A model generated the notes under the pieces. The model did no database searches, was not told the origin of the DNA, and saw nothing but the letters and a program-made list of their open reading frames with translations. Of a DNA stretch of 64,000 bases, positions 1-64,000 are shown in pieces (within the stretch, counting starts at the first letter, position 1; each line of letters begins with the position of its first letter). Position numbers and translations under genes: made by a program. The stretch spans positions 124,001 through 188,000 of the forward strand of contig NZ_JAINWJ010000008.1 of the NCBI RefSeq assembly GCF_021021415.1, read 5' to 3'. This DNA comes from Martelella mediterranea. GTDB taxonomy: Bacteria > Pseudomonadota > Alphaproteobacteria > Rhizobiales > Rhizobiaceae.

Positions 1-2
1 AC

Positions 3-617
3 CACGCCATCAATATCGGCGCGAAGATCGTCTGGCTGCCGACGCTGTCGGCTCAGAACCACCTCGACCAGCAGGAGGGGCAGGGCAAGACATTTCCCAA
101 GACGGCGAAGCGGATGCTGCCGCCCGAAGGGCTTTCCGCGCTGGACGGTTCGGGCCAACTGCTCGATTCCGTCAAGCAGGTGCTGGACCTGATCGCCGAG
201 GGCGACATCATCCTCGCCGGCGGGCATCTGCCTGCCAGCGAGCTGATCCTGATCTTCGAGGAGGCCGGAAAGCGCGGCGTCACCAAGATGCTGGTCAACC
301 ACCCCACCTATATCGTCGGCGCCAGCGATGACGACATGCGCGCCATGATGGAGCTCGGCGCCTACATGGAACATTCGATTGCGATGTGGAGCGAGGGGTC
401 TGGCAAGATTTTCGGGCCGGAGGAGTTGGCCCATTACATCGCGGTGGCCGGTGTGGATCACACCGTGCTGTCTTCCGATCTCGGCCTGCGCGGTTCGCCG
501 CGCCCCATCGAGGGGTACCGCACCATCGTCCGGATGCTGCTGGACCTGCAGTTCTCGCACGACGACATCCGCACACTGATCGGACACAACGCCGCGAAAC
601 TGTTGAACCTGACCTGA
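3..617 (+). CDS. DUF6282-like TIM-barrel hydrolase, 5' truncated
   Basis: The reading frame is open from the left edge, so the start lies outside the window; about 204 residues are visible. The protein resembles the DUF6282/amidohydrolase-like family: an N-terminal part with KIVWLPTLSAQNH, then GDIILAGGHLPASELILIFEEA, LVNHPTYIVG and a late DHTVLSSDLG followed by IGHNAAKLL. These match beta-strand ends of a metal-dependent TIM barrel, with histidines and an aspartate placed as candidate metal ligands. It sits 42 bp before the TRAP binding-protein gene, in the same direction, so it is probably the first visible gene of the catabolic operon ending at 5981. The substrate is unknown; hydrolysis of an imported organic acid derivative or lactone is a guess. 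Confidence 0.7.
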   Translation, partial: HAINIGAKIVWLPTLSAQNHLDQQEGQGKTFPKTAKRMLPPEGLSALDGSGQLLDSVKQVLDLIAEGDIILAGGHLPASELILIFEEAGKRGVTKMLVNHPTYIVGASDDDMRAMMELGAYMEHSIAMWSEGSGKIFGPEELAHYIAVAGVDHTVLSSDLGLRGSPRPIEGYRTIVRMLLDLQFSHDDIRTLIGHNAAKLLNLT

Positions 618-659
618 CGCCTGTCGGAGGCGCGGGTAATCAACCACTGGGAGGAAGAC

Positions 660-1658
660 ATGATTACACGACGTACATTGATGAAGACCGGCGCCGCCGT
701 TGCGGCGACACTGGCGGCCCCGAACCTGGCGCGGGCGCAGCCGATGACGGTGCGCCTTGGCCATGCCGCCAATGAAATTCACCCCGGCCACATTGCCTCG
801 CTCGAATTCAAGAAGTCGCTGGAAACCCTTGTCCCCGGTGCCTTCGACCTGCAGATCTTTCCCAACCGGCAATTGGGCGACGACCGGCAGAACGTCGAAA
901 GCTGTGTTGCCGGCACGCTGGAATTCTGCGGCGGCAGCGGTTCGACGATCTCGATCGTCACCGGCCAGGTGGCGCTGGACGCCTACCAGTTGCCGTTCCT
1001 GATCAGGGACTACGACCACTTCGCGCGCATGGCGCTCAGCCCTGAGGGCGAAGCGATCAACGAGAGCCTCATGGTGGGCGGCATACTGGGTCTGCAGACC
1101 ACCGACATCGGTCAGCGCCACTTCGCGACCGTGAGCAAGCCGGTCAGAACGCTTGCCGATTTCGCCGGGCTGAAAACCCGCATCGTTCCGCTCGAATTGC
1201 ACAAGGTCATCTGGGAAACCGTTGGCGTCAACCCCGTCGGCCTGCCTTACGGGGAAGTCTACGGCGCGCTCGAGACCGGAACCATCGACGCGTGCGAAAT
1301 CAATGTGTCGTCGATGCTGGGCGAAAACCTCTGGGAAGTGGCCAAGCATTTCACGCTGACGGGGCACTATCCGTGGCACAATGTCACCTGCGTGAACGCC
1401 GCCTTCTTCGAGGGCCTGTCGCCCGAACTGCAGGAGGCAGTGCTGACGGCCGGGCGGGAATCGGTGATTCCGACCCTCGAATACACCGCCAAGCAGGACC
1501 TGGATGGTCGCGCGGAGCTGGAGGCCAAGGGCGTGGAAATCCTCCAGCTGGAGGGGCTCGATCAGATGAAGGCCAAGGTTGCTCCGATCGTCGAGCAGTG
1601 GAGCGGGAAATCGCCTCTGATCGCCGACTTCGTGAGCGTCGCGCAGCAGCCGTCCTAG
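660..1658 (+). CDS. dctP: TRAP transporter solute-binding protein DctP
   Basis: Periplasmic binding subunit of a tripartite ATP-independent periplasmic importer, 332 residues, usual for the family. The N-terminus has a twin-arginine pattern (TRRTLMK, residues 3-9), a hydrophobic core and an ARA-Q cleavage site near residue 26, which suggests Tat export. The mature part has the DctP fold, with GLKTR at residues 170-174 placing the conserved arginine that binds the substrate carboxylate. GGAGG-like Shine-Dalgarno DNA precedes the ATG. It is followed by dctQ and dctM in the usual order, and the enzymes downstream suggest the cargo is an organic acid degraded through a beta-keto acid. Confidence 0.92.
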   Translation: MITRRTLMKTGAAVAATLAAPNLARAQPMTVRLGHAANEIHPGHIASLEFKKSLETLVPGAFDLQIFPNRQLGDDRQNVESCVAGTLEFCGGSGSTISIVTGQVALDAYQLPFLIRDYDHFARMALSPEGEAINESLMVGGILGLQTTDIGQRHFATVSKPVRTLADFAGLKTRIVPLELHKVIWETVGVNPVGLPYGEVYGALETGTIDACEINVSSMLGENLWEVAKHFTLTGHYPWHNVTCVNAAFFEGLSPELQEAVLTAGRESVIPTLEYTAKQDLDGRAELEAKGVEILQLEGLDQMKAKVAPIVEQWSGKSPLIADFVSVAQQPS

Positions 1659-1682
1659 GCCGTTGCGAGAAGGGGAGGAAAA

Positions 1683-2276
1683 ATGCAAGCGCAGTCAATC
1701 GCTGGTCCTTCGGACCTCCCGCGCTGGTTCCGATGGTTCGGGATATATACCCGCACCATCGAGGGCGTCGCGGGGGTCAGCATGGCCGTCATACTCGTTA
1801 TCATGATCGTTCAGGTCGCTGCGCGCTACCTTTTCTCCGGCTCCATCATCTGGGCGGAGGAGGCCTGCCGCTATCTCCTGTTGTGGCAGACCTTTCTCCT
1901 GCTCGGCGTCGCCTACCAGCGCGGCGAATTCGTGATGCTGGATCTCCTGCCCTACATGCTGAGTTCGCGGGCAAGGCTTGTCCTCAAATATGCGACGGCC
2001 ATCCCGGTGCTGATTTTTCTCGCCGTGATCGTCCTGAAGGGGTTCGATTACGCCTCGCGCTTCGAGCGTCAGAAGATTCCGGCGCTCGACTTCATCTGGT
2101 CGTCGCTCACTGGCGCAAACGCCGGGGTTTCAGTGAAATGGGTCTATATCTGCGTGCCGATCGGCGCGGCGCTCCTTGCCTTGCACGTCATCGCCGATCT
2201 TGTGGTGTCGACCATTCGCCATCGCCGGGGCATCGATGACCCGCCGCCCGTCGTCGACATGGGGGAACAGCTTTAA
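1683..2276 (+). CDS. dctQ: TRAP transporter small permease DctQ
   Basis: Small membrane subunit of the TRAP importer, 197 residues with four hydrophobic segments. The characteristic region around residues 50-75 contains ARYLFSGSIIWAEEACRY, the family's conserved W-x-E-E signature. It lies 24 bp after dctP with AGGGGAGG as ribosome site, and its stop codon directly abuts the ATG of dctM, so the two permease subunits are probably translationally coupled. It forms the inner-membrane complex with DctM. Confidence 0.92.
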   Translation: MQAQSIAGPSDLPRWFRWFGIYTRTIEGVAGVSMAVILVIMIVQVAARYLFSGSIIWAEEACRYLLLWQTFLLLGVAYQRGEFVMLDLLPYMLSSRARLVLKYATAIPVLIFLAVIVLKGFDYASRFERQKIPALDFIWSSLTGANAGVSVKWVYICVPIGAALLALHVIADLVVSTIRHRRGIDDPPPVVDMGEQL

Positions 2277-3557
2277 ATGGCCGGATTTTTTGGAATATTC
2301 GCCCTGCTTCTGGTAACGGGCGTGCCGATCGCGCTGGCGCTCGGGATCGGCGGCATGGCCTTTCTCTGGCTGTCCGGCAATGGCGCGATGATGCTGTCGC
2401 TACCGCAGCGGATGATGGCCGGGGTCGATCAGTTCGTGTTGCTGACCATCCCGCTGTTTCTGCTGGCCGGCGCCCTGATGAATGTCGGCGGTATTACCGA
2501 CCGCATCGTGACGTTCGCCAAGGTCTGCGTGGGCCACCGCCGGGGCGGAATGTCGAATGTCACGGTGCTTTCGGCAGGTTTCTTCGCCGGCATTTCCGGC
2601 AGCGCCAACGCCGAGGCGGCCGCACTCGGGTCGATCCTCATCCCGACGATGAAAAAGCAGGGCATTCCGGCGGCCTATGCCGCGGCGCTGGTCGGGGTGT
2701 GCTCGATCGTCGGGCCAATCATCCCGCCCTCGATCACCATGATCATCTACGGCGTGTTGTCCGGAACGTCGATCGGACAGCTTTTCATGGCCGGCGTGGT
2801 GCCGGGCGTGTTGCTGATCTGCGGCTTTCTGGCCTATGCGACATGGCGCGCCGCGCGGGACAATTTCCCGGTTTCCGAGCGCGTGCCGATGGCCGAACGC
2901 GGCGCCGCCATCTTCCGGGCGTTGCCCGCGCTGTTCCTGCCGCTGATCATCATCGTCGGCATCAAGGCCGGCATCTTCACCCCGACGGAAGCCGCCGCCG
3001 TTGCGGTCGCCTATGCGCTGGTGGTCGGCCTGATCTACCGCGATCTCACGCCGTCCCTGATATGGAACGCGCTGGTGTCGACGGCGATCATCTCCGCCTC
3101 GATCCTGTTCATCACCTCGATGGCGTCGATCGTCGCCTTCGTCTTCACGCTGGAACAAGTGCCGACGCGGATCACCGAATCCATTCTTGCGATCACCGAC
3201 AACAAGATCGCGATCCTGCTTCTCCTGAACCTGTTCCTGCTGCTTCTCGGCATGTTCCTCGATCCGATTTCCATCCTGATTCTGGCGATGCCCATCCTGT
3301 TGAAAATGAGCGGTCTGATCGGCATGGAGCCGGTTCAGTTCGGCGCGATGGTTGTCCTCAATGTCGTCATCGGCATGGCCACGCCGCCGGTCGGGATCCA
3401 GTTGTTCATCGTCGCGGGGGCGTCTGGAGAACCATTGCCGCGGATCATCCGCGAGGCGCTGCCGCTCATCGCGATCTGCCTGGTTGTGCTGATGCTGGTC
3501 GCCTTCATCCCGGCCCTGACGCTCGCGCTGCCGAACGCGCTCATCCCAGTCAATTAG
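2277..3557 (+). CDS. dctM: TRAP transporter large permease DctM
   Basis: Large, about 12-segment membrane subunit that couples sodium or proton flow to uptake, 426 residues as expected. Family hallmarks are visible: GVPIALALGIGG near the start, SAGFFAGISGSANAEAAALGSILIP about residues 100-124, IVGPIIPPSITMIIYG about residues 143-158, and a late MATPPVGIQLF. It starts immediately after the dctQ stop codon. Together with dctP and dctQ it makes a complete importer serving the enzymes that follow. Confidence 0.95.
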   Translation: MAGFFGIFALLLVTGVPIALALGIGGMAFLWLSGNGAMMLSLPQRMMAGVDQFVLLTIPLFLLAGALMNVGGITDRIVTFAKVCVGHRRGGMSNVTVLSAGFFAGISGSANAEAAALGSILIPTMKKQGIPAAYAAALVGVCSIVGPIIPPSITMIIYGVLSGTSIGQLFMAGVVPGVLLICGFLAYATWRAARDNFPVSERVPMAERGAAIFRALPALFLPLIIIVGIKAGIFTPTEAAAVAVAYALVVGLIYRDLTPSLIWNALVSTAIISASILFITSMASIVAFVFTLEQVPTRITESILAITDNKIAILLLLNLFLLLLGMFLDPISILILAMPILLKMSGLIGMEPVQFGAMVVLNVVIGMATPPVGIQLFIVAGASGEPLPRIIREALPLIAICLVVLMLVAFIPALTLALPNALIPVN

Positions 3558-3574
3558 AAAGAAACGAGGCCACC

Positions 3575-4507
3575 ATGGCAAAGCGCCGCAAAGTAATCGT
3601 GACCTGCGCGGTCACCGGGTCGATCCACACGCCCTCGATGTCGCCGCATCTTCCGGTCACGCCGCAGGAGATCGCCGATGCCGCCATCGGGGCGGCGGAA
3701 GCCGGCGCCTCCGTCGTTCATCTTCATGCACGCGACCCGAAAACCGGCGCGCCCGACCAGTCGCCCGAACGCTATTCCGAATTCCTGCAGGTGATAAAGC
3801 AACGCACCGATTGCGTCATCAACATCACCACGGGCGGGGCGCCCACCATGTCGGTCGAGGAACGTCTGCGTCCGGTCGCCCAATTCAAGCCGGAGATCGC
3901 CTCCCTGAATATGGGGTCGATGAATTTCGGGCTCTATCCGATGCTGGAGCGCTTCACCGAGTTCCGGCACGATTGGGAACGCGACTATCTCGAAGGCTCG
4001 CGCGACCGCATCTTCCGCAACACGTTCGGCGACATCGAGAATATCCTGACCACCTGCGCCGAGCACGGGACCCGCTTCGAGGTGGAGTGCTACGACATCG
4101 GACATCTCTACACCTGCGCCCATTTCGTCGAGCGCGGGCTGATCAAGCCGCCGGTGTTCATCCAGAGCGTGTTCGGCATTCTCGGCGGCATTGGCGGACA
4201 CCCGGAAGATGTCATCCACATGAAGCGAACCGCCGATCGCCTGTTCGGAGATGACTATCAATGGTCCGTGCTGGGGGCGGGCCGGAACCAGATGCCGATC
4301 GCCATGCAATCGGTGCTGATGGGCGGAAACCTGCGGGTGGGGCTCGAGGATTCGCTCTGGATCGGCCCGGGCCGGCTCGCCAAATCGAACGCCGAGCAGG
4401 TCGCCCTCGCCCGGCAGATGGTGGAATCGCTTGGCATGGAGGTCGCGACCCCGGATGAGGCGCGCGCGATCCTGGAACTGAAGGGCGCCGACCGGGTGGA
4501 TTTCTGA
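3575..4507 (+). CDS. BKACE family beta-keto acid cleavage enzyme (DUF849)
   Basis: Zinc enzyme of the BKACE family, 310 residues. The founding member, Kce of lysine fermentation, condenses a beta-keto acid with acetyl-CoA to give acetoacetate and a new acyl-CoA. The metal site VVHLHARD supplies His49 and His51, and GLED supplies Glu258 with Asp259, the pair matching the family metal ligand and catalytic residue. ATG 3575 was chosen over an in-frame longer reading overlapping dctM because GAAACGAGG lies just upstream and the family starts here. It lies 17 bp after dctM. Substrate class is not readable by eye; the operon context implies an imported acid oxidised to a beta-keto acid. Confidence 0.9.
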   Translation: MAKRRKVIVTCAVTGSIHTPSMSPHLPVTPQEIADAAIGAAEAGASVVHLHARDPKTGAPDQSPERYSEFLQVIKQRTDCVINITTGGAPTMSVEERLRPVAQFKPEIASLNMGSMNFGLYPMLERFTEFRHDWERDYLEGSRDRIFRNTFGDIENILTTCAEHGTRFEVECYDIGHLYTCAHFVERGLIKPPVFIQSVFGILGGIGGHPEDVIHMKRTADRLFGDDYQWSVLGAGRNQMPIAMQSVLMGGNLRVGLEDSLWIGPGRLAKSNAEQVALARQMVESLGMEVATPDEARAILELKGADRVDF

Positions 4508-4511
4508 TCCC

Positions 4512-5231
4512 ATGAACGTCCTGATCATACTCGCCCATCCCGAACCCGCCTCGTTCAACGCGGCGCTTGCCGCCCGTGGCGCCGCGGCCCTTCGGCAAGC
4601 AGGTCACGCGGTGACGATCTCCGATCTCGTCGCGCAGGATTTCGATCCCCGCGCCGGACGGCACGACTTTACCGGCGCTGCGGATGCGGCGCGCTTCCAC
4701 TACCAGAGCGAACAGGCCCATGCGGTGCGCACCGGAGGGTTTTGCGACGAGATCGCCCGCGAACAGGCGCGGGTGATGGAGGCCGATCTTTTGGTGTTCC
4801 AGTTTCCGCTCTGGTGGGGCGGCGTGCCGGCGGTCCTGAAAGGCTGGATCGAGCGTGTTCTGGCCTATGGTTTCGCCTATGCGGACGGGCTGCGCTACGA
4901 GAAGGGCGTCTTTCGCGGACGCCGGGCCATGGTGTCGATGACCACCGGCGGCCTGCCGCAGCGTTTCGGGCGCGGCGCAGCCTATGGCGAACTCGAGGAC
5001 CAGGTCCTCTGGCAGCTCCAGCATCTGGTTCTCGAATATATGGGCTACACGCTCGAGCGGCCCTTCGTCGCCTACGGCGCGCCCCGCGTTGGTGCCGACC
5101 GCCGCGCCGCCTATCTCGACGAATTCGCCGGCCGTCTGCTCGAAGCCGCGGCGCGGCCGGTCGATCACGGGCAAGGCATCACCGATCCGCTGTCGCATGT
5201 GCCCGACAGCGCAATCACCGCCAACAGGTAG
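4512..5231 (+). CDS. NAD(P)H:quinone oxidoreductase-like flavoprotein
   Basis: Flavodoxin-fold NAD(P)H dehydrogenase (quinone) of the NQO1/MdaB type, 239 residues, cytosolic. The start MNVLIILAHPEPASFN is the usual first strand and FMN phosphate loop. About residues 96-118 carry FQFPLWWGGVPAVLKGWIER, the family's signature around the flavin ring. It begins 4 bp after the BKACE stop codon, so it belongs to the operon. It may reduce a quinone or an electrophilic intermediate of the pathway, or simply provide detoxification; the sequence does not decide. Confidence 0.85.
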   Translation: MNVLIILAHPEPASFNAALAARGAAALRQAGHAVTISDLVAQDFDPRAGRHDFTGAADAARFHYQSEQAHAVRTGGFCDEIAREQARVMEADLLVFQFPLWWGGVPAVLKGWIERVLAYGFAYADGLRYEKGVFRGRRAMVSMTTGGLPQRFGRGAAYGELEDQVLWQLQHLVLEYMGYTLERPFVAYGAPRVGADRRAAYLDEFAGRLLEAAARPVDHGQGITDPLSHVPDSAITANR

Positions 5232-5237
5232 GAGGCA

Positions 5238-5981
5238 ATGACGATGGAAACGCTTGATGGAAAGGTCGCATGGATCACCGGCGGCTCGCGCGGAATAGGT
5301 GCCGAAACGGCGAAGCTTCTCGCCCGACGGGGTGCTTCGGTGGTCGTCGGCTACGGCAATGCGCGCGACGAAGCCGAGGCCGTGGCCGATGCAATCGCGC
5401 GTGCCGGCGGGCGGGCCGTGATATCGGGCGGCGATGTCCGCGAGAGCGAGACTGCGGATGCGGCCGTCGACGCGGCGATCGACAATTTCGGCAGGCTCGA
5501 CATTCTGGTGACGGCCGCCGGGGTCAACCACTGGTCGAAGCTTGAGGGTATCAGCGGCGAGGACGTGACGGCCGTGATGGACGTCAATGTCGGCGGGACC
5601 TTGCAGGCAATTCGCGCCGCCGCCGCCAGGATGACTGACGGCGGTTCGATCGTCACGCTCTCGTCGCGGTTTGCACAGAATGTTCAGCCGGGCGTCGCGC
5701 TCTATGCGGCCTCGAAAGCGGCGGTGATCGCGCTGACCGAAGGGTTCGCCAAGGAACTGGGTGGCCGCGGCATCCGCGTCAACTCGGTCGCCCCCGGCCT
5801 GACCGAGACCGACATGACACGACAGGCGATTGCCGAACGGGGCGACGCGGTCGCCGCCCAGACCCCGCTCGGCCGCGTCGGCCAGCCCGAGGACATCGCC
5901 CGCGTGATCGCCATGCTGGTGTCCGAGGACGCCAGATGGGTAACCGGCAGAACCATCCGCGCCGACGGCGGGATCGTGTAA
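5238..5981 (+). CDS. short-chain dehydrogenase/reductase
   Basis: Classical SDR oxidoreductase, 247 residues. The cofactor loop TGGSRGIG occupies residues 14-21 and the active-site pair YAASK gives Tyr156 and Lys160, with the serine at 142 or 143. The usual NNAG structural motif is VTAAG. The residues after the second strand favour NADP(H) only weakly. The start at 5238 follows a strong TAGGAGG site; ATG 5244 is a less likely alternative. Last gene of the catabolic operon. A natural role is oxidation of a beta-hydroxy acid to the beta-keto acid used by the BKACE enzyme, which is inference. Confidence 0.88.
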   Translation: MTMETLDGKVAWITGGSRGIGAETAKLLARRGASVVVGYGNARDEAEAVADAIARAGGRAVISGGDVRESETADAAVDAAIDNFGRLDILVTAAGVNHWSKLEGISGEDVTAVMDVNVGGTLQAIRAAAARMTDGGSIVTLSSRFAQNVQPGVALYAASKAAVIALTEGFAKELGGRGIRVNSVAPGLTETDMTRQAIAERGDAVAAQTPLGRVGQPEDIARVIAMLVSEDARWVTGRTIRADGGIV

Positions 5982-6068
5982 CCCCGCCACGCGCGGCGCG
6001 AAGTTGACCACGGTTCTTCATAGGCATTGATAGAACGGCCGGCGTTTGCGTTCCAACCGAGACAAGTA

Positions 6069-6105
6069 TCCGTCCTGGTCAAGCTGGCTTGTTGACCAAG
6101 ACGGA
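6069..6105. terminator. stem-loop between convergent operons
   Basis: Inverted repeat TCCGTC-c-TGGTCAA / TTGACCA-a-GACGGA with a 9-nt loop and one internal mismatch, between the plus-strand catabolic operon and the minus-strand BCCT operon. It probably ends transcription from both sides, though there is no long U-tract. Confidence 0.55.
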
Positions 6106-6109
6106 CACA

Positions 6110-7954
6110 CTAACCCTTCGGGTCGTTCTTCTCGGGCCGCAGAAACAGCCAGAACGCCCAGACCACAAAGGCCAGGATTACAATCATGAGAACCGCACGG
6201 CCGGGATAGGGATTGATCCGGTCGTCCCGGATATTGACGTCGGGTGTCAGTGCCGCCGCCCGCCGCAGATGCGGGTCGACCGCGGCATGAAGGCCGAGAT
6301 TCTGATTGATGGCCTCGACATTCCTGCCCTGCAACGGTCGCACTTCCTCGAAGAAGGAACTCGGGCCCTGCTGACCGAGCACAAAGCCTTCGGGCGTTGC
6401 CGGACCGAACAGGATGAGCTGCGTCGACAATGTCGCCACCGGGCGGTCAATCCCTTCATAAACGCCACGGTTGATCTGGGCTTCCCGCATAACCGGCAGG
6501 GCAAGGCGCGCCGCACTTTTCCACCACGCATCGGCATCAACGAGCGTGATACCATCGGAAGACGCGAACAGATCCTGGAGATCCTTGCGACCCGGCTCGG
6601 AAAAGACCAGTGCGACCTCTGCTTCGCCATTGTTCAAGGCTTCCGCCGCCGTCACTGCGCTGGCGTCTTCCAGCGGCACGACCGTCACGTCGCCATCGCC
6701 TGTGGCCGCGATCAATGTCGCCATCTTGTAGGATGCCGTGCCTTCCGGCCCCGATGCGATCACCCGCGCGTCGACAGGCTCGACCGGCGCGTCCGACAAG
6801 GACAGGGCATGCAGAAAGGTTGACCCGACTGCGGCGACGGCCTCAACGCGTTCATCGCGCACCATCGTACCGTCGACCCAGGCAAATGCGGCGGGCGCCG
6901 GCGCCAGTGCCAGCCGCGCGTCACCGACAGCCATGGCCTCCAGCGGCACGTTGAAGTCAACGATATTCACATCGCGGCCACGCATTGCCTTGCGCACGGC
7001 CCTGAGCGTGGCGATGCCGGCATCGGTGCCCAGCGTTTCCGGTTGCATGGCAATACCCAGAACCGGCGTGCGCTCGCGGGGCGGTTTGTCGACCAGACCC
7101 ATATCGAACAGCGCGCGCCGTGCCACCCGGTTGACCGGACGACCGTCGAGGCGCACGGCCGCGTTCAGATCCCGGATCATCGCGCCGTCGATCTTTCCGG
7201 CGAGCTTGGCCATAGCCGTTTCAATCACCGGCGACTGCGCCAGCGCCTTTCGCGACGTCAGCGGCGCGGCTTCGTAAATCGGGAAGAATCCGGTGCTGTC
7301 CTCAAGCGCCACCAGTTCATAATCTTCGATTTCCGGATCGGTGGTAAATCCGACGATGACATCCACACGACGCTCGAGAAGCGCATCGTAAAGACCTTCG
7401 CGGTTGGCTTCGCCGAACACCACGATGTCTTCGAAATTCAGGCCGAAACGGTCAAGAAACGGCTCGAGCCCGTCGCGCGGACGTTCGGCGAACGACTGGG
7501 TGATGCCGAGACGCAGCTGTGGCGCAGCGCGTGACAGGCTCGAAACGGTCACAAGGCCATTTTCAGCGGCAATGGCCGGGCGTGTCAGCACAGCATAGCC
7601 GGTATCGAAGCCAAGACGCTCCAGCATAACCAGACCGCTGTCTTCGAGAACGGCGGAAACAGCCGCGTAATCGTCGTCCGCGCTTCCCGAGCGCGGTGTT
7701 CCCATCATAGCCAGGGCCGTTCCGGTATATTCCGGATAAAGATCGATATCGCCGTCGCGAAGCGCCTGGAAGACGATCTCCGTGGAACCGAGAGACGGCA
7801 CCCGCTTCACCTTCGCGCCTTCCTGCTCAAGAAGCAGCGCGAACATTTCAGCGACGATCCGATTTTCGACAAGGTCCTTGGAACCGACCCGCACTGTCTC
7901 AGAGGAGCAGCCGGTCAGCAGGACGACGATCAGCAGGGACAGAATGGCTCTCAT
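6110..7954 (-). CDS. dual-module solute-binding lipoprotein coupled to BCCT carrier
   Basis: 614 residues. The N-terminus ends in the lipobox LLTGC (Cys16), predicting a lipoprotein. Residues about 20-280 match the OpuAC/OsmF glycine betaine binding fold: VRVGSKDLVENRI, then STEIVFQALRDGDIDLYPEYTGT and a late ALFDMGLVD. Residues about 290-540 look like a second binding-protein module, weakly TAXI-like (MATLIAATGDGDVTV, VYEGIDRPVATLSTQLIL). A single membrane segment (about 588-606) and a short charged tail end the protein. ATG 7954 is preferred over longer in-frame starts because it opens directly on the lipoprotein signal and overlaps the BCCT stop codon as ATGA. Binding proteins normally serve ABC importers, so pairing with a BCCT carrier is odd. 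It may deliver betaine or choline, or sense it. Confidence 0.8.
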   Translation of the reverse strand: MRAILSLLIVVLLTGCSSETVRVGSKDLVENRIVAEMFALLLEQEGAKVKRVPSLGSTEIVFQALRDGDIDLYPEYTGTALAMMGTPRSGSADDDYAAVSAVLEDSGLVMLERLGFDTGYAVLTRPAIAAENGLVTVSSLSRAAPQLRLGITQSFAERPRDGLEPFLDRFGLNFEDIVVFGEANREGLYDALLERRVDVIVGFTTDPEIEDYELVALEDSTGFFPIYEAAPLTSRKALAQSPVIETAMAKLAGKIDGAMIRDLNAAVRLDGRPVNRVARRALFDMGLVDKPPRERTPVLGIAMQPETLGTDAGIATLRAVRKAMRGRDVNIVDFNVPLEAMAVGDARLALAPAPAAFAWVDGTMVRDERVEAVAAVGSTFLHALSLSDAPVEPVDARVIASGPEGTASYKMATLIAATGDGDVTVVPLEDASAVTAAEALNNGEAEVALVFSEPGRKDLQDLFASSDGITLVDADAWWKSAARLALPVMREAQINRGVYEGIDRPVATLSTQLILFGPATPEGFVLGQQGPSSFFEEVRPLQGRNVEAINQNLGLHAAVDPHLRRAAALTPDVNIRDDRINPYPGRAVLMIVILAFVVWAFWLFLRPEKNDPKG

Positions 7955-9540
7955 GGTGTCACCTCGGCGGGCTTTTCGTCCTTGGGCGCGGTTTTCTCGC
8001 GTGACGGGTCTTTTCTGAGGCGGCGCAGGAAGCTTACGATCTGGAGGATCAGGATTGCCGAAAACGGGATCGCGCCAAGCGTCGACATCGCGCGCGCCAC
8101 ATCGACGGAACCGGCCATCAGCGTTGCCGCGGTGATGATCGCGACAAGCGTGCCCCACAACACCTTCGCAGACGACGGCGGATTGAGATTGCCGTTGGTC
8201 GTCATCATCGACAGCACGAAGGTGCCGCTATCGGCCGAGGTCACGAGGAAGATCACGATCAGCAACAATGCCGCAATGCTCAGCACCGACGAAAACGGGA
8301 AATAGTCGAGGAAGGTGAACAGGGCCGCCGCCACGTCCTGGGTGATGACCGACGCCAGCCCGCCCGGGCCGTAAAGCTCGATATAGATGCCGGCGCCGCC
8401 AAAGACCGCAAACCACAGGACGGAAAACACGGTCGGGATCAGAATAACCCCCATGCAGAATTCCCGGATCGTCCGCCCGCGCGAAATGCGCGCGATGAAG
8501 ACGCCGACAAACGGCCCCCATGCCAGCCACCAGATCAGATAGGTCAGTGTCCAGTTTGCCGACCAGTCGGTAAGGCCCTCGAACGGAAACAGCCGGAATG
8601 ACATGTTCACGAACTGCGAAACATACGATCCGAGCGTCGTCACGAAGGTTTCCATGATGAAACTCGTCGGGCCCATCACGAGGATATAGCCCATCATCGC
8701 AAGACCGAGCGCCATATTGATGTCCGACAGCAGTTTCATGCCCTTTTCGACGCCGGTGAGCGTCGAAATCATGTACATCACGAAGAGCGCGGCGAGCACC
8801 ATCAAGGACACGCTGTTGACCGCCGGAACATCGAACAGGGATGTCAGGCCCGAGCGCACCTGCAGCGCTCCCATGGCCAGCGATCCGGCAAGGCCGAAGA
8901 CCACAGCGACAACGCCGAGGACATCCGCCGTTGTCGCCGCAACCTCGGAAGAGCGGCCTGAAAACAAGCCTCTGAGCGGCGTCGAAATCAGCGGCGGCTT
9001 CTCAAGCCGGAAAGTGAAATAGGCAATCACCAGTGCACAGACGCCATAGATCGACCACGCATGAAGCCCCCAATGGAGATTGGTGATGACCAGCGCCTGT
9101 CTGGCCGCCTCGGCCGATTGCGAAACGCCAGCGGGCGGGTTTTCGAAATGGGTCACCGGCTCGGCAACGCCCCAGAACAGAAGCCCTGCCCCCATCCCGC
9201 CGGCGAACAGCATCGCAATCCACGAGGCAAAGGAAAACTCCGGCTTCTCGTCGTCCTTGCCAAGGCGAATCGAACCATAGGGACCGAGTGCGAGAAAGGC
9301 GGCGAGAATAACAAAACACGAGCACAGCAGAAGCCACCACCAACTGGCCCCGACCATGAAATAGCCTGTAAAACCCAGAACGCTCGCCGCCATCTGGTCC
9401 GGGGCAATCACGCCCCATGCACCGATCGGCAAGCATAAAAGCAATGAGATGATAACGACTTTGTTGACCTGCACGCTTAAGTGCCCCCTCGGCTTGGTCA
9501 GAAGATGTTGGCGGTATTTGCGATGCCATATTTTAGCCAT
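7951..9540 (-). CDS. BCCT family betaine/choline/carnitine transporter
   Basis: Secondary carrier with about 12 membrane segments, 529 residues. The family loop GGMGAGLLFWGVAEP spans residues 114-128; the GMGxG pattern resembles sodium-coupled BetP rather than CaiT. The substrate tryptophan motif WWLAWGPFVGVFIARISRG matches the W-W-x-x-W box that cages quaternary ammonium groups in BetP. The N-terminal tail is short, without the long acidic osmosensor seen in some members. Its stop codon overlaps the start of the downstream binding lipoprotein by 4 nt (ATGA), so the two are translationally coupled. Probable role: uptake of betaine, choline or a relative for osmoprotection or nutrition. Confidence 0.93.
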   Translation of the reverse strand: MAKIWHRKYRQHLLTKPRGHLSVQVNKVVIISLLLCLPIGAWGVIAPDQMAASVLGFTGYFMVGASWWWLLLCSCFVILAAFLALGPYGSIRLGKDDEKPEFSFASWIAMLFAGGMGAGLLFWGVAEPVTHFENPPAGVSQSAEAARQALVITNLHWGLHAWSIYGVCALVIAYFTFRLEKPPLISTPLRGLFSGRSSEVAATTADVLGVVAVVFGLAGSLAMGALQVRSGLTSLFDVPAVNSVSLMVLAALFVMYMISTLTGVEKGMKLLSDINMALGLAMMGYILVMGPTSFIMETFVTTLGSYVSQFVNMSFRLFPFEGLTDWSANWTLTYLIWWLAWGPFVGVFIARISRGRTIREFCMGVILIPTVFSVLWFAVFGGAGIYIELYGPGGLASVITQDVAAALFTFLDYFPFSSVLSIAALLLIVIFLVTSADSGTFVLSMMTTNGNLNPPSSAKVLWGTLVAIITAATLMAGSVDVARAMSTLGAIPFSAILILQIVSFLRRLRKDPSREKTAPKDEKPAEVTP

Positions 9541-9647
9541 TGTGCAACATGGGCATCAGCATGAGTCAACCGATCACCGGCACGTGCCGAAATCAGCAAT
9601 CCCGCTATCCAGAGCTTCCCGCTCTTCACTGCGATTCTTCAGAATGC

Positions 9648-9719
9648 ATGGTCTCAATCCAAACGATTCCGCTATTGCTGACGTCGGACGCTGAAACGCT
9701 TGTCGAGGCAAGCCGCTGA
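9648..9719 (+). pseudogene. 3' remnant of a META-domain protein gene
   Basis: A 24-codon stretch ends in LLLTSDAETLVEASR and a stop. This matches the last residues of the envelope protein at 22783-24012 (ALLLTSGAETLIEASRR), and similarity continues at DNA level past the stop (TCGCCGTGCATTTTCTCGGG here, TCGTGCACTTTTTCGGGG there). No upstream coding part survives. The rest of the 9541-9944 gap holds only the BCCT upstream region and the amt terminator. Confidence 0.5.
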
Positions 9720-9889
9720 TCGCCGTGCATTTTCTCGGGTCAGGACCGCTGTCAGGAGAGCAGTGCGATCCAGACGAGCGCGAGCATCATGCATCGTCTG
9801 GCAATCGATCGCGTCCCAGGCCTGCCTGCCGGTGATCCGCCCGAAACCGATAACGGTGATATCAAGGATAGCTCCGGCGGTTGACGGGA

Positions 9890-9930
9890 AATACAAAACG
9901 ATAGCCGGGCAGCCTTGAGACCGCCCGGCT
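9890..9930 (-). terminator. Rho-independent terminator of amt
   Basis: On the minus strand, 15 nt after the amt stop codon, AGCCGGGC and GCCCGGCT (9930-9923 and 9910-9903) form a perfect 8-bp stem with a 12-nt loop. A U-rich run (ATCGTTTTGTATTT) follows. Confidence 0.75.
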
Positions 9931-9944
9931 GTCGTGGCTTTTGC

Positions 9945-11186
9945 TTACTTGTTAATGTCGTTCTTCATGTTGAAGAGGTTGAAGGCGCGTTCGCCAACCA
10001 TGGCCTCATCGACGCCTTCCTCCTGAACATCTTCAGCCACCCGCAGATGTCCGAAGCCCGCGAGGATCTTCAGCAGGATCGTCGTGATGATCCACGAATA
10101 GGCGGCGACGATAACGACGGCCAGCACCTGCACGCCAAGCTGCTTCACGCTCGCCGAAACGGCGTTGATATGCGAACTGGCCATGAAGCCGATCAGGATC
10201 GCGCCGGTCATGCCGCCGACGCCATGGGCGCGCCAGACTTCCAGAGTATCGTCGATCTTCAGCCATTCCTGAACATATTTGGCATTGTAGCAGACGGTCG
10301 CGCCGATCGCGCCGATCAGCAGCGCGGCCATCGGCTCGACATAGCCGGCGGCGGGCGTGATCGTGGCAAGGCCGGTCACCGCGCCGACGAGAACGCCGGA
10401 GAAGGAGACCCGCTTGTGCTCGCGCCACTCCCACAACATCCAGACCAGCATGGCGATCGCGCCGGCGAGCATGGTGTTGGTGAAGGCGTAGGCCGCAAGC
10501 GCATCCGCCGCATAGGCGCCGCCGGCATTGAAGCCGAACCAGCCGAACCACAACAGCCCCGCGCCAAGCGCCACCAGCGGCAGGCTCGCCGGCTGGCTTT
10601 CGGGATCGCCGACGGCGACCTTGCGCTTGCCAAGGAATCTGGCGGCGGCAAGGGCTGAGAAACCCGCGGCGGTGTGGATCACGATACCGCCTGCAAAATC
10701 GACAACGCCCATCTTGGAAAGAAATCCGCCGCCCCAGATCCAGTGCGCCGCCGGCAGGTATACCAGGATCGTCCACAAAGCCACGAAGAACAGATAGGCA
10801 CCGAATTTGAAACGACCGACAAAGGCACCGGTCATCAGTGCCGGCGTGATGATCGCGAACATCATCTGATAGGCGAAGACCATCATGAAGGGAATGTGCG
10901 GCGCGTAGGTGTCATTCGGACTGATGCCCACATGATACATGCCGAAATAGGGCCGGATATCGCCGATGATCCCGCCAATGGATGGACCGAAGGCCAGGCT
11001 GAAACCGCCGAACACCCAGATGATGCTGACGATCCCGATACAGACGAAATTCTGGATCATGATCGACAGCACATCGCGCTGCTTGACCAGGCCGCCGTAG
11101 AAAAGTGCAAGGGCCGGGGTCATCATGCAGACCAGCGCCGTGCAGATCAGAACAAACGCGGTGTCCCCCGCATTGATCGCTTGCAT
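9945..11186 (-). CDS. amt: ammonium transporter Amt
   Basis: AmtB/MEP/Rh-type ammonium channel, 413 residues with about 11 membrane segments. The start INAGDTAFVLICTALVCMMTPALALFYGGLV is the classic first helix, and PAAHWIWGGGFL with VDFAGGIVIHTAAGFSAL carries the first pore histidine of the twin-His pair. The C-terminal tail is cytosolic, as needed for GlnK regulation, but no glnK gene is adjacent, unlike the common glnK-amtB pair. It lies 57 bp after the urea transporter on the same strand. Its probable job is to capture ammonium, including ammonium leaking from urease activity. Confidence 0.95.
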   Translation of the reverse strand: MQAINAGDTAFVLICTALVCMMTPALALFYGGLVKQRDVLSIMIQNFVCIGIVSIIWVFGGFSLAFGPSIGGIIGDIRPYFGMYHVGISPNDTYAPHIPFMMVFAYQMMFAIITPALMTGAFVGRFKFGAYLFFVALWTILVYLPAAHWIWGGGFLSKMGVVDFAGGIVIHTAAGFSALAAARFLGKRKVAVGDPESQPASLPLVALGAGLLWFGWFGFNAGGAYAADALAAYAFTNTMLAGAIAMLVWMLWEWREHKRVSFSGVLVGAVTGLATITPAAGYVEPMAALLIGAIGATVCYNAKYVQEWLKIDDTLEVWRAHGVGGMTGAILIGFMASSHINAVSASVKQLGVQVLAVVIVAAYSWIITTILLKILAGFGHLRVAEDVQEEGVDEAMVGERAFNLFNMKNDINK

Positions 11187-11215
11187 AACCTTCTCCTTTG
11201 AAAAGCTTGTTTTTT

Positions 11216-11238
11216 GGCGCGACCGCCCCGGTCGCGCC
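11216..11238. other. GC-rich stem-loop between urea transporter and amt
   Basis: Perfect 9-bp inverted repeat GGCGCGACC / GGTCGCGCC with a 5-nt loop in the 57-bp gap. On the minus-strand transcript it is followed by A-rich rather than U-rich sequence, so it is not a standard terminator. It may be an RNA-processing or attenuation element that separates amt expression from the urease operon. Confidence 0.5.
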
Positions 11239-11243
11239 GCTCT

Positions 11244-12230
11244 TTAGTTGTTGGTATCGGTGACCAGATGCTCGCCGACCGCGCTGTGCGGATGCGGCGC
11301 GAGCAGCTTCTTCGGCGCGATGAACAGATACATCGTCAGCACGTAGGGCGCGGTGAAGGACGGCAGGCCGAGCGGCTCGGTCAGCACGTCATAGGCGCCC
11401 TGCAGGAACACGGTGACGATCGTGGCCAGCAGCGCGTAGACGACCACCCGCGGCGACGGCTTCAGAAAGATGACGCCAACCGCCATCGCCGTCAGCACCG
11501 CGCTGAAGCCGTAAAGCCCCTGCACCACCAAATGCGGCTCCGCCCGAAGCGCGATCGCCGTCGCTATGGCGATCAGCGAGCCGCAAATGGCGGCAATGCC
11601 GGCCACGCGCGAGGCGATCAGAATGCCGAGCAGGATGATCGCGCCGCTGATCTCGTTGCCGAGAAGATAGACCTGGCCAATATTGCGAAAGAAGATCTGG
11701 ACCAGTTCGACATGGGACGGGATCATCGTCACGCCCTTGATGTAGTCGGAGGCCAGTTCGGGATGGTCGCCGGAAACATCGAGCGCGCCAAACGTGTAGG
11801 CGCCCGCCACCAGCAGCCAGCCGGTCAGCACGAAAGGACCTGTGGAGCCTGGGATCCCCCAGCTTTTGGTGATCATCGCCCCGAGCGCCGCCGTCACCAC
11901 CGTGCTCATGGCCGCGCCGATGACCACGTAAAACCAGAGCTGTGGCGAGACGCTGATGAAGGTCGGCAGCGCGACGCCCACGAGAATGCCGTTGAAGCCG
12001 AACAGGCCGGAGGTGATCGAATCCTCGTCGCAATCGAGAAGCCGCGCGGTGAGCGTGGCGACGATGAGGCCGACAAGCGCGCCGATCGTGGTCGACCAGT
12101 TTCCGCCAGCATAGCTTGCATAGGCGATCGCGACGATGAACAGCGCGCCGGTGAGCGCGTTCTCCATGAAGAACACCTGCCCCGCGCCCCTCAGGCATTG
12201 CGTTCCAAAATCTTTCCGCTTCTCCGTCAT
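11244..12230 (-). CDS. urea transporter (UT family channel)
   Basis: 328 residues, about ten membrane segments arranged as two similar halves. GLFGFNGILVGVALPTF in the first half and GLYGFSAVLTAMAVGVIFL in the second are the paired selectivity-filter regions of the UT family (SLC14-like). ATG 12230 begins MTEKRKDFG; the longer in-frame reading up to 12494 lies inside ureD and is rejected. It follows ureD by 26 bp, so it ends the urease operon and supplies urea to the enzyme. The family is passive, so uptake depends on internal hydrolysis. Confidence 0.9.
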   Translation of the reverse strand: MTEKRKDFGTQCLRGAGQVFFMENALTGALFIVAIAYASYAGGNWSTTIGALVGLIVATLTARLLDCDEDSITSGLFGFNGILVGVALPTFISVSPQLWFYVVIGAAMSTVVTAALGAMITKSWGIPGSTGPFVLTGWLLVAGAYTFGALDVSGDHPELASDYIKGVTMIPSHVELVQIFFRNIGQVYLLGNEISGAIILLGILIASRVAGIAAICGSLIAIATAIALRAEPHLVVQGLYGFSAVLTAMAVGVIFLKPSPRVVVYALLATIVTVFLQGAYDVLTEPLGLPSFTAPYVLTMYLFIAPKKLLAPHPHSAVGEHLVTDTNN

Positions 12231-12256
12231 ATCCGCACCCCCTTCTTGGCCCTTGA

Positions 12257-13192
12257 TCAACGCCAGAGAAATTCCTCCGGCAGCGTTTTGCCGCGGGCTT
12301 CTTCCCTGACGACCTTCCAGAAATTTCTGACCTCCGCGCGCACGTCGTAGCTTTCGATCCCGACCACGCGCAGCATCAACCCGGCGCCGTTCGGAAGCGT
12401 CGAGACGCCGGATATCGCGCGCGGCCGTTCGTCGCCGAAATTGACGTTCACCCGCTCCCGGATGCGCTCGGCAACAGCCGGCGGCGTGATGCACAGAATG
12501 TTGGCAAAGGCATCGTAGCCGCCCATCACCGCGGCAAAATCGATCGTCTCGTTGCCCTTCTCGATCAGCACCTTCTCGGTGAACAGCTTGCGGCCGTCCG
12601 GCCGGCGGGCATTGACGGTCATCGACAGGAGGTCGAAGCCGAAGCGTTCGCTTGCGTGGTGATGCTTGCGGCCGGTCATCATCATCTCGCCATAGAGCAG
12701 CGTCGCGTCTTCATGGACCACGAGATCGGTGTCGTTGATGAAGCGCGAGTCCCGATAGGGAATGGTGAAGTCCGGCAGGAATTCGAGATAGGCGTCCTTT
12801 GCGAGCGTCACCGTCTGGTGCTGCGAGGCGTAATTGGCGTCCATCTGATGGATGCGGTTCGCGCCCTGCGAGGTCACCTGGGCACAGGCCCCCTCGCCCA
12901 CCAAAATATCGATCGTGTAGCGATCGCCCTGCAATATGCCGCCGCCGATCGAGATGATCGAGCAGATCGGCAGTTCCGGCATTGCCTCGTCCCAGTAGAG
13001 GGCCTGCTGCACCAGAAGCGGCGTGACCCGGTAGAGATCGGACAGCACGGAGCGGCCGCCACGCTGCGAGAAGCCGAGGCGCAACGCCCCGATCTTGCCG
13101 GGGCCGGCCGCGCGCATCTGCGCCGGTTCCGCCTTGAACCCGCTCAGTTCCCGGTACTCGTCGATCCGGCGCAGACGTTCATGCAGGCTCAT
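12257..13192 (-). CDS. ureD: urease accessory protein UreD
   Basis: Scaffold protein (UreD/UreH) that binds apo-urease and recruits UreF and UreG during nickel insertion, 311 residues. Typical motifs are QRGGRSVLSDLYRVTPLLVQQALYWDEAMP early, ISIGGGILQGDRY, and TSQGANRIHQM. The C-terminal part contains the conserved VEKVLIEKG-like segment. In many bacteria ureD heads the cluster; here it is last of the accessory genes, 4 bp after ureG. Confidence 0.93.
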   Translation of the reverse strand: MSLHERLRRIDEYRELSGFKAEPAQMRAAGPGKIGALRLGFSQRGGRSVLSDLYRVTPLLVQQALYWDEAMPELPICSIISIGGGILQGDRYTIDILVGEGACAQVTSQGANRIHQMDANYASQHQTVTLAKDAYLEFLPDFTIPYRDSRFINDTDLVVHEDATLLYGEMMMTGRKHHHASERFGFDLLSMTVNARRPDGRKLFTEKVLIEKGNETIDFAAVMGGYDAFANILCITPPAVAERIRERVNVNFGDERPRAISGVSTLPNGAGLMLRVVGIESYDVRAEVRNFWKVVREEARGKTLPEEFLWR

Positions 13193-13196
13193 CAGA

Positions 13197-13841
13197 TCAC
13201 TCGGCGGCTTGGCCGGAGGCGGGCGTCACGTCGAACAGCGCCATATCCATGATCAGCTTCATCAGTTCGTCCACGCCCTCGCCGGTCTTGCAATTGGTGA
13301 ACACGAACGGCTTCTTGCCGCGCATCAGCTTGGAATCCCGGTCCATGACGCCGAGATCAGCCCCCACATATGGCGCGAGATCGGTCTTGTTGATCACCAG
13401 GATATCCGACTGGCAGACGCCGGCGCCGTTCTTGCGCGGGATCTTGTCGCCGGCGGCGACGTCGATGACGTAGATGTAGAAATCGGCGAGCGCCGGGCTG
13501 AAGGTCAGCGTCAGATTGTCGCCGCCCGATTCGATCAGGATGACGTCGCTGTCGGGATATTTCTCCTCCATCTCCTCGACCGCGGCGATGTTCATGGAAG
13601 GGTCTTCGCGCACGGCGGTGTGCGGGCATGCCCCGGTTTCCACGCCGACGATCTTTTCCTCGACCAGCACACCCTTCAGCGTGCGACGCACCTGCTTGGC
13701 GTCCTCGGTGGTGACGACGTCATTGGTGATGATCAGCGGCTTGACGCCGAGTTCGATCAGCCGCGGGGTGATGGTTTCGATCACGGCCGTCTTGCCCGAC
13801 CCAACCGGGCCGCCAATGCCGATACGCGTGATTTTCTTCAT
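13197..13841 (-). CDS. ureG: urease accessory GTPase UreG
   Basis: SIMIBI-class GTPase that delivers nickel to urease, 214 residues. The P-loop GGPVGSGKT is at residues 10-18, the metal-binding CPH motif lies in [14 protein letters not shown], and ESGGDNL and [13 protein letters not shown] complete the GTPase motifs. It lies 25 bp after ureF and 4 bp before ureD, inside the urease operon. Confidence 0.97.
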
Positions 13842-13866
13842 TGTGCCAATCCTTTTTTTCCGCCGG

Positions 13867-14589
13867 TCAGTTCATGAACAGCCGGACATGGGTTCTGGTG
13901 TGATGGGCGACGAGGACATCGAAGACCGGCGCGAAGCCGGACATTTCGTCGAGGTCCAGTCCGTGGACGCGCTCGTAATCGGCCTCGACGCGGGCCTGCA
14001 CGGCAAACAGAATGCGCTGGGTATCGAGATGATCGATCCGCATCAGCCGCACCGCAGCACTCATGATCATCGCCGCAACGCCATACTGGTGCACGACAAA
14101 GGCCTGCTTCTCATCTGCCCCCATATGCGCCAGCGCGACCGCCTGGCCGATCGGAAAGCAGCCCGGCGTCGCACCGGCCTTGATATCGGCCAGCCAGCGT
14201 TCGAGATCGGGAAACGTGCTGATCTTCAGGGAAAGCTCCGCGAATTTCCGGCCCATGCGGGCGAGCATCATCTGCTGCTCCTCGCCCACGCGTCGGTTCC
14301 ACAATTCCCGGTCCGCCTCCAGCACGGCGTCATAGGCACCGCGCCGGGCTGCGCGATGGGCATGGAGGAAGGCGATGCCGTCCATGCCCGAGGCCTGCCG
14401 CACCACCGTTTCGACGAAGCGTTCCAGGCTTGCCGCATCGGCGACGACGCCGGTCTGGATCGCCGATTCCAGTCCGTTGGAAAAGGCGAACGCGCCGACG
14501 GGCAACGTCGAATCCGAAAACTGCAGAAGACGTGCAAGCAGGATCATGTCGTCTGCCGAGCCTGTCCTGCTGCTGTTCTCATCTGCCAT
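13867..14589 (-). CDS. ureF: urease accessory protein UreF
   Basis: All-helical accessory protein, 240 residues, that with UreD and UreG forms the urease activation complex and gates GTP hydrolysis by Ure[22 protein letters not shown] near the start is the family signature, and the C-terminus keeps [19 protein letters not shown]-like helices. It follows ureE by 15 bp. Confidence 0.93.
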
Positions 14590-14604
14590 GCCCCTGCCTC
14601 GCGA

Positions 14605-15192
14605 TCAGTGGTGGTGATGGTCGCCATGGCCGTGACCATGGTCATGGTGGTGATGCGGCGTCGCGTCGGCCCCGGCAAAGAGCATCCGCACCTCGCGCGC
14701 GTCGAGCTTGGCGGCGATTTCCTCGCCGGGCGCGAAATGGCTCTTCACGCCCTCGAACGCATGGGTCTTCATCACCGAGGCCATGACCTTCTGGTCGACG
14801 GAGAGCGGCACATAGACGGTGCTGCCCTTGATGACACTCGGCCAGTGCTGGTTGCCGAGGCCGTGGCCCAGTTCGAAGCACACCCTGAGGATTTCCTGCG
14901 GCGACAGGGTTTCGAGCCCTTCGAGCTCGATCACCATGACCTCCTTCAGCGCGATGCGGGCAGCGATGATGGTGTTGCTGGCCTCATCGTAATAAAGGAC
15001 ATCGTCATTGTGGAGATGCTCCGAGCGCGGCAGCGAGATCGCGAGTTCGGTTCCGCCCTCGCTCGCCTTGCGCAGGCGGTTCTTCGGCGCTTCCCACTGT
15101 TCGAGCGCGAGGTAGTCGACCGTCGCCTCGTGGGAGCGTTTGTGCCAGTCGGCATCCCTCAGGTTGCCAAGGATTTTTTCGACAAGGATCAT
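14605..15192 (-). CDS. ureE: urease nickel metallochaperone UreE
   Basis: 195 residues. The N-terminal domain begins MILVEKILGNL and the metal-binding domain includes CFELGHGLGNQHWP, whose GNQHW is the conserved interface. The tail is very histidine-rich (HHHHDHGHGHGDHHHH), typical of nickel-storing UreE. The start was set at 15192 because upstream codons to 15339 in the same frame do not match the family. The 147 bp between ureC and this start hold no gene I can support. Confidence 0.93.
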   Translation of the reverse strand: MILVEKILGNLRDADWHKRSHEATVDYLALEQWEAPKNRLRKASEGGTELAISLPRSEHLHNDDVLYYDEASNTIIAARIALKEVMVIELEGLETLSPQEILRVCFELGHGLGNQHWPSVIKGSTVYVPLSVDQKVMASVMKTHAFEGVKSHFAPGEEIAAKLDAREVRMLFAGADATPHHHHDHGHGHGDHHHH

Positions 15193-15339
15193 GGTGTTCG
15201 CCGCATTCTGTACGCCTTGAAAGAAGAGCCGAAACGCACCGGGGCCTGTCTGGCCCGCGATGCCGCCTTCGGCTGAACGTCCCCGGCGTCGTTGTTGTTG
15301 GACGGGCCGGGCGAAGGTTTGCTTCGCCCGGCATCGCAA

Positions 15340-17058
15340 TCAGCTGAAGAAGTGAAGCTGGTTCAGCGGGATCGTGGTCGCCGGCTCGACGGTCGCGTGC
15401 TTGCCGTTGACGGTCACCGCGAAGGTCTCCGGGTTGACCTCGATCTCCGGCAGGGCGCTGTTGCGCACCATCGAGCTCTTGCTGATCGTGCGCGTGCCAT
15501 AGACCGGCACCACATGCGACTGGAGCTGATAGCGGTCGACGATGCCGTCCTCATAGCCTGCCAGCGATGTGAAGGTGACGCGGGTCTTCGGCAGCGCCGA
15601 GCCGTAGGCGCCGAACATCGGACGGTAGAGTACCGGCTGCGGCGTCGGCAGCGAGGCGTTCGGATCGCCCATCAGCGCCCAGGAAATGAGGCCGCCCTTG
15701 ATCACCATTTTCGGCTTGGCGCCGAAGAAGGCCGGCTCCCAGAGCACGAGATCGGCCATCTTGCCGACTTCGACCGAGCCGATCACATGGCTGACGCCCT
15801 GCGCGATCGCCGGATTGATCGTGACCTTGGCGACGAAGCGCAGCACGCGCTCGTTGTCATTGCCCGACGTATCGCCATCATAGGCGCCCATCCGGTCCTT
15901 CATCAGATGCGCGGTCTGGATCGTGCGCGCCCAGTTCTCGCCGACGCGGCCCATGGCCTGGCTGTCGCTGGACAGGATCGAGATCGCGCCGAGATCGTGC
16001 AGCACGTTTTCAGCGGCAATGGTTTCCGGGCGGACGCGGCTCTCGGCGAAGGCGACGTCGGTCGGGATCTTGGGGCTGAGATTGTGGCAGATCATCGTCA
16101 TGTCGAACAATTCGGCCTGCGAATTGATGCCATAGGGCAGCGTCGGATTGGTCGAGCTCGGAATGACGTTGGACTGGCCGGCGACCCGGATGATGTCCGG
16201 CGCGTGTCCGCCGCCCGCACCTTCCGTATGGTAGGTGTGGATGGTGCGGCCCTCGAAGGCGGCGATCGTGTTTTCGACGAAGCCGGCCTCGTTCAGCGTA
16301 TCGGTATGGATGCAGACCTGGACGTCGAACTCATCGGCGACGCGCAGCGAGGTGCGGATCGCTTCCGGCGTGCTGCCCCAGTCCTCGTGGATCTTCAGGC
16401 CCATGACGCCGGCGCGGAGCTGCTCCTCGATCGGAAGCCGGGCGGAGACATTGCCCTTGCCCAGCACGCCGGCATTGACCGGCCAGCCGTCGAAGGAACG
16501 CAGCATCATCTCGACATTCCAGGTGCCGGGGGTGATGGTGGTGCCGTTGGTGCCGTCGGTCGGGCCGATGCCGCCGCCGAACAGCGTGGTGACGCCGTTG
16601 GAAAGCGCGGCTTCCGCCTGCTGGGGCGAGATGAAGTGGACGTGGGCATCGATGCCGCCCGCCGTCAGGATCAGGTGCTCGCCGGAAATCGCGTCGGTGC
16701 CCGGTCCAAGCGCCAGCCCCGGCGTCACGCCCGACATGGTGGACGGGTTGCCGGCCTTGCCGATCGCGCAGATATTGCCGTTCTTGACGCCGACATCGGC
16801 CTTGATGACGCCCTGCACGGGGTCGAGGATGGTCACGTTGGTGATGACGAGGTCCGGGGCGCCAGCGGCATTGGTGAGCTCGTTGTCGTAGCCCATGCCG
16901 TCGCGCAGCGTCTTGCCGCCGCCATAGACGGCTTCCTCGCCATAGACCCGGAGGTCCTTTTCGATCTCGATGTAGAGATCGGTGTCGCCGAGGCGGATCT
17001 TGTCGCCGGTCGTCGGACCGTAGAGGTCGGAATACTGCTGTCTTGAAATCTTGGCCAT
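15340..17058 (-). CDS. ureC: urease alpha subunit UreC
   Basis: Catalytic subunit, 572 residues. The nickel site is complete: HVHFISP supplies two histidines, GLKIHEDWG holds the carbamylated lysine, [10 protein letters not shown] and [15 protein letters not shown] give further ligands and flap residues, CHNLSP holds the mobile-flap cysteine, and SSDSQAMGR gives the last aspartate. It hydrolyses urea to ammonia and carbamate in the cytosol. It lies 36 bp after ureB. Confidence 0.98.
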
Positions 17059-17094
17059 TTCAGAAATCCTGTCGAATGAGGTTGTGCCGGGCGG

Positions 17095-17502
17095 TCACTT
17101 GGACGACTTGAAGCCGTAGCGTTCCGCGCGCTCCATCGCGTCGACCAGCCGCGGGCGGCTGTCATTGTAGCTCTCGTCTCCGACCCAGCCGTTCACCAGA
17201 CCGTTGAAGCCGAGCACCCGTTGCTTGCCCTGATAGGGAACAAGGGTGACCTCTTTCTCATCGCCCGGCTCGAAACGCAGGGCGGTGGTTGCAGGAATGT
17301 TCAGGCGCTTGCCGAACGCCTGTTCGCGGTCGAATTCCAGTGCGGAGTTGACCTCGAAGAAGTGAAAATGCGAACCGATCTGGATCGGCCTGTCGCCGGT
17401 GTTTCGCACCTTGAGCGTGGTCGTCGGATAGCCCGCATTGATTTCGATGTCGCCTTTGCCGAGGACCAGTCCGCCGACCGGGGTTTTCTTTTCATTCGCC
17501 AT
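17095..17502 (-). CDS. ureB: urease beta subunit UreB
   Basis: 135 residues, somewhat longer than the typical ~101-residue separate beta subunit because of a C-terminal tail ([19 protein letters not shown]). The core has [36 protein letters not shown], the family hallmark. ATG 17502 beginning MANEKKTP was chosen; the longer reading overlaps the end of ureA. It starts 10 bp after the ureA stop codon. Confidence 0.95.
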
Positions 17503-17512
17503 GTTCAAGCCC

Positions 17513-17815
17513 TCACTGGATCGGATCGTGGATGGTGACGAGACGGCTGCCATCGGTGAAGACGGCCTCCACCTGCACGTAAGGGATCATGTCGACGACC
17601 CCCTCCATCACATCGTCGCGCGTGATTTCCTTGCGCGCGATTTCCATGACCTCCTCAACGGTCTTGCCGGCGCGCGCGCCGTTCAGCGCGGCCACGGAAA
17701 TGAGCGAGACGGTTTCGGGATGGTTGAGCTTCAGGCCCTGATCCTTGCGCTGCTGCGCGACCTGCGCGAGCGTGTAGATCATCAGCTTGTCGATCTCTCG
17801 AGGCGTGAAATGCAT
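17513..17815 (-). CDS. ureA: urease gamma subunit UreA
   Basis: 100 residues, the standard length for a gamma subunit. It starts [20 protein letters not shown] and contains [33 protein letters not shown] lies eight bases before ATG 17815; the longer in-frame start at 17833 has no ribosome site and is rejected. First gene of the urease operon ureABCEFGD plus urea transporter. Confidence 0.96.
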
Positions 17816-18202
17816 ATAGGTCTCCCCTGTCATAAAGGCTGGATGCGCACCAGCGTGATCTTCAGAAAAACGTCTTCGTCGACGATACCCGCCAAGGTAA
17901 ATAACTGAAAAGTATCGACTTTATATTTTCCGCCCGGTTCCGGAGACGTTTCCAGAGTCCAGAAGCCGAGGAGGAGCCGCTTCGATCTGAAGTCCCGCTT
18001 TGTGGTAAGAAGGATATGAGTAAGATATTGCGCGATAAACTGTCAGGATTGACAGTTGTAAGGTCTTGGGAACGGAGGCATGCTTGATAATCTGTGACCG
18101 GCATGTCGTTTTGCGAACGCGCCCGACGCGACCTCCCCGGGCGACGCGGCCTGCGACCGCCAACCAAGTTTTCCACGCGTTAAAGCAGGTTCTCGACTGG
18201 AA
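17816..18202. promoter_or_regulatory. divergent control region of ureA and FUSC gene
   Basis: This 387-bp AT-richer gap separates ureA from the divergent membrane-protein gene. It contains a perfect inverted repeat AACTGTCA-ggat-TGACAGTT at 18038-18057, a plausible repressor or activator site. I saw no convincing sigma-54 (GG-N10-GC) element. The minus strand from about 18045 to 17831 is open and protein-like at its end, but has no credible start codon, so no gene is called. Confidence 0.45.
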
Positions 18203-19162
18203 ATGCGCTTGATCGATTTTGGCGGAAAAGGTCGAAGCGCAGCCATAATGGCGCTGGCCATCATCGCACCCTGGGTTGCGGGCATGGCCGCAGGCGAAAC
18301 CGCGCACGGCATGGTTGCCTCCTTCGGGGCCTATCTGCTTGGCGTCTCGTTTCCTCGTCTTCCGCCGTCCGGCCGCGTTCCGCTGCTGCTCGTCTCCGCT
18401 GTAGCCATCAGCCTGTTCGCAACGCTGGGCGCTTCGGTTTCGCTGGGGTCAAGTCTGTTTTTCGCCGGTGCGGTGATCGCGGCGCTGGCGCAATGCCTCG
18501 GCGAACTGAAAGGCGGCTATCTTCGCCTGCCGATCGCCCTTGGCGCGCTCGCCTATTTTCTCTCAGTCGGTCAGGTGCCGGCCGGAGGGATTCCCGCCTA
18601 TGGTCTGAGCTTTCTCGCCGGAACGCTCTGGGCGGGCGTTTTCGTCAGTCTCGCCATTCCCCTGGCCGTCTCTCCGCCCGAAAGCGGCCGGCTCGCCATT
18701 GCGGCGGATCCCGGCCAGCGGCGGTTTGCCGCCGGCATGGTCGGCGTTGCGCTTGCGGGAAGCGGCATCGCCTGCTTGCTGCCCGGCTCCCATCCGTGCT
18801 GGCTTCCGGCCGCCGGCCTCAGGGTGATGAAGCCGACGCGGCAGCAGACGCTCTACCGGATGAAGGCACGAGGCCTCGGCACCACGCTCGGCGCAGCAGC
18901 CGGCGGGCTGATCCTCGGCCTGTCTCCCATCCCGTGGCTCCATGCCGCGCTTGTGGGCGGGCTCGTTTTCACCATGCTGATGATCGGCGCCAAGAAATAT
19001 GCGCCGTGGTCGTTCTGCCTGACAGCGATCGCGCTGGCCTTCAATCTGCAGGCGGATGGCAGCGTTCTCGAGATCACGGCGAACCGCGTGCTGCTGACGA
19101 TCGGCGGGATCGCGCTTGCCGCGCTGACATTGCCGCTGCTGGTAAACGCCAGGAAATCCTGA
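18203..19162 (+). CDS. FUSC-like membrane protein
   Basis: 319 residues, almost wholly hydrophobic, with about eight to ten predicted membrane segments arranged as two halves. The second half carries GLRVMKPTRQQTLYRMKARGLGTTLGAAAGGLI, which matches the FUSC-family motif in which a cytosolic loop leads into RxxGTxxGA and the next helix. The full-size FUSC efflux pumps have long soluble domains; this is a short form with membrane parts only. It is divergent from the urease operon. Export of aromatic acids is typical of distant relatives; the substrate here is unknown. Confidence 0.65.
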   Translation: MRLIDFGGKGRSAAIMALAIIAPWVAGMAAGETAHGMVASFGAYLLGVSFPRLPPSGRVPLLLVSAVAISLFATLGASVSLGSSLFFAGAVIAALAQCLGELKGGYLRLPIALGALAYFLSVGQVPAGGIPAYGLSFLAGTLWAGVFVSLAIPLAVSPPESGRLAIAADPGQRRFAAGMVGVALAGSGIACLLPGSHPCWLPAAGLRVMKPTRQQTLYRMKARGLGTTLGAAAGGLILGLSPIPWLHAALVGGLVFTMLMIGAKKYAPWSFCLTAIALAFNLQADGSVLEITANRVLLTIGGIALAALTLPLLVNARKS

Positions 19163-19400
19163 GCGACCCGCAGAAACGGTCAGGCGCCCTTGCCGCCCGT
19201 GCCCTATCGCCCGCCCCTTGGGGCGGATGCCCGCCACACACTATTGATCTCTCGAGCATCCGATGGCGCTTGCCACGGATGTCAGGCCTTACAGTTTCCT
19301 CCTTCTTCCATTGCGCCTAGTGTCTGCCGCAGATAGGTCGGACAGGGCTGAACATATCAGCGCCTCCCAAAAAGACGTATCGAGAGGTAGAAAGTCCTGA

Positions 19401-21089
19401 ATGATTGAATGGCTCTTCGCCACCTTGCGGGAAAATGTGGAAATACCGCTCTTTCTCTGCCTTGTCGTCGGTTTCACCGTGGGGCGGGTTCAGGTCAAGG
19501 GCATCTCGCTTGGCGAAGTGACCGCCACGTTGCTTGCGGCGCTCGCCATCGGCCAGATCGGCTTCGAAATCTCGCCGAAGATGAAGTTCGTGTTCTTCTC
19601 GCTCTATCTGTTCGCCGTCGGTTACAGCGCCGGTCCGCAATTCGTCCGCGCCCTGTTCGAGGGCGGTTTCAAGCAGGCGGGGTTTGCGGTCGTCGTCTGT
19701 ATCATGAGCCTGCTCAGCGTCTATGCCGTCGCCCGGCTTGCCGGTCTTGATGTGGGCGCGGCGGCAGGATTCTTCGCCGGCTCAGCAACCACTTCGCCAT
19801 CTCTCCCGCTTTCCGAAACCGCGATCGCGAAGTCGTCCATGGCGGCGGCGGCCAAGGCCCACGCGCTCGACCTCATGCCGGCTGCCTTCTCCATCAGCTT
19901 CATCATAGGTACGCTCAGTTCCGTGATCGTGCTGGCGTTTGTCGGGCCCCGGCTTCTGAAAATCGATCTCGCCGCCGCCTGCCGCGCCTATGTCGAAAAA
20001 ATGGGCGGCGATGACAGCAAGGCCCGTCGGGGAACCGCCTGGCATCAATATGTCGCGCGCGCCTATCGCGTCGATGAAAAATCCCCGCTGGTCGGCCTCA
20101 ACGTCGCCGATGCCGAGCATTTCTTCGACAATCACCGGCTTTTCCTGGCGCGGCTGCGGCGAAACGGCGAGATCATGGAGGCCACCACCTCCGTCACGAT
20201 CGCGGCCGGGGACATCATCGCCCTTGCCGGATCGCGACACGTGCTGTTGAGCGAAGTCAGCAAGGTGCTCGAGGAAGTCGACGACGCGGAACTGCTCGGC
20301 GTCCAGGTCGAGGGCACCGACGTGCTGATCACATCGAGCGCGTTGGCCGGCGAGACGCTGAAGGCGCTCGCGGACATTCCCGAGACGCGCGGCGTGTTCA
20401 TCACCGCTATCCATCGCGGAGCCCTGTCCGTGTCAATCCCGGTTTTTGCTGACACGATGCTTTATCGCGGCGACGTCATCCGAATCATCGGCCGCCCCAC
20501 CGACATCGCCGGCTTCGCCAAGAAATTCGGCTATCTCGACAGGGAAACCGAGCGCGCCGACATCGCCTTCATCAGCGCCGCGATCGTCGCCGGCGCCGTG
20601 ATCGGCGCGCTGAGTTTCCGGGTCGGCGAGGTGCCGCTGACGCTGTCGACGGCGGGCGGCATCCTGCTCATCGGCCTCTTCTTCGGCTGGCTCCGTTCGG
20701 TACACCCGGTCTTCGGCCGGGTGCCCGGGGCCACGCTGTGGTTCATGAATTCGATCGGCCTCAACCTGTTCATCGCGGCACTTGGCCTTGCCGCCGCGCC
20801 CGCTCTTGCCGGCGGGCTGAAGGAACTGGGCCCTGTCTTCCTGCTCTGGAGCCTGGTCGCCTCCATTGTCCCGTCGCTGCTGGCGATCTATCTCGGGAAA
20901 TATGTCTTCCGCTTCGATGACGCCATTCTGTTCGGCTGCTGCGCGGGCGCGCGGAAATCTTCCCCGGCGCTGGCGATGCTGACGGAGAAGGCGGAGAGCC
21001 AGGTGCCGGCCATCGGGTTTTCGGTCGGGTACGCGGTCTCCACCACGCTGCTGATCCTGTTCGGCCTGGTGATCGTGATGATGATGTGA
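19401..21089 (+). CDS. AspT/YidE-type antiporter with two RCK_C domains
   Basis: 562 residues. The layout is that of the aspartate:alanine exchanger (AAEx/AspT) superfamily: an N-terminal membrane half (to about residue 190, with LFAVGYSAGPQF and GFFAGSATTSPSLPL), a central soluble part with two TrkA-C/RCK_C modules (about 210-375), and a C-terminal membrane half (about 385-560, with GGILLIGLFFGWLRSVHPVFG). Transport substrate cannot be read; the family exchanges amino or dicarboxylic acids. It is a single gene, with no aspartate decarboxylase nearby. Confidence 0.82.
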   Translation: MIEWLFATLRENVEIPLFLCLVVGFTVGRVQVKGISLGEVTATLLAALAIGQIGFEISPKMKFVFFSLYLFAVGYSAGPQFVRALFEGGFKQAGFAVVVCIMSLLSVYAVARLAGLDVGAAAGFFAGSATTSPSLPLSETAIAKSSMAAAAKAHALDLMPAAFSISFIIGTLSSVIVLAFVGPRLLKIDLAAACRAYVEKMGGDDSKARRGTAWHQYVARAYRVDEKSPLVGLNVADAEHFFDNHRLFLARLRRNGEIMEATTSVTIAAGDIIALAGSRHVLLSEVSKVLEEVDDAELLGVQVEGTDVLITSSALAGETLKALADIPETRGVFITAIHRGALSVSIPVFADTMLYRGDVIRIIGRPTDIAGFAKKFGYLDRETERADIAFISAAIVAGAVIGALSFRVGEVPLTLSTAGGILLIGLFFGWLRSVHPVFGRVPGATLWFMNSIGLNLFIAALGLAAAPALAGGLKELGPVFLLWSLVASIVPSLLAIYLGKYVFRFDDAILFGCCAGARKSSPALAMLTEKAESQVPAIGFSVGYAVSTTLLILFGLVIVMMM

Positions 21090-21113
21090 GGCGGGCGGGC
21101 CAAGGATCGATGA

Positions 21114-22457
21114 TCAGGCCAGACCCGTCTTGTCCTCGCCCTTTGCCGCCGGGTCGATGCCGGCCTGTTTCAGTGTGCGTTCCAGCAACTGGTCGTAGAT
21201 CGGGCGTCCACCGATCCATTCGGCGACCATGTTGGCGGTCATGCAGGTGACGATCAGCGGCATCACCATGCTATAGGCCCCGGTCAGTTCCAGCGTCAGC
21301 ACCACGCCGACGATCGGCGCGCGCACGGAGGCGGAAAACAGTCCACCCATCGCCGCCATGCCGAAGGCGAGCGGTATGCCGTGGGGCGTCACCAGTTCGA
21401 CGATGCCGCCGAAGGCCAGACCGACGCACATCGAAAGCGCCAGGATCGGCGCGAAAATGCCGCCCGGCGTGCCCGCCGAATAGCTCGCCGTCATGGTGAC
21501 GTAGCGGATTACGGCAAGCGCCAGCAGAACCTGAAGGCTGGCGCTGTGGGCGGCAAGCGAGGTGACCACATGCTCGCCTCCGGTCACCGCAAGCGGCATC
21601 GTCACGAACAATCCACCGACGACGAGACCGACAACCGCCGGATAGAGATAGGGCACGCGCGCGTTAAGGCGGCCGGCAAACGAGCCCGTCCACATCAGCG
21701 CCGCGTTGAGGCTGACGCCCAGGAAACCAAGCAGCACCCCGAGGACAACGAAGGCGGGCAGCAGGTAGAGTTCCGGGCTCGCCACCGCCATCGAGAAATC
21801 CGGCGCCGTGCCGCCGATGATCTGGGTCATCACCGTCGCCAGCACCGCGGCGATGATCACGCCCATATAGGTGCGGAAGGTATAGGGAAACTGCCGGTGG
21901 GTTTCCTCGACGATGAACAGGATGGCGGCGAGCGGCGCATTGAAGGCGCAGGCGAGACCGGCGGCCGCGCCGGCGCCCAGCATGCCGCGCCGCTCGGTTT
22001 CGCTGACCCTGAAGAAATCGGTGATCGCCGCCGAAAACGAAGCGCCGATATGGATCGTCGGACCCTCGCGGCCGAGCACCAGCCCCGACGCGATCGAGAC
22101 GATGCCGGTCAGGAACTTGATCGGCAGCACTCTTTGCCACCGAACGGTGCGCAAGCCCTGCATGGCGCCTTCGATCTCCTGGACCCCGCTGCCGCCGGCC
22201 TCGGGCGAATAGCGGCGGACGACGTAGACCGAAAGCAATGTCGCGCACATCGTGATCAGGGCGGCAGCGGCGACAAGCACGACGCCATCGACATGCGTTG
22301 CGAGGACGCGGGGCCATGCTTGCAGCCAGTCGATCAGGAGATGGAACACGGACCCGACGGACCCCGTCAGAATTCCCGCCAGCGCCGCAAGGGCGACGAA
22401 GCGGATCTGCGCGTTCCGGCTTCCCGGTTGCTCGAGCTCTTCTGCGGAATTGTCCAT
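21114..22457 (-). CDS. CLC-type chloride channel/H+ exchanger
   Basis: 447 residues with the CLC fold. GGSGVQEIEGA is the first anion-binding loop (usually GSGIPE, here with V-Q), GREGPTIHIG holds the external gating glutamate, and FNAPLAAILFIVEETHRQF holds the internal proton glutamate. Having both glutamates suggests a Cl-/H+ exchanger rather than a channel. It ends without regulatory CBS domains. Convergent with the AspT-like gene (24 bp apart), so probably its own transcription unit. Confidence 0.9.
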   Translation of the reverse strand: MDNSAEELEQPGSRNAQIRFVALAALAGILTGSVGSVFHLLIDWLQAWPRVLATHVDGVVLVAAAALITMCATLLSVYVVRRYSPEAGGSGVQEIEGAMQGLRTVRWQRVLPIKFLTGIVSIASGLVLGREGPTIHIGASFSAAITDFFRVSETERRGMLGAGAAAGLACAFNAPLAAILFIVEETHRQFPYTFRTYMGVIIAAVLATVMTQIIGGTAPDFSMAVASPELYLLPAFVVLGVLLGFLGVSLNAALMWTGSFAGRLNARVPYLYPAVVGLVVGGLFVTMPLAVTGGEHVVTSLAAHSASLQVLLALAVIRYVTMTASYSAGTPGGIFAPILALSMCVGLAFGGIVELVTPHGIPLAFGMAAMGGLFSASVRAPIVGVVLTLELTGAYSMVMPLIVTCMTANMVAEWIGGRPIYDQLLERTLKQAGIDPAAKGEDKTGLA

Positions 22458-22782
22458 GGCACTTCATCGTCCGGAGGAGAATTTAAAAGAATGAGCAACG
22501 ATTCCGTGATCGCTACGTCCTGCCTGGGGGGCAGGACCTGCGCTCTTGCAGGCCAGATCTGCTGATAGTCAGCCTGCGCGCGAAGGGTCAACTGTATGGT
22601 CTGACATGTTGTTCGGCCGGTTGCGGCAACCTACAAATACCGTGTTAGATTAGCAGCGACGGCGCGCGTGCCTGACCGCGCTGCGCGGTCTCCGCCGCTG
22701 GTCCGGCCTGCTCCGTGGCGAAACGCGGAGCCGTCTCCGGCGCGGCACACCGTCCACCCGTGAAGACGACAAAGGAAACACC
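22458..22782. other. divergent intergenic region, no gene seen
   Basis: This 325-bp gap holds the promoters of the CLC gene (minus) and the envelope-protein gene (plus). CCGTGTTAGATT near 22640 looks like a -10 region for the plus side. Downstream of it lies a GC-rich leader with several small inverted repeats and a purine-rich ribosome site just before 22783. No ORF in it has family-like sequence. Confidence 0.4.
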
Positions 22783-24012
22783 ATGTCCCGCTCAACTCTG
22801 ACACTTCTGGCAAGCCTCCTTGCGGCAACGACCGCGCATGCGCAGGACATGCGTTCGATTTCCGGCGAGGCCGTCATGCGCGAGCGCATGGCGCTGCCGG
22901 ATGATGCCGAACTCGTCGTCGAGGCGCGCGGTTTTCAAAATGCCCTGCTGGCGACGCACAGCAATGAGTCGAACGGCCGGCAGGTGCCATGGCCGTTCGA
23001 ACTGGCCATCCCGCAAGGCGTCGCGGCGAAGCTGACAGCGGCCATCCGGATCGACGGCGCCAACCGGTTTGTGAGCGAACCGGTCATGATCGCGGCGGGA
23101 AACAATGATGCCGATATCGGAGACATCATGCTGACGGCGTTCACGCCCGCAGCCTTCAGCAGCGCCTTCATGTGCGGCGATATTCGCCTTCAGGTCGGCT
23201 TTCAGGGCGAGGAAGCGGTGGTCGAGACCGATGAGGGGATTTACCACCTCGCCCCGGCAATCTCCGCGGACGGCGCGAAATACCAGTCCGAGGACGGCCG
23301 AAACGTCTTCTGGAGCAAGGGCGACAGCGCGATGGTGACGCTCGACGGCCAGGACCTGCCGGATTGCGTCATGATGCCGGCCGAGGCGGAAAATTCATGG
23401 TCGGCGCAGGGCAATGAACCGGGCTGGCGCGCCGTCATAACAGGCGACCGGTTTATGCTGGACATGAATTACGGCGAAGACCGCCTCGATCTCCGCCTGC
23501 CGGAGCCCGCGGTTGTCGACGGGGCCTATCGCTACGGTTTCGACCAGTACGCCCTCGCCTTCACCGTACGAGCCGGCCTGTGCCAGGATGACATGAGCGG
23601 CCGGCTGTTTCCGCAAAGCGTGGAACTGGAAACGGCAATCGGAACGCTGAAGGGCTGCGGCGGCGATACGCTCGACCTGCTGACCGGCCCCGAATGGACC
23701 GTCGACAGGATCGACGGCAACGCGCTCGACGAGACCGCCAATCGCCCCGCCTTCTCGATCAGCGAGGAAGGCCAGATCTTCGGAACCACCGGCTGCAACC
23801 GCTTCACCGGGGCGTTCTCCGTCAATGGCGAGGGCGGCGTCGCGATCGGCCCGCTGGCGTCAACGCGAATGGCCTGCGACGACGCCTTGATGAAGCAGGA
23901 GCAATCTTTCCTCGAGGCACTGGATGCGAGCGAAAGTTTCGACTTCAGCCCGGACGGCGCGCTGTTGCTTACGTCGGGCGCCGAAACGCTTATCGAGGCG
24001 AGTCGCAGATAG
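22783..24012 (+). CDS. four-module envelope protein (YbaY-like, MliC, COG3650-like, META)
   Basis: 409 residues with a Sec signal (cut near AHA-Q, residue 20). Residues 24-125 resemble the YbaY/secretion-lipoprotein beta domain. Residues 127-197 look like an MliC/PliC lysozyme-inhibitor module, with Cys131 and Cys195 placed to form its disulfide. Residues 204-295 (SWSAQGNEPGW) match the COG3650 type often fused to inhibitors. Residues 297-405 are a META/HslJ domain with the signature GTTGCNRFTGAF (334-345). The likely role is periplasmic protection, including against host lysozyme. A remnant of a paralogue's end lies at 9648-9719. Confidence 0.78.
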   Translation: MSRSTLTLLASLLAATTAHAQDMRSISGEAVMRERMALPDDAELVVEARGFQNALLATHSNESNGRQVPWPFELAIPQGVAAKLTAAIRIDGANRFVSEPVMIAAGNNDADIGDIMLTAFTPAAFSSAFMCGDIRLQVGFQGEEAVVETDEGIYHLAPAISADGAKYQSEDGRNVFWSKGDSAMVTLDGQDLPDCVMMPAEAENSWSAQGNEPGWRAVITGDRFMLDMNYGEDRLDLRLPEPAVVDGAYRYGFDQYALAFTVRAGLCQDDMSGRLFPQSVELETAIGTLKGCGGDTLDLLTGPEWTVDRIDGNALDETANRPAFSISEEGQIFGTTGCNRFTGAFSVNGEGGVAIGPLASTRMACDDALMKQEQSFLEALDASESFDFSPDGALLLTSGAETLIEASRR

Positions 24013-24109
24013 TCGTGCACTTTTTCGGGGGAAGAAGCGCCGTCCTGCTGCGGGAAGGTTGCGAGCAGCATGGCTGCCCAATTTTGTAGGCAATGTTACT
24101 GCGCGCGGG

Positions 24110-24655
24110 CCCGACCAGAAACAAGATCGATGAAAGATCAAGCGCCTGCGCAGGGATCATGTCCGGCGCACTGACAACGACCTTCGCCAACGAACCGGCA
24201 TTGCTCACAAACCAGCGAGGGAACCGGGTGAAGGTGTAGTCGCGCTGGGAATAGGCCGTGGAGCGCAGCCGCTCGTGAATGGCGAAGCGGTTGCAGAAGT
24301 CGCCGCGCCGCCGGTATTGGCGTTGTATTCCAGCTTCCGCAGGTCCGGCAGCCTGGCGACGATCTGCGGCATGTCGATGAAGCGGGCGTCATCGCATCAC
24401 AATCCATTTCTTCGCCCATCGATCAGAGCCTTCATTTGCGCGTTCAGCGTTGCATATTTCTCCGGCGCGATGTCGATTTCCAGCGGTTCCTTGCGCGCGG
24501 CGATGAGAATGCCGACGCCGATGACATCCTTGCCGACCTCGAAGATTGCGGAGAACCGGTTTTCCGGCAGAAGCGCGGGATTGATGAAGGCGGCGGCGCG
24601 TTCGAGGTCGTCGCCGGGGGCGGGTAGGCAACGAAGAAGTGCGGCGGCGCATGAA
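24110..24655 (-). pseudogene. frameshifted gene remnant downstream of the phn operon
   Basis: On the minus strand, good coding sequence passes between three frames. One frame reads FSAIFEVGKDVIGVGILIA and continues to MKALIDGR before a stop; the next reads DDARFIDMPQIVARLPDLRKL; the third reads FCNRFAIHERLRSTAYSQRD and FVSNAGSLAKVVVSAPDMI. At least two frameshifts and a premature stop therefore split what was one gene. I do not recognise the family. It is co-directional with phnDCEE and could be the last gene of that operon, now dead. Confidence 0.5.
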
Positions 24656-24662
24656 ATCGCTT

Positions 24663-25472
24663 CTAGATGATCGCCTGCCGCACCTTGGCCGATACCCATT
24701 CCGACATGATGACCGTTGCCAGGATGACGATCAGTATCATTGTAACCTGCGGCCAGGCCAGCACATTGAGCGATGATTGCAGCTTCAGCCCCAGGCCGCC
24801 AGCGCCGACAAGGCCGAGAATCGCGCTTTCGCGGATATTGATGTCCCAGCGGAACACGGTGATGCCCCAGAAGGCGGGCTGGACCTGCGGAACGATGGCG
24901 TAATCCAGAACCTGGGCGTGACTGGCGCCAGTCGCGGCAATGGCCTCGACCTGGTTCGCATCCACCTCTTCGATCGCCTCGTAAAGCAGCTTGCCGATGA
25001 AGCCGACGGAGCGCAGGCCGATGGCGATGACGCCGGCCAGCAGGCCCGGCCCCATGATGGCAACCAGAAGCAGCGCCCAGATCAGCGAATTGATCGACCG
25101 GCTGGCCACGATGATAAACAGGGCCGCAGGCCGCAGGATCATGGCCGACGGCGTGGTGTTGCGCGCCGCCAGAAAGGCGACCGGCAAGGCAAGAACGACA
25201 CCCAGCATGGTGCCGAGCGTGGCCATGTTCAAGGTATCCCAGAGCGGCGCCCAGAGTTCATTCATATAGGAGAGACGCGGCGGCCACATGCGGCTGCCGA
25301 TATCGGCGGCCTGTTTCGGCGCATCGGTCACGAAAGCCCAGATCGTGTTCTCGGTCATGACCTGCCAGCACCACACGGTCAGCGCAACGAGGCAGAACCA
25401 GCCGGCCCAGGTCATCAGCGACTGCCGCGATGTGCGCCGGCGCCAGACCGCCGGATAGGTGTTTTCGCTCAT
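24663..25472 (-). CDS. phnE: phosphonate-type ABC permease PhnE (second copy)
   Basis: Inner-membrane permease of the phosphate/phosphite/phosphonate class, 269 residues with about six segments. The EAA-like coupling loop reads LLYEAIEEVDANQVEAIAATGASHAQVLDYAIVPQ, and NIRESAILGLVGAGGLGL is the family's C-terminal motif. Its ATG overlaps the first permease's stop codon by 4 nt, so the two are co-translated and likely form a heterodimer. Confidence 0.9.
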   Translation of the reverse strand: MSENTYPAVWRRRTSRQSLMTWAGWFCLVALTVWCWQVMTENTIWAFVTDAPKQAADIGSRMWPPRLSYMNELWAPLWDTLNMATLGTMLGVVLALPVAFLAARNTTPSAMILRPAALFIIVASRSINSLIWALLLVAIMGPGLLAGVIAIGLRSVGFIGKLLYEAIEEVDANQVEAIAATGASHAQVLDYAIVPQVQPAFWGITVFRWDINIRESAILGLVGAGGLGLKLQSSLNVLAWPQVTMILIVILATVIMSEWVSAKVRQAII

Positions 25473-26269
25473 TGCAGGAACTTTCGAAGGTAGCTGGAAC
25501 CGTATTCGGCGACCATCACCAGCAGGATGATGATCAGGATGATCGCGCCGGCGCTGTCATACTCGTAGCGATCGATGGCGGTGTTGAGCGTTGCGCCGAT
25601 GCCCCCCGCGCCGACGATCCCGATCACCGCGCTTTCGCGGAAGTTGATGTCGAGGCGATAGAGCGACAGACCGATGAGGCGTGGCATCACCTGCGGCTGG
25701 ATGGCGTAATTGATCATCTGCATCCACGATGCGCCGGTTGCCTTGATCGCCTCCGCCTGCGCCTCGTCGATATCCTCGATATCTTCCGCCAGGAGCTTGG
25801 ACAGGAAGCCGATCGTGGCAAAACTCAGGGTCAGGAAACCGGCAAACGGGCCAAAGCCGAACATCGCCACGAGGAAGATCGCGATGATGATTTCCTGCAG
25901 TGACCGGCTGACGGCGATGATCGCGCGGCAGACAAGGTAGACGATCCGGGGCGAGACATTGCGCGCCGCGCCGATGCCGATGGGCACGGAGATGATGACG
26001 CCCGCCACTGTCGAGGTCAGCGTCATGGTCAGGCTCTCGATCAGGCCTCTGGAGATATCGTTCCAGCGACTGGTAAAGTCGGGCTGCAGGAAGCCGCCGA
26101 GAAAACGCGCGCCGCGCGCCCATCCTTCGGCAATGCGCGCCCAGTTCGGGTCAAGCGTGGCGAGTGCGAGAACCAACCAGACCGCGAAGCCGATCTGAAG
26201 CGCTATCCGCCAGCCGCGATGGGTGAACACCTGCGGCGGACGTTTCCAGGTCGATGGATAGTCACTCAT
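25469..26269 (-). CDS. phnE: phosphonate-type ABC permease PhnE (first copy)
   Basis: 266 residues, about six membrane segments. The coupling loop [35 protein letters not shown] and [17 protein letters not shown] mark the PhnE family. It is a paralogue of the next gene, as usual for phnCDE1E2 systems. Four-base overlaps join it to phnC on one side and to the second phnE on the other. Confidence 0.92.
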
Positions 26270-27087
26270 GCGCCAAGTCTCGCAAGCTCAGCCGCCTGTT
26301 CGGCTTCGGCGCTCTCGTCTTCCTCCGCACCCTTGCGCATCGCGTTCCAGTCCTCGGCGCCGTAAATTTCGGTCAGGACCGTCTCGCCGAGGGCGTCGGC
26401 GGGACCGTCGAACACGATCTCGCCGGCGCGCAGGCCGATAATGCGCTGCATGAATTGCTGCGCCAGCGGCACGTCGTGGATGTTCACAATGGCGGGAAGA
26501 TTGCGTTCGGCGCAGATTTCGATCAGGAGCCGCATGATCTGTCGGCTGGTCTTGGGGTCAAGGCTTGCCGTCGGCTCGTCGACCAGCAGCAGTTCGGGTT
26601 CCTGGGCAAGCGCGCGGGCGATGCCGACACGTTGCCGCTGGCCGCCGGAGAGCGCGTCCGCGCGCTTGTCGGCCTGGTGCATCAGGCCGACCCGGTCCAG
26701 CAGCCGATAGGCAAGACCGATATCGTCCGCGCCGTAGCGGCGGGTAAAGCTGGTCCAGAATCCGACATAGCCCAGCCGGCCGGACAGAACATTTTCCATG
26801 ACGGTCAGCCGTTCGACCAGCGCATATTCCTGAAAGATCATGCCGATGCGGCGGCGCATGGCCCGCAATTCGCGCTGCCCCTGGCCCGTGATCGACCTGC
26901 CGGATATGGAGACCGAACCGGACGTTGGCTCGACAAGGCGGTTGATGCAGCGGATCAGCGTGGATTTTCCGGCGCCGGACGGGCCGATCAGCCCGACGAC
27001 CTGACCTTCGGGAACCGTCAGGCTCACATCGTTCAGTGCCTTGTCGCCGGTCTTGTATGTTTTGGTCAGCGATTTGAGTTCGAGCAT
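26266..27087 (-). CDS. phnC: phosphonate ABC transporter ATPase PhnC
   Basis: ABC ATPase, 273 residues. Walker [10 protein letters not shown] is at residues 35-43, the Q-loop sits in [19 protein letters not shown], the signature is [19 protein letters not shown], and Walker B is [13 protein letters not shown]. The [18 protein letters not shown] stretch is typical of PhnC. It powers the two PhnE permeases. It follows phnD by 64 bp, with a stem-loop between. Confidence 0.94.
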
Positions 27088-27105
27088 GACGGCTCCACAA
27101 TAGCG

Positions 27106-27132
27106 GAACGGGCGGATTTCCTCCGCCCGTTC
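27106..27132 (-). other. intercistronic stem-loop between phnD and phnC
   Basis: Perfect 11-bp arms (GAACGGGCGGA and TCCGCCCGTTC) with a 5-nt loop, 19 bp before phnD's stop codon end and upstream of phnC. There is no U-tract. Such hairpins commonly protect the binding-protein mRNA so that PhnD is made in excess over the permease. Confidence 0.65.
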
Positions 27133-27151
27133 GCAAGGATTGTACCGGATT

Positions 27152-28099
27152 TTACTGGCAGTTGTACGAAACGCCGTTTGCCGCGTCGATCTGGCGGATC
27201 ACGGCCCAGTTGTCCTTGAAGGTGATCGGGATGAACTGCGCTTCGCCGGATTTCGAGAATTCCTCCTCAAGCGAAGAGCCTTCCCATTCGAACGAGGCGA
27301 AGGCGTCCTTGATCTTGTCCTGAAGCTCGGGCGTCAGGTTGTGCGCTACGCCATAGCCAGTGGTAGGGAATGTCTGCGAGGTATAGATGATCTCTATCTG
27401 GTCGTCGGAAATCACCTCACGGGCGAGCATGCGCTTGCGAACGGAGTTGGCGATGGCGCCGGCCGGATAATCCTTGTTGGCGACACCGAGAATGGTGTTG
27501 TCGTGCTTGCCGGAGAAGGTTGCCTCGAAATCAGTGCCGGCTTCCATGCCGTATTCGGATTTCAGAATGGCCGAAGGGGCCTTGAAACCGGAATTGGAGG
27601 TTTCGGACGAAAACGCCAGGGTCTTGCCCTTGATGTCTTCAACTTCGGCAATGCCGGAGCCCGGATAGGTGATGATTTCCATCTCGTAACCGAACGAGCC
27701 GTCTGCGGCGACCATCATGGTGAACGGACGGAAACCGGCGCAGGCGACGGCCAGCGGGTTCGAACCGGTATTGAAACCGGCAATATGAAGACGACCGGCG
27801 CGCATGGCCTCGATCTGGGCGGCATTGGAATCGACCGGGAAGAACTGGACCCGCTTGCCGGTAACCTCTTCCATATGCGTCAGAAAGTCCTTCCATGCCT
27901 CCGCATAGACGGCCGGATCTTCAACCGGCGTGTAGGCGAAGATCAGCACCGAAGGGTCGGAGAGTTCAGCCGGATCGGACGGGATGTCGGCAATCAGATC
28001 GCCGTCGGCATCCGTGTAGCGGCTGTCCAGCGTAAAATCTGCAAAAGCAGGAACAGTCATGGACGCGAGCACGGTTGCAGCAAGAAGAATACGACGCAT
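27152..28099 (-). CDS. phnD: phosphonate/phosphite binding protein PhnD
   Basis: Periplasmic binding protein, 315 residues, with a Sec signal ending at AFA-D (about residue 20). [45 protein letters not shown] and [17 protein letters not shown] match the PhnD/PtxB class. GGAG precedes the ATG. Phosphonate, phosphite or hypophosphite cannot be told apart by eye, and no phosphonate-breakdown gene is present in this window. First gene of phnDCEE. Confidence 0.9.
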
Positions 28100-28143
28100 G
28101 TTATATCTCCGATCAATGTTTGGATGTCATTTGGGTCGGGCTT

Positions 28144-28176
28144 AGCAGCGTTTTATTACAGCTATACAACGCTGCT
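28144..28176. promoter_or_regulatory. inverted repeat upstream of phnD
   Basis: Perfect 9-bp arms AGCAGCGTT and AACGCTGCT with a 15-bp AT-rich spacer, 45 bp before the phnD start codon. The placement suits an operator. A terminator for the opposite strand is less likely because no gene ends nearby. Confidence 0.45.
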
Positions 28177-28293
28177 GCGCGGTTGAGCGCTTTCAGGCCA
28201 ACGATAATAAAGTTCCCGGCAAGCAGAGCCGCGGCGGCTCCCGCGCCGATAACGCTGCAAAGGCCGTTAAACCGGAAACGTCTCCTTCAGCGG

Positions 28294-28824
28294 TCACTCG
28301 CTCTTTGCCGCGAGATCCGTCGCGCCTTCCATACGCCCGATCTGGTTCAGCCTTGCCTCCAGGGCCATCTGCTCGATCTTTTCCATCGGGAGGCTGAGGA
28401 AGGCGTTGATCCGGCTTTTGAGAAATTGTGCCGTCTGCACAAAGGCCAGTTCCTTTTGCGCCTCGGTCCCCTCGACGGCGGCAGGATCTTCAATACCCCA
28501 ATGCGCCCGCTTCGCTGCTCCGCGCGCGATCGGGCAGGCCTCGCCCGCGGCGCTGTCACAGAGCGTGAAGATGAAGTCGAAAGCGGGCGCGCCGGGGACC
28601 GAAAAGGCATCCCAGCTCTTCGAGTGAAGCCCCTCGACCGGGTAGCCCTGTGCCGCCAGCACCTTGAGCGCGAGCGGATGAACGGCGCCTTTCGGCCGGC
28701 TACCTGCAGAGAAAGCCGCAAACCGACCTGCACCCTCCGTGCTGAGAATGGCTTCAGCCATGATCGACCGTGCCGAGTTTCCCGTGCAGAGAAAGAGAAT
28801 GTTGAAGCTGTGATTGTCTGTCAT
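28294..28824 (-). CDS. arsC: arsenate reductase, LMW-PTP type
   Basis: 176 residues. The phosphatase loop CTGNSARS (Cys13-Ser20, CX5R) starts the protein, and Cys89 and Cys97 in TLCDSAAGEACP are the resolving cysteines of the disulfide cascade. It reduces arsenate to arsenite using thioredoxin or glutaredoxin. ATG 28824 was chosen because the P-loop must lie near the start; the longer reading to 29034 is unlike the family. It is divergent from pstS and shares the 354-bp region 28825-29178 with it. Confidence 0.9.
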   Translation of the reverse strand: MTDNHSFNILFLCTGNSARSIMAEAILSTEGAGRFAAFSAGSRPKGAVHPLALKVLAAQGYPVEGLHSKSWDAFSVPGAPAFDFIFTLCDSAAGEACPIARGAAKRAHWGIEDPAAVEGTEAQKELAFVQTAQFLKSRINAFLSLPMEKIEQMALEARLNQIGRMEGATDLAAKSE

Positions 28825-29063
28825 CGCTGAACTCTCATTTGCATACCGGTGTGAAAATGCGCGGAAGCGCCGTTTGCCGGAAAGCGTAGTGACTGCGACC
28901 GGTCGCCAACCTGCGTAAAGCCATGACGGCAAGGCGGATCGGCAAATCAAATGCGCCGTGGCTGTGGCTTTCGGTTGGACGGCGCCTCCTATTCCCCGCC
29001 TTGCCGACTGCATTGGAACGTCGCGAGGTCGCAAACAGGCCGCTGCAAGTCCCCTTAAACTAT

Positions 29064-29102
29064 CTATGTTGCAATTTCATGAAACTGTAACATGACTATG
29101 TT
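29064..29102 (+). promoter_or_regulatory. phased PhoB-box-like half-sites before pstS
   Basis: Four 7-bp half-sites repeat every 10-11 bp: CTATGTT (29064), TTTCATG (29075), CTGTAAC (29085), CTATGTT (29096). PhoB boxes are direct repeats of CTGTCAT-like half-sites at 11-bp steps, so this fits, although the individual matches are imperfect. The rest of the 28825-29178 region is a GC-rich leader without a gene. Confidence 0.55.
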
Positions 29103-29178
29103 TTACCGTCTCCCGGGAACCACCCGTTGAAACCCGAAATGGATTCGACACCCGATCCAGCCAGGAGAGATTATTCCA

Positions 29179-30165
29179 ATGAAGAAGACACTTTCAGTCG
29201 CCGTTTTCACCGCCGCCTCCCTGCTTGCCTATCAGGCCGCTGCGCAGGAAGATGCTATCCAGGTTGACGGCTCGTCGACCGTGTTCCCCGTCTCCGAGGC
29301 GTTTGCCGAGGAGTACCAGATCGCAACCGGCAACCGCGTCGTCGTCGGCGTGTCAGGTACCGGTGGCGGCTTCAAGAAGTTCTGCCGCGGCGAGACCAGC
29401 TTCTCCGGCGCATCGCGCCCGATCAAGAACGAGGAAAAAGAGCTTTGCGCCGAGAACGGCATCGAGTTCCTCGAAATGCCCCTCGCCATGGACGCGCTGG
29501 CCGTCATCGTGAACCCCGATAACCCGATCAGCTGCATGACCGTCGAAGAGCTGAAGACGGCTTACGAGACCAAAGCCCAGGGTGTCGTCAACAGCTGGAA
29601 CCAGTTGAACCCGGAATACCCGGACCAGCCGCTCACCCTGTTCGGTGCCGGCACAGATTCGGGCACCTACGACTACTTCACCTTCGCCATCATCGGCGAA
29701 GAGGGCGCCTCGCGCGGCGATTTCACCGCGACCGAAGACGACAACATCACCATCCAGGGCGTATCGACCGACGTCGATGCCATCGGCTTCCTCGGTCTGG
29801 CCTATGTCGAAGAGAACCGTGGCCGCGTGAAGCCGCTGGAAATCTCCTATAACGGCGGTGATTGCGTTGCGCCGACCACCGAAAACGCGGCCAGCGGCGC
29901 GTATCAGCCACTGACCCGTCCGCTGTTCATCTACGCGAACAAAGAGCACCTGGACACGAAGGCGAATGTCGAGGATTTCGCCAAGTTCATGTTCAACCCG
30001 GAACTCGCGCCGGAACTCGTGGCCTCCACCGGCTATCTGGCGCTGCCCAGCAAGGCCTTCTCGCTTGCCGAAGAAAAGATCGTTGCCCGCTCGACCGGCT
30101 CGTTCTTCGATGGCGGCTCCAAGGTCGGCGTCACGCCCGACGATCTTCTGAAGGCTGCCAACTAG
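29179..30165 (+). CDS. pstS: phosphate-binding protein PstS
   Basis: Periplasmic phosphate-binding protein, 328 residues, with a Sec signal ending at AAA-Q (about residue 22). VDGSSTVFPVSEAFAEEY, GVSGTGGGFKKFCRGE and FGAGTDSGTYDYFT hold the serine, threonine and glycine backbone ligands of the PstS site. AGGAGAG precedes the ATG. First gene of a pstSCAB-phoU operon. PstS proteins discriminate phosphate from arsenate to differing degrees, which matters because arsenic genes flank the operon. Confidence 0.95.
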   Translation: MKKTLSVAVFTAASLLAYQAAAQEDAIQVDGSSTVFPVSEAFAEEYQIATGNRVVVGVSGTGGGFKKFCRGETSFSGASRPIKNEEKELCAENGIEFLEMPLAMDALAVIVNPDNPISCMTVEELKTAYETKAQGVVNSWNQLNPEYPDQPLTLFGAGTDSGTYDYFTFAIIGEEGASRGDFTATEDDNITIQGVSTDVDAIGFLGLAYVEENRGRVKPLEISYNGGDCVAPTTENAASGAYQPLTRPLFIYANKEHLDTKANVEDFAKFMFNPELAPELVASTGYLALPSKAFSLAEEKIVARSTGSFFDGGSKVGVTPDDLLKAAN

Positions 30166-30180
30166 GCGCATTTCATCTCG

Positions 30181-30213
30181 GCGGCGGGTCTTTTCGCCCG
30201 CCGCATCTTTTTC
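30181..30213 (+). terminator. attenuating terminator after pstS
   Basis: A perfect 8-bp stem GCGGCGGG / CCCGCCGC with an 8-nt loop, then ATCTTTTT. It lies 15 bp after the pstS stop codon and before pstC. It should stop part of the transcripts and leave pstS more abundant than pstCAB. Confidence 0.75.
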
Positions 30214-30231
30214 CGGTCAAGCGAGGTTGCG

Positions 30232-31164
30232 GTGCCCGTAGATTCCATTCCCAGTTCAGCGGAACTCATCAACAGCGGTTTTGTCAAAAGACGGCGACTG
30301 ATCGACCGGGGCATGAGGGTTTTCCTGTTCCTGTGCGCGGCACTGTCGGTATTCGTCACATTCGCCATCGTCTATATTCTGATACGCGATTCGGCCGGGT
30401 TCTTTGCCCATGTGCCGCTGTTCGACTTCCTGTTCGGCACGATGTGGACGCCGGTCTTTGCCGACCCGCAATTCGGGGTCCTGCCTCTCTTGGCGGCGAC
30501 ATTGCAAACGGCGGGGCTTGCTATGATCATCGCGGTGCCTTTCGGCCTGGTCATGGCAATCTATCTCAGCGAATATGCCAGGCCGGCGGTGCGTGAGACG
30601 GTGAAGCCTGCGCTCGAAATGCTCGAGGCGGTGCCCACTGTGGTTTACGGTTATTTCGCGCTTCTGGTGATGACGCCATTTCTGCAACAGTTCATTCCCG
30701 GGCTCAAGGGCATCAACCTGCTGGTGCCCGGCATCATCCTCGGCATCATGATCCTGCCCTACGTTGTCTCTGTCTCTGAAGATGCGATGCGCGCCGTGCC
30801 CAACAGTTTGCGCGAAGGCGGTTACGCGCTTGGCATGGCGAAATGGCAGGTGGCGACACGTATCGTCATCCCCGGCGCGTTTTCGGGCATCACCGCCGCC
30901 TTCATCCTCGGCATGTCGCGCGCGGTGGGCGAGACGATGGTACTGGCGATCGCAGCAGGCCAGAACCCGAACCTGACATGGGACCCGCGCGAGGGGGCCG
31001 CGACAATCACAGCCTATATCGTGCAGATGAGCCTCGGTGACGTGGCGCATGGATCGGTCGCGTACGAATCGATCTTTGCGGTGGGCTTGCTGCTCTTTGT
31101 CATCACGCTCGCCTTCAATGTCATCGGCTTCTACCTGCGCCGCAAGTTCCGCGAGGCATACTGA
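30232..31164 (+). CDS. pstC: phosphate ABC permease PstC
   Basis: 310 residues with six membrane segments. The TM coupling loop and family motifs are clear: LEMLEAVPTVVYGYFALLV, SVSEDAMRAVPNSLREGGYALG and MSRAVGETMVLAIAAG. A GTG start at 30232 is the best-placed candidate (GAGG 9 bp upstream), giving a short cytosolic N-terminus; a later ATG (about 30313) is an alternative. It lies after the pstS attenuator and 1 bp before pstA. Confidence 0.93.
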   Translation: MPVDSIPSSAELINSGFVKRRRLIDRGMRVFLFLCAALSVFVTFAIVYILIRDSAGFFAHVPLFDFLFGTMWTPVFADPQFGVLPLLAATLQTAGLAMIIAVPFGLVMAIYLSEYARPAVRETVKPALEMLEAVPTVVYGYFALLVMTPFLQQFIPGLKGINLLVPGIILGIMILPYVVSVSEDAMRAVPNSLREGGYALGMAKWQVATRIVIPGAFSGITAAFILGMSRAVGETMVLAIAAGQNPNLTWDPREGAATITAYIVQMSLGDVAHGSVAYESIFAVGLLLFVITLAFNVIGFYLRRKFREAY

Positions 31165-31165
31165 G

Positions 31166-32119
31166 ATGGCCACCACAACCGAAGGAATGCCGGGCAACGG
31201 TGCTTCAACGAACCAGGCGGCGTTCGACGCGGTCGTCCGCGCCAAGAAGAAAGACATCATCTTCGCCTCCGGCGGGCTGATCGTCATGGCCATCGCAATG
31301 GCGCTGCTTCTGACGCTGATCGGCGACCTTGTCATCCGCGGCGCCACCCGCATCAGTTACGATTTCATGACCAGTTATCCGTCGCGCATACCGGAGCGGG
31401 CAGGTATTCTATCGGCATGGGTCGGCTCGCTTCTGGTAATGTTGGTGACCGCTTTCCTCGCCATTCCCATCGGGATCGGCGCGGGGCTTTATCTGGAGGA
31501 ATATGCCAGGAAGGGGTGGGTCTCGAACTTCATCGAGATCAACGTGTCCAACCTCGCCGGCGTACCTTCGATCATCTACGGTCTTCTGGCGCTCGGTCTC
31601 TTCGTCTACGGGTTCGACCTCGGCAAGACGATCCTCGTGGCCGGCATGACGCTCGCACTGCTGATCCTTCCGATCGTAATCGTCTCGACCCGCGAGGCGG
31701 TGCGCTCGATCCCTTCGATCATCAAGGAGAGTGCTTATGGCCTTGGAGCCGATCAATGGCAGGTCATGTGGCACTACATCATACCGGCGGCGCGGCCTGG
31801 CATCCTGACCGGTGCCATCGTGGGTCTCAGCCGCGCCATCGGCGAGACCGCCCCGATCATCACGATTGGCGCGCTGACCTTCATCGCCTTCCTTCCGCCG
31901 CCGCCCGTGACCGGAGAGTTTCCGTTCATCTCCTTCGCCTGGCTCAATGACGGTTTCACCGTGCTGCCGATCCAGATGTTCAACTGGATTTCCCGACCTC
32001 AGGCTGGTTTTCACACCGCCGCGGCCGCAACCGGTGTGGTGCTGATCGTGTTGACCTTTTCGCTCAACGGCATCGCCATCTGGATCCGGTATCGGCTCCG
32101 CAAAGGACACAGAAACTGA
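31166..32119 (+). CDS. pstA: phosphate ABC permease PstA
   Basis: 317 residues, six membrane segments. NVSNLAGVPSIIYGLLALGLFVYG and STREAVRSIPSIIKESAYGLGA are the family's coupling motifs, and SRAIGETAPIITIGAL matches PstA. ATG 31166 was chosen: it follows the pstC stop by 1 bp and gives an N-terminus like other PstA proteins. It pairs with PstC. Confidence 0.93.
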   Translation: MATTTEGMPGNGASTNQAAFDAVVRAKKKDIIFASGGLIVMAIAMALLLTLIGDLVIRGATRISYDFMTSYPSRIPERAGILSAWVGSLLVMLVTAFLAIPIGIGAGLYLEEYARKGWVSNFIEINVSNLAGVPSIIYGLLALGLFVYGFDLGKTILVAGMTLALLILPIVIVSTREAVRSIPSIIKESAYGLGADQWQVMWHYIIPAARPGILTGAIVGLSRAIGETAPIITIGALTFIAFLPPPPVTGEFPFISFAWLNDGFTVLPIQMFNWISRPQAGFHTAAAATGVVLIVLTFSLNGIAIWIRYRLRKGHRN

Positions 32120-32122
32120 ACC

Positions 32123-33001
32123 ATGATTGATGACAACATGACAGCCGAAAAAGCAGACGCCGAGATCGAGAAAAACAAACTTCAAGATGAACGCGAGGCG
32201 GCCATGCCGCCTCCGATCAAGCCTGCGGCTGAGAGCGAAGCGCTACGCGCCCGGATTGAGGATTTCAGCTTTTACTACGCCGACGGTTTCCAGGCGATCA
32301 AGAATGTCAACATGCCGATCCTCGACCGCAAGGTGACGGCGATCATCGGCTCCTCGGGATGCGGCAAGTCCACCCTTCTGCGCAGCCTCAACCGGATGCA
32401 CGATCTCTACCCCGGCAACCGCTACGAGGGACGGGTAATACTGGAGCCGGAGGGCGAGAACCTGGTCGGCCGCGACGCCGATCCTGTGCTGGTGCGACTG
32501 CGCATCGGCATGGTGTTCCAGAAGCCGAATCCCTTTCCCAAATCGATTTACGAAAACGTGGCTGCCGGCTTGCGCGTGCGCGGGATCAGCAAACGCCAGG
32601 TGATCGACGAAGCGGTGGAAAGCGCATTAAAGCGCGCCGCGATCTGGGACGAGGTCAAGGACAAGCTCAATGGCTCGGCCTACGACCTTTCGGGCGGGCA
32701 GCAGCAGCGTCTGTGCATCGCACGCGGTCTGGCTCCGAACCCGGAAATCCTGCTTCTGGACGAGCCGACATCGGCGCTCGATCCGATAGCGACGGCCAAG
32801 GTAGAGGACCTGGTCCAGGAACTCGCGAAATCGGTGACCATCGTGATCGTCACCCACAACATGCAGCAGGCGGCGCGCATCTCGCACCGCACGGCATTCA
32901 TGTATCTGGGCGAACTGACTGAATTCGGCGAAACGAGCCAGATTTTCAATAATCCCCAGCATCCCCGCACGGAGAACTACATCACCGGACGCTACGGTTG
33001 A
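32123..33001 (+). CDS. pstB: phosphate ABC transporter ATPase PstB
   Basis: 292 residues, longer at the N-terminus than most PstB proteins by about 40 residues of charged sequence. Walker [10 protein letters not shown] is about residues 76-84, the Q-loop region is [18 protein letters not shown] (typical of PstB), the signature is [16 protein letters not shown], and Walker B is [12 protein letters not shown]. It hydrolyses ATP for PstCA. It lies 3 bp after pstA. Confidence 0.95.
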
Positions 33002-33022
33002 TGAGATGTCGAAAGGAAGCAA

Positions 33023-33700
33023 ATGGAAAAGCGACATACGCTGCAAGCCTTTGAACAGGCACTGAGTGACCTGTCCGCCGCCGTCCTGATCATGACGGAA
33101 CATGTTCAGGCCATGGTTGCAAGCGCAGCCCACGTGCTTCTCGACAACGATCTGGTGCGCGCCGGTGAAGTGGTTGAAAACGATCTGGTCGTGGACCGCG
33201 AATTGGAGACAATCCGCGCCCGCTGTCTGGATATACTGGTGCGCTATCAGCCGGTGGCCGGTGACCTTCGCCAGGTCATCGCCATCGAGCACAGCGCGGG
33301 AAACCTTGAGCGCGCGGCGGATCATGCGAAGAATATCGCCAAACGCGCCATTGCGGACCGCAACTCCCGGATATCGGCGGATGCAGCTGAACTGTTCAGA
33401 CAGCTGCATGCCGCGGTTCTTGGAGCATTGGAAGATGCCAATGATGCCCTTGTGCGCCGGGATGTTGACCTGGCGCACAAGGTGGTGCGCGGCGACAGGC
33501 GTATCGATGTCCTCCATGACGATCTGTTTCACCTTGTTCTGGCAGGCAGCCGGCGAGACACCTCGAAACTGAAGTCCGATATCCATCTGCTGTTTGCCGC
33601 CAAAAGCCTGGAGCGTATCGGTGACCACGCCACGAATATTGCCGAAGAAGTGATTTTCATGAGCAGACGCGAAGCGCCAGACGGATCGATCGACACATAA
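33023..33700 (+). CDS. phoU: phosphate transport regulator PhoU
   Basis: 225 residues, all-helical, with the family's two three-helix bundles. The metal-binding E-x-x-x-D repeats appear as VENDLVVDRELETIRARCLDIL in the first half and LERIGDHATNIAEEVIF in the second. It links PstSCAB activity to PhoR/PhoB signalling. A short direct repeat ATAAGACGGG occurs twice in the 30 bp between it and the next gene. Confidence 0.95.
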   Translation: MEKRHTLQAFEQALSDLSAAVLIMTEHVQAMVASAAHVLLDNDLVRAGEVVENDLVVDRELETIRARCLDILVRYQPVAGDLRQVIAIEHSAGNLERAADHAKNIAKRAIADRNSRISADAAELFRQLHAAVLGALEDANDALVRRDVDLAHKVVRGDRRIDVLHDDLFHLVLAGSRRDTSKLKSDIHLLFAAKSLERIGDHATNIAEEVIFMSRREAPDGSIDT

Positions 33701-33730
33701 GACGGGTCAACAAATAAGACGGGAACCGCC

Positions 33731-34438
33731 ATGCTGAAGCAGAAAGCACTCGATCTGCTGAAACCCAGAATTCTCGTGGTCGAAAACGGGATGGTCGAAC
33801 GGGACTCCCTGTTCCGGCAACTGCAGGACAGCGGATATGCTGCGTGTGTGGCGATGGACGGCAAGACGCCGCTGCAGGCGGCAAGAGATGAGAGGCCGGA
33901 CATCGTCCTTTTCAATTGCGTCGCACCGAATGATTATGGCTTCAACCTGTGCCGCAGCTTCAAACAGGACAGCGCCACGAGGCAGATGCCGCTGATCATT
34001 CTGTCCGGCAGTTCCGGCGAGGAAGACAAGGTCAAGGGGCTTGAACTGGGCGCAGACGATTACCTGTCCAAACCCTACTCTTCATCGGAGCTGGCGGCGC
34101 GGCTCCATGTCCAGCTTCGTCGTATCGATTCCGGAAAGGTAAGGCCCTGCCTCACCTTTGAGCGCATCGCTCTGGATGAAGACGCGCTGCGGGTCTATAT
34201 CGAAGGACGCCCCGTGCATCTCGGTCCAACCGAATATCGCATGCTTGCGGCCTTCATGAGTCGTCCTGGACGCCCCTTCACCAGGGAACAGTTGTTGGAA
34301 CGCGCCGGACGGCGCAAAGGCGATGTCGATATTCGCAGTGTGGATGTGCATATCGGCCGTCTGCGCAAGGTGCTCAACCAGAAGAAAACGAACTACCCGC
34401 TCCGAACAATCAGGGGAATAGGCTACGCCCTCGGCTAA
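33731..34438 (+). CDS. PhoB-like response regulator with degenerate receiver
   Basis: OmpR/PhoB-family regulator, 235 residues. The C-terminal winged helix is intact (EYRMLAAFMSRPGRPFTREQLLE and VDVHIGRLRKVL), so it should bind PhoB-like DNA. The receiver keeps Lys114 (LSKPY) but lacks the phospho-acceptor: the strand that normally ends LLD reads IVLFN, giving Asn62. The metal pair D/E is also lost, since VVEDE is VVENG (Glu18, Asn19, Gly20). No histidine kinase gene is adjacent. It cannot be phosphorylated in the usual way, so it may act constitutively or by another signal. It follows phoU by 30 bp. Confidence 0.9.
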   Translation: MLKQKALDLLKPRILVVENGMVERDSLFRQLQDSGYAACVAMDGKTPLQAARDERPDIVLFNCVAPNDYGFNLCRSFKQDSATRQMPLIILSGSSGEEDKVKGLELGADDYLSKPYSSSELAARLHVQLRRIDSGKVRPCLTFERIALDEDALRVYIEGRPVHLGPTEYRMLAAFMSRPGRPFTREQLLERAGRRKGDVDIRSVDVHIGRLRKVLNQKKTNYPLRTIRGIGYALG

Positions 34439-34473
34439 ACCTTGCGGCTGACACAAAATCGTTGTCTCTTCCG

Positions 34474-34500
34474 GTCATAAGCATAAATCGGACTTATGAC
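34474..34500. promoter_or_regulatory. ArsR-type operator
   Basis: Perfect 8-bp inverted repeat GTCATAAG / CTTATGAC with an 11-bp spacer, 14 bp before the ATG of the ArsR-ArsC fusion. The size and placement match ArsR/SmtB-family operators, suggesting autorepression. Confidence 0.65.
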
Positions 34501-34514
34501 TGCACTGAAGAGGC

Positions 34515-35345
34515 ATGCACGTAATGATAGATGACATGGTCGGGATGCTCGATGCGCTCGGGCACGCCGGACGGCTCCACGTATTCCGCGTTCTGGTTCG
34601 ACGATATCCGCAATCAGTGGCAGCCGGTGAACTGGCCGAAACACTTGGCTATAAACGCTCGACGCTTTCCATCTATCTATCGGTTCTGCGGCGTGCGGGT
34701 CTCGTCCATCAGGATCGCGACGGGAACTCCTTGTTGTACAGCGCCGATCTATCCGGCGCGAAGTCGCTGATAGGCTTCCTCTCGGAGGATTGTTGTCGGG
34801 GCCGAACAAACAATGACCATCGCACGATAGATTTCGACGCGAGCGATCACCGCAGATATAATGTCCTGTTCGTCTGTACGCGCAATTCAGCGCGGTCAAT
34901 CTTTGCCGAAGTCATCCTGCGTGACACCGCGCCTGAGCGGTTTGCAGCCTATTCCGCAGGCACATCGTCACATGGCGCGGTCCATCCCTTGACCCTGCAG
35001 GTTCTTGAAGAAAACGGACACGAGATTTCAGAACTGGGGACAAGCTCGATCGCCGAGTTTCAGAAGCCGGCCGCGCCGCAAATGGACTTCGTTTTCACTG
35101 TGTGCGACCAGGCGGCCAATGAAGAATGCCCGGTCTGGCCCGGACAGCCGGTTACAGCGCATTGGGGTCACCCGGATCCTGCCGCGGGCGACCTCAGCGA
35201 CGATAAACGCCTCGAACTGTTTCGCCAGACCTATCAGGCCATGAGCCGGCGCATTCAGCCCTTCGCCGAGCTTCAGGGCGCAGCCCTCGATCGGGCAGCC
35301 CTGCAGAACAAGGTTGACGATATCGGAAGGCTTCAACTGGTTTGA
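34515..35345 (+). CDS. ArsR-type repressor fused to LMW-PTP arsenate reductase
   Basis: 276 residues in two parts. Residues 5-95 form an ArsR/SmtB winged helix (VAAGELAETLGYKRSTLSIYLSVLRRAGLV) with a Cys93-Cys94 pair in the EDCC motif. Residues about 114-276 form an LMW-PTP arsenate reductase: CTRNSARS gives Cys121 and Arg127, and Cys197 and Cys205 are the resolving pair. The third As(III) cysteine of the AfArsR type is absent from the linker. The protein could sense arsenite and produce it in one chain. ATG 34515 is used; ATG 34524 is possible. It is divergent from no gene and follows the PhoB-like gene by 76 bp. Confidence 0.85.
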   Translation: MHVMIDDMVGMLDALGHAGRLHVFRVLVRRYPQSVAAGELAETLGYKRSTLSIYLSVLRRAGLVHQDRDGNSLLYSADLSGAKSLIGFLSEDCCRGRTNNDHRTIDFDASDHRRYNVLFVCTRNSARSIFAEVILRDTAPERFAAYSAGTSSHGAVHPLTLQVLEENGHEISELGTSSIAEFQKPAAPQMDFVFTVCDQAANEECPVWPGQPVTAHWGHPDPAAGDLSDDKRLELFRQTYQAMSRRIQPFAELQGAALDRAALQNKVDDIGRLQLV

Positions 35346-35386
35346 GTTGAGGACTGTCGAAAACCGGCGGCTGAAAGACCTTTTCT

Positions 35387-36115
35387 TCAGTGCGTGTTCT
35401 GGTTGACGCGGCGAGAGAGTTCTGCCGCACTTTCGACGCGTTCTGAATAACGGTCGGTGAGATAGCCAGCCCTACCCCGCGTCAGCCAGGTGAACTTCAC
35501 AAGTTCCTCACACACATCGACGATACGCATGTACAGAGGGGAAGGCTTCATGCGCCCGACTTCGTCAAACTCGGTGAAGGCCCTGGGTACGGATGATTGA
35601 TTGGGGATGGTGATCATACGCATCCAGCGCCCGAGGATTCGCATCTGGTTGACGGCATTGAAGCTCTGGCTGCCGCCCGAAACCTCCATGACCGCCAGTG
35701 TCTTGCCCTGGGTGGGCCGGATACCGCCCAGCGATAGCGGTATCCAGTCGATCTGCGTCTTCATGATGCCGGTCATCGCGCCATGCCGCTCGGGGCTGAC
35801 CCACAGCATGCCCTCGGACCATTGGGCGAGGTCGCGCAACTCCTGGACTTTCGGGTGGCCGGAATCCGCATCGTCAGGCAGAGGTAGACCCGACGGTTTG
35901 AAGGTGCGCACTTCGCAGCCGTACCAGCGCAGCAGTCTCATCGCCTCTTCGGAGGCCAGGCGTGAAAAGGAGCGCTCGCGCAACGAACCGTAAAGCACCA
36001 GAATCCTGGGGGGATGGCGAGGCGCATCCGGACCCGCCAGCAGATCGACGTCAACTGGAGGCAACTTGTCCGGATCGATATTCGGCAGGTCATCGAGGCG
36101 TTCGGTCCCGCTCAT
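35387..36115 (-). CDS. arsH: ArsH, NADPH-dependent FMN reductase
   Basis: 242 residues, flavodoxin-like fold. [25 protein letters not shown] holds the FMN phosphate loop and [24 protein letters not shown] is the ArsH signature. ArsH oxidises trivalent organoarsenicals to the pentavalent form and may reduce quinones. Its ATG overlaps the arsC stop codon by 4 nt, so they are co-translated. Confidence 0.94.
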
Positions 36116-36525
36116 TGATTTGCCCCGCCGAAGCGCACCACATCGCCGTCTTCCTTGGTAAACACCGCCACCGGGTTGGCCAGCATTTCAAGTACCCGCT
36201 CTGAAGGCCGGCATAACCGCGCACCTTTTTCTGACACCACAATTGGACGATTGATCAGGATCGGGTGCGCCATCATGGCATCGATCAGTTGATCATCACT
36301 CAGCGTCGGATCATCAAGATTGAGTTCCTCAAAAGGCGTTCCCTTGCGCCGCAGCAACTCTCTTGGCGTGATCGCCATCATCGATATCAGTTCGGTCAGC
36401 CGTTCGCGACCGGGTGGAGATTTCAGATATTCGATCACGGTCGGGGTTTCGCCCGACGCTTCGATCATCGCAAGCGTGTTGCGAGAGGTTCCACATTCCG
36501 GGTTGTGAAAAATCGTCGTTCTCAA
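36112..36525 (-). CDS. arsC: arsenate reductase, glutaredoxin-coupled ArsC
   Basis: 137 residues of the Spx/ArsC fold. [13 protein letters not shown] gives the catalytic Cys11, and the arginines that bind the arsenate adduct lie in RRKGTPF and in [17 protein letters not shown]. It is the second arsenate reductase family in this block, unrelated to the LMW-PTP forms. It sits 6 bp after arsR and overlaps arsH by 4 nt. Confidence 0.95.
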
Positions 36526-36531
36526 GCGTTT

Positions 36532-36867
36532 TCACTCCTTCTGTTCATTCAACTCAACACGAAACGGCTCGCAAACCTTCGGATGGCCTGCGCAGCAGTC
36601 TCTAACCAGAAATCGCAGGGTTTCCTGCATGTGATCGAGATTGGCGCGATAGATAATCGAGCGACTCTGTCGGCGCGACATCACCCATCCCGACCGTGAA
36701 AGCACCGCAAGATGTGCCGACATGGTGTTGTGCGGCACAGACAATTGACGCGCGATTTCCCCGGCAGCGAGTCCCTCGGGTTCATGGCGCACAAGGAGAC
36801 GAAACGCTTCGAGACGAGTCTCTTGGGAAAGCGCGCCAAAACTATCGGTGATGTTCTTTATGTCCAT
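36532..36867 (-). CDS. arsR: arsenic-responsive repressor ArsR
   Basis: 111 residues from ATG 36867. The winged helix includes LAAGEIARQLSVPHNTMSAHLAVLSRSG. The C-terminal motif DCCAGHPKVC gives Cys91, Cys92 and Cys98, the same C-C-x5-C spacing as the As(III) site of Acidithiobacillus ferrooxidans ArsR. An in-frame TTG at 36912 is the alternative start, but it would place the operator inside the gene. Head of arsR-arsC-arsH; no efflux pump gene follows. Confidence 0.92.
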   Translation of the reverse strand: MDIKNITDSFGALSQETRLEAFRLLVRHEPEGLAAGEIARQLSVPHNTMSAHLAVLSRSGWVMSRRQSRSIIYRANLDHMQETLRFLVRDCCAGHPKVCEPFRVELNEQKE

Positions 36868-36887
36868 ATATCCAGTATTGTGGATAT
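36868..36887. promoter_or_regulatory. arsR operator abutting the start codon
   Basis: Perfect inverted repeat ATATCCA-gtattg-TGGATAT, directly adjoining the arsR ATG with no Shine-Dalgarno in between. It suggests a leaderless or very short-leader transcript, with repressor binding over the promoter start. Confidence 0.6.
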
Positions 36888-36912
36888 GATGGAGAATAGC
36901 AACCGGGCTCAA

Positions 36913-37155
36913 TCGATTAATCGTAAGCGTGACTTGCCTTGCAGGCGTACTCCGCGTTCGACTTCTTGATTTCGGAAGGTTTGCGATGTCTTAGCCGGTT
37001 GTGGCTTTGGAGAGCTTGAAAGGCAGGAGGTCGGTGACTCTTCGTCCGACGGAGGCAGTTCGGCGAGGATATCCCCCAGCGGCTCAACGCGGTAAGCCCG
37101 GCTAGCAGACCGCGCACGGGTGGTTCGTCTCTCCGAGGCGATCGGACTTTAATCA
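36913..37155 (-). mobile_element. probable IS66-family relic (tnpC 3' end)
   Basis: The left end carries GTAAGCG at 36923-36929, like IS66-family termini. On the minus strand a frame reads VEPLGDILAELPPSDEESPTS and ends QGKSRLRLID-stop near 36910, resembling the C-terminus of an IS66 transposase subunit from memory. Only this end survives; the other terminus and the target duplication are not visible. Confidence 0.35.
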
Positions 37156-37195
37156 TGCCCCGCATCACGAATTCAGCTTCCTGCCCGGCCTCCAC

Positions 37196-37563
37196 CTCCG
37201 ACGGATACCCTCCCCGACCAACATTAGCGTTGTTCTTATCTCTGTTCAGCGAACGGCAAGTTTCGGGAGCATCAAGTCATAGTTTGAATGACCTAAATGG
37301 CGGCGCAAAGCCGCCGTCATCAGTTGCCAAGCCGGCTGGAGCACGGAAATTTGGAAGAAGGTGAGCGCGCGGCTCCGTATTGCGGGCGGTGGCGCGGAGC
37401 TCAGCTTCCAATAAAACGCTGGACCGAATCTATATCAAATATCTGTATCTATTATATTTTTCGGAAAAACGGGCCGATCCAAAAAATCTTCTTGACTCGG
37501 GGATGCACGAGAAATGGCCATTTCGTGCACACTTATGCTTCACTGGCAACTTAGAGATAGATT
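37196..37563. other. AT-richer intergenic stretch beside tRNA-Gln
   Basis: This 368-bp gap holds no supported gene. It contains a hairpin around GGCGGC-gcaaa-GCCGCC (about 37298-37315) and a larger palindrome around AAATGGCCATTT flanked by TGCACG and CGTGCA (37504-37529), which lies just beyond the tRNA 3' end and may end its transcript. Confidence 0.35.
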
Positions 37564-37638
37564 TGGCTGGGGTGGCTGGATTCGAACCAGCGCATGCCGA
37601 TACCAAAAACCGGTGCCTTACCGCTTGGCTACACCCCA
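37564..37638 (-). tRNA. tRNA-Gln (anticodon TTG)
   Basis: Minus strand. The 5' and 3' arms TGGGGTG and CACCCCA pair as a 7-bp acceptor stem. The anticodon arm CCGGT-TTTTGGT-ATCGG has anticodon TTG, and the T-arm contains GGTTCGAATCC. Discriminator G and an encoded CCA end the gene at 37564. Its 3' end faces the ars/pst side, as at islands that use tRNA genes. Confidence 0.95.
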
Positions 37639-37922
37639 GCATGAGCCCGCGGGCCGGGGCCGGCGGTGCGCACAGCCTCTTAGCAAAGCTCGCGCCCGGT
37701 CTCAATGTCTAAATCTGTCCGCCTGACGAGATTCTCGCCGGCGACAGGAATTGGCGTTATTGAGCGCCGTGCCTCCGTTCGGAGGCTCTCAGGCGCTCGC
37801 ACTGGTCGAATCCATGCATCATGCTTGCAGGAAGTTCAAACCGATCTTCGGGCCGGCGCTCCGGCCTTGCATTTTGCGCGCATGGTGTCAGACAGGCAGG
37901 ACAGAAGTTGAAGGAAATGCGA

Positions 37923-38806
37923 ATGGGCATACCCGAATTCGATCCGGCCTATGGACGCACCGTACCGCTTGCGGAAGGCATTGCGCGGTTGACGGCGAAC
38001 AACCCCTCGCCGTTCACCTTTTTCGGCACGAACGGCTATCTCGTCGGCCGCGACGAGGTGGGCGTCATCGATCCTGGGCCCGATATCGATGGGCATCTGG
38101 AGCACTGGCTTGCCGCGATCGGCGGGCGCAGGGTCCGCTTCATCGCCGTCACCCACACCCATATGGACCATTCGCCGATGGCCCACAGTCTCAAGGCGGA
38201 AACCGGGGCGCCGATCGCCGGCTTCGGTCCGCATGAGACCGCCCGCCCGCTTTTCGCCGGCGAGGTCAATCCCTTTGCCGAGAGCGCCGATAGCGCGCTT
38301 CAGCCGGATATCGTTCTCGGCGATGGCGACACAATCGCCGCCGATAATGGCTTCGCGCTTCAGGCCGTGCACACGCCGGGCCACACCGCCAATCACCTCG
38401 CCTTCGCGCTTCAGGGCACGCCCTATCTGTTTTGCGGCGATCACGTGATGGACTGGTCGACCACGATCGTAGCCCCGCCCGATGGCTCAATGGGCGATTA
38501 CATGGCCTCGATCGAGAAACTGCTGGAGCGCCCGGAAACCGTTTATCTATCGGGCCACGGCGACACGATCCGCGACGCCAAGGGCGTGTTGCGGGCCACC
38601 CGCTCGCACCGGCGCATGCGCGAAAAGGCGATCCTCGAGCGGATCGCGACCGGAGACGAGACTATTGCCGAGATCGTCAAGGTGATCTACCGCACCACGG
38701 ACCCGAAGCTCCATGGTGCGGCAGCACTTTCGGTGCTGGCGCATCTGGAAGATCTGGTCGAGCGCGGCCGGGTGAAAACGGATGGACCGCCAATGCTGAA
38801 AAACAG

Positions 38807-38825
<19 letters not shown>
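37923..38825 (+). CDS. metallo-beta-lactamase fold hydrolase
   Basis: 300 residues from ATG 37923, which has AAGGA seven bases upstream; ATG 37917 is also in frame but too close to that site. The zinc motif THTHMDH and later HTPGHTANH and SGHGDTIRD give the metal ligands of the MBL superfamily. The C-terminal part has a winged-helix like region (LAHLEDLVERGRVK), as in the RNase/LACTB2-like group. Its last 19 bp overlap the end of ppdK on the other strand. The substrate is unknown. Confidence 0.88.
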
Positions 38826-41482
<2,657 letters not shown>

Positions 41483-41651
41483 GCATCCGCCTTCACACGC
41501 CTTACGGACCATCTCCACTGTTCCCGCAAGGCGCGAATTCCTCTTCTGGTGCGAGACGTTAGAGCATCGCGAACGAAATGAGAATTGGGCACTGGCGAAA
41601 AAAGCGCAGGCAACACCGATCTTTGGTCGATAACCGAGGCCGCGACGGCGC

Positions 41652-44600
41652 TCAAACCTCCTCAACCAGCTTTTCGGCGGTCTGCAGGTCGACGGAGACC
41701 AGTTGCGACACGCCCTGTTCGGCCATGGTGACGCCGAAAAGCCGGTCCATACGCGCCATGGTGATCGGGTTGTGGGTGATGACGATGAAGCGGGTTTCGG
41801 TGGTCGCCGCCATCTCGTCCAGCAGGTTGCAGTAGCGCTCGACATTGTGGTCATCGAGCGGCGCGTCAACCTCGTCCAGCACGCAGATCGGGGCCGGATT
41901 GGTGAGGAACACGGCGAAGATTAGCGCCATCGCCGTCAGCGCCTGCTCGCCGCCGGAAAGCAGCGTCATGGTCTGCGGCTTCTTGCCCGGCGGTCGGGCG
42001 AGGATTTCCAGCCCGGCCTCCAGCGGATCGTCCGATTCGATCAGTTGCAGTTCCGCCATACCGCCGCCGAACAGATGCACGAACAGCCGCTGGAACTGCT
42101 CGTTGACGGCGTCGAAGGCGGCCAGCAGCCGCTCGCGCCCTTCCCGGTTCAGGCTCTGGATCGCGCCGCGCAGCTTGCGGATCGCCTCGATGATATCGTC
42201 GCGTTCTTTGACCAGCGCGTCGAGTTGCGCCGAAAGCTCGCTCTGCTCCTCCTCGGCGCGCAGATTGACCGCGCCCAGCCGTTCGCGCTCGATTTTCAGC
42301 CGCTCCAGCGCGCGCTCGACCGAGACCGGCTCGGGAAGCTCGGCATCGGGGGCAAGGCCGGTCAGCCGGAAGGCCTCGTGGGGGGCGACTTCCAACACCT
42401 CGAAAATGCGTTTTTCCGCGCCTTCGCGGCGCTCGCGGGCAGACACCAGACGCTCCTCGGCGCGGCCGCGCTGCTCGCGGGCCTCGGCCAGATTGGAGAG
42501 CGCCTGCGCGGCTTCCCTGTCGGCGTCGCGCTGGGCGGTCTCCGCCTCGGCCAGCCGGTCGGCGGCGGCCTTGCGGGCCTCTTCCGCCTGCTCCAGTTCG
42601 CGGGTCAACTGGCGGCGCTTTTCCTCGAATTCCTCAGGCGCTTCCTCAAGGGTTTCCAGCTCCGCGCGGGCTTCCTCCTCGCGGGCCTTCAAGGTTTCGA
42701 TCTGCGATTGCGCGCTTTTGGCGCGGTTCTGCCAGCTTGCCCGCTCCTGACCGATGGCCGTCAGACGACGCTGGCGGGAGTCGTTTTCACGCAGCAGTCC
42801 GTCATGGCGCGCGCGGGCTTCGGCCAGTTCGCCGCGGTGGCGCGACACCTCCGCGCCCTGCGCCGAAAGCCGGCTTTCCAGCGCGGAATAATCCGGCGCC
42901 TCGGCAAGGGCTGCCGACGCGTTCTCGAAGCTCAGCACGATATCCTCGCCCTGCGCCTGCAACTGGCTCAGCGTTTCGGCGGCGACATCGCGGCGGCGCA
43001 CCAGTTCGCCGGACGCGCGCTCGGCCTCGGCAAGTGCTGCACGGGCATCGGCCACCGCGCGGCCGGCCATGCGCACCGCCTCGCGGGCGGTCGCAACCGC
43101 CTGCTCCTGCGCGCGCACCGCCTCGCCGGCCTCGACCTGCACCGCCCGGGCGTCCTCCAGGGCCACCTCGGCCTCCCGGCGCTCCTCTTCAAGCGTGGCG
43201 AGCCGGTTCTTCTGTGACAGCCGGAGGGCGGCCGCACTTGGCGCGTCCGCGCCCTTGATGAAGCCGTCCCAGCGATAGACCGCGCCGGCCTCGGTGACCA
43301 GTTCCTGGCCGGGCGCGAGTTCTGCCATCAGGGCGAGAGCGGCATCGTCGGCCACAAGCCCCACCTGGCGCAGGCGGCGCGACACTTCGGCGGGCGCGTC
43401 GACAAGCGTGTTCAGCGGGCGGCAGCCCTCCGGAAGCGCGGCATCGCCCCCGCCATCGCCATTGCCGTGCCAGTGGGCTGGGGCATCGGCCTCCAGCGGC
43501 GCGTCGAGATCATCGCCCAGCACCGCGCCGAGCGCGGTCTCATAGCCATGCTCGATGCTCAGCAGTTCGGCAAGCGGGGTGAAATCGCCGGCGGCGGCGC
43601 TCGCCGCCAGCATTTTCTCGATGGTTCGGGCTTCGGTCTCGATTTCCGAGAGCCGCGCGCGCGCCGCTTCCACCGGCTGGCGGGTCAGCGCCTCGTTGCG
43701 GCGCGCCTCGGCAAGCCGCTCGTCGGCCTCCTCGGCGGCGGCAATCGCCTCCTCCTCCGCGATCGCGGCCTCTTCCAGCGCCGCCTGTTTTTCCGCCGGG
43801 TCCGGCAGGCCAGCAATGCGTTCGCTGATCGCGGCAAGCTCGGATTGTGCATCGCCGATCTGGCGCTCGATCCGCTGACGGCGGTCGGTGAGTTCCGCGA
43901 TGGTGCGCTCAAGCTGGCTGCGGTTGGCCGCCGCCTCGGCGCGCTCTGCCGTCAGCGTGGTGAACACCGCCTCGCTTTCGCCAAGCCGGGCCGCAGCCTC
44001 GTCCATTCTCTCCCGGGCCTCGGCAAGTTCCTCGCCAGAAAACCCGATCAGCTCGGTAAGCTCGGCCTCTTCCTCATCCAGACGCGTGAGGATCGCGCTA
44101 TTGTCGGCGATCATCGCCTCCTCGCGGCGGATGTCCTCGCCAAGCTGGAGCAGCCGGCGGGAGAGTTCGTCGCGGCGCTGGGTCAGCCGCGAGGCATCGT
44201 CCTCGAGCTGGCGGCGGGCGATCTGCAGGCGCTGGAGCAGGGCCGCGGCCTTGACCTCCGCATCGCGCAGTTCGGGCGTCTTCAGGCCGGCGATCGCCTG
44301 GGCCTTGGCCGCTTCCATCTGCTGGTTGGCGCGCTCGGCCACCGTCGCGGTCAACTGGTTGAGCGCGCTGGTCGCCTCGGCTTCCGCCGTCTTGGCATCG
44401 ACCCAGCGCAAATGCAGCAGGATCGCGTCATGGGCGCGGATATCGGCCGACAGCATCTTGAACCGGGTCGCCTGCCGGGTCTGGCGCTTCAGGCTCTCGA
44501 TCTGGCTGGTCAACTGCCCGGTGACGTCCTCCAGCCGCTCCAGATTGGTCTCGGCCGCACGCAGGCGCAGTTCCGCCTCGTGGCGGCGGGAATAAAGCCC

Positions 44601-45113
44601 GGAAATGCCGGCGGCCTCTTCCAGAAGCTGGCGGCGGGCCTGCGGCTTGGCCTGGATCAATTCGCCGATCCGCCCCTGCCCGACCATGGAGGGCGAGCGG
44701 GCGCCAGTCGAGGCGTCGGCGAACAGGAGCTGGACATCCTTGGCGCGGGCCTCCTTGCCATTGATGCGGTATTGCGAGCCCTGCTCGCGCATGATCCGGC
44801 GCGTGACCTGAATTTCATCGCTGTCGTTGAAGGCGGCGGGCGCGGTGCGGTCGGAATTGTCGATATGAAGGCCGACTTCGGCGGCATTGCGGGCCGGGCG
44901 ATTGCCCGAGCCGGAAAAAATCACGTCGTCCATGCCCGAGGCGCGCATGTTCTTGTAGGAATTTTCTCCCATCACCCAACGCAGCGCCTCGACAAGGTTC
45001 GACTTGCCGCAGCCATTCGGCCCGACCACGCCCGTCAGCCCCGGCGCGATGATGAAATCGCTCGCCTCGACAAAAGATTTGAAGCCGATCAGGCGCAGGC
45101 GGTTGAACTTCAT
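41652..45113 (-). CDS. smc: chromosome segregation protein SMC
   Basis: 1153 residues: N-terminal ATPase half with Walker A GPNGCGKS (residues 31-38), a first coiled coil, a hinge at about 490-640, a second coiled coil and a C-terminal half with the signature LLSGGEQALTAMALIFA and Walker B ICVLDEVDAPLDD. It organises and separates chromosomes. Alanine- and glutamate-rich coiled coils explain the many shadow frames on the other strand. Confidence 0.98.
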   Translation of the reverse strand: MKFNRLRLIGFKSFVEASDFIIAPGLTGVVGPNGCGKSNLVEALRWVMGENSYKNMRASGMDDVIFSGSGNRPARNAAEVGLHIDNSDRTAPAAFNDSDEIQVTRRIMREQGSQYRINGKEARAKDVQLLFADASTGARSPSMVGQGRIGELIQAKPQARRQLLEEAAGISGLYSRRHEAELRLRAAETNLERLEDVTGQLTSQIESLKRQTRQATRFKMLSADIRAHDAILLHLRWVDAKTAEAEATSALNQLTATVAERANQQMEAAKAQAIAGLKTPELRDAEVKAAALLQRLQIARRQLEDDASRLTQRRDELSRRLLQLGEDIRREEAMIADNSAILTRLDEEEAELTELIGFSGEELAEARERMDEAAARLGESEAVFTTLTAERAEAAANRSQLERTIAELTDRRQRIERQIGDAQSELAAISERIAGLPDPAEKQAALEEAAIAEEEAIAAAEEADERLAEARRNEALTRQPVEAARARLSEIETEARTIEKMLAASAAAGDFTPLAELLSIEHGYETALGAVLGDDLDAPLEADAPAHWHGNGDGGGDAALPEGCRPLNTLVDAPAEVSRRLRQVGLVADDAALALMAELAPGQELVTEAGAVYRWDGFIKGADAPSAAALRLSQKNRLATLEEERREAEVALEDARAVQVEAGEAVRAQEQAVATAREAVRMAGRAVADARAALAEAERASGELVRRRDVAAETLSQLQAQGEDIVLSFENASAALAEAPDYSALESRLSAQGAEVSRHRGELAEARARHDGLLRENDSRQRRLTAIGQERASWQNRAKSAQSQIETLKAREEEARAELETLEEAPEEFEEKRRQLTRELEQAEEARKAAADRLAEAETAQRDADREAAQALSNLAEAREQRGRAEERLVSARERREGAEKRIFEVLEVAPHEAFRLTGLAPDAELPEPVSVERALERLKIERERLGAVNLRAEEEQSELSAQLDALVKERDDIIEAIRKLRGAIQSLNREGRERLLAAFDAVNEQFQRLFVHLFGGGMAELQLIESDDPLEAGLEILARPPGKKPQTMTLLSGGEQALTAMALIFAVFLTNPAPICVLDEVDAPLDDHNVERYCNLLDEMAATTETRFIVITHNPITMARMDRLFGVTMAEQGVSQLVSVDLQTAEKLVEEV

Positions 45114-45179
45114 GCGCCCTGCCCCTTACGGTCAATCAGCGCGCCGCCGCCGACCACGCACGCCGTAGCCGCATAGCCA

Positions 45180-45335
45180 CCCAATCTTCTCGCCCCAGAG
45201 GGGAGAGATGTCGCGAAAGCGACAGTGAGGGGGGAGTCTATCCCCTCAAACGCCCTCACGATTGGATATGCTGCATCACCCTCACTGCCCCTTTCGGGGC
45301 ATCTCTCCCGCAGGCGGGAGAGAGTATTGGGAGCA
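45180..45335. repeat. palindromic intergenic element (RIME-like)
   Basis: About 150 bp of imperfect dyad symmetry fills the smc/dsbA gap. The left arm at 45201-45232 (GGGAGAGATGTCGC... GTGAGG) is the near reverse complement of the right arm at 45279-45309 (CCCTCACTG... CATCTCTCCC). The outer ends CCCAAT and ATTGGG also pair. This is the form of rhizobial intergenic mosaic repeats. Confidence 0.7.
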
Positions 45336-45419
45336 AGCCGCAAGGCCAAATGCAATCGCCCAAACGCAAAAAAGCGCGCGCCATCGCTGGCGCGCGCCCG
45401 AAACTCTTCGAACGTGCGG

Positions 45420-46082
45420 TCAAAGCATGCTGTTAATGAGGGCCGACATGGTGTCAACCGACATATCCCCCGCATATTTCTTTCCGTTGATCAGGAAGGT
45501 CGGCGTGGCGTTGACCCCGAATTCATCCGCACCGCGCGTTCTGACTGCATTAATGTCATCAAGCAGCTTCTGGTCCGTCAAGCAAGCCTGAAAGCTTTCC
45601 TGTGTAAAACCGGCGAGTTTCGCCATTTGCAGCATGGCGGCGCTGCCGTCTTCGGCCGTTGCCCATGTGCGCTGCTGCTGGAACATCATGTCGATGAACG
45701 GCAGATACTTGTCATTGGGCGTGCAGCGGGCCAGCATGAAGGCGGCCATGGCGCGCGGGTCGAAGGGGAATTCGCGGAAGATATAATAGACCTTGCCGGT
45801 ATCGATGAAGTTTTCCTTGATCGCCGGAAACGTCTCTTCCTGGTAGGTCGCGCAATGCGGGCAGGTCATGGACATGTATTCGATGATCTTGACCGGAGCA
45901 TCCGGCTCGCCGAGCGCGATATCGGGAAGGCTGCCGGGCTCAAGCGCCTTGTCCATATCGACGCTGCCCTGGCTCTTCGGCCGGTCCTGCGCATGTGCCG
46001 CGGAAAACCCCATCGTGCCGATGGCCGCGCCGACAGCCGCGCCGCGCAGCAGGTTCCGCTTTGTGATCTCGAATTCAGGCAT
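45420..46082 (-). CDS. DsbA-family thiol:disulfide oxidoreductase
   Basis: 220 residues with a signal peptide cut after AHA (about residue 31); KRN before the core is only weakly Tat-like. The thioredoxin active site CPHC is Cys74-Cys77, and the cis-proline loop reads VNATPTFLING. The likely role is oxidation of cysteines in exported proteins, with an unidentified DsbB partner. It is the gene upstream of smc, with the palindromic repeat between them. Confidence 0.92.
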   Translation of the reverse strand: MPEFEITKRNLLRGAAVGAAIGTMGFSAAHAQDRPKSQGSVDMDKALEPGSLPDIALGEPDAPVKIIEYMSMTCPHCATYQEETFPAIKENFIDTGKVYYIFREFPFDPRAMAAFMLARCTPNDKYLPFIDMMFQQQRTWATAEDGSAAMLQMAKLAGFTQESFQACLTDQKLLDDINAVRTRGADEFGVNATPTFLINGKKYAGDMSVDTMSALINSML

Positions 46083-46202
46083 ATCCTGTACCTCGTCTGT
46101 TTCCCGTAACTCTCACTAGCGACCGCGGCCAGAATCCACAAGCCGCCCGCCACGCCAAGGCTTCAAAGAAATGTGACCGGAGCATGCTGAACAGCGCCTG
46201 AA

Positions 46203-46712
46203 TTAGCGACGCTTGTTGCGCTTCTCGCTCATGACGCCGGCGCCCAGCCGCATGATCGCCTTCCTCAGCGCCTCGGATTCGATGCCTGCGAGTCGGGCTT
46301 CCAGATCGCGCGTTTCGGAGGGCGACAGCGTAGGCTTCGGGCGATGATTTCCGCCGAGCGGCTGCACCGGCTTTTGAACCACCCTCACCCGCTCGATCGC
46401 CACATAGCCGAAGAAGCCGTTGACCCGGTGGATCAGCTCGTCCTGGGCGTGGGTGAGAAACAGAACCCGCGCACCCTCGCAGGCGATCGTCAGCGTCCCC
46501 GGCTTGAAACCGCCATCCTCGTTTGCGCCGCTCCGTTTCGGCCAGGCGATCTTTTCGGGGCGGGAGAACTCGGCATAGGTCTCGCCGGCGATCTCCGGCC
46601 AGGCATTGAGAAGGGCGGTGGAAATGCCGGCGCGTTTTGCGAGGATCGGATCGATGAGGCTGTTGGCGACATCGGCAATCTGGCTGGCGCTTCTGGAACG
46701 AGTGGGACGCAT
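46203..46712 (-). CDS. DUF721 (DciA-like) protein
   Basis: 169 residues from ATG 46712. The DUF721 core (ALLNAWPEIAGETYAEFSRPEKIAW, then GTLTIACEGARVLFLTHAQDELIHRVNGFFGY) is clear. DciA proteins load the replicative helicase in bacteria lacking DnaC, which fits Alphaproteobacteria. The C-terminus is basic. Divergent from mutY, with 101 bp between. Confidence 0.88.
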   Translation of the reverse strand: MRPTRSRSASQIADVANSLIDPILAKRAGISTALLNAWPEIAGETYAEFSRPEKIAWPKRSGANEDGGFKPGTLTIACEGARVLFLTHAQDELIHRVNGFFGYVAIERVRVVQKPVQPLGGNHRPKPTLSPSETRDLEARLAGIESEALRKAIMRLGAGVMSEKRNKRR

Positions 46713-46813
46713 GGGGCTTTCTCGACACGGAAGATGAAAACGGGCGACGGATATTGCCCGTTTCGGTCTGGCACTGTACGCGATCATAAGAAAAAGCGCA
46801 GCACCGGAATTTC

Positions 46814-47884
46814 ATGGATCATTTTTCTCACGACCTGCTTACCTGGTACGACCGCCACCACCGCGACCTGCCCTGGCGGACCGGTCCCGGCGACCGGCTG
46901 AAGGGCCAAAGGGCGAACCCCTACCATGTCTGGCTTTCCGAAATCATGCTGCAGCAGACCACGGTTCAGGCGGTAAAGGCCTATTACGAGAAATTCCTCG
47001 CCCGCTGGCCGAAGGTTGAAGACCTCGCCGCCGCCGAAACAGACGAGGTCATGGCCGCCTGGGCCGGGCTCGGCTATTACGCCCGCGCCCGCAACTTGAA
47101 GAAATGCGCCGAAACCGTCGCGCGCGAGCATGGCGGCGTGTTTCCCGACACGCTCGAAGGGCTGAAGGCGCTGCCCGGCATCGGCGACTACACCGCCGCC
47201 GCGATCGCCGCGATCGCCTTCGACCGTCCTGAAACCGTGGTGGACGGCAATGTCGAGCGGGTCGTCACCCGGCTTTTCGCAATCGAGACGCCGCTGCCCG
47301 CCGCCAAGCCCGAAATCCGCTCATGGACCGCCAAGCTGACGCCACGCGAACGGCCCGGCGACTTTGCCCAGGCGATGATGGATCTGGGCGCCACGATCTG
47401 CACGCCGAAGCGACCGGCCTGCGCGCTCTGTCCGTTTCACGCGCACTGTCTGGCGCTCGCGAACGACGATCCCGAGCGGTTTCCGCTGAAGATGCCGAAA
47501 GCCGCCCGACCGGTGCGCCGGGGCGCGGCCTTCGTGGCCGAAACGCCGGATGGCCGCGTGCTGCTGCGCACCCGCCCCGAAGCGGGCCTTCTCGGCGGCA
47601 TGGCGGAACCACCGACCACCGGCTGGACGGCCCGCCAGGATGGCGAGACCGGCAGCGACGCCGCCCCGTTTGCCGCCGAGTGGAGCCATGCGGGTGAGAT
47701 CACCCACGTCTTCACCCATTTCGAACTGCGGCTCTCCGTCTGGCACGCGCTGACGCCGGAACGGCCCATCGAGGGCGGACGGTGGGAAAGCGGGCTTGGC
47801 GAAAAAGCGCTTCCCAGTGTAATGAAGAAGGCCATTTCCAAGGCCATCCCCGATGCATTCAAACGGAGACCCCATGACCGTTGA
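46814..47884 (+). CDS. mutY: A/G-specific adenine DNA glycosylase MutY
   Basis: 356 residues. LSEIMLQQTTVQ has the catalytic glutamate, LPGIGDYTAAAI is the helix-hairpin-helix, and VVDGNVERVV has the conserved aspartate. The iron-sulfur cluster CX6CX2CX5C reads CTPKRPACALCPFHAHC. A NUDIX-like C-terminal domain recognises 8-oxoG. It removes adenine paired with 8-oxoG. It overlaps the next gene by 11 nt. Confidence 0.97.
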   Translation: MDHFSHDLLTWYDRHHRDLPWRTGPGDRLKGQRANPYHVWLSEIMLQQTTVQAVKAYYEKFLARWPKVEDLAAAETDEVMAAWAGLGYYARARNLKKCAETVAREHGGVFPDTLEGLKALPGIGDYTAAAIAAIAFDRPETVVDGNVERVVTRLFAIETPLPAAKPEIRSWTAKLTPRERPGDFAQAMMDLGATICTPKRPACALCPFHAHCLALANDDPERFPLKMPKAARPVRRGAAFVAETPDGRVLLRTRPEAGLLGGMAEPPTTGWTARQDGETGSDAAPFAAEWSHAGEITHVFTHFELRLSVWHALTPERPIEGGRWESGLGEKALPSVMKKAISKAIPDAFKRRPHDR

Positions 47885-48488
47885 AATCCGCCATATCGTC
47901 TACGACATCGGCCAGGTTCTGGTGCATTACGACCCGCTGATCCCATTCAAGCGCATCATCCCGGATGAGGAAAAGCGGAACCGGTTCTTCGCGGAGGTCT
48001 GCACCAATGCCTGGAACCACGAGCAGGATCGCGGTCGCCCCTGGGCAGAAGCCGAGGCCGAGGCAATTGCCCGCCATCCGGAAGAGGCCGACAATATCCG
48101 CGCCTTCCGCGCCAACTGGCCGGAGATGATCCCCTATTGCTATGATGATTCCGTGGCCCTGTTCCGCAAACTCGCCGCCTCCGAACACGACGTCACCCTG
48201 CTGACCAATTTTGCGCCCGATACGTTCACGATCTGCCGCGCGCGCTATCCGTTTCTGGAGGAAGGCCGGGGGATCACGGTTTCCGGCGAGATCGGCATGG
48301 TCAAGCCCGACCGCGACATCTTCGAGCGCCATGCCGAGACCTTCGGCCTGACGCCGGAGGCAACGCTTTTCATCGATGACAAGGCGGAAAATATCGAGGG
48401 CGCCAAAACCGCCGGCTGGCACGGCATCCGTTTCATCGACGCCGCCCAGCTGGAACGCGATCTCGCCAAATACGGCATCACCGTATGA
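47874..48488 (+). CDS. HAD-superfamily hydrolase (YihX-like)
   Basis: 204 residues from ATG 47874, which overlaps the mutY end by 11 nt. Motif I reads YDIGQVLVHYD, with the second aspartate replaced by glycine as in YihX and epoxide-hydrolase N-terminal-like HADs. Motif II is LLTNF, motif III is the lysine in GMVKPD, and motif IV is FIDDKAEN. A small-molecule phosphatase is likely; substrate unknown. Confidence 0.85.
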   Translation: MTVEIRHIVYDIGQVLVHYDPLIPFKRIIPDEEKRNRFFAEVCTNAWNHEQDRGRPWAEAEAEAIARHPEEADNIRAFRANWPEMIPYCYDDSVALFRKLAASEHDVTLLTNFAPDTFTICRARYPFLEEGRGITVSGEIGMVKPDRDIFERHAETFGLTPEATLFIDDKAENIEGAKTAGWHGIRFIDAAQLERDLAKYGITV

Positions 48489-48493
48489 AAGAT

Positions 48494-48521
48494 TTCGGGC
48501 CCGGCAGGGACCGGGCCCGAA
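48494..48521. terminator. stem-loop after the mutY-HAD operon
   Basis: Perfect 11-bp arms TTCGGGCCCGG and CCGGGCCCGAA with a 6-nt loop, 5 bp after the HAD stop codon. No U-tract follows on the plus strand. It also lies beyond the ccrM stop codon, so it may serve both convergent units. Confidence 0.65.
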
Positions 48522-48648
48522 GGATGCGTCTTATCTGGAGGTCAGGACGCCTTTTGCAGGGTTTGCCTAACAACCGATAAACGATAATGCTAAACAAATT
48601 CTATATTTAGTTGCGCTCTCGCTAATACAGGTTGTATTTCGCGAGGCC

Positions 48649-49833
<1,185 letters not shown>

Positions 49834-49997
49834 TTACCAAAGCCTGAAGCCCGCGCAAAAATGTCGCGGCCTGCTTTTCCCGCATCACAAGTGTATGGAC
49901 ATGCTGTATTCATATTTCAGGTTGTATAGAGGCTGGGATTGAAACCACCGCCGGCACGCGCAGCTTGCGACGGCACTGTGCGCAACAGGAGATACAG

Positions 49998-51422
49998 ATG
50001 TACAAGCCCTTCATCACAGGCTTTGCAATCGCAAGCCTTCTTCTCGCCCCGGTCAGCGGCCTTGCCGCCGACGAACCCAATGATACTGCCGCCATCGCCG
50101 AGCAGGCCACCGTCTACGGCCTGCCGATGTTGGACCTCTACAAGCTGATGTACGATCAGGCGATCGATACGGACGGTTCGCAGTTCAAGGCCCCGCTCAA
50201 CACGCTGCACAATGAATCCAACGTGTTCACCCCGGCCGACACCTCGATCGTCACGCCCAACAGCGACACGCCCTATTCCGAGCTGTGGATGGATCTGCGC
50301 GCGGAGCCGCTGGTGCTGTGCGTGCCGGTGGTCGACAAGGACCGGTATTACTCGGTGATGCTGACATCGCTCTACACCTTCAATTTCGGCTATATCGGCT
50401 CGCGCGCCACCGGCAACGACGCCGCCTGTTACGCCGTTGCCGGTCCCGACTGGAAGGGCGACGCGCCGAAGGGGATCGCCAAGGTGTTCCAGTCGGAAAC
50501 CGAATTCGCGACCGCGCTTTATCGCACGCAGCTCTTCAACCCGGCCGATATCGACAATGTCCGCAAGGTTCAGGCCGGTTACACGGTCGAGCCGCTTTCC
50601 GCCTTCCTCGGCGAGCCGACGCCCACACCGGCGCCCGCCATCGACTGGCCGGCAATCGATGACAAGACGGCGAAGGAAAATCCCCTCGGCTATCTCGCCT
50701 TCCTGCTTCAGTTCGCGCCGGCGATCGGTCCGGCGGTCGTGGAACAGCCGCTGCGCGAAAAATTCGCCAGCATCGGGCTGGAAGCCGGCAAGCCCTTCCC
50801 CCCGGCCGGTGCCAGCGACGCCGAACTTGCGGCGATCAAGCAGGGCGTGAAGGCCGCCCGCGCCGATATCGCCAACGCGATCAAATCCATGGGCAAGATC
50901 GAAAACGGCTGGAGCGTGAGCACCGGCATTCAGGGCAACCGCGATGGCTATAACGGCAATTGGGGCCTGCGCGCCGCCGTCGCCGTCGCGGGCCTTCTTG
51001 CTAATGATACCGCCGAGGCGGTCTATCCGATCACCAATATCGACATCGACCACAACAGACTGGACGGCTCGAAATCGGATTACACGATCACCTTCAAACC
51101 CGGCGAACTGCCGCCCGCCAACGCCTTCTGGTCAGTCACCATGTATGACGGCAAGACCCAGCATCTCGTGCCCAACCCGATCGACCGCTACCTCATCAAC
51201 GCGCCGATGCTGCCCGAACTGACCAAGAACGCCGATGGCTCGCTGACCCTCTACCTCCAGAAGGACGCCCCGACGGATCCCGCGAAAAAGGCCAACTGGC
51301 TACCCTCGCCCGACGGGCCGTTTTATGTCGCAATGCGCATCTACTGGCCGAAACAGGCGGTGCTCGACGGCGACTGGCAGCCGCCCGGGATCGTGCCCCA
51401 TGCCATCGCCAGCAAGGGTTGA
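49998..51422 (+). CDS. DUF1254/DUF1214 exported protein
   Basis: 474 residues with a Sec signal ending at GLA-A (about residue 23). Residues 35-165 carry DUF1254 (YGLPMLDLYKLMYD, VTPNSDTPYSELWMDL, VVDKDRYYSVML), and residues 355-465 carry DUF1214 (NGYNGNWGLRAAVAVAG, AFWSVTMYDGK, LYLQKDAP). ATG 49998 follows CAGGAGA; the longer reading to 49965 has no site. Function of this widespread periplasmic family is unknown. Confidence 0.9.
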   Translation: MYKPFITGFAIASLLLAPVSGLAADEPNDTAAIAEQATVYGLPMLDLYKLMYDQAIDTDGSQFKAPLNTLHNESNVFTPADTSIVTPNSDTPYSELWMDLRAEPLVLCVPVVDKDRYYSVMLTSLYTFNFGYIGSRATGNDAACYAVAGPDWKGDAPKGIAKVFQSETEFATALYRTQLFNPADIDNVRKVQAGYTVEPLSAFLGEPTPTPAPAIDWPAIDDKTAKENPLGYLAFLLQFAPAIGPAVVEQPLREKFASIGLEAGKPFPPAGASDAELAAIKQGVKAARADIANAIKSMGKIENGWSVSTGIQGNRDGYNGNWGLRAAVAVAGLLANDTAEAVYPITNIDIDHNRLDGSKSDYTITFKPGELPPANAFWSVTMYDGKTQHLVPNPIDRYLINAPMLPELTKNADGSLTLYLQKDAPTDPAKKANWLPSPDGPFYVAMRIYWPKQAVLDGDWQPPGIVPHAIASKG

Positions 51423-51645
51423 CGGAACGTGTAGATCACCTTCGAGCGGCCGGCGTTATCGTCAAGAGCCGCACGAGGATTGCAGGCTTCCCACGCGCGC
51501 TCCGGCCGCCGGGCGACCCGACCGGAGCCCATCATAACTTTTGGATATGGGTTAGATCACCACACAACCACTGGACATGCCTGGCGGTATCGTTTTGTTT
51601 GGCCGGCGACACATCATGCCGACCAGGAAGAAAATCGCCTCCTCC

Positions 51646-52374
51646 ATGCAAAAAACAAAGAACCGAGCAATAATCACCCGCAGGACATTGATGCTGGGCG
51701 CGATCCCGCTGACGCTATCCCTTTCGGCCTGCGTTTCGACAAAGCCCGTCGTGGACAACAAGCCAGATGAGGAGACGCCCGAAGCCCGAGCCTTAACCGC
51801 ACGCGGCCCCGAACGCGACCTGCAATATGCGGCGGTGACCGACGGTGGCCACGAAATCCCCGCGGTGCCCTATTGGCAGATGGACCCGAAACTGCTCCGT
51901 CAACGCGTCGAGAACCCCACCGGCGAGCCGCCCGGCACCGTCGTCGTCGATACGCCCTCGCGGTTTCTCTATCTTGTCGAAGACGATGGCAGCGCCATGC
52001 GCTATGGCGTCGGTATCGGCCGAGCCGGATTTTCCTGGGAAGGCGAAGGCGTGATCCACTGGAGGCAGCACTGGCCGCGCTGGAAGCCGCCGCGTGACAT
52101 GATCGAGAGGGACCCGGCGCTCGAAATCTATTCGGTTGCCAATGGAGGCATGGCGCCGGGAATCATGAATCCTTTGGGCGCGCGGGCGCTTTACATCTTT
52201 CAAAATGGCCAAGATACGCTTTACCGACTGCACGGCTCGCCGGAATGGTCCTCCATCGGCAACGCGGTATCCTCCGGCTGCGTCCGCTTGCTGAACCAGG
52301 ACGTTATCGACCTCTACGACCGCGTGCCCTACCACGCCCGGATCGTCGTCCGCCAACAGCCGGTCGCCGTGTAG
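51646..52374 (+). CDS. L,D-transpeptidase lipoprotein (YkuD domain)
   Basis: 242 residues from ATG 51646. The N-terminus combines a twin-arginine-like motif (TRRTLML) with a lipobox LSAC (Cys29). The YkuD active site reads HGSPEWSSIGNAVSSGCVRL, with His196 and Cys212. It forms 3-3 crosslinks in peptidoglycan or links proteins to it. In-frame ATGs at 51577 and 51616 are possible starts; neither has a clear ribosome site. Confidence 0.88.
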   Translation: MQKTKNRAIITRRTLMLGAIPLTLSLSACVSTKPVVDNKPDEETPEARALTARGPERDLQYAAVTDGGHEIPAVPYWQMDPKLLRQRVENPTGEPPGTVVVDTPSRFLYLVEDDGSAMRYGVGIGRAGFSWEGEGVIHWRQHWPRWKPPRDMIERDPALEIYSVANGGMAPGIMNPLGARALYIFQNGQDTLYRLHGSPEWSSIGNAVSSGCVRLLNQDVIDLYDRVPYHARIVVRQQPVAV

Positions 52375-52401
52375 CACCGTTCAGGCACTTGGCCGTCGCC
52401 A

Positions 52402-53379
52402 TCAGGTCGACGCGACGATCTCGGCCGCCGGAGCCCGCCGCGCATAGGGCGCGTCGGAAGCGCAGGTCGGCTCCGCGCTTATCCCGGGGATGCCGCGCAG
52501 TCTTGTGATCGCGAAATCGGTAAAGGCCCGCACGACGGGCCGCATGAACTTCGTGGAGGGATAGGTGAAGGATGCCGCGATCGGCTTTAGCGCGTAATTC
52601 GGCAATACCCGCACGAGGCGTCCGTCGCGAATCTCGTCGATGATCTGATTGGTCTGAATTGTGCCGATTCCACGCCCCGAAAGCAGACTCTTCAAAAGAA
52701 CCTGCGCACTGTTGGTCGTCAGCAAAGGCGTAACATTGACATTCACCGTTTCGCTCGCGTCACCGACAAGCTGAAGTTCGTTACGTTTCTCAAGAACGTT
52801 CTTGGTGGCAACCAATGCGACGTCGCAAAGCTGTTCCGGCGCGTCGACAGACGGGTTAGCATCCAGAAACTCCGGAGATGCCACAAGGATGCGCTGAAGC
52901 CAGCCAATGCGCCGCGCAATGACATCCTGACCTTCGATCCTGCCAAAGCGAATGGCGATGTCGAAATTCTCGTGAATGAGATCGACCTGCCTGTTTTCCA
53001 GCAGAAGCTCGACATTGGTTTTCGGGTGTGCATCGAGAAAGTCCATGACGATGCCATGAACATGCTTCTCTCCAATGCAGACCGGCGCGTGAATCCGCAA
53101 GGCCCCCTCCACCGCGCCACCGTCCAGCCTGACGCCTTCGAGCGCCGCATCGATCGAGGCCAGGGCATGCCGGCAGGATTCGTAGAGTTCGGCGCCCTGG
53201 GCCGTCACCCGGACGTTTTTTGGAGACCGCTCAAGAAGGCGCGCGTTCAGGCGGGTCTCAAGGTTTCTGATATGTTTTGTCACCGCAGGCTGGGAGATGC
53301 CCAGATCGCGGGCGGCGGCGGTGATCGACCCCCGCTCGACGGTGCGAACGAAGGCCTTGAGAGCTGCATTGATGTCCAT
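52402..53379 (-). CDS. LysR-family transcriptional regulator
   Basis: 325 residues. The winged-helix N-terminus spans residues 1-60 (GSITAAARDLGISQPAVTKHIRNLE) and the rest is the periplasmic-binding-like effector domain. The QPAVTKHIRNLE recognition helix is of the CrgA/DUF type common in oxidative and aromatic gene control. A palindromic LysR-like site lies just upstream (53382-53416). Confidence 0.9.
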   Translation of the reverse strand: MDINAALKAFVRTVERGSITAAARDLGISQPAVTKHIRNLETRLNARLLERSPKNVRVTAQGAELYESCRHALASIDAALEGVRLDGGAVEGALRIHAPVCIGEKHVHGIVMDFLDAHPKTNVELLLENRQVDLIHENFDIAIRFGRIEGQDVIARRIGWLQRILVASPEFLDANPSVDAPEQLCDVALVATKNVLEKRNELQLVGDASETVNVNVTPLLTTNSAQVLLKSLLSGRGIGTIQTNQIIDEIRDGRLVRVLPNYALKPIAASFTYPSTKFMRPVVRAFTDFAITRLRGIPGISAEPTCASDAPYARRAPAAEIVAST

Positions 53380-53381
53380 CT

Positions 53382-53416
53382 ATAACACTCTGTTATGAGA
53401 CCAGAGAGATCATAAC
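53382..53416. promoter_or_regulatory. candidate LysR operator
   Basis: GTTATGA-N11-TCATAAC (53392-53416) is a perfect inverted repeat with the T-N11-A spacing of LysR sites. A second pair, ATAAC-N5-GTTAT (53382-53396), overlaps its left arm. Both lie within 40 bp upstream of the LysR start codon. Confidence 0.6.
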
Positions 53417-53542
53417 GGATAGGGCATTGTTAGACAAATGCTTCGAGAGAACCGTTGTGCGCCCATCAGTAACCTTCTCCTGATGGCCAAAAGCTGCGGC
53501 CGTTTCCTTGGGGCAAAAGAGCGCAATATCCCGGAAAGTCTC

Positions 53543-54061
53543 TCAACCCGCGGACTTTCGGTTTTGTCCCTCCCGGCTCATCGCCAGCAGAGCCAGTCCG
53601 AACACCGGCAGCAGGATATCGGTCCAGAACACGACGCCGGCATTGCCGGGCGCGAAATTGTGGGAGCGCACCATATCGATCACGTGGCCGACCGCCGCGC
53701 CCCAGAGGAAGCAGGTGGGGCCGACGATCGCGGCGATCCTCAGGCCGCGATTGCCGGCAAAGGCCATGAACCCGACCACGGCGAAGCCGAGGCTTGCATA
53801 GCCGACCTCCGCCTGAAACGGGCTATCCGCCCAACCGATGAACGAGGCCGTCATCTTGCCGAAGAAGACATGCATGACGAAGTTGTAGAACAGCGAGACC
53901 CCGATCGAGAAAAACAGGAACCAGGCGAGCAAGGCCTCGACCACGGCGCCTTGCGGACGCTGCGGTCGCTGCGCGGCAAGCGCGATCGCCGCGGCGACCA
54001 GGCCACAGATGAAGCAGGTCAATGTGAAGTTCGAAAGCGCAAAGGTGATCGCAGCGGCCAT
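53543..54061 (-). CDS. DUF6790-like membrane protein
   Basis: 172 residues from ATG 54061, with about four membrane segments. AQRPQRPQGAVVEALLAWFLFFSIGVSLFYNF and FAGNRGLRIAAIVGPTCFLWGAAVGHVIDMVR are typical of this uncharacterised family. The longer frame to 54223 lacks family-like sequence. It has no clear partner; the LysR gene is next on the same strand. Confidence 0.6.
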   Translation of the reverse strand: MAAAITFALSNFTLTCFICGLVAAAIALAAQRPQRPQGAVVEALLAWFLFFSIGVSLFYNFVMHVFFGKMTASFIGWADSPFQAEVGYASLGFAVVGFMAFAGNRGLRIAAIVGPTCFLWGAAVGHVIDMVRSHNFAPGNAGVVFWTDILLPVFGLALLAMSREGQNRKSAG

Positions 54062-54248
54062 CCGGCCCTCCCTCTCTCCGCCGCCCAGCGCGGCGCCGGC
54101 CCATATGATAGCGTCAGGCGGGGATTCTGGAAATCGGCTTTCGCCGCCCCGGGAACATAAACGAGGGCGCTTCGTTGGACGTGAAAGAGCCGTTTCCATA
54201 TCTCTGTGACGGACACGGCCCAAACGCCTGCAGGATTGGAGGGAAGGA

Positions 54249-55010
54249 ATGGCCGAGACCGCGAAAACCGCCAGACTTTACCGGATGGTGATGCCCGATC
54301 ACATCTGCCCCTATGGCCTGAAATCCAAGGACATGCTGGAACGGCACGGCTATGAAGTCGAAGATCATCATCTGAAGACCCGCGAGGAGACCGACGCCTT
54401 CCAGCGCGAACATGATGTCGAGACAACGCCGCAGACCTTTATCGATGGTGAGCGGGTCGGCGGCTATGACGAACTCAGGGTGTTTCTCGGCGTTGATCCG
54501 CCGGAGGAAGAGCAGTCCGACACCAGCTATCGCCCGGTGATCGCGATCTTTTCGGTCGCGGCCCTGCTGGCGCTGGGGCTTGCCCTTCACCAGTACGGCA
54601 CCGTGCTGACATGGCAGAGCGTAATCTGGTTCATCTCGCTTTCGATGACGATCCTCGCGATCCAGAAACTGCAGGATGTGGAGCAGTTCTCGATCATGTT
54701 CCTGAACTATGATCTGCTCGCGAGACGCTTTGTGCCCTATGGCAAGGTCTACCCCTATGGCGAGGCTCTTGCGGGCATATTGATGACCGCCGGCCTGTTG
54801 CCCTGGCTCTCCGCGCCAGTGGCGCTATTTATCGGCACGGTGGGCGCGGTCAGCGTGTTCAAGGCTGTCTATATCGACAAGCGCGAGCTGAAATGCGCCT
54901 GCGTCGGCGGCAATTCCTCCGTTCCACTGGGCTTCATCTCGCTGACCGAGAACCTGATGATGATCCTGATGGGCCTCTGGATGGGCGGCCGATTCCTTCT
55001 GGGCGTTTGA
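54249..55010 (+). CDS. monothiol glutaredoxin fused to MauE/DoxX-like membrane domain
   Basis: 253 residues. Residues 1-85 are a glutaredoxin-like domain with CPYG (Cys20) in place of CPYC, so a single active cysteine; the cis-Pro loop TTPQTFIDG and GGYDEL follow. Residues 90-253 carry about four to five membrane segments, and Cys227 and Cys229 (CAC in LKCACVGG) near the end may exchange with Cys20. It may move reducing power across the membrane, like MauE/DoxX redox proteins. Confidence 0.8.
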   Translation: MAETAKTARLYRMVMPDHICPYGLKSKDMLERHGYEVEDHHLKTREETDAFQREHDVETTPQTFIDGERVGGYDELRVFLGVDPPEEEQSDTSYRPVIAIFSVAALLALGLALHQYGTVLTWQSVIWFISLSMTILAIQKLQDVEQFSIMFLNYDLLARRFVPYGKVYPYGEALAGILMTAGLLPWLSAPVALFIGTVGAVSVFKAVYIDKRELKCACVGGNSSVPLGFISLTENLMMILMGLWMGGRFLLGV

Positions 55011-55026
55011 CAGCCGGAAGCCGCCG

Positions 55027-55851
55027 CTACGCCCAGAACCCCGGCACCGTCTCCTCAAGCCGCGGCCCGAGCCTGAGCGGCGCGATCTTTTCCGCCAGTC
55101 CCGTGCGATCCGAAATCTCGATGCCCAGGCCGCAGATGGTGGCCGGGCCGGTGGCGGCCTCGAAGCGGGATTTGTTCATCTTCGATATGAAGCGGTTGAG
55201 CGGCTCTTCCTTGTCCATGCCGAGCGAGGAATCGTAATCGCCGCACATGCCGGCATCCGACATGAAGCCGGTGCCGCCGTTCAGGATCTGGCAATCGGCG
55301 GTCGGAACATGGGTGTGGGTGCCAACGACGAGGCTGGCGCGGCCATCGACGAAATGGCCGAAGGCCTGTTTCTCGCTTGTCGCCTCGGCATGGAAATCGA
55401 ACACGATCGCATCGGCCTCGCTTTTCAGCGGGCAGGCTTCCAGAATGGTCTCGGCGGCCTTGAAGGGATCGTCCAGTTCCGGATGCATGAATACGCGGCC
55501 CATGATGTTGGCGACAAGAACCCGCGCGCCGTTCCTGGCGTAATAGAGCGAGGAGCCGCGACCGGGCGTGCCTGCCGGATAATTGGCGGGGCGCAGAAAC
55601 TGCTCGTGCCGGTCGGCGAAGATGATGGCGTCCTTCTGGTCCCAGACATGGTTACCAGTGGTCACCACATCGGCGCCGGCATCGATCGTGTCTTGGAAGA
55701 TCGTCTCGGTGATGCCGAAGCCGCCGGCGGCATTCTCGCCATTGACGATCACGAAATCGAGCTTCAGATCGCTGATAAGGCCGGGCAGACGTTCCCACAC
55801 CGCCGTGCGCCCCGTCTTGCCGACCATATCCCCCAGAAAAAGCAAACGCAT
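55027..55851 (-). CDS. ymdB: YmdB-type metallophosphoesterase (TIGR00282)
   Basis: 274 residues from ATG 55851. The metal motifs are GDMVGKTGR, VNGENAAGG, TTGNHVWDQK, DFHAEATSEK and VGTHTHVPTAD. YmdB is a cyclic-nucleotide phosphodiesterase and RNA-related regulator in Bacillus. The longer reading adds non-family residues and is rejected. It follows the cycloligase gene by 106 bp in the usual rhizobial order. Confidence 0.93.
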   Translation of the reverse strand: MRLLFLGDMVGKTGRTAVWERLPGLISDLKLDFVIVNGENAAGGFGITETIFQDTIDAGADVVTTGNHVWDQKDAIIFADRHEQFLRPANYPAGTPGRGSSLYYARNGARVLVANIMGRVFMHPELDDPFKAAETILEACPLKSEADAIVFDFHAEATSEKQAFGHFVDGRASLVVGTHTHVPTADCQILNGGTGFMSDAGMCGDYDSSLGMDKEEPLNRFISKMNKSRFEAATGPATICGLGIEISDRTGLAEKIAPLRLGPRLEETVPGFWA

Positions 55852-55957
55852 GAAATTCCATCCTGCCGCGCGCGCCGCGCATTGGTTTTGCGGCCGGTTT
55901 AGAGCCGTTGAGGCGGTCATGGCAATGATTTTGTGCCGCGAGAGGGAACGCGGCGGC

Positions 55958-56551
55958 TCAGAGACCTTCCGGCGGATCGCCGAACCAGACAAGCCCGGTC
56001 TCGGTGATCACGCCGTCGAGCGGCATGTCGTGGGCTTCGGCGGGCACTGCCGGCGCTTCCTGAAGATCGAAGGCGACGGCGATCAAAAGCGGCTTGCGGC
56101 CCTTGGCGGCGAGCCGTTCGATCGCGCGGTCATAATGGCCGGCGCCATAGCCGATGCGGTTGCCCTGCCGGTCGAACACGGAAAGCGGCATCAGCAGAAT
56201 ATCCGGATCGACGATCTCCGCCGCCTCCCCCGGCGCCATCGTGCCGAAGCCACCCGGCACCAGCGTCCCGGCCGCACTGTGGGCGCGGAAGACGATGGTC
56301 TCGCGGTCGAGCACCGCCGGCAGCGCAAGCCGCGCGCCGGCATCCTCCAGCATGTGGGCGAGCAGCGCGACATCGACTTCGGAACGGATCGGGTGGTAGG
56401 CGGCAACGCACTTGCCGGCGGCAAACCGCGAGAGCGCCTCGGCGCCATGGGTGGCGATCGCCAGGCTTTTCTCCTGCCGCTCGTCAACGGACAGCGCATC
56501 GCGCCGTTTCAGGCTTGCGCTGCGCAGTTCGGATTTTGTGGGAAGAGCCAA
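55958..56551 (-). CDS. 5-formyltetrahydrofolate cyclo-ligase
   Basis: 197 residues from the TTG at 56551, which has a GGGGG site upstream; a GTG at 56584 is also in frame but would run into the 6S RNA. Residues KSELRSASLKRRDAL, VPGGFGTMAPGE and RIGYGAGHYDRAIE are hallmarks of the family. It converts 5-formyl-THF to 5,10-methenyl-THF. Its place downstream of 6S RNA and zapA matches the E. coli zapA-ssrS-ygfA order. Confidence 0.92.
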   Translation of the reverse strand: MALPTKSELRSASLKRRDALSVDERQEKSLAIATHGAEALSRFAAGKCVAAYHPIRSEVDVALLAHMLEDAGARLALPAVLDRETIVFRAHSAAGTLVPGGFGTMAPGEAAEIVDPDILLMPLSVFDRQGNRIGYGAGHYDRAIERLAAKGRKPLLIAVAFDLQEAPAVPAEAHDMPLDGVITETGLVWFGDPPEGL

Positions 56552-56584
56552 GAGAATTACCCCCCGGTGAGAAGTGCGGTCCAC

Positions 56585-56732
56585 GGCGACCGATGGAATC
56601 GGTTGGATCCTGGGCGCCTACAGAAGTAGGTGGGCGCCATATAACCCAGCCCACGGGCCGGGTCAGGGACAGCTCCCTTAGGATCGAGTAAGGCCCCGGG
56701 GATTCGTTGATTCCTGTCGAGAAGCGCAGACC
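56585..56732 (-). ncRNA. ssrS: 6S RNA
   Basis: The region between zapA and the cycloligase folds as 6S RNA. The ends pair (CGAC-a-GGAATC with GATTCC...GTCG, 56709-56719 and 56587-56600). Internal hairpins include CCTTA-N8-TAAGG and GGCGCC-cac-CTAC-ttct-GTAG-GCGCC. TATATA (56739-56748 on the plus strand) gives a -10 box placing the start near 56732. It binds sigma-70 RNA polymerase and lowers transcription in slow growth. Exact ends are estimated. Confidence 0.75.
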
Positions 56733-56832
56733 GTAACCCTTATATAGAGTGTCACATCGTCCGCTGGAAGGGGGAAGCATAGCGATATTTTCGTCCGCAA
56801 CCGCAGCGGTCGGCACATCGAAATCCAAGCGC

Positions 56833-57198
56833 CTATTTCGACACGCCGGAGACTTTGCGCGACAGCGTCGTGATCCGCTCCGCGAGGCTCTCCAGCCTGT
56901 CGGCCAGCGCATCGGCCTCGGCCGCCCGGTTTTCGTCGGCAGAGCCTGCGGCGCGGCGCAATTCAGCAAGCTCCGCTGCGTTGGCGTCCACCGCCATCTG
57001 CAAGTCGTGAAGCTCGTCCATGATCATGATCCCGGCCATCACGGTGAGGCGCAGGTCGCCGATCTCGCCGAAATTGCCGCGCAGATTGGAGATGTAGGCA
57101 TCGAAGCGGGCGGCGAGGTCCAGCAGGTGATCCTCCTGGCCCTCCTCGCAGGCCATGCGGTAGGCCTTGCCATCGATATTGACCGTGACTTGCGCCAT
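56833..57198 (-). CDS. zapA: cell division protein ZapA
   Basis: 121 residues. VTVNIDGKAYRMACEEGQEDHLLDLAARFD and LTVMAGIMIMDEL are the ZapA signature, followed by a coiled coil (RRAAGSADENRAAEADALADRLESL). It bundles FtsZ filaments at the division site. It follows the DUF4164 gene by 11 bp and precedes 6S RNA. Confidence 0.93.
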   Translation of the reverse strand: MAQVTVNIDGKAYRMACEEGQEDHLLDLAARFDAYISNLRGNFGEIGDLRLTVMAGIMIMDELHDLQMAVDANAAELAELRRAAGSADENRAAEADALADRLESLAERITTLSRKVSGVSK

Positions 57199-57209
57199 TC
57201 TGCCCGTCC

Positions 57210-57491
57210 CTATTTCTCGTGGGCGAGAACGGAGCGTATGGTCTCCATCGCCGCCACCAGCCGACCGGACACCTCGCGGTTGACTTCCTCAAGCCGGTTT
57301 GCGCGAAACTGCGCCTGGTCGAGTTCGCGCGCGAGACCCGCCCGGTCCTCATGCACGATCCGCACCTCGTTTTCGAGCTCCTCGCGGTTCTGGAGGTTTT
57401 CGGCGCGGGCGTCGATCGCATTCTCGAGTGTCGAGAATGCCTTTTCGAGCGCTGCCAGCGCGGCGTCCAACCGGTCAGTGTTTGCGACCAT
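57210..57491 (-). CDS. DUF4164 coiled-coil protein
   Basis: 93 residues, nearly all coiled coil (LDAALAALEKAFSTLENAIDAR, ELENEVRIVHEDRAGLARELDQA, VNREVSGRLVAAME). This family is almost always next to zapA in Hyphomicrobiales and is probably a division-related helper, though no function is proven. It is 11 bp upstream of zapA. Confidence 0.88.
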   Translation of the reverse strand: MVANTDRLDAALAALEKAFSTLENAIDARAENLQNREELENEVRIVHEDRAGLARELDQAQFRANRLEEVNREVSGRLVAAMETIRSVLAHEK

Positions 57492-57953
57492 TCTTTACAA
57501 CCCCACCCCGTGCAGGAATTTGACCCGGCATCTTCGGCAAACCGTCGCGGCGTCGAAAGCGAATCGCCAAGATGCTCTAATTTTCATCATGATCTTAGGG
57601 AGAGTTAACAGCCGAGGTCAACGCAGCCTGATAGTTGTCAATAGGAAACATGGTTCGCTGCCCCCGGCATTCGCAAATATCCCGCCGCGCGCCCGCGCCG
57701 CAAGCTGCAGCCATAATCCCGCAAAGCCCGCAAACTTGCCGATTTAAGCGGTGGCAGGCCCGTATTAAATGGTGTAGGGTCGCGGCGTTTCCGGGCAAGG
57801 GGGCGCCTGAGGACGGCTGCCTGATTGGCCGGAGGACCATAATAGTTTTCGCGGCAGCATTGCCGTCCGGCGATTTCGCCGGTAATCCGTCGACCAGTGT
57901 CACTCCCGAAGACCGATGTCATTCCCACAGACTCAAGAAAAGCGAAGAAGAAC
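57492..57953. other. intergenic region before tkt, no gene seen
   Basis: This 462-bp gap divides the DUF4164-zapA unit from tkt. It holds the tkt leader and a GC-rich hairpin (CCGGCG-attt-CGCCGG, about 57868-57883). I saw no family-like ORF and no clear operator. Confidence 0.35.
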
Positions 57954-59936
57954 ATGACTTCTCTTGATAAACATAACCGGATGGCCAACGCGATCCGCTT
58001 CCTTTCCATGGATGCCGTGCAGAAGGCCAATTCCGGCCATCCTGGCCTGCCGATGGGCGCGGCCGATGTCGCCACGGTGCTGTTCACCCGCTTCATGCGC
58101 TTCGACCCCAAGAACCCCGACTGGCCGAACCGCGACCGCTTCGTGCTGTCGGCCGGCCATGGCTCGATGCTGCTCTACTCGCTGCTCTATCTCCTCGGCT
58201 ACGAGGACATGACGATCGAGGACATCAAGAATTTCCGCCAGCTCGGCTCCAAGACCGCCGGCCACCCGGAATACGGCCACGCCTCCGGCATCGAGACCAC
58301 CACCGGTCCGCTCGGCCAGGGCATTGCCAATGCGCTCGGCATGGCGATCGCCGAACGCAAGCTCGCCAATGAATTCGGCGACGAGCTGATGGACCATTAC
58401 ACCTATGCGCTGTGCGGCGATGGCTGCCTGATGGAAGGCATCAGCCAGGAGGCGATTTCGCTCGCCGGCCACCTGAAGCTGAACAAGTTCGTGCTGTTCT
58501 GGGACAACAACTCGATCACCATCGACGGCGCGGTTTCGCTGGCCGATTCGACCGACCAGATCGCCCGCTTCAAGGCCTGCAACTGGCACACGATCGATAT
58601 CGACGGCCATAATCCCGATGAGATCGCGGCCGCGATCGAGGAAGCCCACAAGTCCGACAAGCCGACCCTGATCGCCTGCAAGACCACGATCGGCTACGGC
58701 GCGCCCAAGAAGGCCGGCACCAACAAGGCCCACGGCTCGCCGCTCGGCGACGAGGAAATCGCCGAAACCCGCAAGGCGCTCGGCTGGGATGCCCCGCCCT
58801 TCGAGGTTCCGGAAGAAATCCTCGACGCCTGGCGCGTCGCCGGTTTGCGCTCCACCAAGACCCGCGTCGCGTGGGAAAAGAAGCTCGATGCCGCCAAGGC
58901 CGATGTGAAGGCCGAGTTCACCCGCCGCTTCGCCGGCGACCTGCCGGGCTCGTTCGACCGTGCGATCCAGAAATACAAGAAAGAGCTTGCCGAGGAAAAG
59001 CCGACGCTCGCCTCGCGCAAATCCTCGCAGAACGCGCTCGAAGTCATCAACGGCGTGGTGCCGGAAACCATCGGCGGCTCGGCCGACCTGACCGGTTCAA
59101 ACAACACCAATACCAGCCAGACCGCGCCGATCAAACCGGACGACTTCTCCGGCCGGTTCATGCATTGGGGCATCCGCGAACACGCCATGGCGGCTGCCAT
59201 GAACGGCATCGCGCTCCATGGCGGGTTGATCCCCTATTCCGGCGGCTTCCTGATCTTCTCCGACTATTGCCGCACCTCGGTGCGTCTGGCGGCGCTGATG
59301 GGCATCCGCGTCATCCATGTCTGGACGCATGATTCGATTGGCGTTGGCGAAGACGGCCCGACCCATGAGCCGGTTGAGCAGATGGCCTCGCTGCGCGCCG
59401 TGCCGAACCTTCTGATGTTCCGCCCGGCCGATGCCACGGAAACCGCCGAATGCTGGCAGCTCGCGCTTGAAAGCAAGCACGCCCCCTCCGGCATCGCGCT
59501 CACCCGCCAGAACCTGCCGGCGGTGCGTACCCATTATTCCGAGAAGAACCTGTGCGCGACCGGCGCCTATGATCTGATCCCGGCCAATGACGCCGAGGTC
59601 ACGATCTTCGCCGCCGGCTCCGAAGTCGGGCTCGCTGTCGAGGCGCAGAAGAAGCTGAGCGACAAGGGCATCGCCACCCGCGTCGTTTCCGTGCCGTGCA
59701 TGGAACTGTTCTTCGATCAGCCGGAAGATTACCAGAAGGCGATCATCGGCAATTCGCCGATCAAGGTCGGCGTCGAGGCCGGCATCCGCATGGGCTGGGA
59801 CGCGTTCATCGGCACCGACGGCATCTTCATCGGCATGACCGGCTACGGCGCATCGGGCAAGGGCGAGGCCCTGTTCGAGCATTTCGGCATCACCGCCGAT
59901 GCCGTGGTCAAGGCCGTGGAAAAGAAGCGCGCCTGA
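57954..59936 (+). CDS. tkt: transketolase
   Basis: 660 residues. The thiamine diphosphate motif [32 protein letters not shown] is present, and [22 protein letters not shown] and [20 protein letters not shown] mark the pyrimidine domain. It transfers two-carbon units in the pentose phosphate pathway. ATG 57954 with GAAGAAGA upstream was chosen over the longer reading to 57897. A stem-loop follows. Confidence 0.97.
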
Positions 59937-59951
59937 TTTGACGAAACGCAA

Positions 59952-59977
59952 GCCGCCTGGCTCCAAAGCCGGGCGGC
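59952..59977 (+). terminator. stem-loop after tkt
   Basis: GCCGCCTGGC and GCCGGGCGGC pair over 10 bp with one G-U and a 6-nt loop (59952-59961, 59968-59977), 15 bp after the tkt stop codon. There is no U-tract. Confidence 0.55.
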
Positions 59978-60122
59978 GCGCCGGAAATTGCCGTAAACCA
60001 AAGTTGTTTGCTGAAATTCCGGTCGTAACTGTTTATATCGGGGCCGAGGCCTCGCAAGACCGTTTTCTCCGCTGCCCTCCCCGGAAGCTTCCAGAGATGT
60101 GCGGCCTTGGGACTTTGTGAAA

Positions 60123-60136
60123 CTATTCGCGAATAG
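60123..60136. promoter_or_regulatory. palindrome just upstream of gap
   Basis: CTATTCGCGAATAG is a perfect 14-bp palindrome centred on CG, ending 12 bp before the gap ATG and next to its GGGAG ribosome site. CG-centred palindromes are typical of LacI-family regulators of carbon metabolism. Confidence 0.5.
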
Positions 60137-60148
60137 GGAGTTTCTTAC

Positions 60149-61150
60149 ATGACTGTAAAAGTTGCCATCAATGGCTTTGGCCGCATCGGCCGCAACATTC
60201 TGCGCGCCATCATCGAGTCCGGCCGCAAGGATATCGAGGTCGTCGCCATCAACGATCTCGGCCCGGTCGAAACCAACGCCCACCTTTTGAAATACGACTC
60301 CGTGCATGGCCGCTTCCCGCATGAGGTCAAGGTGGATGGCGACACGATCGACGCCGGTCTCGGCCCGATGCGCGTCACCGCGATCCGCGACCCGAAGGAT
60401 CTCCCCTGGAGTGATGTCGACATCGCGCTGGAATGCACCGGCATCTTCACGGCCAAGGAAAAGGCGGAGATGCTGCTGGCAAGCGGCGCAAAGCGCGTTC
60501 TGGTCTCCGCGCCGTCTGCCGGCGCCGACAAGACCATCGTCTTCGGCGTGAACCACGACACGCTCACCAAGGACGACATCATCGTCTCCAACGGTTCGTG
60601 CACCACCAACTGCCTCGCGCCCGTCGCCTATGTGCTGCATGAGAAGTTCGGTATCGAGCGTGGCTACATGACCACGATCCACTCCTACACCGGCGACCAG
60701 CCGACGCTGGACACGATGCACAAGGACCTCTACCGCGCCCGCGCCGCCGCCCTCTCCATGATCCCGACCTCGACGGGCGCAGCCAAGGCGATCGGCCTCG
60801 TCGTGCCGGAACTGAAGGGCAAGCTCGACGGTTCCTCGATCCGCGTTCCGACCCCGAACGTCTCGGTCGTCGACCTGAAGTTCGTACCGAGCCGCGACGT
60901 GACCGAGGAAGAAGTCAACGCCGCCATCAAGGAAGCCGCCGAAGGCAAGCTGAAGGGCGTTCTGGAATACAGCGAAGAGCCGCTGGTCTCCCGCGACTTC
61001 AACCACGACCCGGCCTCGTCGATCTTCTCCGCCAAGCAGACCAAGGTCCTGGAAGGCAAGCTCGTGCGCGTCCTGTCGTGGTACGACAATGAATGGGGCT
61101 TCTCCAACCGCATGGGCGACGTCGCCGTCGCCATGGGCAAGCTGCTGTAA
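60149..61150 (+). CDS. gap: glyceraldehyde-3-phosphate dehydrogenase
   Basis: 333 residues. [13 protein letters not shown] is the Rossmann loop, [13 protein letters not shown] holds the catalytic cysteine and HSYTGDQ the catalytic histidine. It interconverts glyceraldehyde-3-phosphate and 1,3-bisphosphoglycerate. A palindrome sits at its start and a terminator at its end, so it may be its own unit despite following tkt. Confidence 0.98.
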
Positions 61151-61178
61151 GCTTCGCGAAGCCAGTTTGAATGCGATT

Positions 61179-61209
61179 GAGGCCGGGTTCGTCCCGGCCT
61201 CTTTCGTTT
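61179..61209 (+). terminator. Rho-independent terminator of gap
   Basis: GAGGCCGGG and CCCGGCCTC (61179-61187, 61193-61201) form a perfect 9-bp stem with a 5-nt loop, followed by TTTCGTTT. It begins 28 bp after the gap stop codon. Confidence 0.8.
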
Positions 61210-61273
61210 GGGCATTCTCGAAGCGCAACGACACCTCAGCGGGCTTCCGAGCAGCGCTCTTCGTGTGGCCCGG

Positions 61274-61409
61274 ATGCTCGTGTCAAGCACGAGCATGACA
61301 CGAGGTGGGGCGAGGTCATTTGCAACGACGGCTTTTCGAAGCATGACGACGGCTGCTTTTCAACACCGTCTCCCCCTCTCGGGGTCACCCTCGGGCTTGA
61401 CCCGAGGGT
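61274..61409. repeat. two palindromic intergenic repeats (TCAAG/CTTGA loop)
   Basis: ATGCTCGTG-tcaag-CACGAGCAT at 61274-61296 and ACCCTCGGG-cttga-CCCGAGGGT at 61387-61409 are perfect 9-bp hairpins. Their loops are reverse complements, so these are probably two members of one repeat family in opposite orientation, of the kind scattered through rhizobial genomes. Confidence 0.65.
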
Positions 61410-61448
61410 CCAGGCAGCACTCTCTGCGCAGCCGTAAGAGCAAGCCCC

Positions 61449-62363
61449 TCACGCGAACAACAGAACGAGCACGCCGCAGACCACCAGTCCGCAGCCCAGC
61501 AATTCCACGCGGGTGATCTTTTCCCTGAAGAACAGCACCGAGGTGGCGATGGTGAACAGCATCTCGACCTGCGCCACCGCCTTTACGATCGAGGCCTGCT
61601 GCAACGTCATCGCGATGAACCAGCCGAAGGACGCGGTCGCGCCGACGAAGCCGACGGCAAGAGCGGGACGCCATGCGCGGATAACCTTGCCAAGCTCCGC
61701 GCGGTCGAAGGCGAGCATGTAGGCGATCATCGCGACCGCCTGGATCACGATCACCACCAGCAGCGTGAACGCCGCCTGCATGATGCTGTCCGGCTGCGGC
61801 AGTGTGGGCGCCAGCGCCAGCGAGGCGGCGCGGTAGGATACCGCCGACAACCCGAACAAGGTGCCAGACGCGATGCCGATCAGCGCCGTCCGGGTCATCA
61901 GCCCAGCCACCAGTGCATGAAGGCTGACGGCGCTGCGCGACAGCGAAATCAGCATGACGCCGGCAATCGAGATCAGGATCGCGATCACCGCGACCGGCGA
62001 GATCGTCGCGCCGAAGAACAGGAAGGCGAGGATGGCGGCCTGGGCCGGCTCGGTGCGCGAATAGGCCGTGCCGACCGCGAAATTGCGGAAGGAAAACAGG
62101 TAGACGAGCAGGAAAGTCGCCGCGATCTGGCCGGCCGCGCCGATCACCGACCAGAACAGAAAGTCGCCGGTGACGGACGGTATCGGCCGGTCGAGACCAT
62201 AGGCGAGAATGGCGAAATAGAGCGCGGCGAACGGCACCCCGAACCCGAAACGGGTAAAGGTGGCGCCAAGCGTCGCCATGCGCCCCTTCAGATATTTCTG
62301 AAGCGAGGAACGCAGATTTTGCAGGAAGGCGGCCGCGAATGTGATGCCGATCCAGATTTCCAT
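61449..62363 (-). CDS. EamA/DMT superfamily permease
   Basis: 304 residues with about ten membrane segments in two repeats. FRNFAVGTAYSRTEPAQAAILAFLFFG and QQASIVKAVAQVEMLFTIATSVLFFREKI are the end-of-repeat motifs of the EamA family. The substrate is not readable. It is convergent with gap and its terminator region. Confidence 0.85.
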   Translation of the reverse strand: MEIWIGITFAAAFLQNLRSSLQKYLKGRMATLGATFTRFGFGVPFAALYFAILAYGLDRPIPSVTGDFLFWSVIGAAGQIAATFLLVYLFSFRNFAVGTAYSRTEPAQAAILAFLFFGATISPVAVIAILISIAGVMLISLSRSAVSLHALVAGLMTRTALIGIASGTLFGLSAVSYRAASLALAPTLPQPDSIMQAAFTLLVVIVIQAVAMIAYMLAFDRAELGKVIRAWRPALAVGFVGATASFGWFIAMTLQQASIVKAVAQVEMLFTIATSVLFFREKITRVELLGCGLVVCGVLVLLFA

Positions 62364-62428
62364 GGGAATTGACCTTGAAGAGGATGAGAAGGGGTAATCT
62401 CTGACGGTCGAAGCCGCCGCTCAGCCCT

Positions 62429-62533
62429 TCAAAGTCGCCCGTTCACCGTCTTGCAGAAATCGGCAAAGAACCGCACCGGCAGGCGCTTGCGGTCCTGCAG
62501 GATGATCGGGTTTTGGCGAATGGATCTGAACAT
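62429..62533 (-). other. 34-codon ORF, possibly a gene remnant
   Basis: An ORF from ATG 62533 reads with a C-terminal sequence (RKRLPVRFFADFCKTVNG) that vaguely resembles the end of a LysR-type regulator. No upstream part is present. It may be a relic or chance. Confidence 0.2.
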
Positions 62534-62626
62534 GGATCCTGTTTATCACGCCGCTCCCGACCGCGCCAGTTGCCGCAAATCGCAAATCCCGTTCCCTTCC
62601 CGCCCGCACTCTGCCATAAGGCAGGC

Positions 62627-63331
62627 ATGACAAAACCGATGACGCACCCCAAGAAAACCGATTTCGACACCGTCCGCGACTGGGTCTTCGATCTCGACAA
62701 CACGCTCTACCCGCATCACGTCAACCTGTTCTCGCAGGTCGACCGCAACATGACGGACTATGTCGCCCGGCTGCTCTCGCTGCCGCATGACGAGGCGCGG
62801 GTGCTGCAGAAGCAGTATTACCGCGACCACGGCACCACGCTGCAGGGGCTAATGATCAACCACCAGATCGACCCGAACGACTTTCTCGAAAAGGCGCACG
62901 AGATCGACTACACTGTGATCGAGCCCAATCCGGTTCTGGGCGAGGCGATCAAGGCGCTGCCGGGCCGCAAGTTCATCTTCACCAACGGCTCCGTGCCGCA
63001 TGCCGAGAAGACTGCCGCCGCACTCGGCATCCGCGATCATTTCGACGACATCTTCGATATCGTCGCCGCCGGCTTCATTCCGAAACCGGATGCTGCCGCC
63101 TATCGCAAATTCCTCGACCGCTCCGGCGTCGACACCAGTCATGCGGCGATGTTCGAGGACCTGCCGCGCAATCTGCGGGAGCCGAAAGCGCTCGGCATGC
63201 GCACCGTGCTGATCGTGCCGCCCAATCTGGAATACGGCTTTGCGGAGGCCTTCGAGCAACTCGGCGACGAGACCGGCCACATTGATTATGTGACGGAAAA
63301 CCTGACGGGCTTCGTGACAAGTCTACTATGA
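62627..63331 (+). CDS. pyrimidine 5'-nucleotidase-like HAD hydrolase
   Basis: 234 residues from ATG 62627. Motif I DLDNTLYPHHVNLF, motif II FTNGSVPHAEK, motif III in GFIPKPDAAAY and motif IV FEDLPRNLREP match the SDT1/pyrimidine 5'-nucleotidase group. It likely dephosphorylates a nucleotide or sugar phosphate. The longer reading to 62513 has no family support. Confidence 0.88.
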   Translation: MTKPMTHPKKTDFDTVRDWVFDLDNTLYPHHVNLFSQVDRNMTDYVARLLSLPHDEARVLQKQYYRDHGTTLQGLMINHQIDPNDFLEKAHEIDYTVIEPNPVLGEAIKALPGRKFIFTNGSVPHAEKTAAALGIRDHFDDIFDIVAAGFIPKPDAAAYRKFLDRSGVDTSHAAMFEDLPRNLREPKALGMRTVLIVPPNLEYGFAEAFEQLGDETGHIDYVTENLTGFVTSLL

Positions 63332-63443
63332 TGAACAGAGTATAAATTACCGATTATTCAGGCTACCTTTCCGTAAATTAAGTCGTCTTTCAGCAGGCGC
63401 TCACCTACTCTTTCCTCGTAGCCCCCAACACGAGGAAGAAGTC

Positions 63444-64000
63444 ATGAATCGCAAGCAGTTCACCGTCTCCGCCCTTGCCGCGACGCTGGCGCTCGGCGCT
63501 GCCGCAACACCGAGCCTTGCCCGCGACATGCGCGGCCCCGCTCCCGAGCGCGGCTTCATCTATCTGCTGAAGACCTCCGACGCCAACAAGGACGGCAAGA
63601 TCACCGAGGACGAGGTCGTGGCCTTCCAAGACGGCCGGTTCGAAGAAATCGACGTCAATGGCGACGGCGTGATCACGCCCGGCGAGTTTGCCGATTTCCG
63701 CAAGGCCGAGCGGCAGGCCTTCCGCGACGCCAATCCGCGCCCGCAGGGCAAAATGGCGGCGACGGACGCGGCGCCCGCAAAGCCCAGTCCAGGCGGCAAG
63801 ATGGCGGCCCAGAACGGCGGTCCGGATGGCATGCCCGGCCCCGACGGCAAGCCCGGCCGCAAGATGGCAAACAATGAAGCCGGCCCCAAGGGCATGAACG
63901 AGAATGCCCCGCGGCGCATGGCCATGAACGGCGACGGCCCGCAGCACCGCATGGATGGGCGCGACAGAGATGGCAAGAATTGGGACGGCAAGAAATGGGG
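63444..64000 (+). CDS. EF-hand protein with Met/Gly-rich tail, 3' truncated
   Basis: The frame runs off the right edge, so it is partial; 185 codons are visible. A Sec signal ends at SLA-R (about residue 27). Two EF-hands follow: DANKDGKITEDE (residues 45-56) and DVNGDGVITPGE (residues 70-81). The tail is rich in Gly, Met and Pro with repeated PGGKMA and GKPGRKMA-like units. It is probably a secreted calcium-binding protein. AGGAAGAAG precedes the ATG. Confidence 0.82.
   Translation, partial: MNRKQFTVSALAATLALGAAATPSLARDMRGPAPERGFIYLLKTSDANKDGKITEDEVVAFQDGRFEEIDVNGDGVITPGEFADFRKAERQAFRDANPRPQGKMAATDAAPAKPSPGGKMAAQNGGPDGMPGPDGKPGRKMANNEAGPKGMNENAPRRMAMNGDGPQHRMDGRDRDGKNWDGKKW

Follow-up and report, generated by a model that had tools for sequence, protein, structure and literature searches.

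A BCCT carrier and the two-module binding lipoprotein encoded directly behind it probably form a single uptake system, a carrier that works with its own membrane-tethered binding protein. In the window, the whole stretch of 64,000 nucleotides analysed here, the BCCT gene occupies positions 7951..9540 of the minus strand (529 amino acids; PF02028 score 544 bits, cut-off 27) and the lipoprotein gene positions 6110..7954 of the same strand (614 amino acids), from the ATG at 7954 to a stop codon whose last base is 6110. The two genes overlap by the four bases ATGA at 7951..7954 (minus strand), which hold the BCCT stop and the lipoprotein start, as described in the preliminary description and seen both in the sequence and in a computed junction of -4. 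Across 20 loci the junctions range from -10 to +26 nt; in L118 and L119 the offset between the BCCT stop and the ATG that gives a proper lipobox, placed by hand, is +5 nt and +4 nt, respectively. A scan for promoters and terminators found one of each against 1.1 and 4.0 expected, nothing above chance.

The preliminary description of the lipoprotein as carrying a lipobox, an OpuAC-like module and a C-terminal membrane segment proved accurate. Its signal (7907..7954, minus strand) contains the lipobox LTGC with Cys16 and gives only an E-value of 0.39 with the Pfam family LPAM_1; the lipobox pattern is present in 20 of 20 loci examined. The OpuAC module covers residues 20-280 (7115..7897, minus strand) and is followed by a TAXI-like module at about residues 297-570 (6245..7066, minus strand), delimited by profile comparisons. 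By hydropathy, a predicted membrane helix follows at residues 587-605 (6140..6196, minus strand; mean Kyte-Doolittle value 2.89) and then a short tail, and a hydrophobic C-terminal segment is likewise found in 20 of 20 loci examined. Structure models, built from two-row alignments, reached a pLDDT of 36 for the whole lipoprotein and 34 for the second module alone and were not used.

The OpuAC module retains a putative betaine-binding site. Pfam assigns residues 20-280 to OpuAC (PF04069) with 148.4 bits against a cut-off of 21.2, and AfProX is matched by profile at an E-value of 1.5e-57. The residue table places an AfProX-type site at K26, Y76, T79, Y120, R158, F203 and Y227, so that the aromatic cage and the Lys, Thr and Arg carboxylate residues are kept, with one Tyr replaced by Phe and AfProX D109 not kept. 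Six of these positions (K, Y, T, Y, R and Y) are retained in 19 of 20 homologues and the seventh is Phe or Tyr in 18 of 20, at overall lipoprotein identities down to about 30%. In the divergent locus L088 the site is degraded, with Glu in place of the Lys and Gln in place of the Arg. We take the retained positions to be those used by AfProX, and they are also the ones used by EgtUC, as described in the available part of PMC9732360. The module thus shares its cage and carboxylate-binding residues with the cluster F-III quaternary-amine receptors (AfProX, OpuBC/OpuCC, EgtUC), but those receptors, as presented in the same excerpt, serve ABC permeases, whereas here a BCCT gene is adjacent and a TAXI-like module and a membrane helix have been added (PMC9732360). 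The window genome carries another OpuAC-type protein (G000:C50).

The second module is, by its sequence, a divergent TAXI (TRAP-type) binding protein that appears to lack two key glutamate-binding residues. NMT1_3 (PF16868) matches residues 343-516 of the window protein alone with 26.2 bits, just below the cut-off of 27. A 12-sequence profile of the module finds TTHA1157 (1us4) in the PDB at an E-value of 1.4e-10, and profile-profile comparison against four TAXI-family proteins from this genome gives a probability of 94.4 and an E-value of 8.8e-8. TIGR02122 matches all 12 members at E-values up to 1 (best 7.3e-13); the window module itself scores 17.6 bits and does not reach the cut-off of 84.35, consistent with a homologous but divergent protein. 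The PDB, TIGR02122 and profile-profile matches bear out the earlier suggestion that this module resembles binding proteins and rule out that it is unrelated to them. In the accessible text on the TRAP-TAXI transporter VcGluP, glutamate is bound by a Tyr (Y45) and a Gln (Q93) (PMC11574862). Counted by hand, Gln78 of TTHA1157 falls on profile position 66, which is Pro352 in the window protein, and no Tyr is seen by eye towards the N-terminus of the module, a stretch that had to be checked in this way because it lies outside the HMM match. Glutamate binding by the TAXI-like module is therefore disfavoured on these residue assignments. The module is homologous to the binding proteins of TRAP-TAXI transporters such as VcGluP, as far as the part of the report consulted describes them, but differs from them in having no TRAP membrane subunit, a Pro352 at the Gln position and a TIGR02122 score under the cut-off (PMC11574862).

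The BCCT retains its full predicted substrate site. When it is aligned with BetP, BetT-like chains and other sequences, aromatic residues fall at W157, W162 and Y165 in TM4 and at W337, W338 and W341 in TM8. From the roles of their BetP counterparts, we take these to be the trimethylammonium-binding residues; both the TM4 and the TM8 motif are present in 25 of 25 pair BCCTs examined. The same alignment shows Gly119 in the TM3 glycine stretch and V433-T434-S435. The Gly119 position is also Gly in BetP and is Asp in two choline-carrier chains. Predicted site residues in the BCCT and in the lipoprotein both point to betaine as the likely ligand.

The pair recurs widely and in a fixed order. In each of the 30 loci that could be assessed, the window included, the lipoprotein gene has a BCCT gene directly upstream on its own strand, and since the same order recurs in all of them the association of the two genes is more than chance. 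The pair is found in 6 of 13 Martelella genomes, on a Paracoccus plasmid and in other alphaproteobacterial families, and the concern that it might be unique to this strain has thus been settled: linkage in 30 of 30 loci across several families rules out a one-strain accident. Exact peptide patterns of the window protein, which reach close relatives only, found one related locus. Five OpuAC-only loci (L090-L093 and L129, the latter from Gemmatirosa) were checked to see whether strong OpuAC matches elsewhere represent the same system, and none has a BCCT within the stretch examined. No fusion of lipoprotein and BCCT was noticed among the loci read. The pair is also sparse, with 2 of 385 genomes of the class and 2 of 398 of the phylum carrying it when up to three candidates per genome were scored.

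Presence of the two genes was compared across the 61 genomes of one order. The lipoprotein, at full or contig-cut length, is present in 16 of them. At a limit of 1e-150 there are 17 BCCT matches, the best 15 of which (E-values of 4.5e-170 or less) fall in 15 of the 16 lipoprotein genomes; in the remaining one the locus is at a contig edge. All 14 main-clade BCCTs (E-values of 2.8e-267 or less) lie beside a lipoprotein gene, whereas the BCCTs of G935 and G936 (E-values of about 1e-156 and 1e-152) occur in genomes without the lipoprotein. In the tree, these two are joined outside the main clade by the BCCT from L088, the divergent pair. The main groups are largely concordant in the BCCT and lipoprotein trees, and distances in the two proteins correlate across 25 pairs (r = 0.968, a value reached in 0 of 2000 permutations), a correlation that partly mirrors shared species descent.

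Downstream of the pair, a Usp gene is found in 21 of 30 loci; the other 9 include all 7 from Martelella. A set of 20 flanking ORFs, picked from 12 loci and the window, contains no betaine ABC permease and no TRAP subunit, and the only ABC ATPase belongs to a mod-like cluster in L003.

In the mechanism we propose, the lipoprotein would be anchored to the inner membrane at both ends, by lipid at Cys16 and by the helix at residues 587-605. The OpuAC module would close on a betaine, the probable ligand being glycine betaine or another carboxylated quaternary amine related to it, and hand it to the outward-facing mouth of the BCCT. Transport would depend on the lipoprotein, and where substrate is scarce such delivery could raise affinity and perhaps directionality. 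For the TAXI-like module, a role in docking on the carrier or in spacing the OpuAC module is more probable than glutamate binding. The cytoplasmic Usp, encoded by the next gene in most relatives outside Martelella, would probably tune the carrier as TeaD does, whose loss raises uptake by the ectoine TRAP transporter TeaABC according to the portion of PMC2964678 consulted. Several observations count against an assisted BCCT: the full BCCT site, the existence of BCCTs that work solo, the degraded site in L088, the lipoprotein-less G935 and G936, the sparseness of the pair and the lack of a fusion among the loci read.

The preliminary description had offered either a binding-protein-assisted BCCT or a substrate sensor gating it; the linkage and the site residues support its idea of a functional BCCT/binding-protein unit, in which we consider feeding more probable than gating. 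As a betaine sensor, the lipoprotein in its ligand-bound form would open or stabilise the carrier while Usp reports the state of the cytoplasm. This fits a BCCT that retains its own substrate site, the frequent downstream Usp gene and a short C-terminal tail after the TM12 motif (25 residues in the window, 18-43 in the 24 of 25 pair BCCTs that could be measured), which would make a separate sensor useful. We nevertheless consider a sensor rather unlikely, as the OpuAC module resembles an ordinary scavenging receptor, Usp is absent downstream in the 9 loci noted above and we know of no BCCT with such a gate.

It is still less probable that the lipoprotein is an ancillary subunit that assists BCCT folding, targeting or stability and whose binding sites are a relic, by analogy with the heavy chains, likewise single-span, of LeuT-fold SLC7 transporters. 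The single predicted membrane span with a large outside part, the degraded TAXI site and the invariable BCCT linkage would all suit such a role, but a relic does not explain why 19 of 20 homologues keep the betaine-site residues while overall identity drops to about 30%. Least probable, and in our judgement quite improbable, is that the lipoprotein works with an ABC permease encoded elsewhere or has some other receptor role, sharing the BCCT operon only since both proteins handle betaine. OpuAC proteins do normally feed ABC permeases and the genome does hold a second OpuAC-type protein; yet the 20 flanking ORFs scanned include no betaine ABC permease, ABC receptors do not usually have a C-terminal membrane helix and a second module, and linkage in every assessable locus together with joint presence is not what an unlinked partner would produce.

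To our knowledge, the known BCCT carriers (BetP, BetT, OpuD) are single-component and work alone. BCCTs are LeuT-fold carriers with well-studied mechanics, as in BetP, while every secondary carrier so far known to depend on a binding protein is an elevator or has been modelled as one, and for these reasons delivery of betaine to a BCCT may be mechanically hard. With a chance we put a little short of even, the pair may be the first transporter known to combine a LeuT-fold (BCCT) carrier with dependence on a binding protein; in it, a doubly anchored two-module receptor would capture betaine and hand it over, and assistance would operate without an elevator. The BCCT carriers covered in the available part of PMC5818414 are described as single-component, and among the matches listed in the open-licence PMC literature no title or abstract concerns a BCCT with a binding protein. 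Recurrence in several alphaproteobacterial families suggests a partnership that would be new for carriers of this kind.

The pair is most likely analogous to the proposed TAXI-GltS system, albeit with a LeuT-fold, non-elevator carrier. The preliminary description's view that binding proteins serve ABC or TRAP importers needs updating, as tripartite tricarboxylate (TT) transporters and TAXI-GltS also use them, according to the sections of PMC12344293 at hand. There, the glutamate-binding protein BP0403 of Bordetella pertussis, which carries a TAXI domain at its C-terminus, is coupled by gene overlap to GltS (BP0402) (PMC12344293). The two systems share a tight receptor-carrier linkage across lineages. 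They differ, within what those sections describe, in the carrier (GltS, modelled as an elevator, against a BCCT), in the N-terminal domain of the receptor (PilO-like in BP0403, a betaine-type binding protein here), in the retained ligand site, which here sits in the OpuAC and not the TAXI module, and in the C-terminal membrane helix and the Usp gene that follows at most loci here (PMC12344293). The Discussion of that report asks why binding proteins so seldom accompany secondary transporters, and proposes that some feature of elevators may be needed and that further classes would allow testing (PMC12344293). A BCCT with an obligate-looking binding protein would be such a test case because BCCTs are LeuT-fold carriers of well-studied mechanics. 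If the proposed system is real, a lone BCCT gene is not always a whole transporter, which bears on predicting betaine uptake from genomes.

A second likeness is to TeaABC-TeaD, where, in the part of the source available, a secondary carrier for a compatible solute likewise has a binding protein as its partner and a Usp gene following; in that system, however, carrier and receptor are TRAP proteins, and the Martelella loci have no Usp gene at that place (PMC2964678). At one locus (L121), ORFs that by look resemble TRAP subunits lie one gene away from the pair.

The window encodes on its minus strand a BCCT carrier of 529 amino acids (9540-7951; Pfam BCCT, 544 bits) followed by a 614-residue lipoprotein (7954-6110) whose start overlaps the BCCT stop as ATGA. 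The lipoprotein matches Pfam OpuAC at residues 20-280 (148 bits) and, just below threshold, TAXI/NMT1_3 at residues 343-516 (26.2 bits against a cut-off of 27), TAXI being a receptor type of TRAP transporters. Open reading frames, overlap and Pfam domains agree with the coordinates and anatomy given in the preliminary description. A 682-residue version of the lipoprotein gene was rejected because its start falls within the upstream BCCT gene; lipobox and homologues agree with the ATG at 7954. A TRAP-type cluster occupies the window start on the opposite strand (660-3557, plus), with a DctP-like receptor and small and large membrane subunits judged from the look of their translations. Upstream of the pair (9945-17058, minus strand) lies an ammonium transporter gene (PF00909), preceded by apparent urea transporter and urease genes.

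The pair is found in other genomes and is linked at every assessable locus. Among 31 loci encoding the two-module lipoprotein, 30 could be assessed, as L089 begins inside the lipoprotein gene, and in 30/30 a BCCT gene immediately precedes the lipoprotein gene in the same orientation (the window; 11/11 in L003, L024, L025, L042 and L052-L058; 8/8 in L081-L088; 6/6 in L117-L122; 4/4 in L131-L134, L131 being the NC20 plasmid). L130 shares a contig with L003 and was left out. With script-chosen starts, 14 of 20 loci have junctions between +12 and +26 nt, five have -4 nt and one has -10 nt; six further loci gave -4, -1, +4, +5, +5 and +5 nt (two by hand). No BCCT gene was present at five loci with an OpuAC receptor only (L090-L093, L129; 0/5). 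The BCCT partner in L024 (6395-7971, plus strand; plasmid IV of Paracoccus aminovorans) occupies two reading frames, reflecting a broken gene or a sequencing error, and the lipoprotein and Usp genes appear intact.

In overlapping genome sets, the full-length lipoprotein occurs in 6/13 genomes of the genus, 2/151 of the family, at least 2/385 of the class and at least 2/398 of the phylum, and in 8/23 genomes of the family of genome G485, 16/61 of its order (one copy, in G934, cut by a contig edge) and at least 7/345 of the family of genome G855; the class, phylum and G855-family counts are lower bounds since at most three candidates were scored per genome. Three plasmid records, from Martelella NC18, Martelella NC20 and Paracoccus aminovorans, cover at least 80% of its length. 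No full-length lipoprotein was found outside Alphaproteobacteria, other phyla being sampled through plasmids and one genome-contig scan that detects close relatives only.

Within the G485 order, a BCCT profile at a limit of 1e-150 matched 17 of 61 genomes. All 14 genomes with matches at E 2.8e-267 or less also encode the lipoprotein, as does the fifteenth (G941, 4.5e-170); it is absent from the two genomes with the weakest matches, G935 (about 1e-156) and G936 (about 1e-152). A sixteenth lipoprotein, in the 69% complete genome G934, starts at the first base of its contig, and that genome gave no BCCT match. The remaining 43 genomes have neither protein at these limits. No binding lipoprotein lies beside the window genome's other BCCT gene or two near BCCT genes of the order (L109 and L110, with flanks of just 1.5 kb). 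In trees of 25 pairs (L024 and L131-L134 left out) the main groups largely agree, one uniting Martelella with L122; the trees disagree within groups (order of L052, L081 and L117), and L083/L084 and L118-L121 are unresolved in the BCCT tree. Pairwise distances of the two proteins correlate at r = 0.968, or 0.975 without L088, with 0/2000 permutations as high in either case; shared genome descent contributes to this correlation. The BCCT of L088 (G941; pair at 8186-11787, minus strand), a locus in which no Usp gene was found, falls outside the main clade and clusters with those of the two lipoprotein-free genomes G935 and G936 (100/100), so this pair is very divergent or separately recruited, possibly with another ligand.

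The solved structures closest to the window BCCT by alignment are a trimethylamine transporter, choline carriers and BetP. The TM4 pattern HW..H.W..Y and the TM8 pattern WW.[AS]W.PF are present in 25/25 pair BCCTs. Gly119 aligns with a Gly of BetP, the choline-carrier chains 9vbn and 9vbp having Asp at this position, which separates betaine from choline carriers. At TM8 (window residues 337-344), 24/25 pair BCCTs read WW.AWGPF where L088 and BetP and BetT-like chains have WSPF; the Gly that follows the Trp contacting the substrate could mark this clade.

The best match of the OpuAC-module profile is ProX of A. fulgidus (AfProX; E 1.5e-57). The AfProX betaine-site residues K13, Y63, T66, Y111, R149, Y190 and Y214 correspond to K26, Y76, T79, Y120, R158, F203 and Y227 of the window lipoprotein; AfProX D109 has no retained counterpart. 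In a table of 20 loci (the later L117-L122 and L131-L134 left out), six of these are identical in 19/20 and the seventh position holds F or Y in 18/20. The exceptions are L025, with Leu at the seventh position, and L088, whose degraded site has Glu for Lys, Gln for Arg and Val at the Tyr/Phe position. The EgtUC site comprises K242, F293, T296, Y341, R379, Y419 and Y443, which we matched to AfProX by a near-constant offset of 229-230; in EgtUC the K, T and R hold a carboxylate (PMC9732360), which makes a betaine a more likely predicted ligand than choline. The residues of carrier and OpuAC module thus each independently suggest a betaine. In Martelella mediterranea DSM 17316 (L026, 3357-6810), an OpuAC-type receptor gene right behind hutC and hutH hints at uptake of histidine betaine or ergothioneine for breakdown.

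The kinship of the second module with binding proteins, proposed from the sequence alone, is borne out by several comparisons. Searched against the PDB, a profile of 12 C-terminal halves matched TAXI proteins: TTHA1157 at E 1.4e-10 (1us4), 8u79 and, more weakly, VcGluP at E 0.006 (8s4j). Comparing profiles with four TAXI-family proteins encoded in the window genome gave a probability of 94.4 (E 8.8e-8). The NCBIfam TAXI model matched 12/12 modules at E of 1 or less (best 7.3e-13), the window module alone scoring 17.6 bits, far below the curated cut-off of 84.35, and Pfam NMT1_3 matched 9/12. We therefore assign it as a divergent TAXI-type module. In VcGluP, one Gln matters most for glutamate (PMC11574862); this residue (Gln78 in TTHA1157) aligns by hand with Pro352, and by eye the corresponding stretch has no equivalent of VcGluP Tyr45. 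A TAXI-pattern glycine/serine loop (GPEGTAS) and His382 are kept, making a ligand other than glutamate possible.

Downstream of the lipoprotein, 21/30 loci have a gene roughly 150 codons long that matches a Usp query; it lies 3 to 71 nt past the stop in 20 and 396 nt past it in L087. L089, outside the 30, has one too. The three put through Pfam are all PF00582. None was found in L088, in L122 or in any of the seven Martelella loci; of these seven, L131-L134 offer 1.5 kb behind the lipoprotein, and the window shows none in its ORF list. In Halomonas elongata the Usp TeaD, encoded behind teaABC, reduces uptake of ectoine with teaA mRNA unchanged (PMC2964678), so by analogy a role as cytoplasmic regulator is plausible. 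The window genome's other BCCT gene (L044, G000:C12:5000-20000, 5860-8190) has a Usp-matching ORF directly before it (tblastn E 4e-11) and no binding lipoprotein nearby, so BCCT-Usp pairing also recurs without the lipoprotein.

Anatomy, linkage and retained sites make delivery of a betaine from the lipoprotein to the BCCT the most likely function. Fixed to the membrane at both ends, the receptor would be kept close to one carrier; its OpuAC module would bind a betaine and hand it to the outward-open BCCT, with the TAXI-like module probably docking. The closest system is TAXI-GltS of Bordetella pertussis (BP0403/BP0402), for which its authors state that experimental verification of coupling is still to come (PMC12344293). 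Compared with that system, the BCCT pair has another carrier fold, an OpuAC receptor module, a retained site in a different module, a C-terminal helix and, at most loci, a Usp gene, and would therefore be a distinct addition to binding-protein-dependent secondary carriers. The literature matches listed, mostly papers available without subscription, contain no description of a BCCT carrier with a binding protein.

The lipoprotein could instead be a gating sensor, as the preliminary description also proposed, or an accessory subunit akin to a transporter heavy chain; both are rivals to betaine delivery. Partnership with an unlinked ABC system is poorly supported. Twenty ORFs selected from the flanks of the pair in the window and in 12 loci included no betaine ABC permease or TRAP membrane subunit; one had no family whatever, and one is the ATPase of an apparent molybdate ABC cluster (L003, by ORF order). 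A DAO-type oxidoreductase is encoded nearby in L055 and a GMC-type oxidoreductase in L058, both of which could serve in breaking down betaine or choline.
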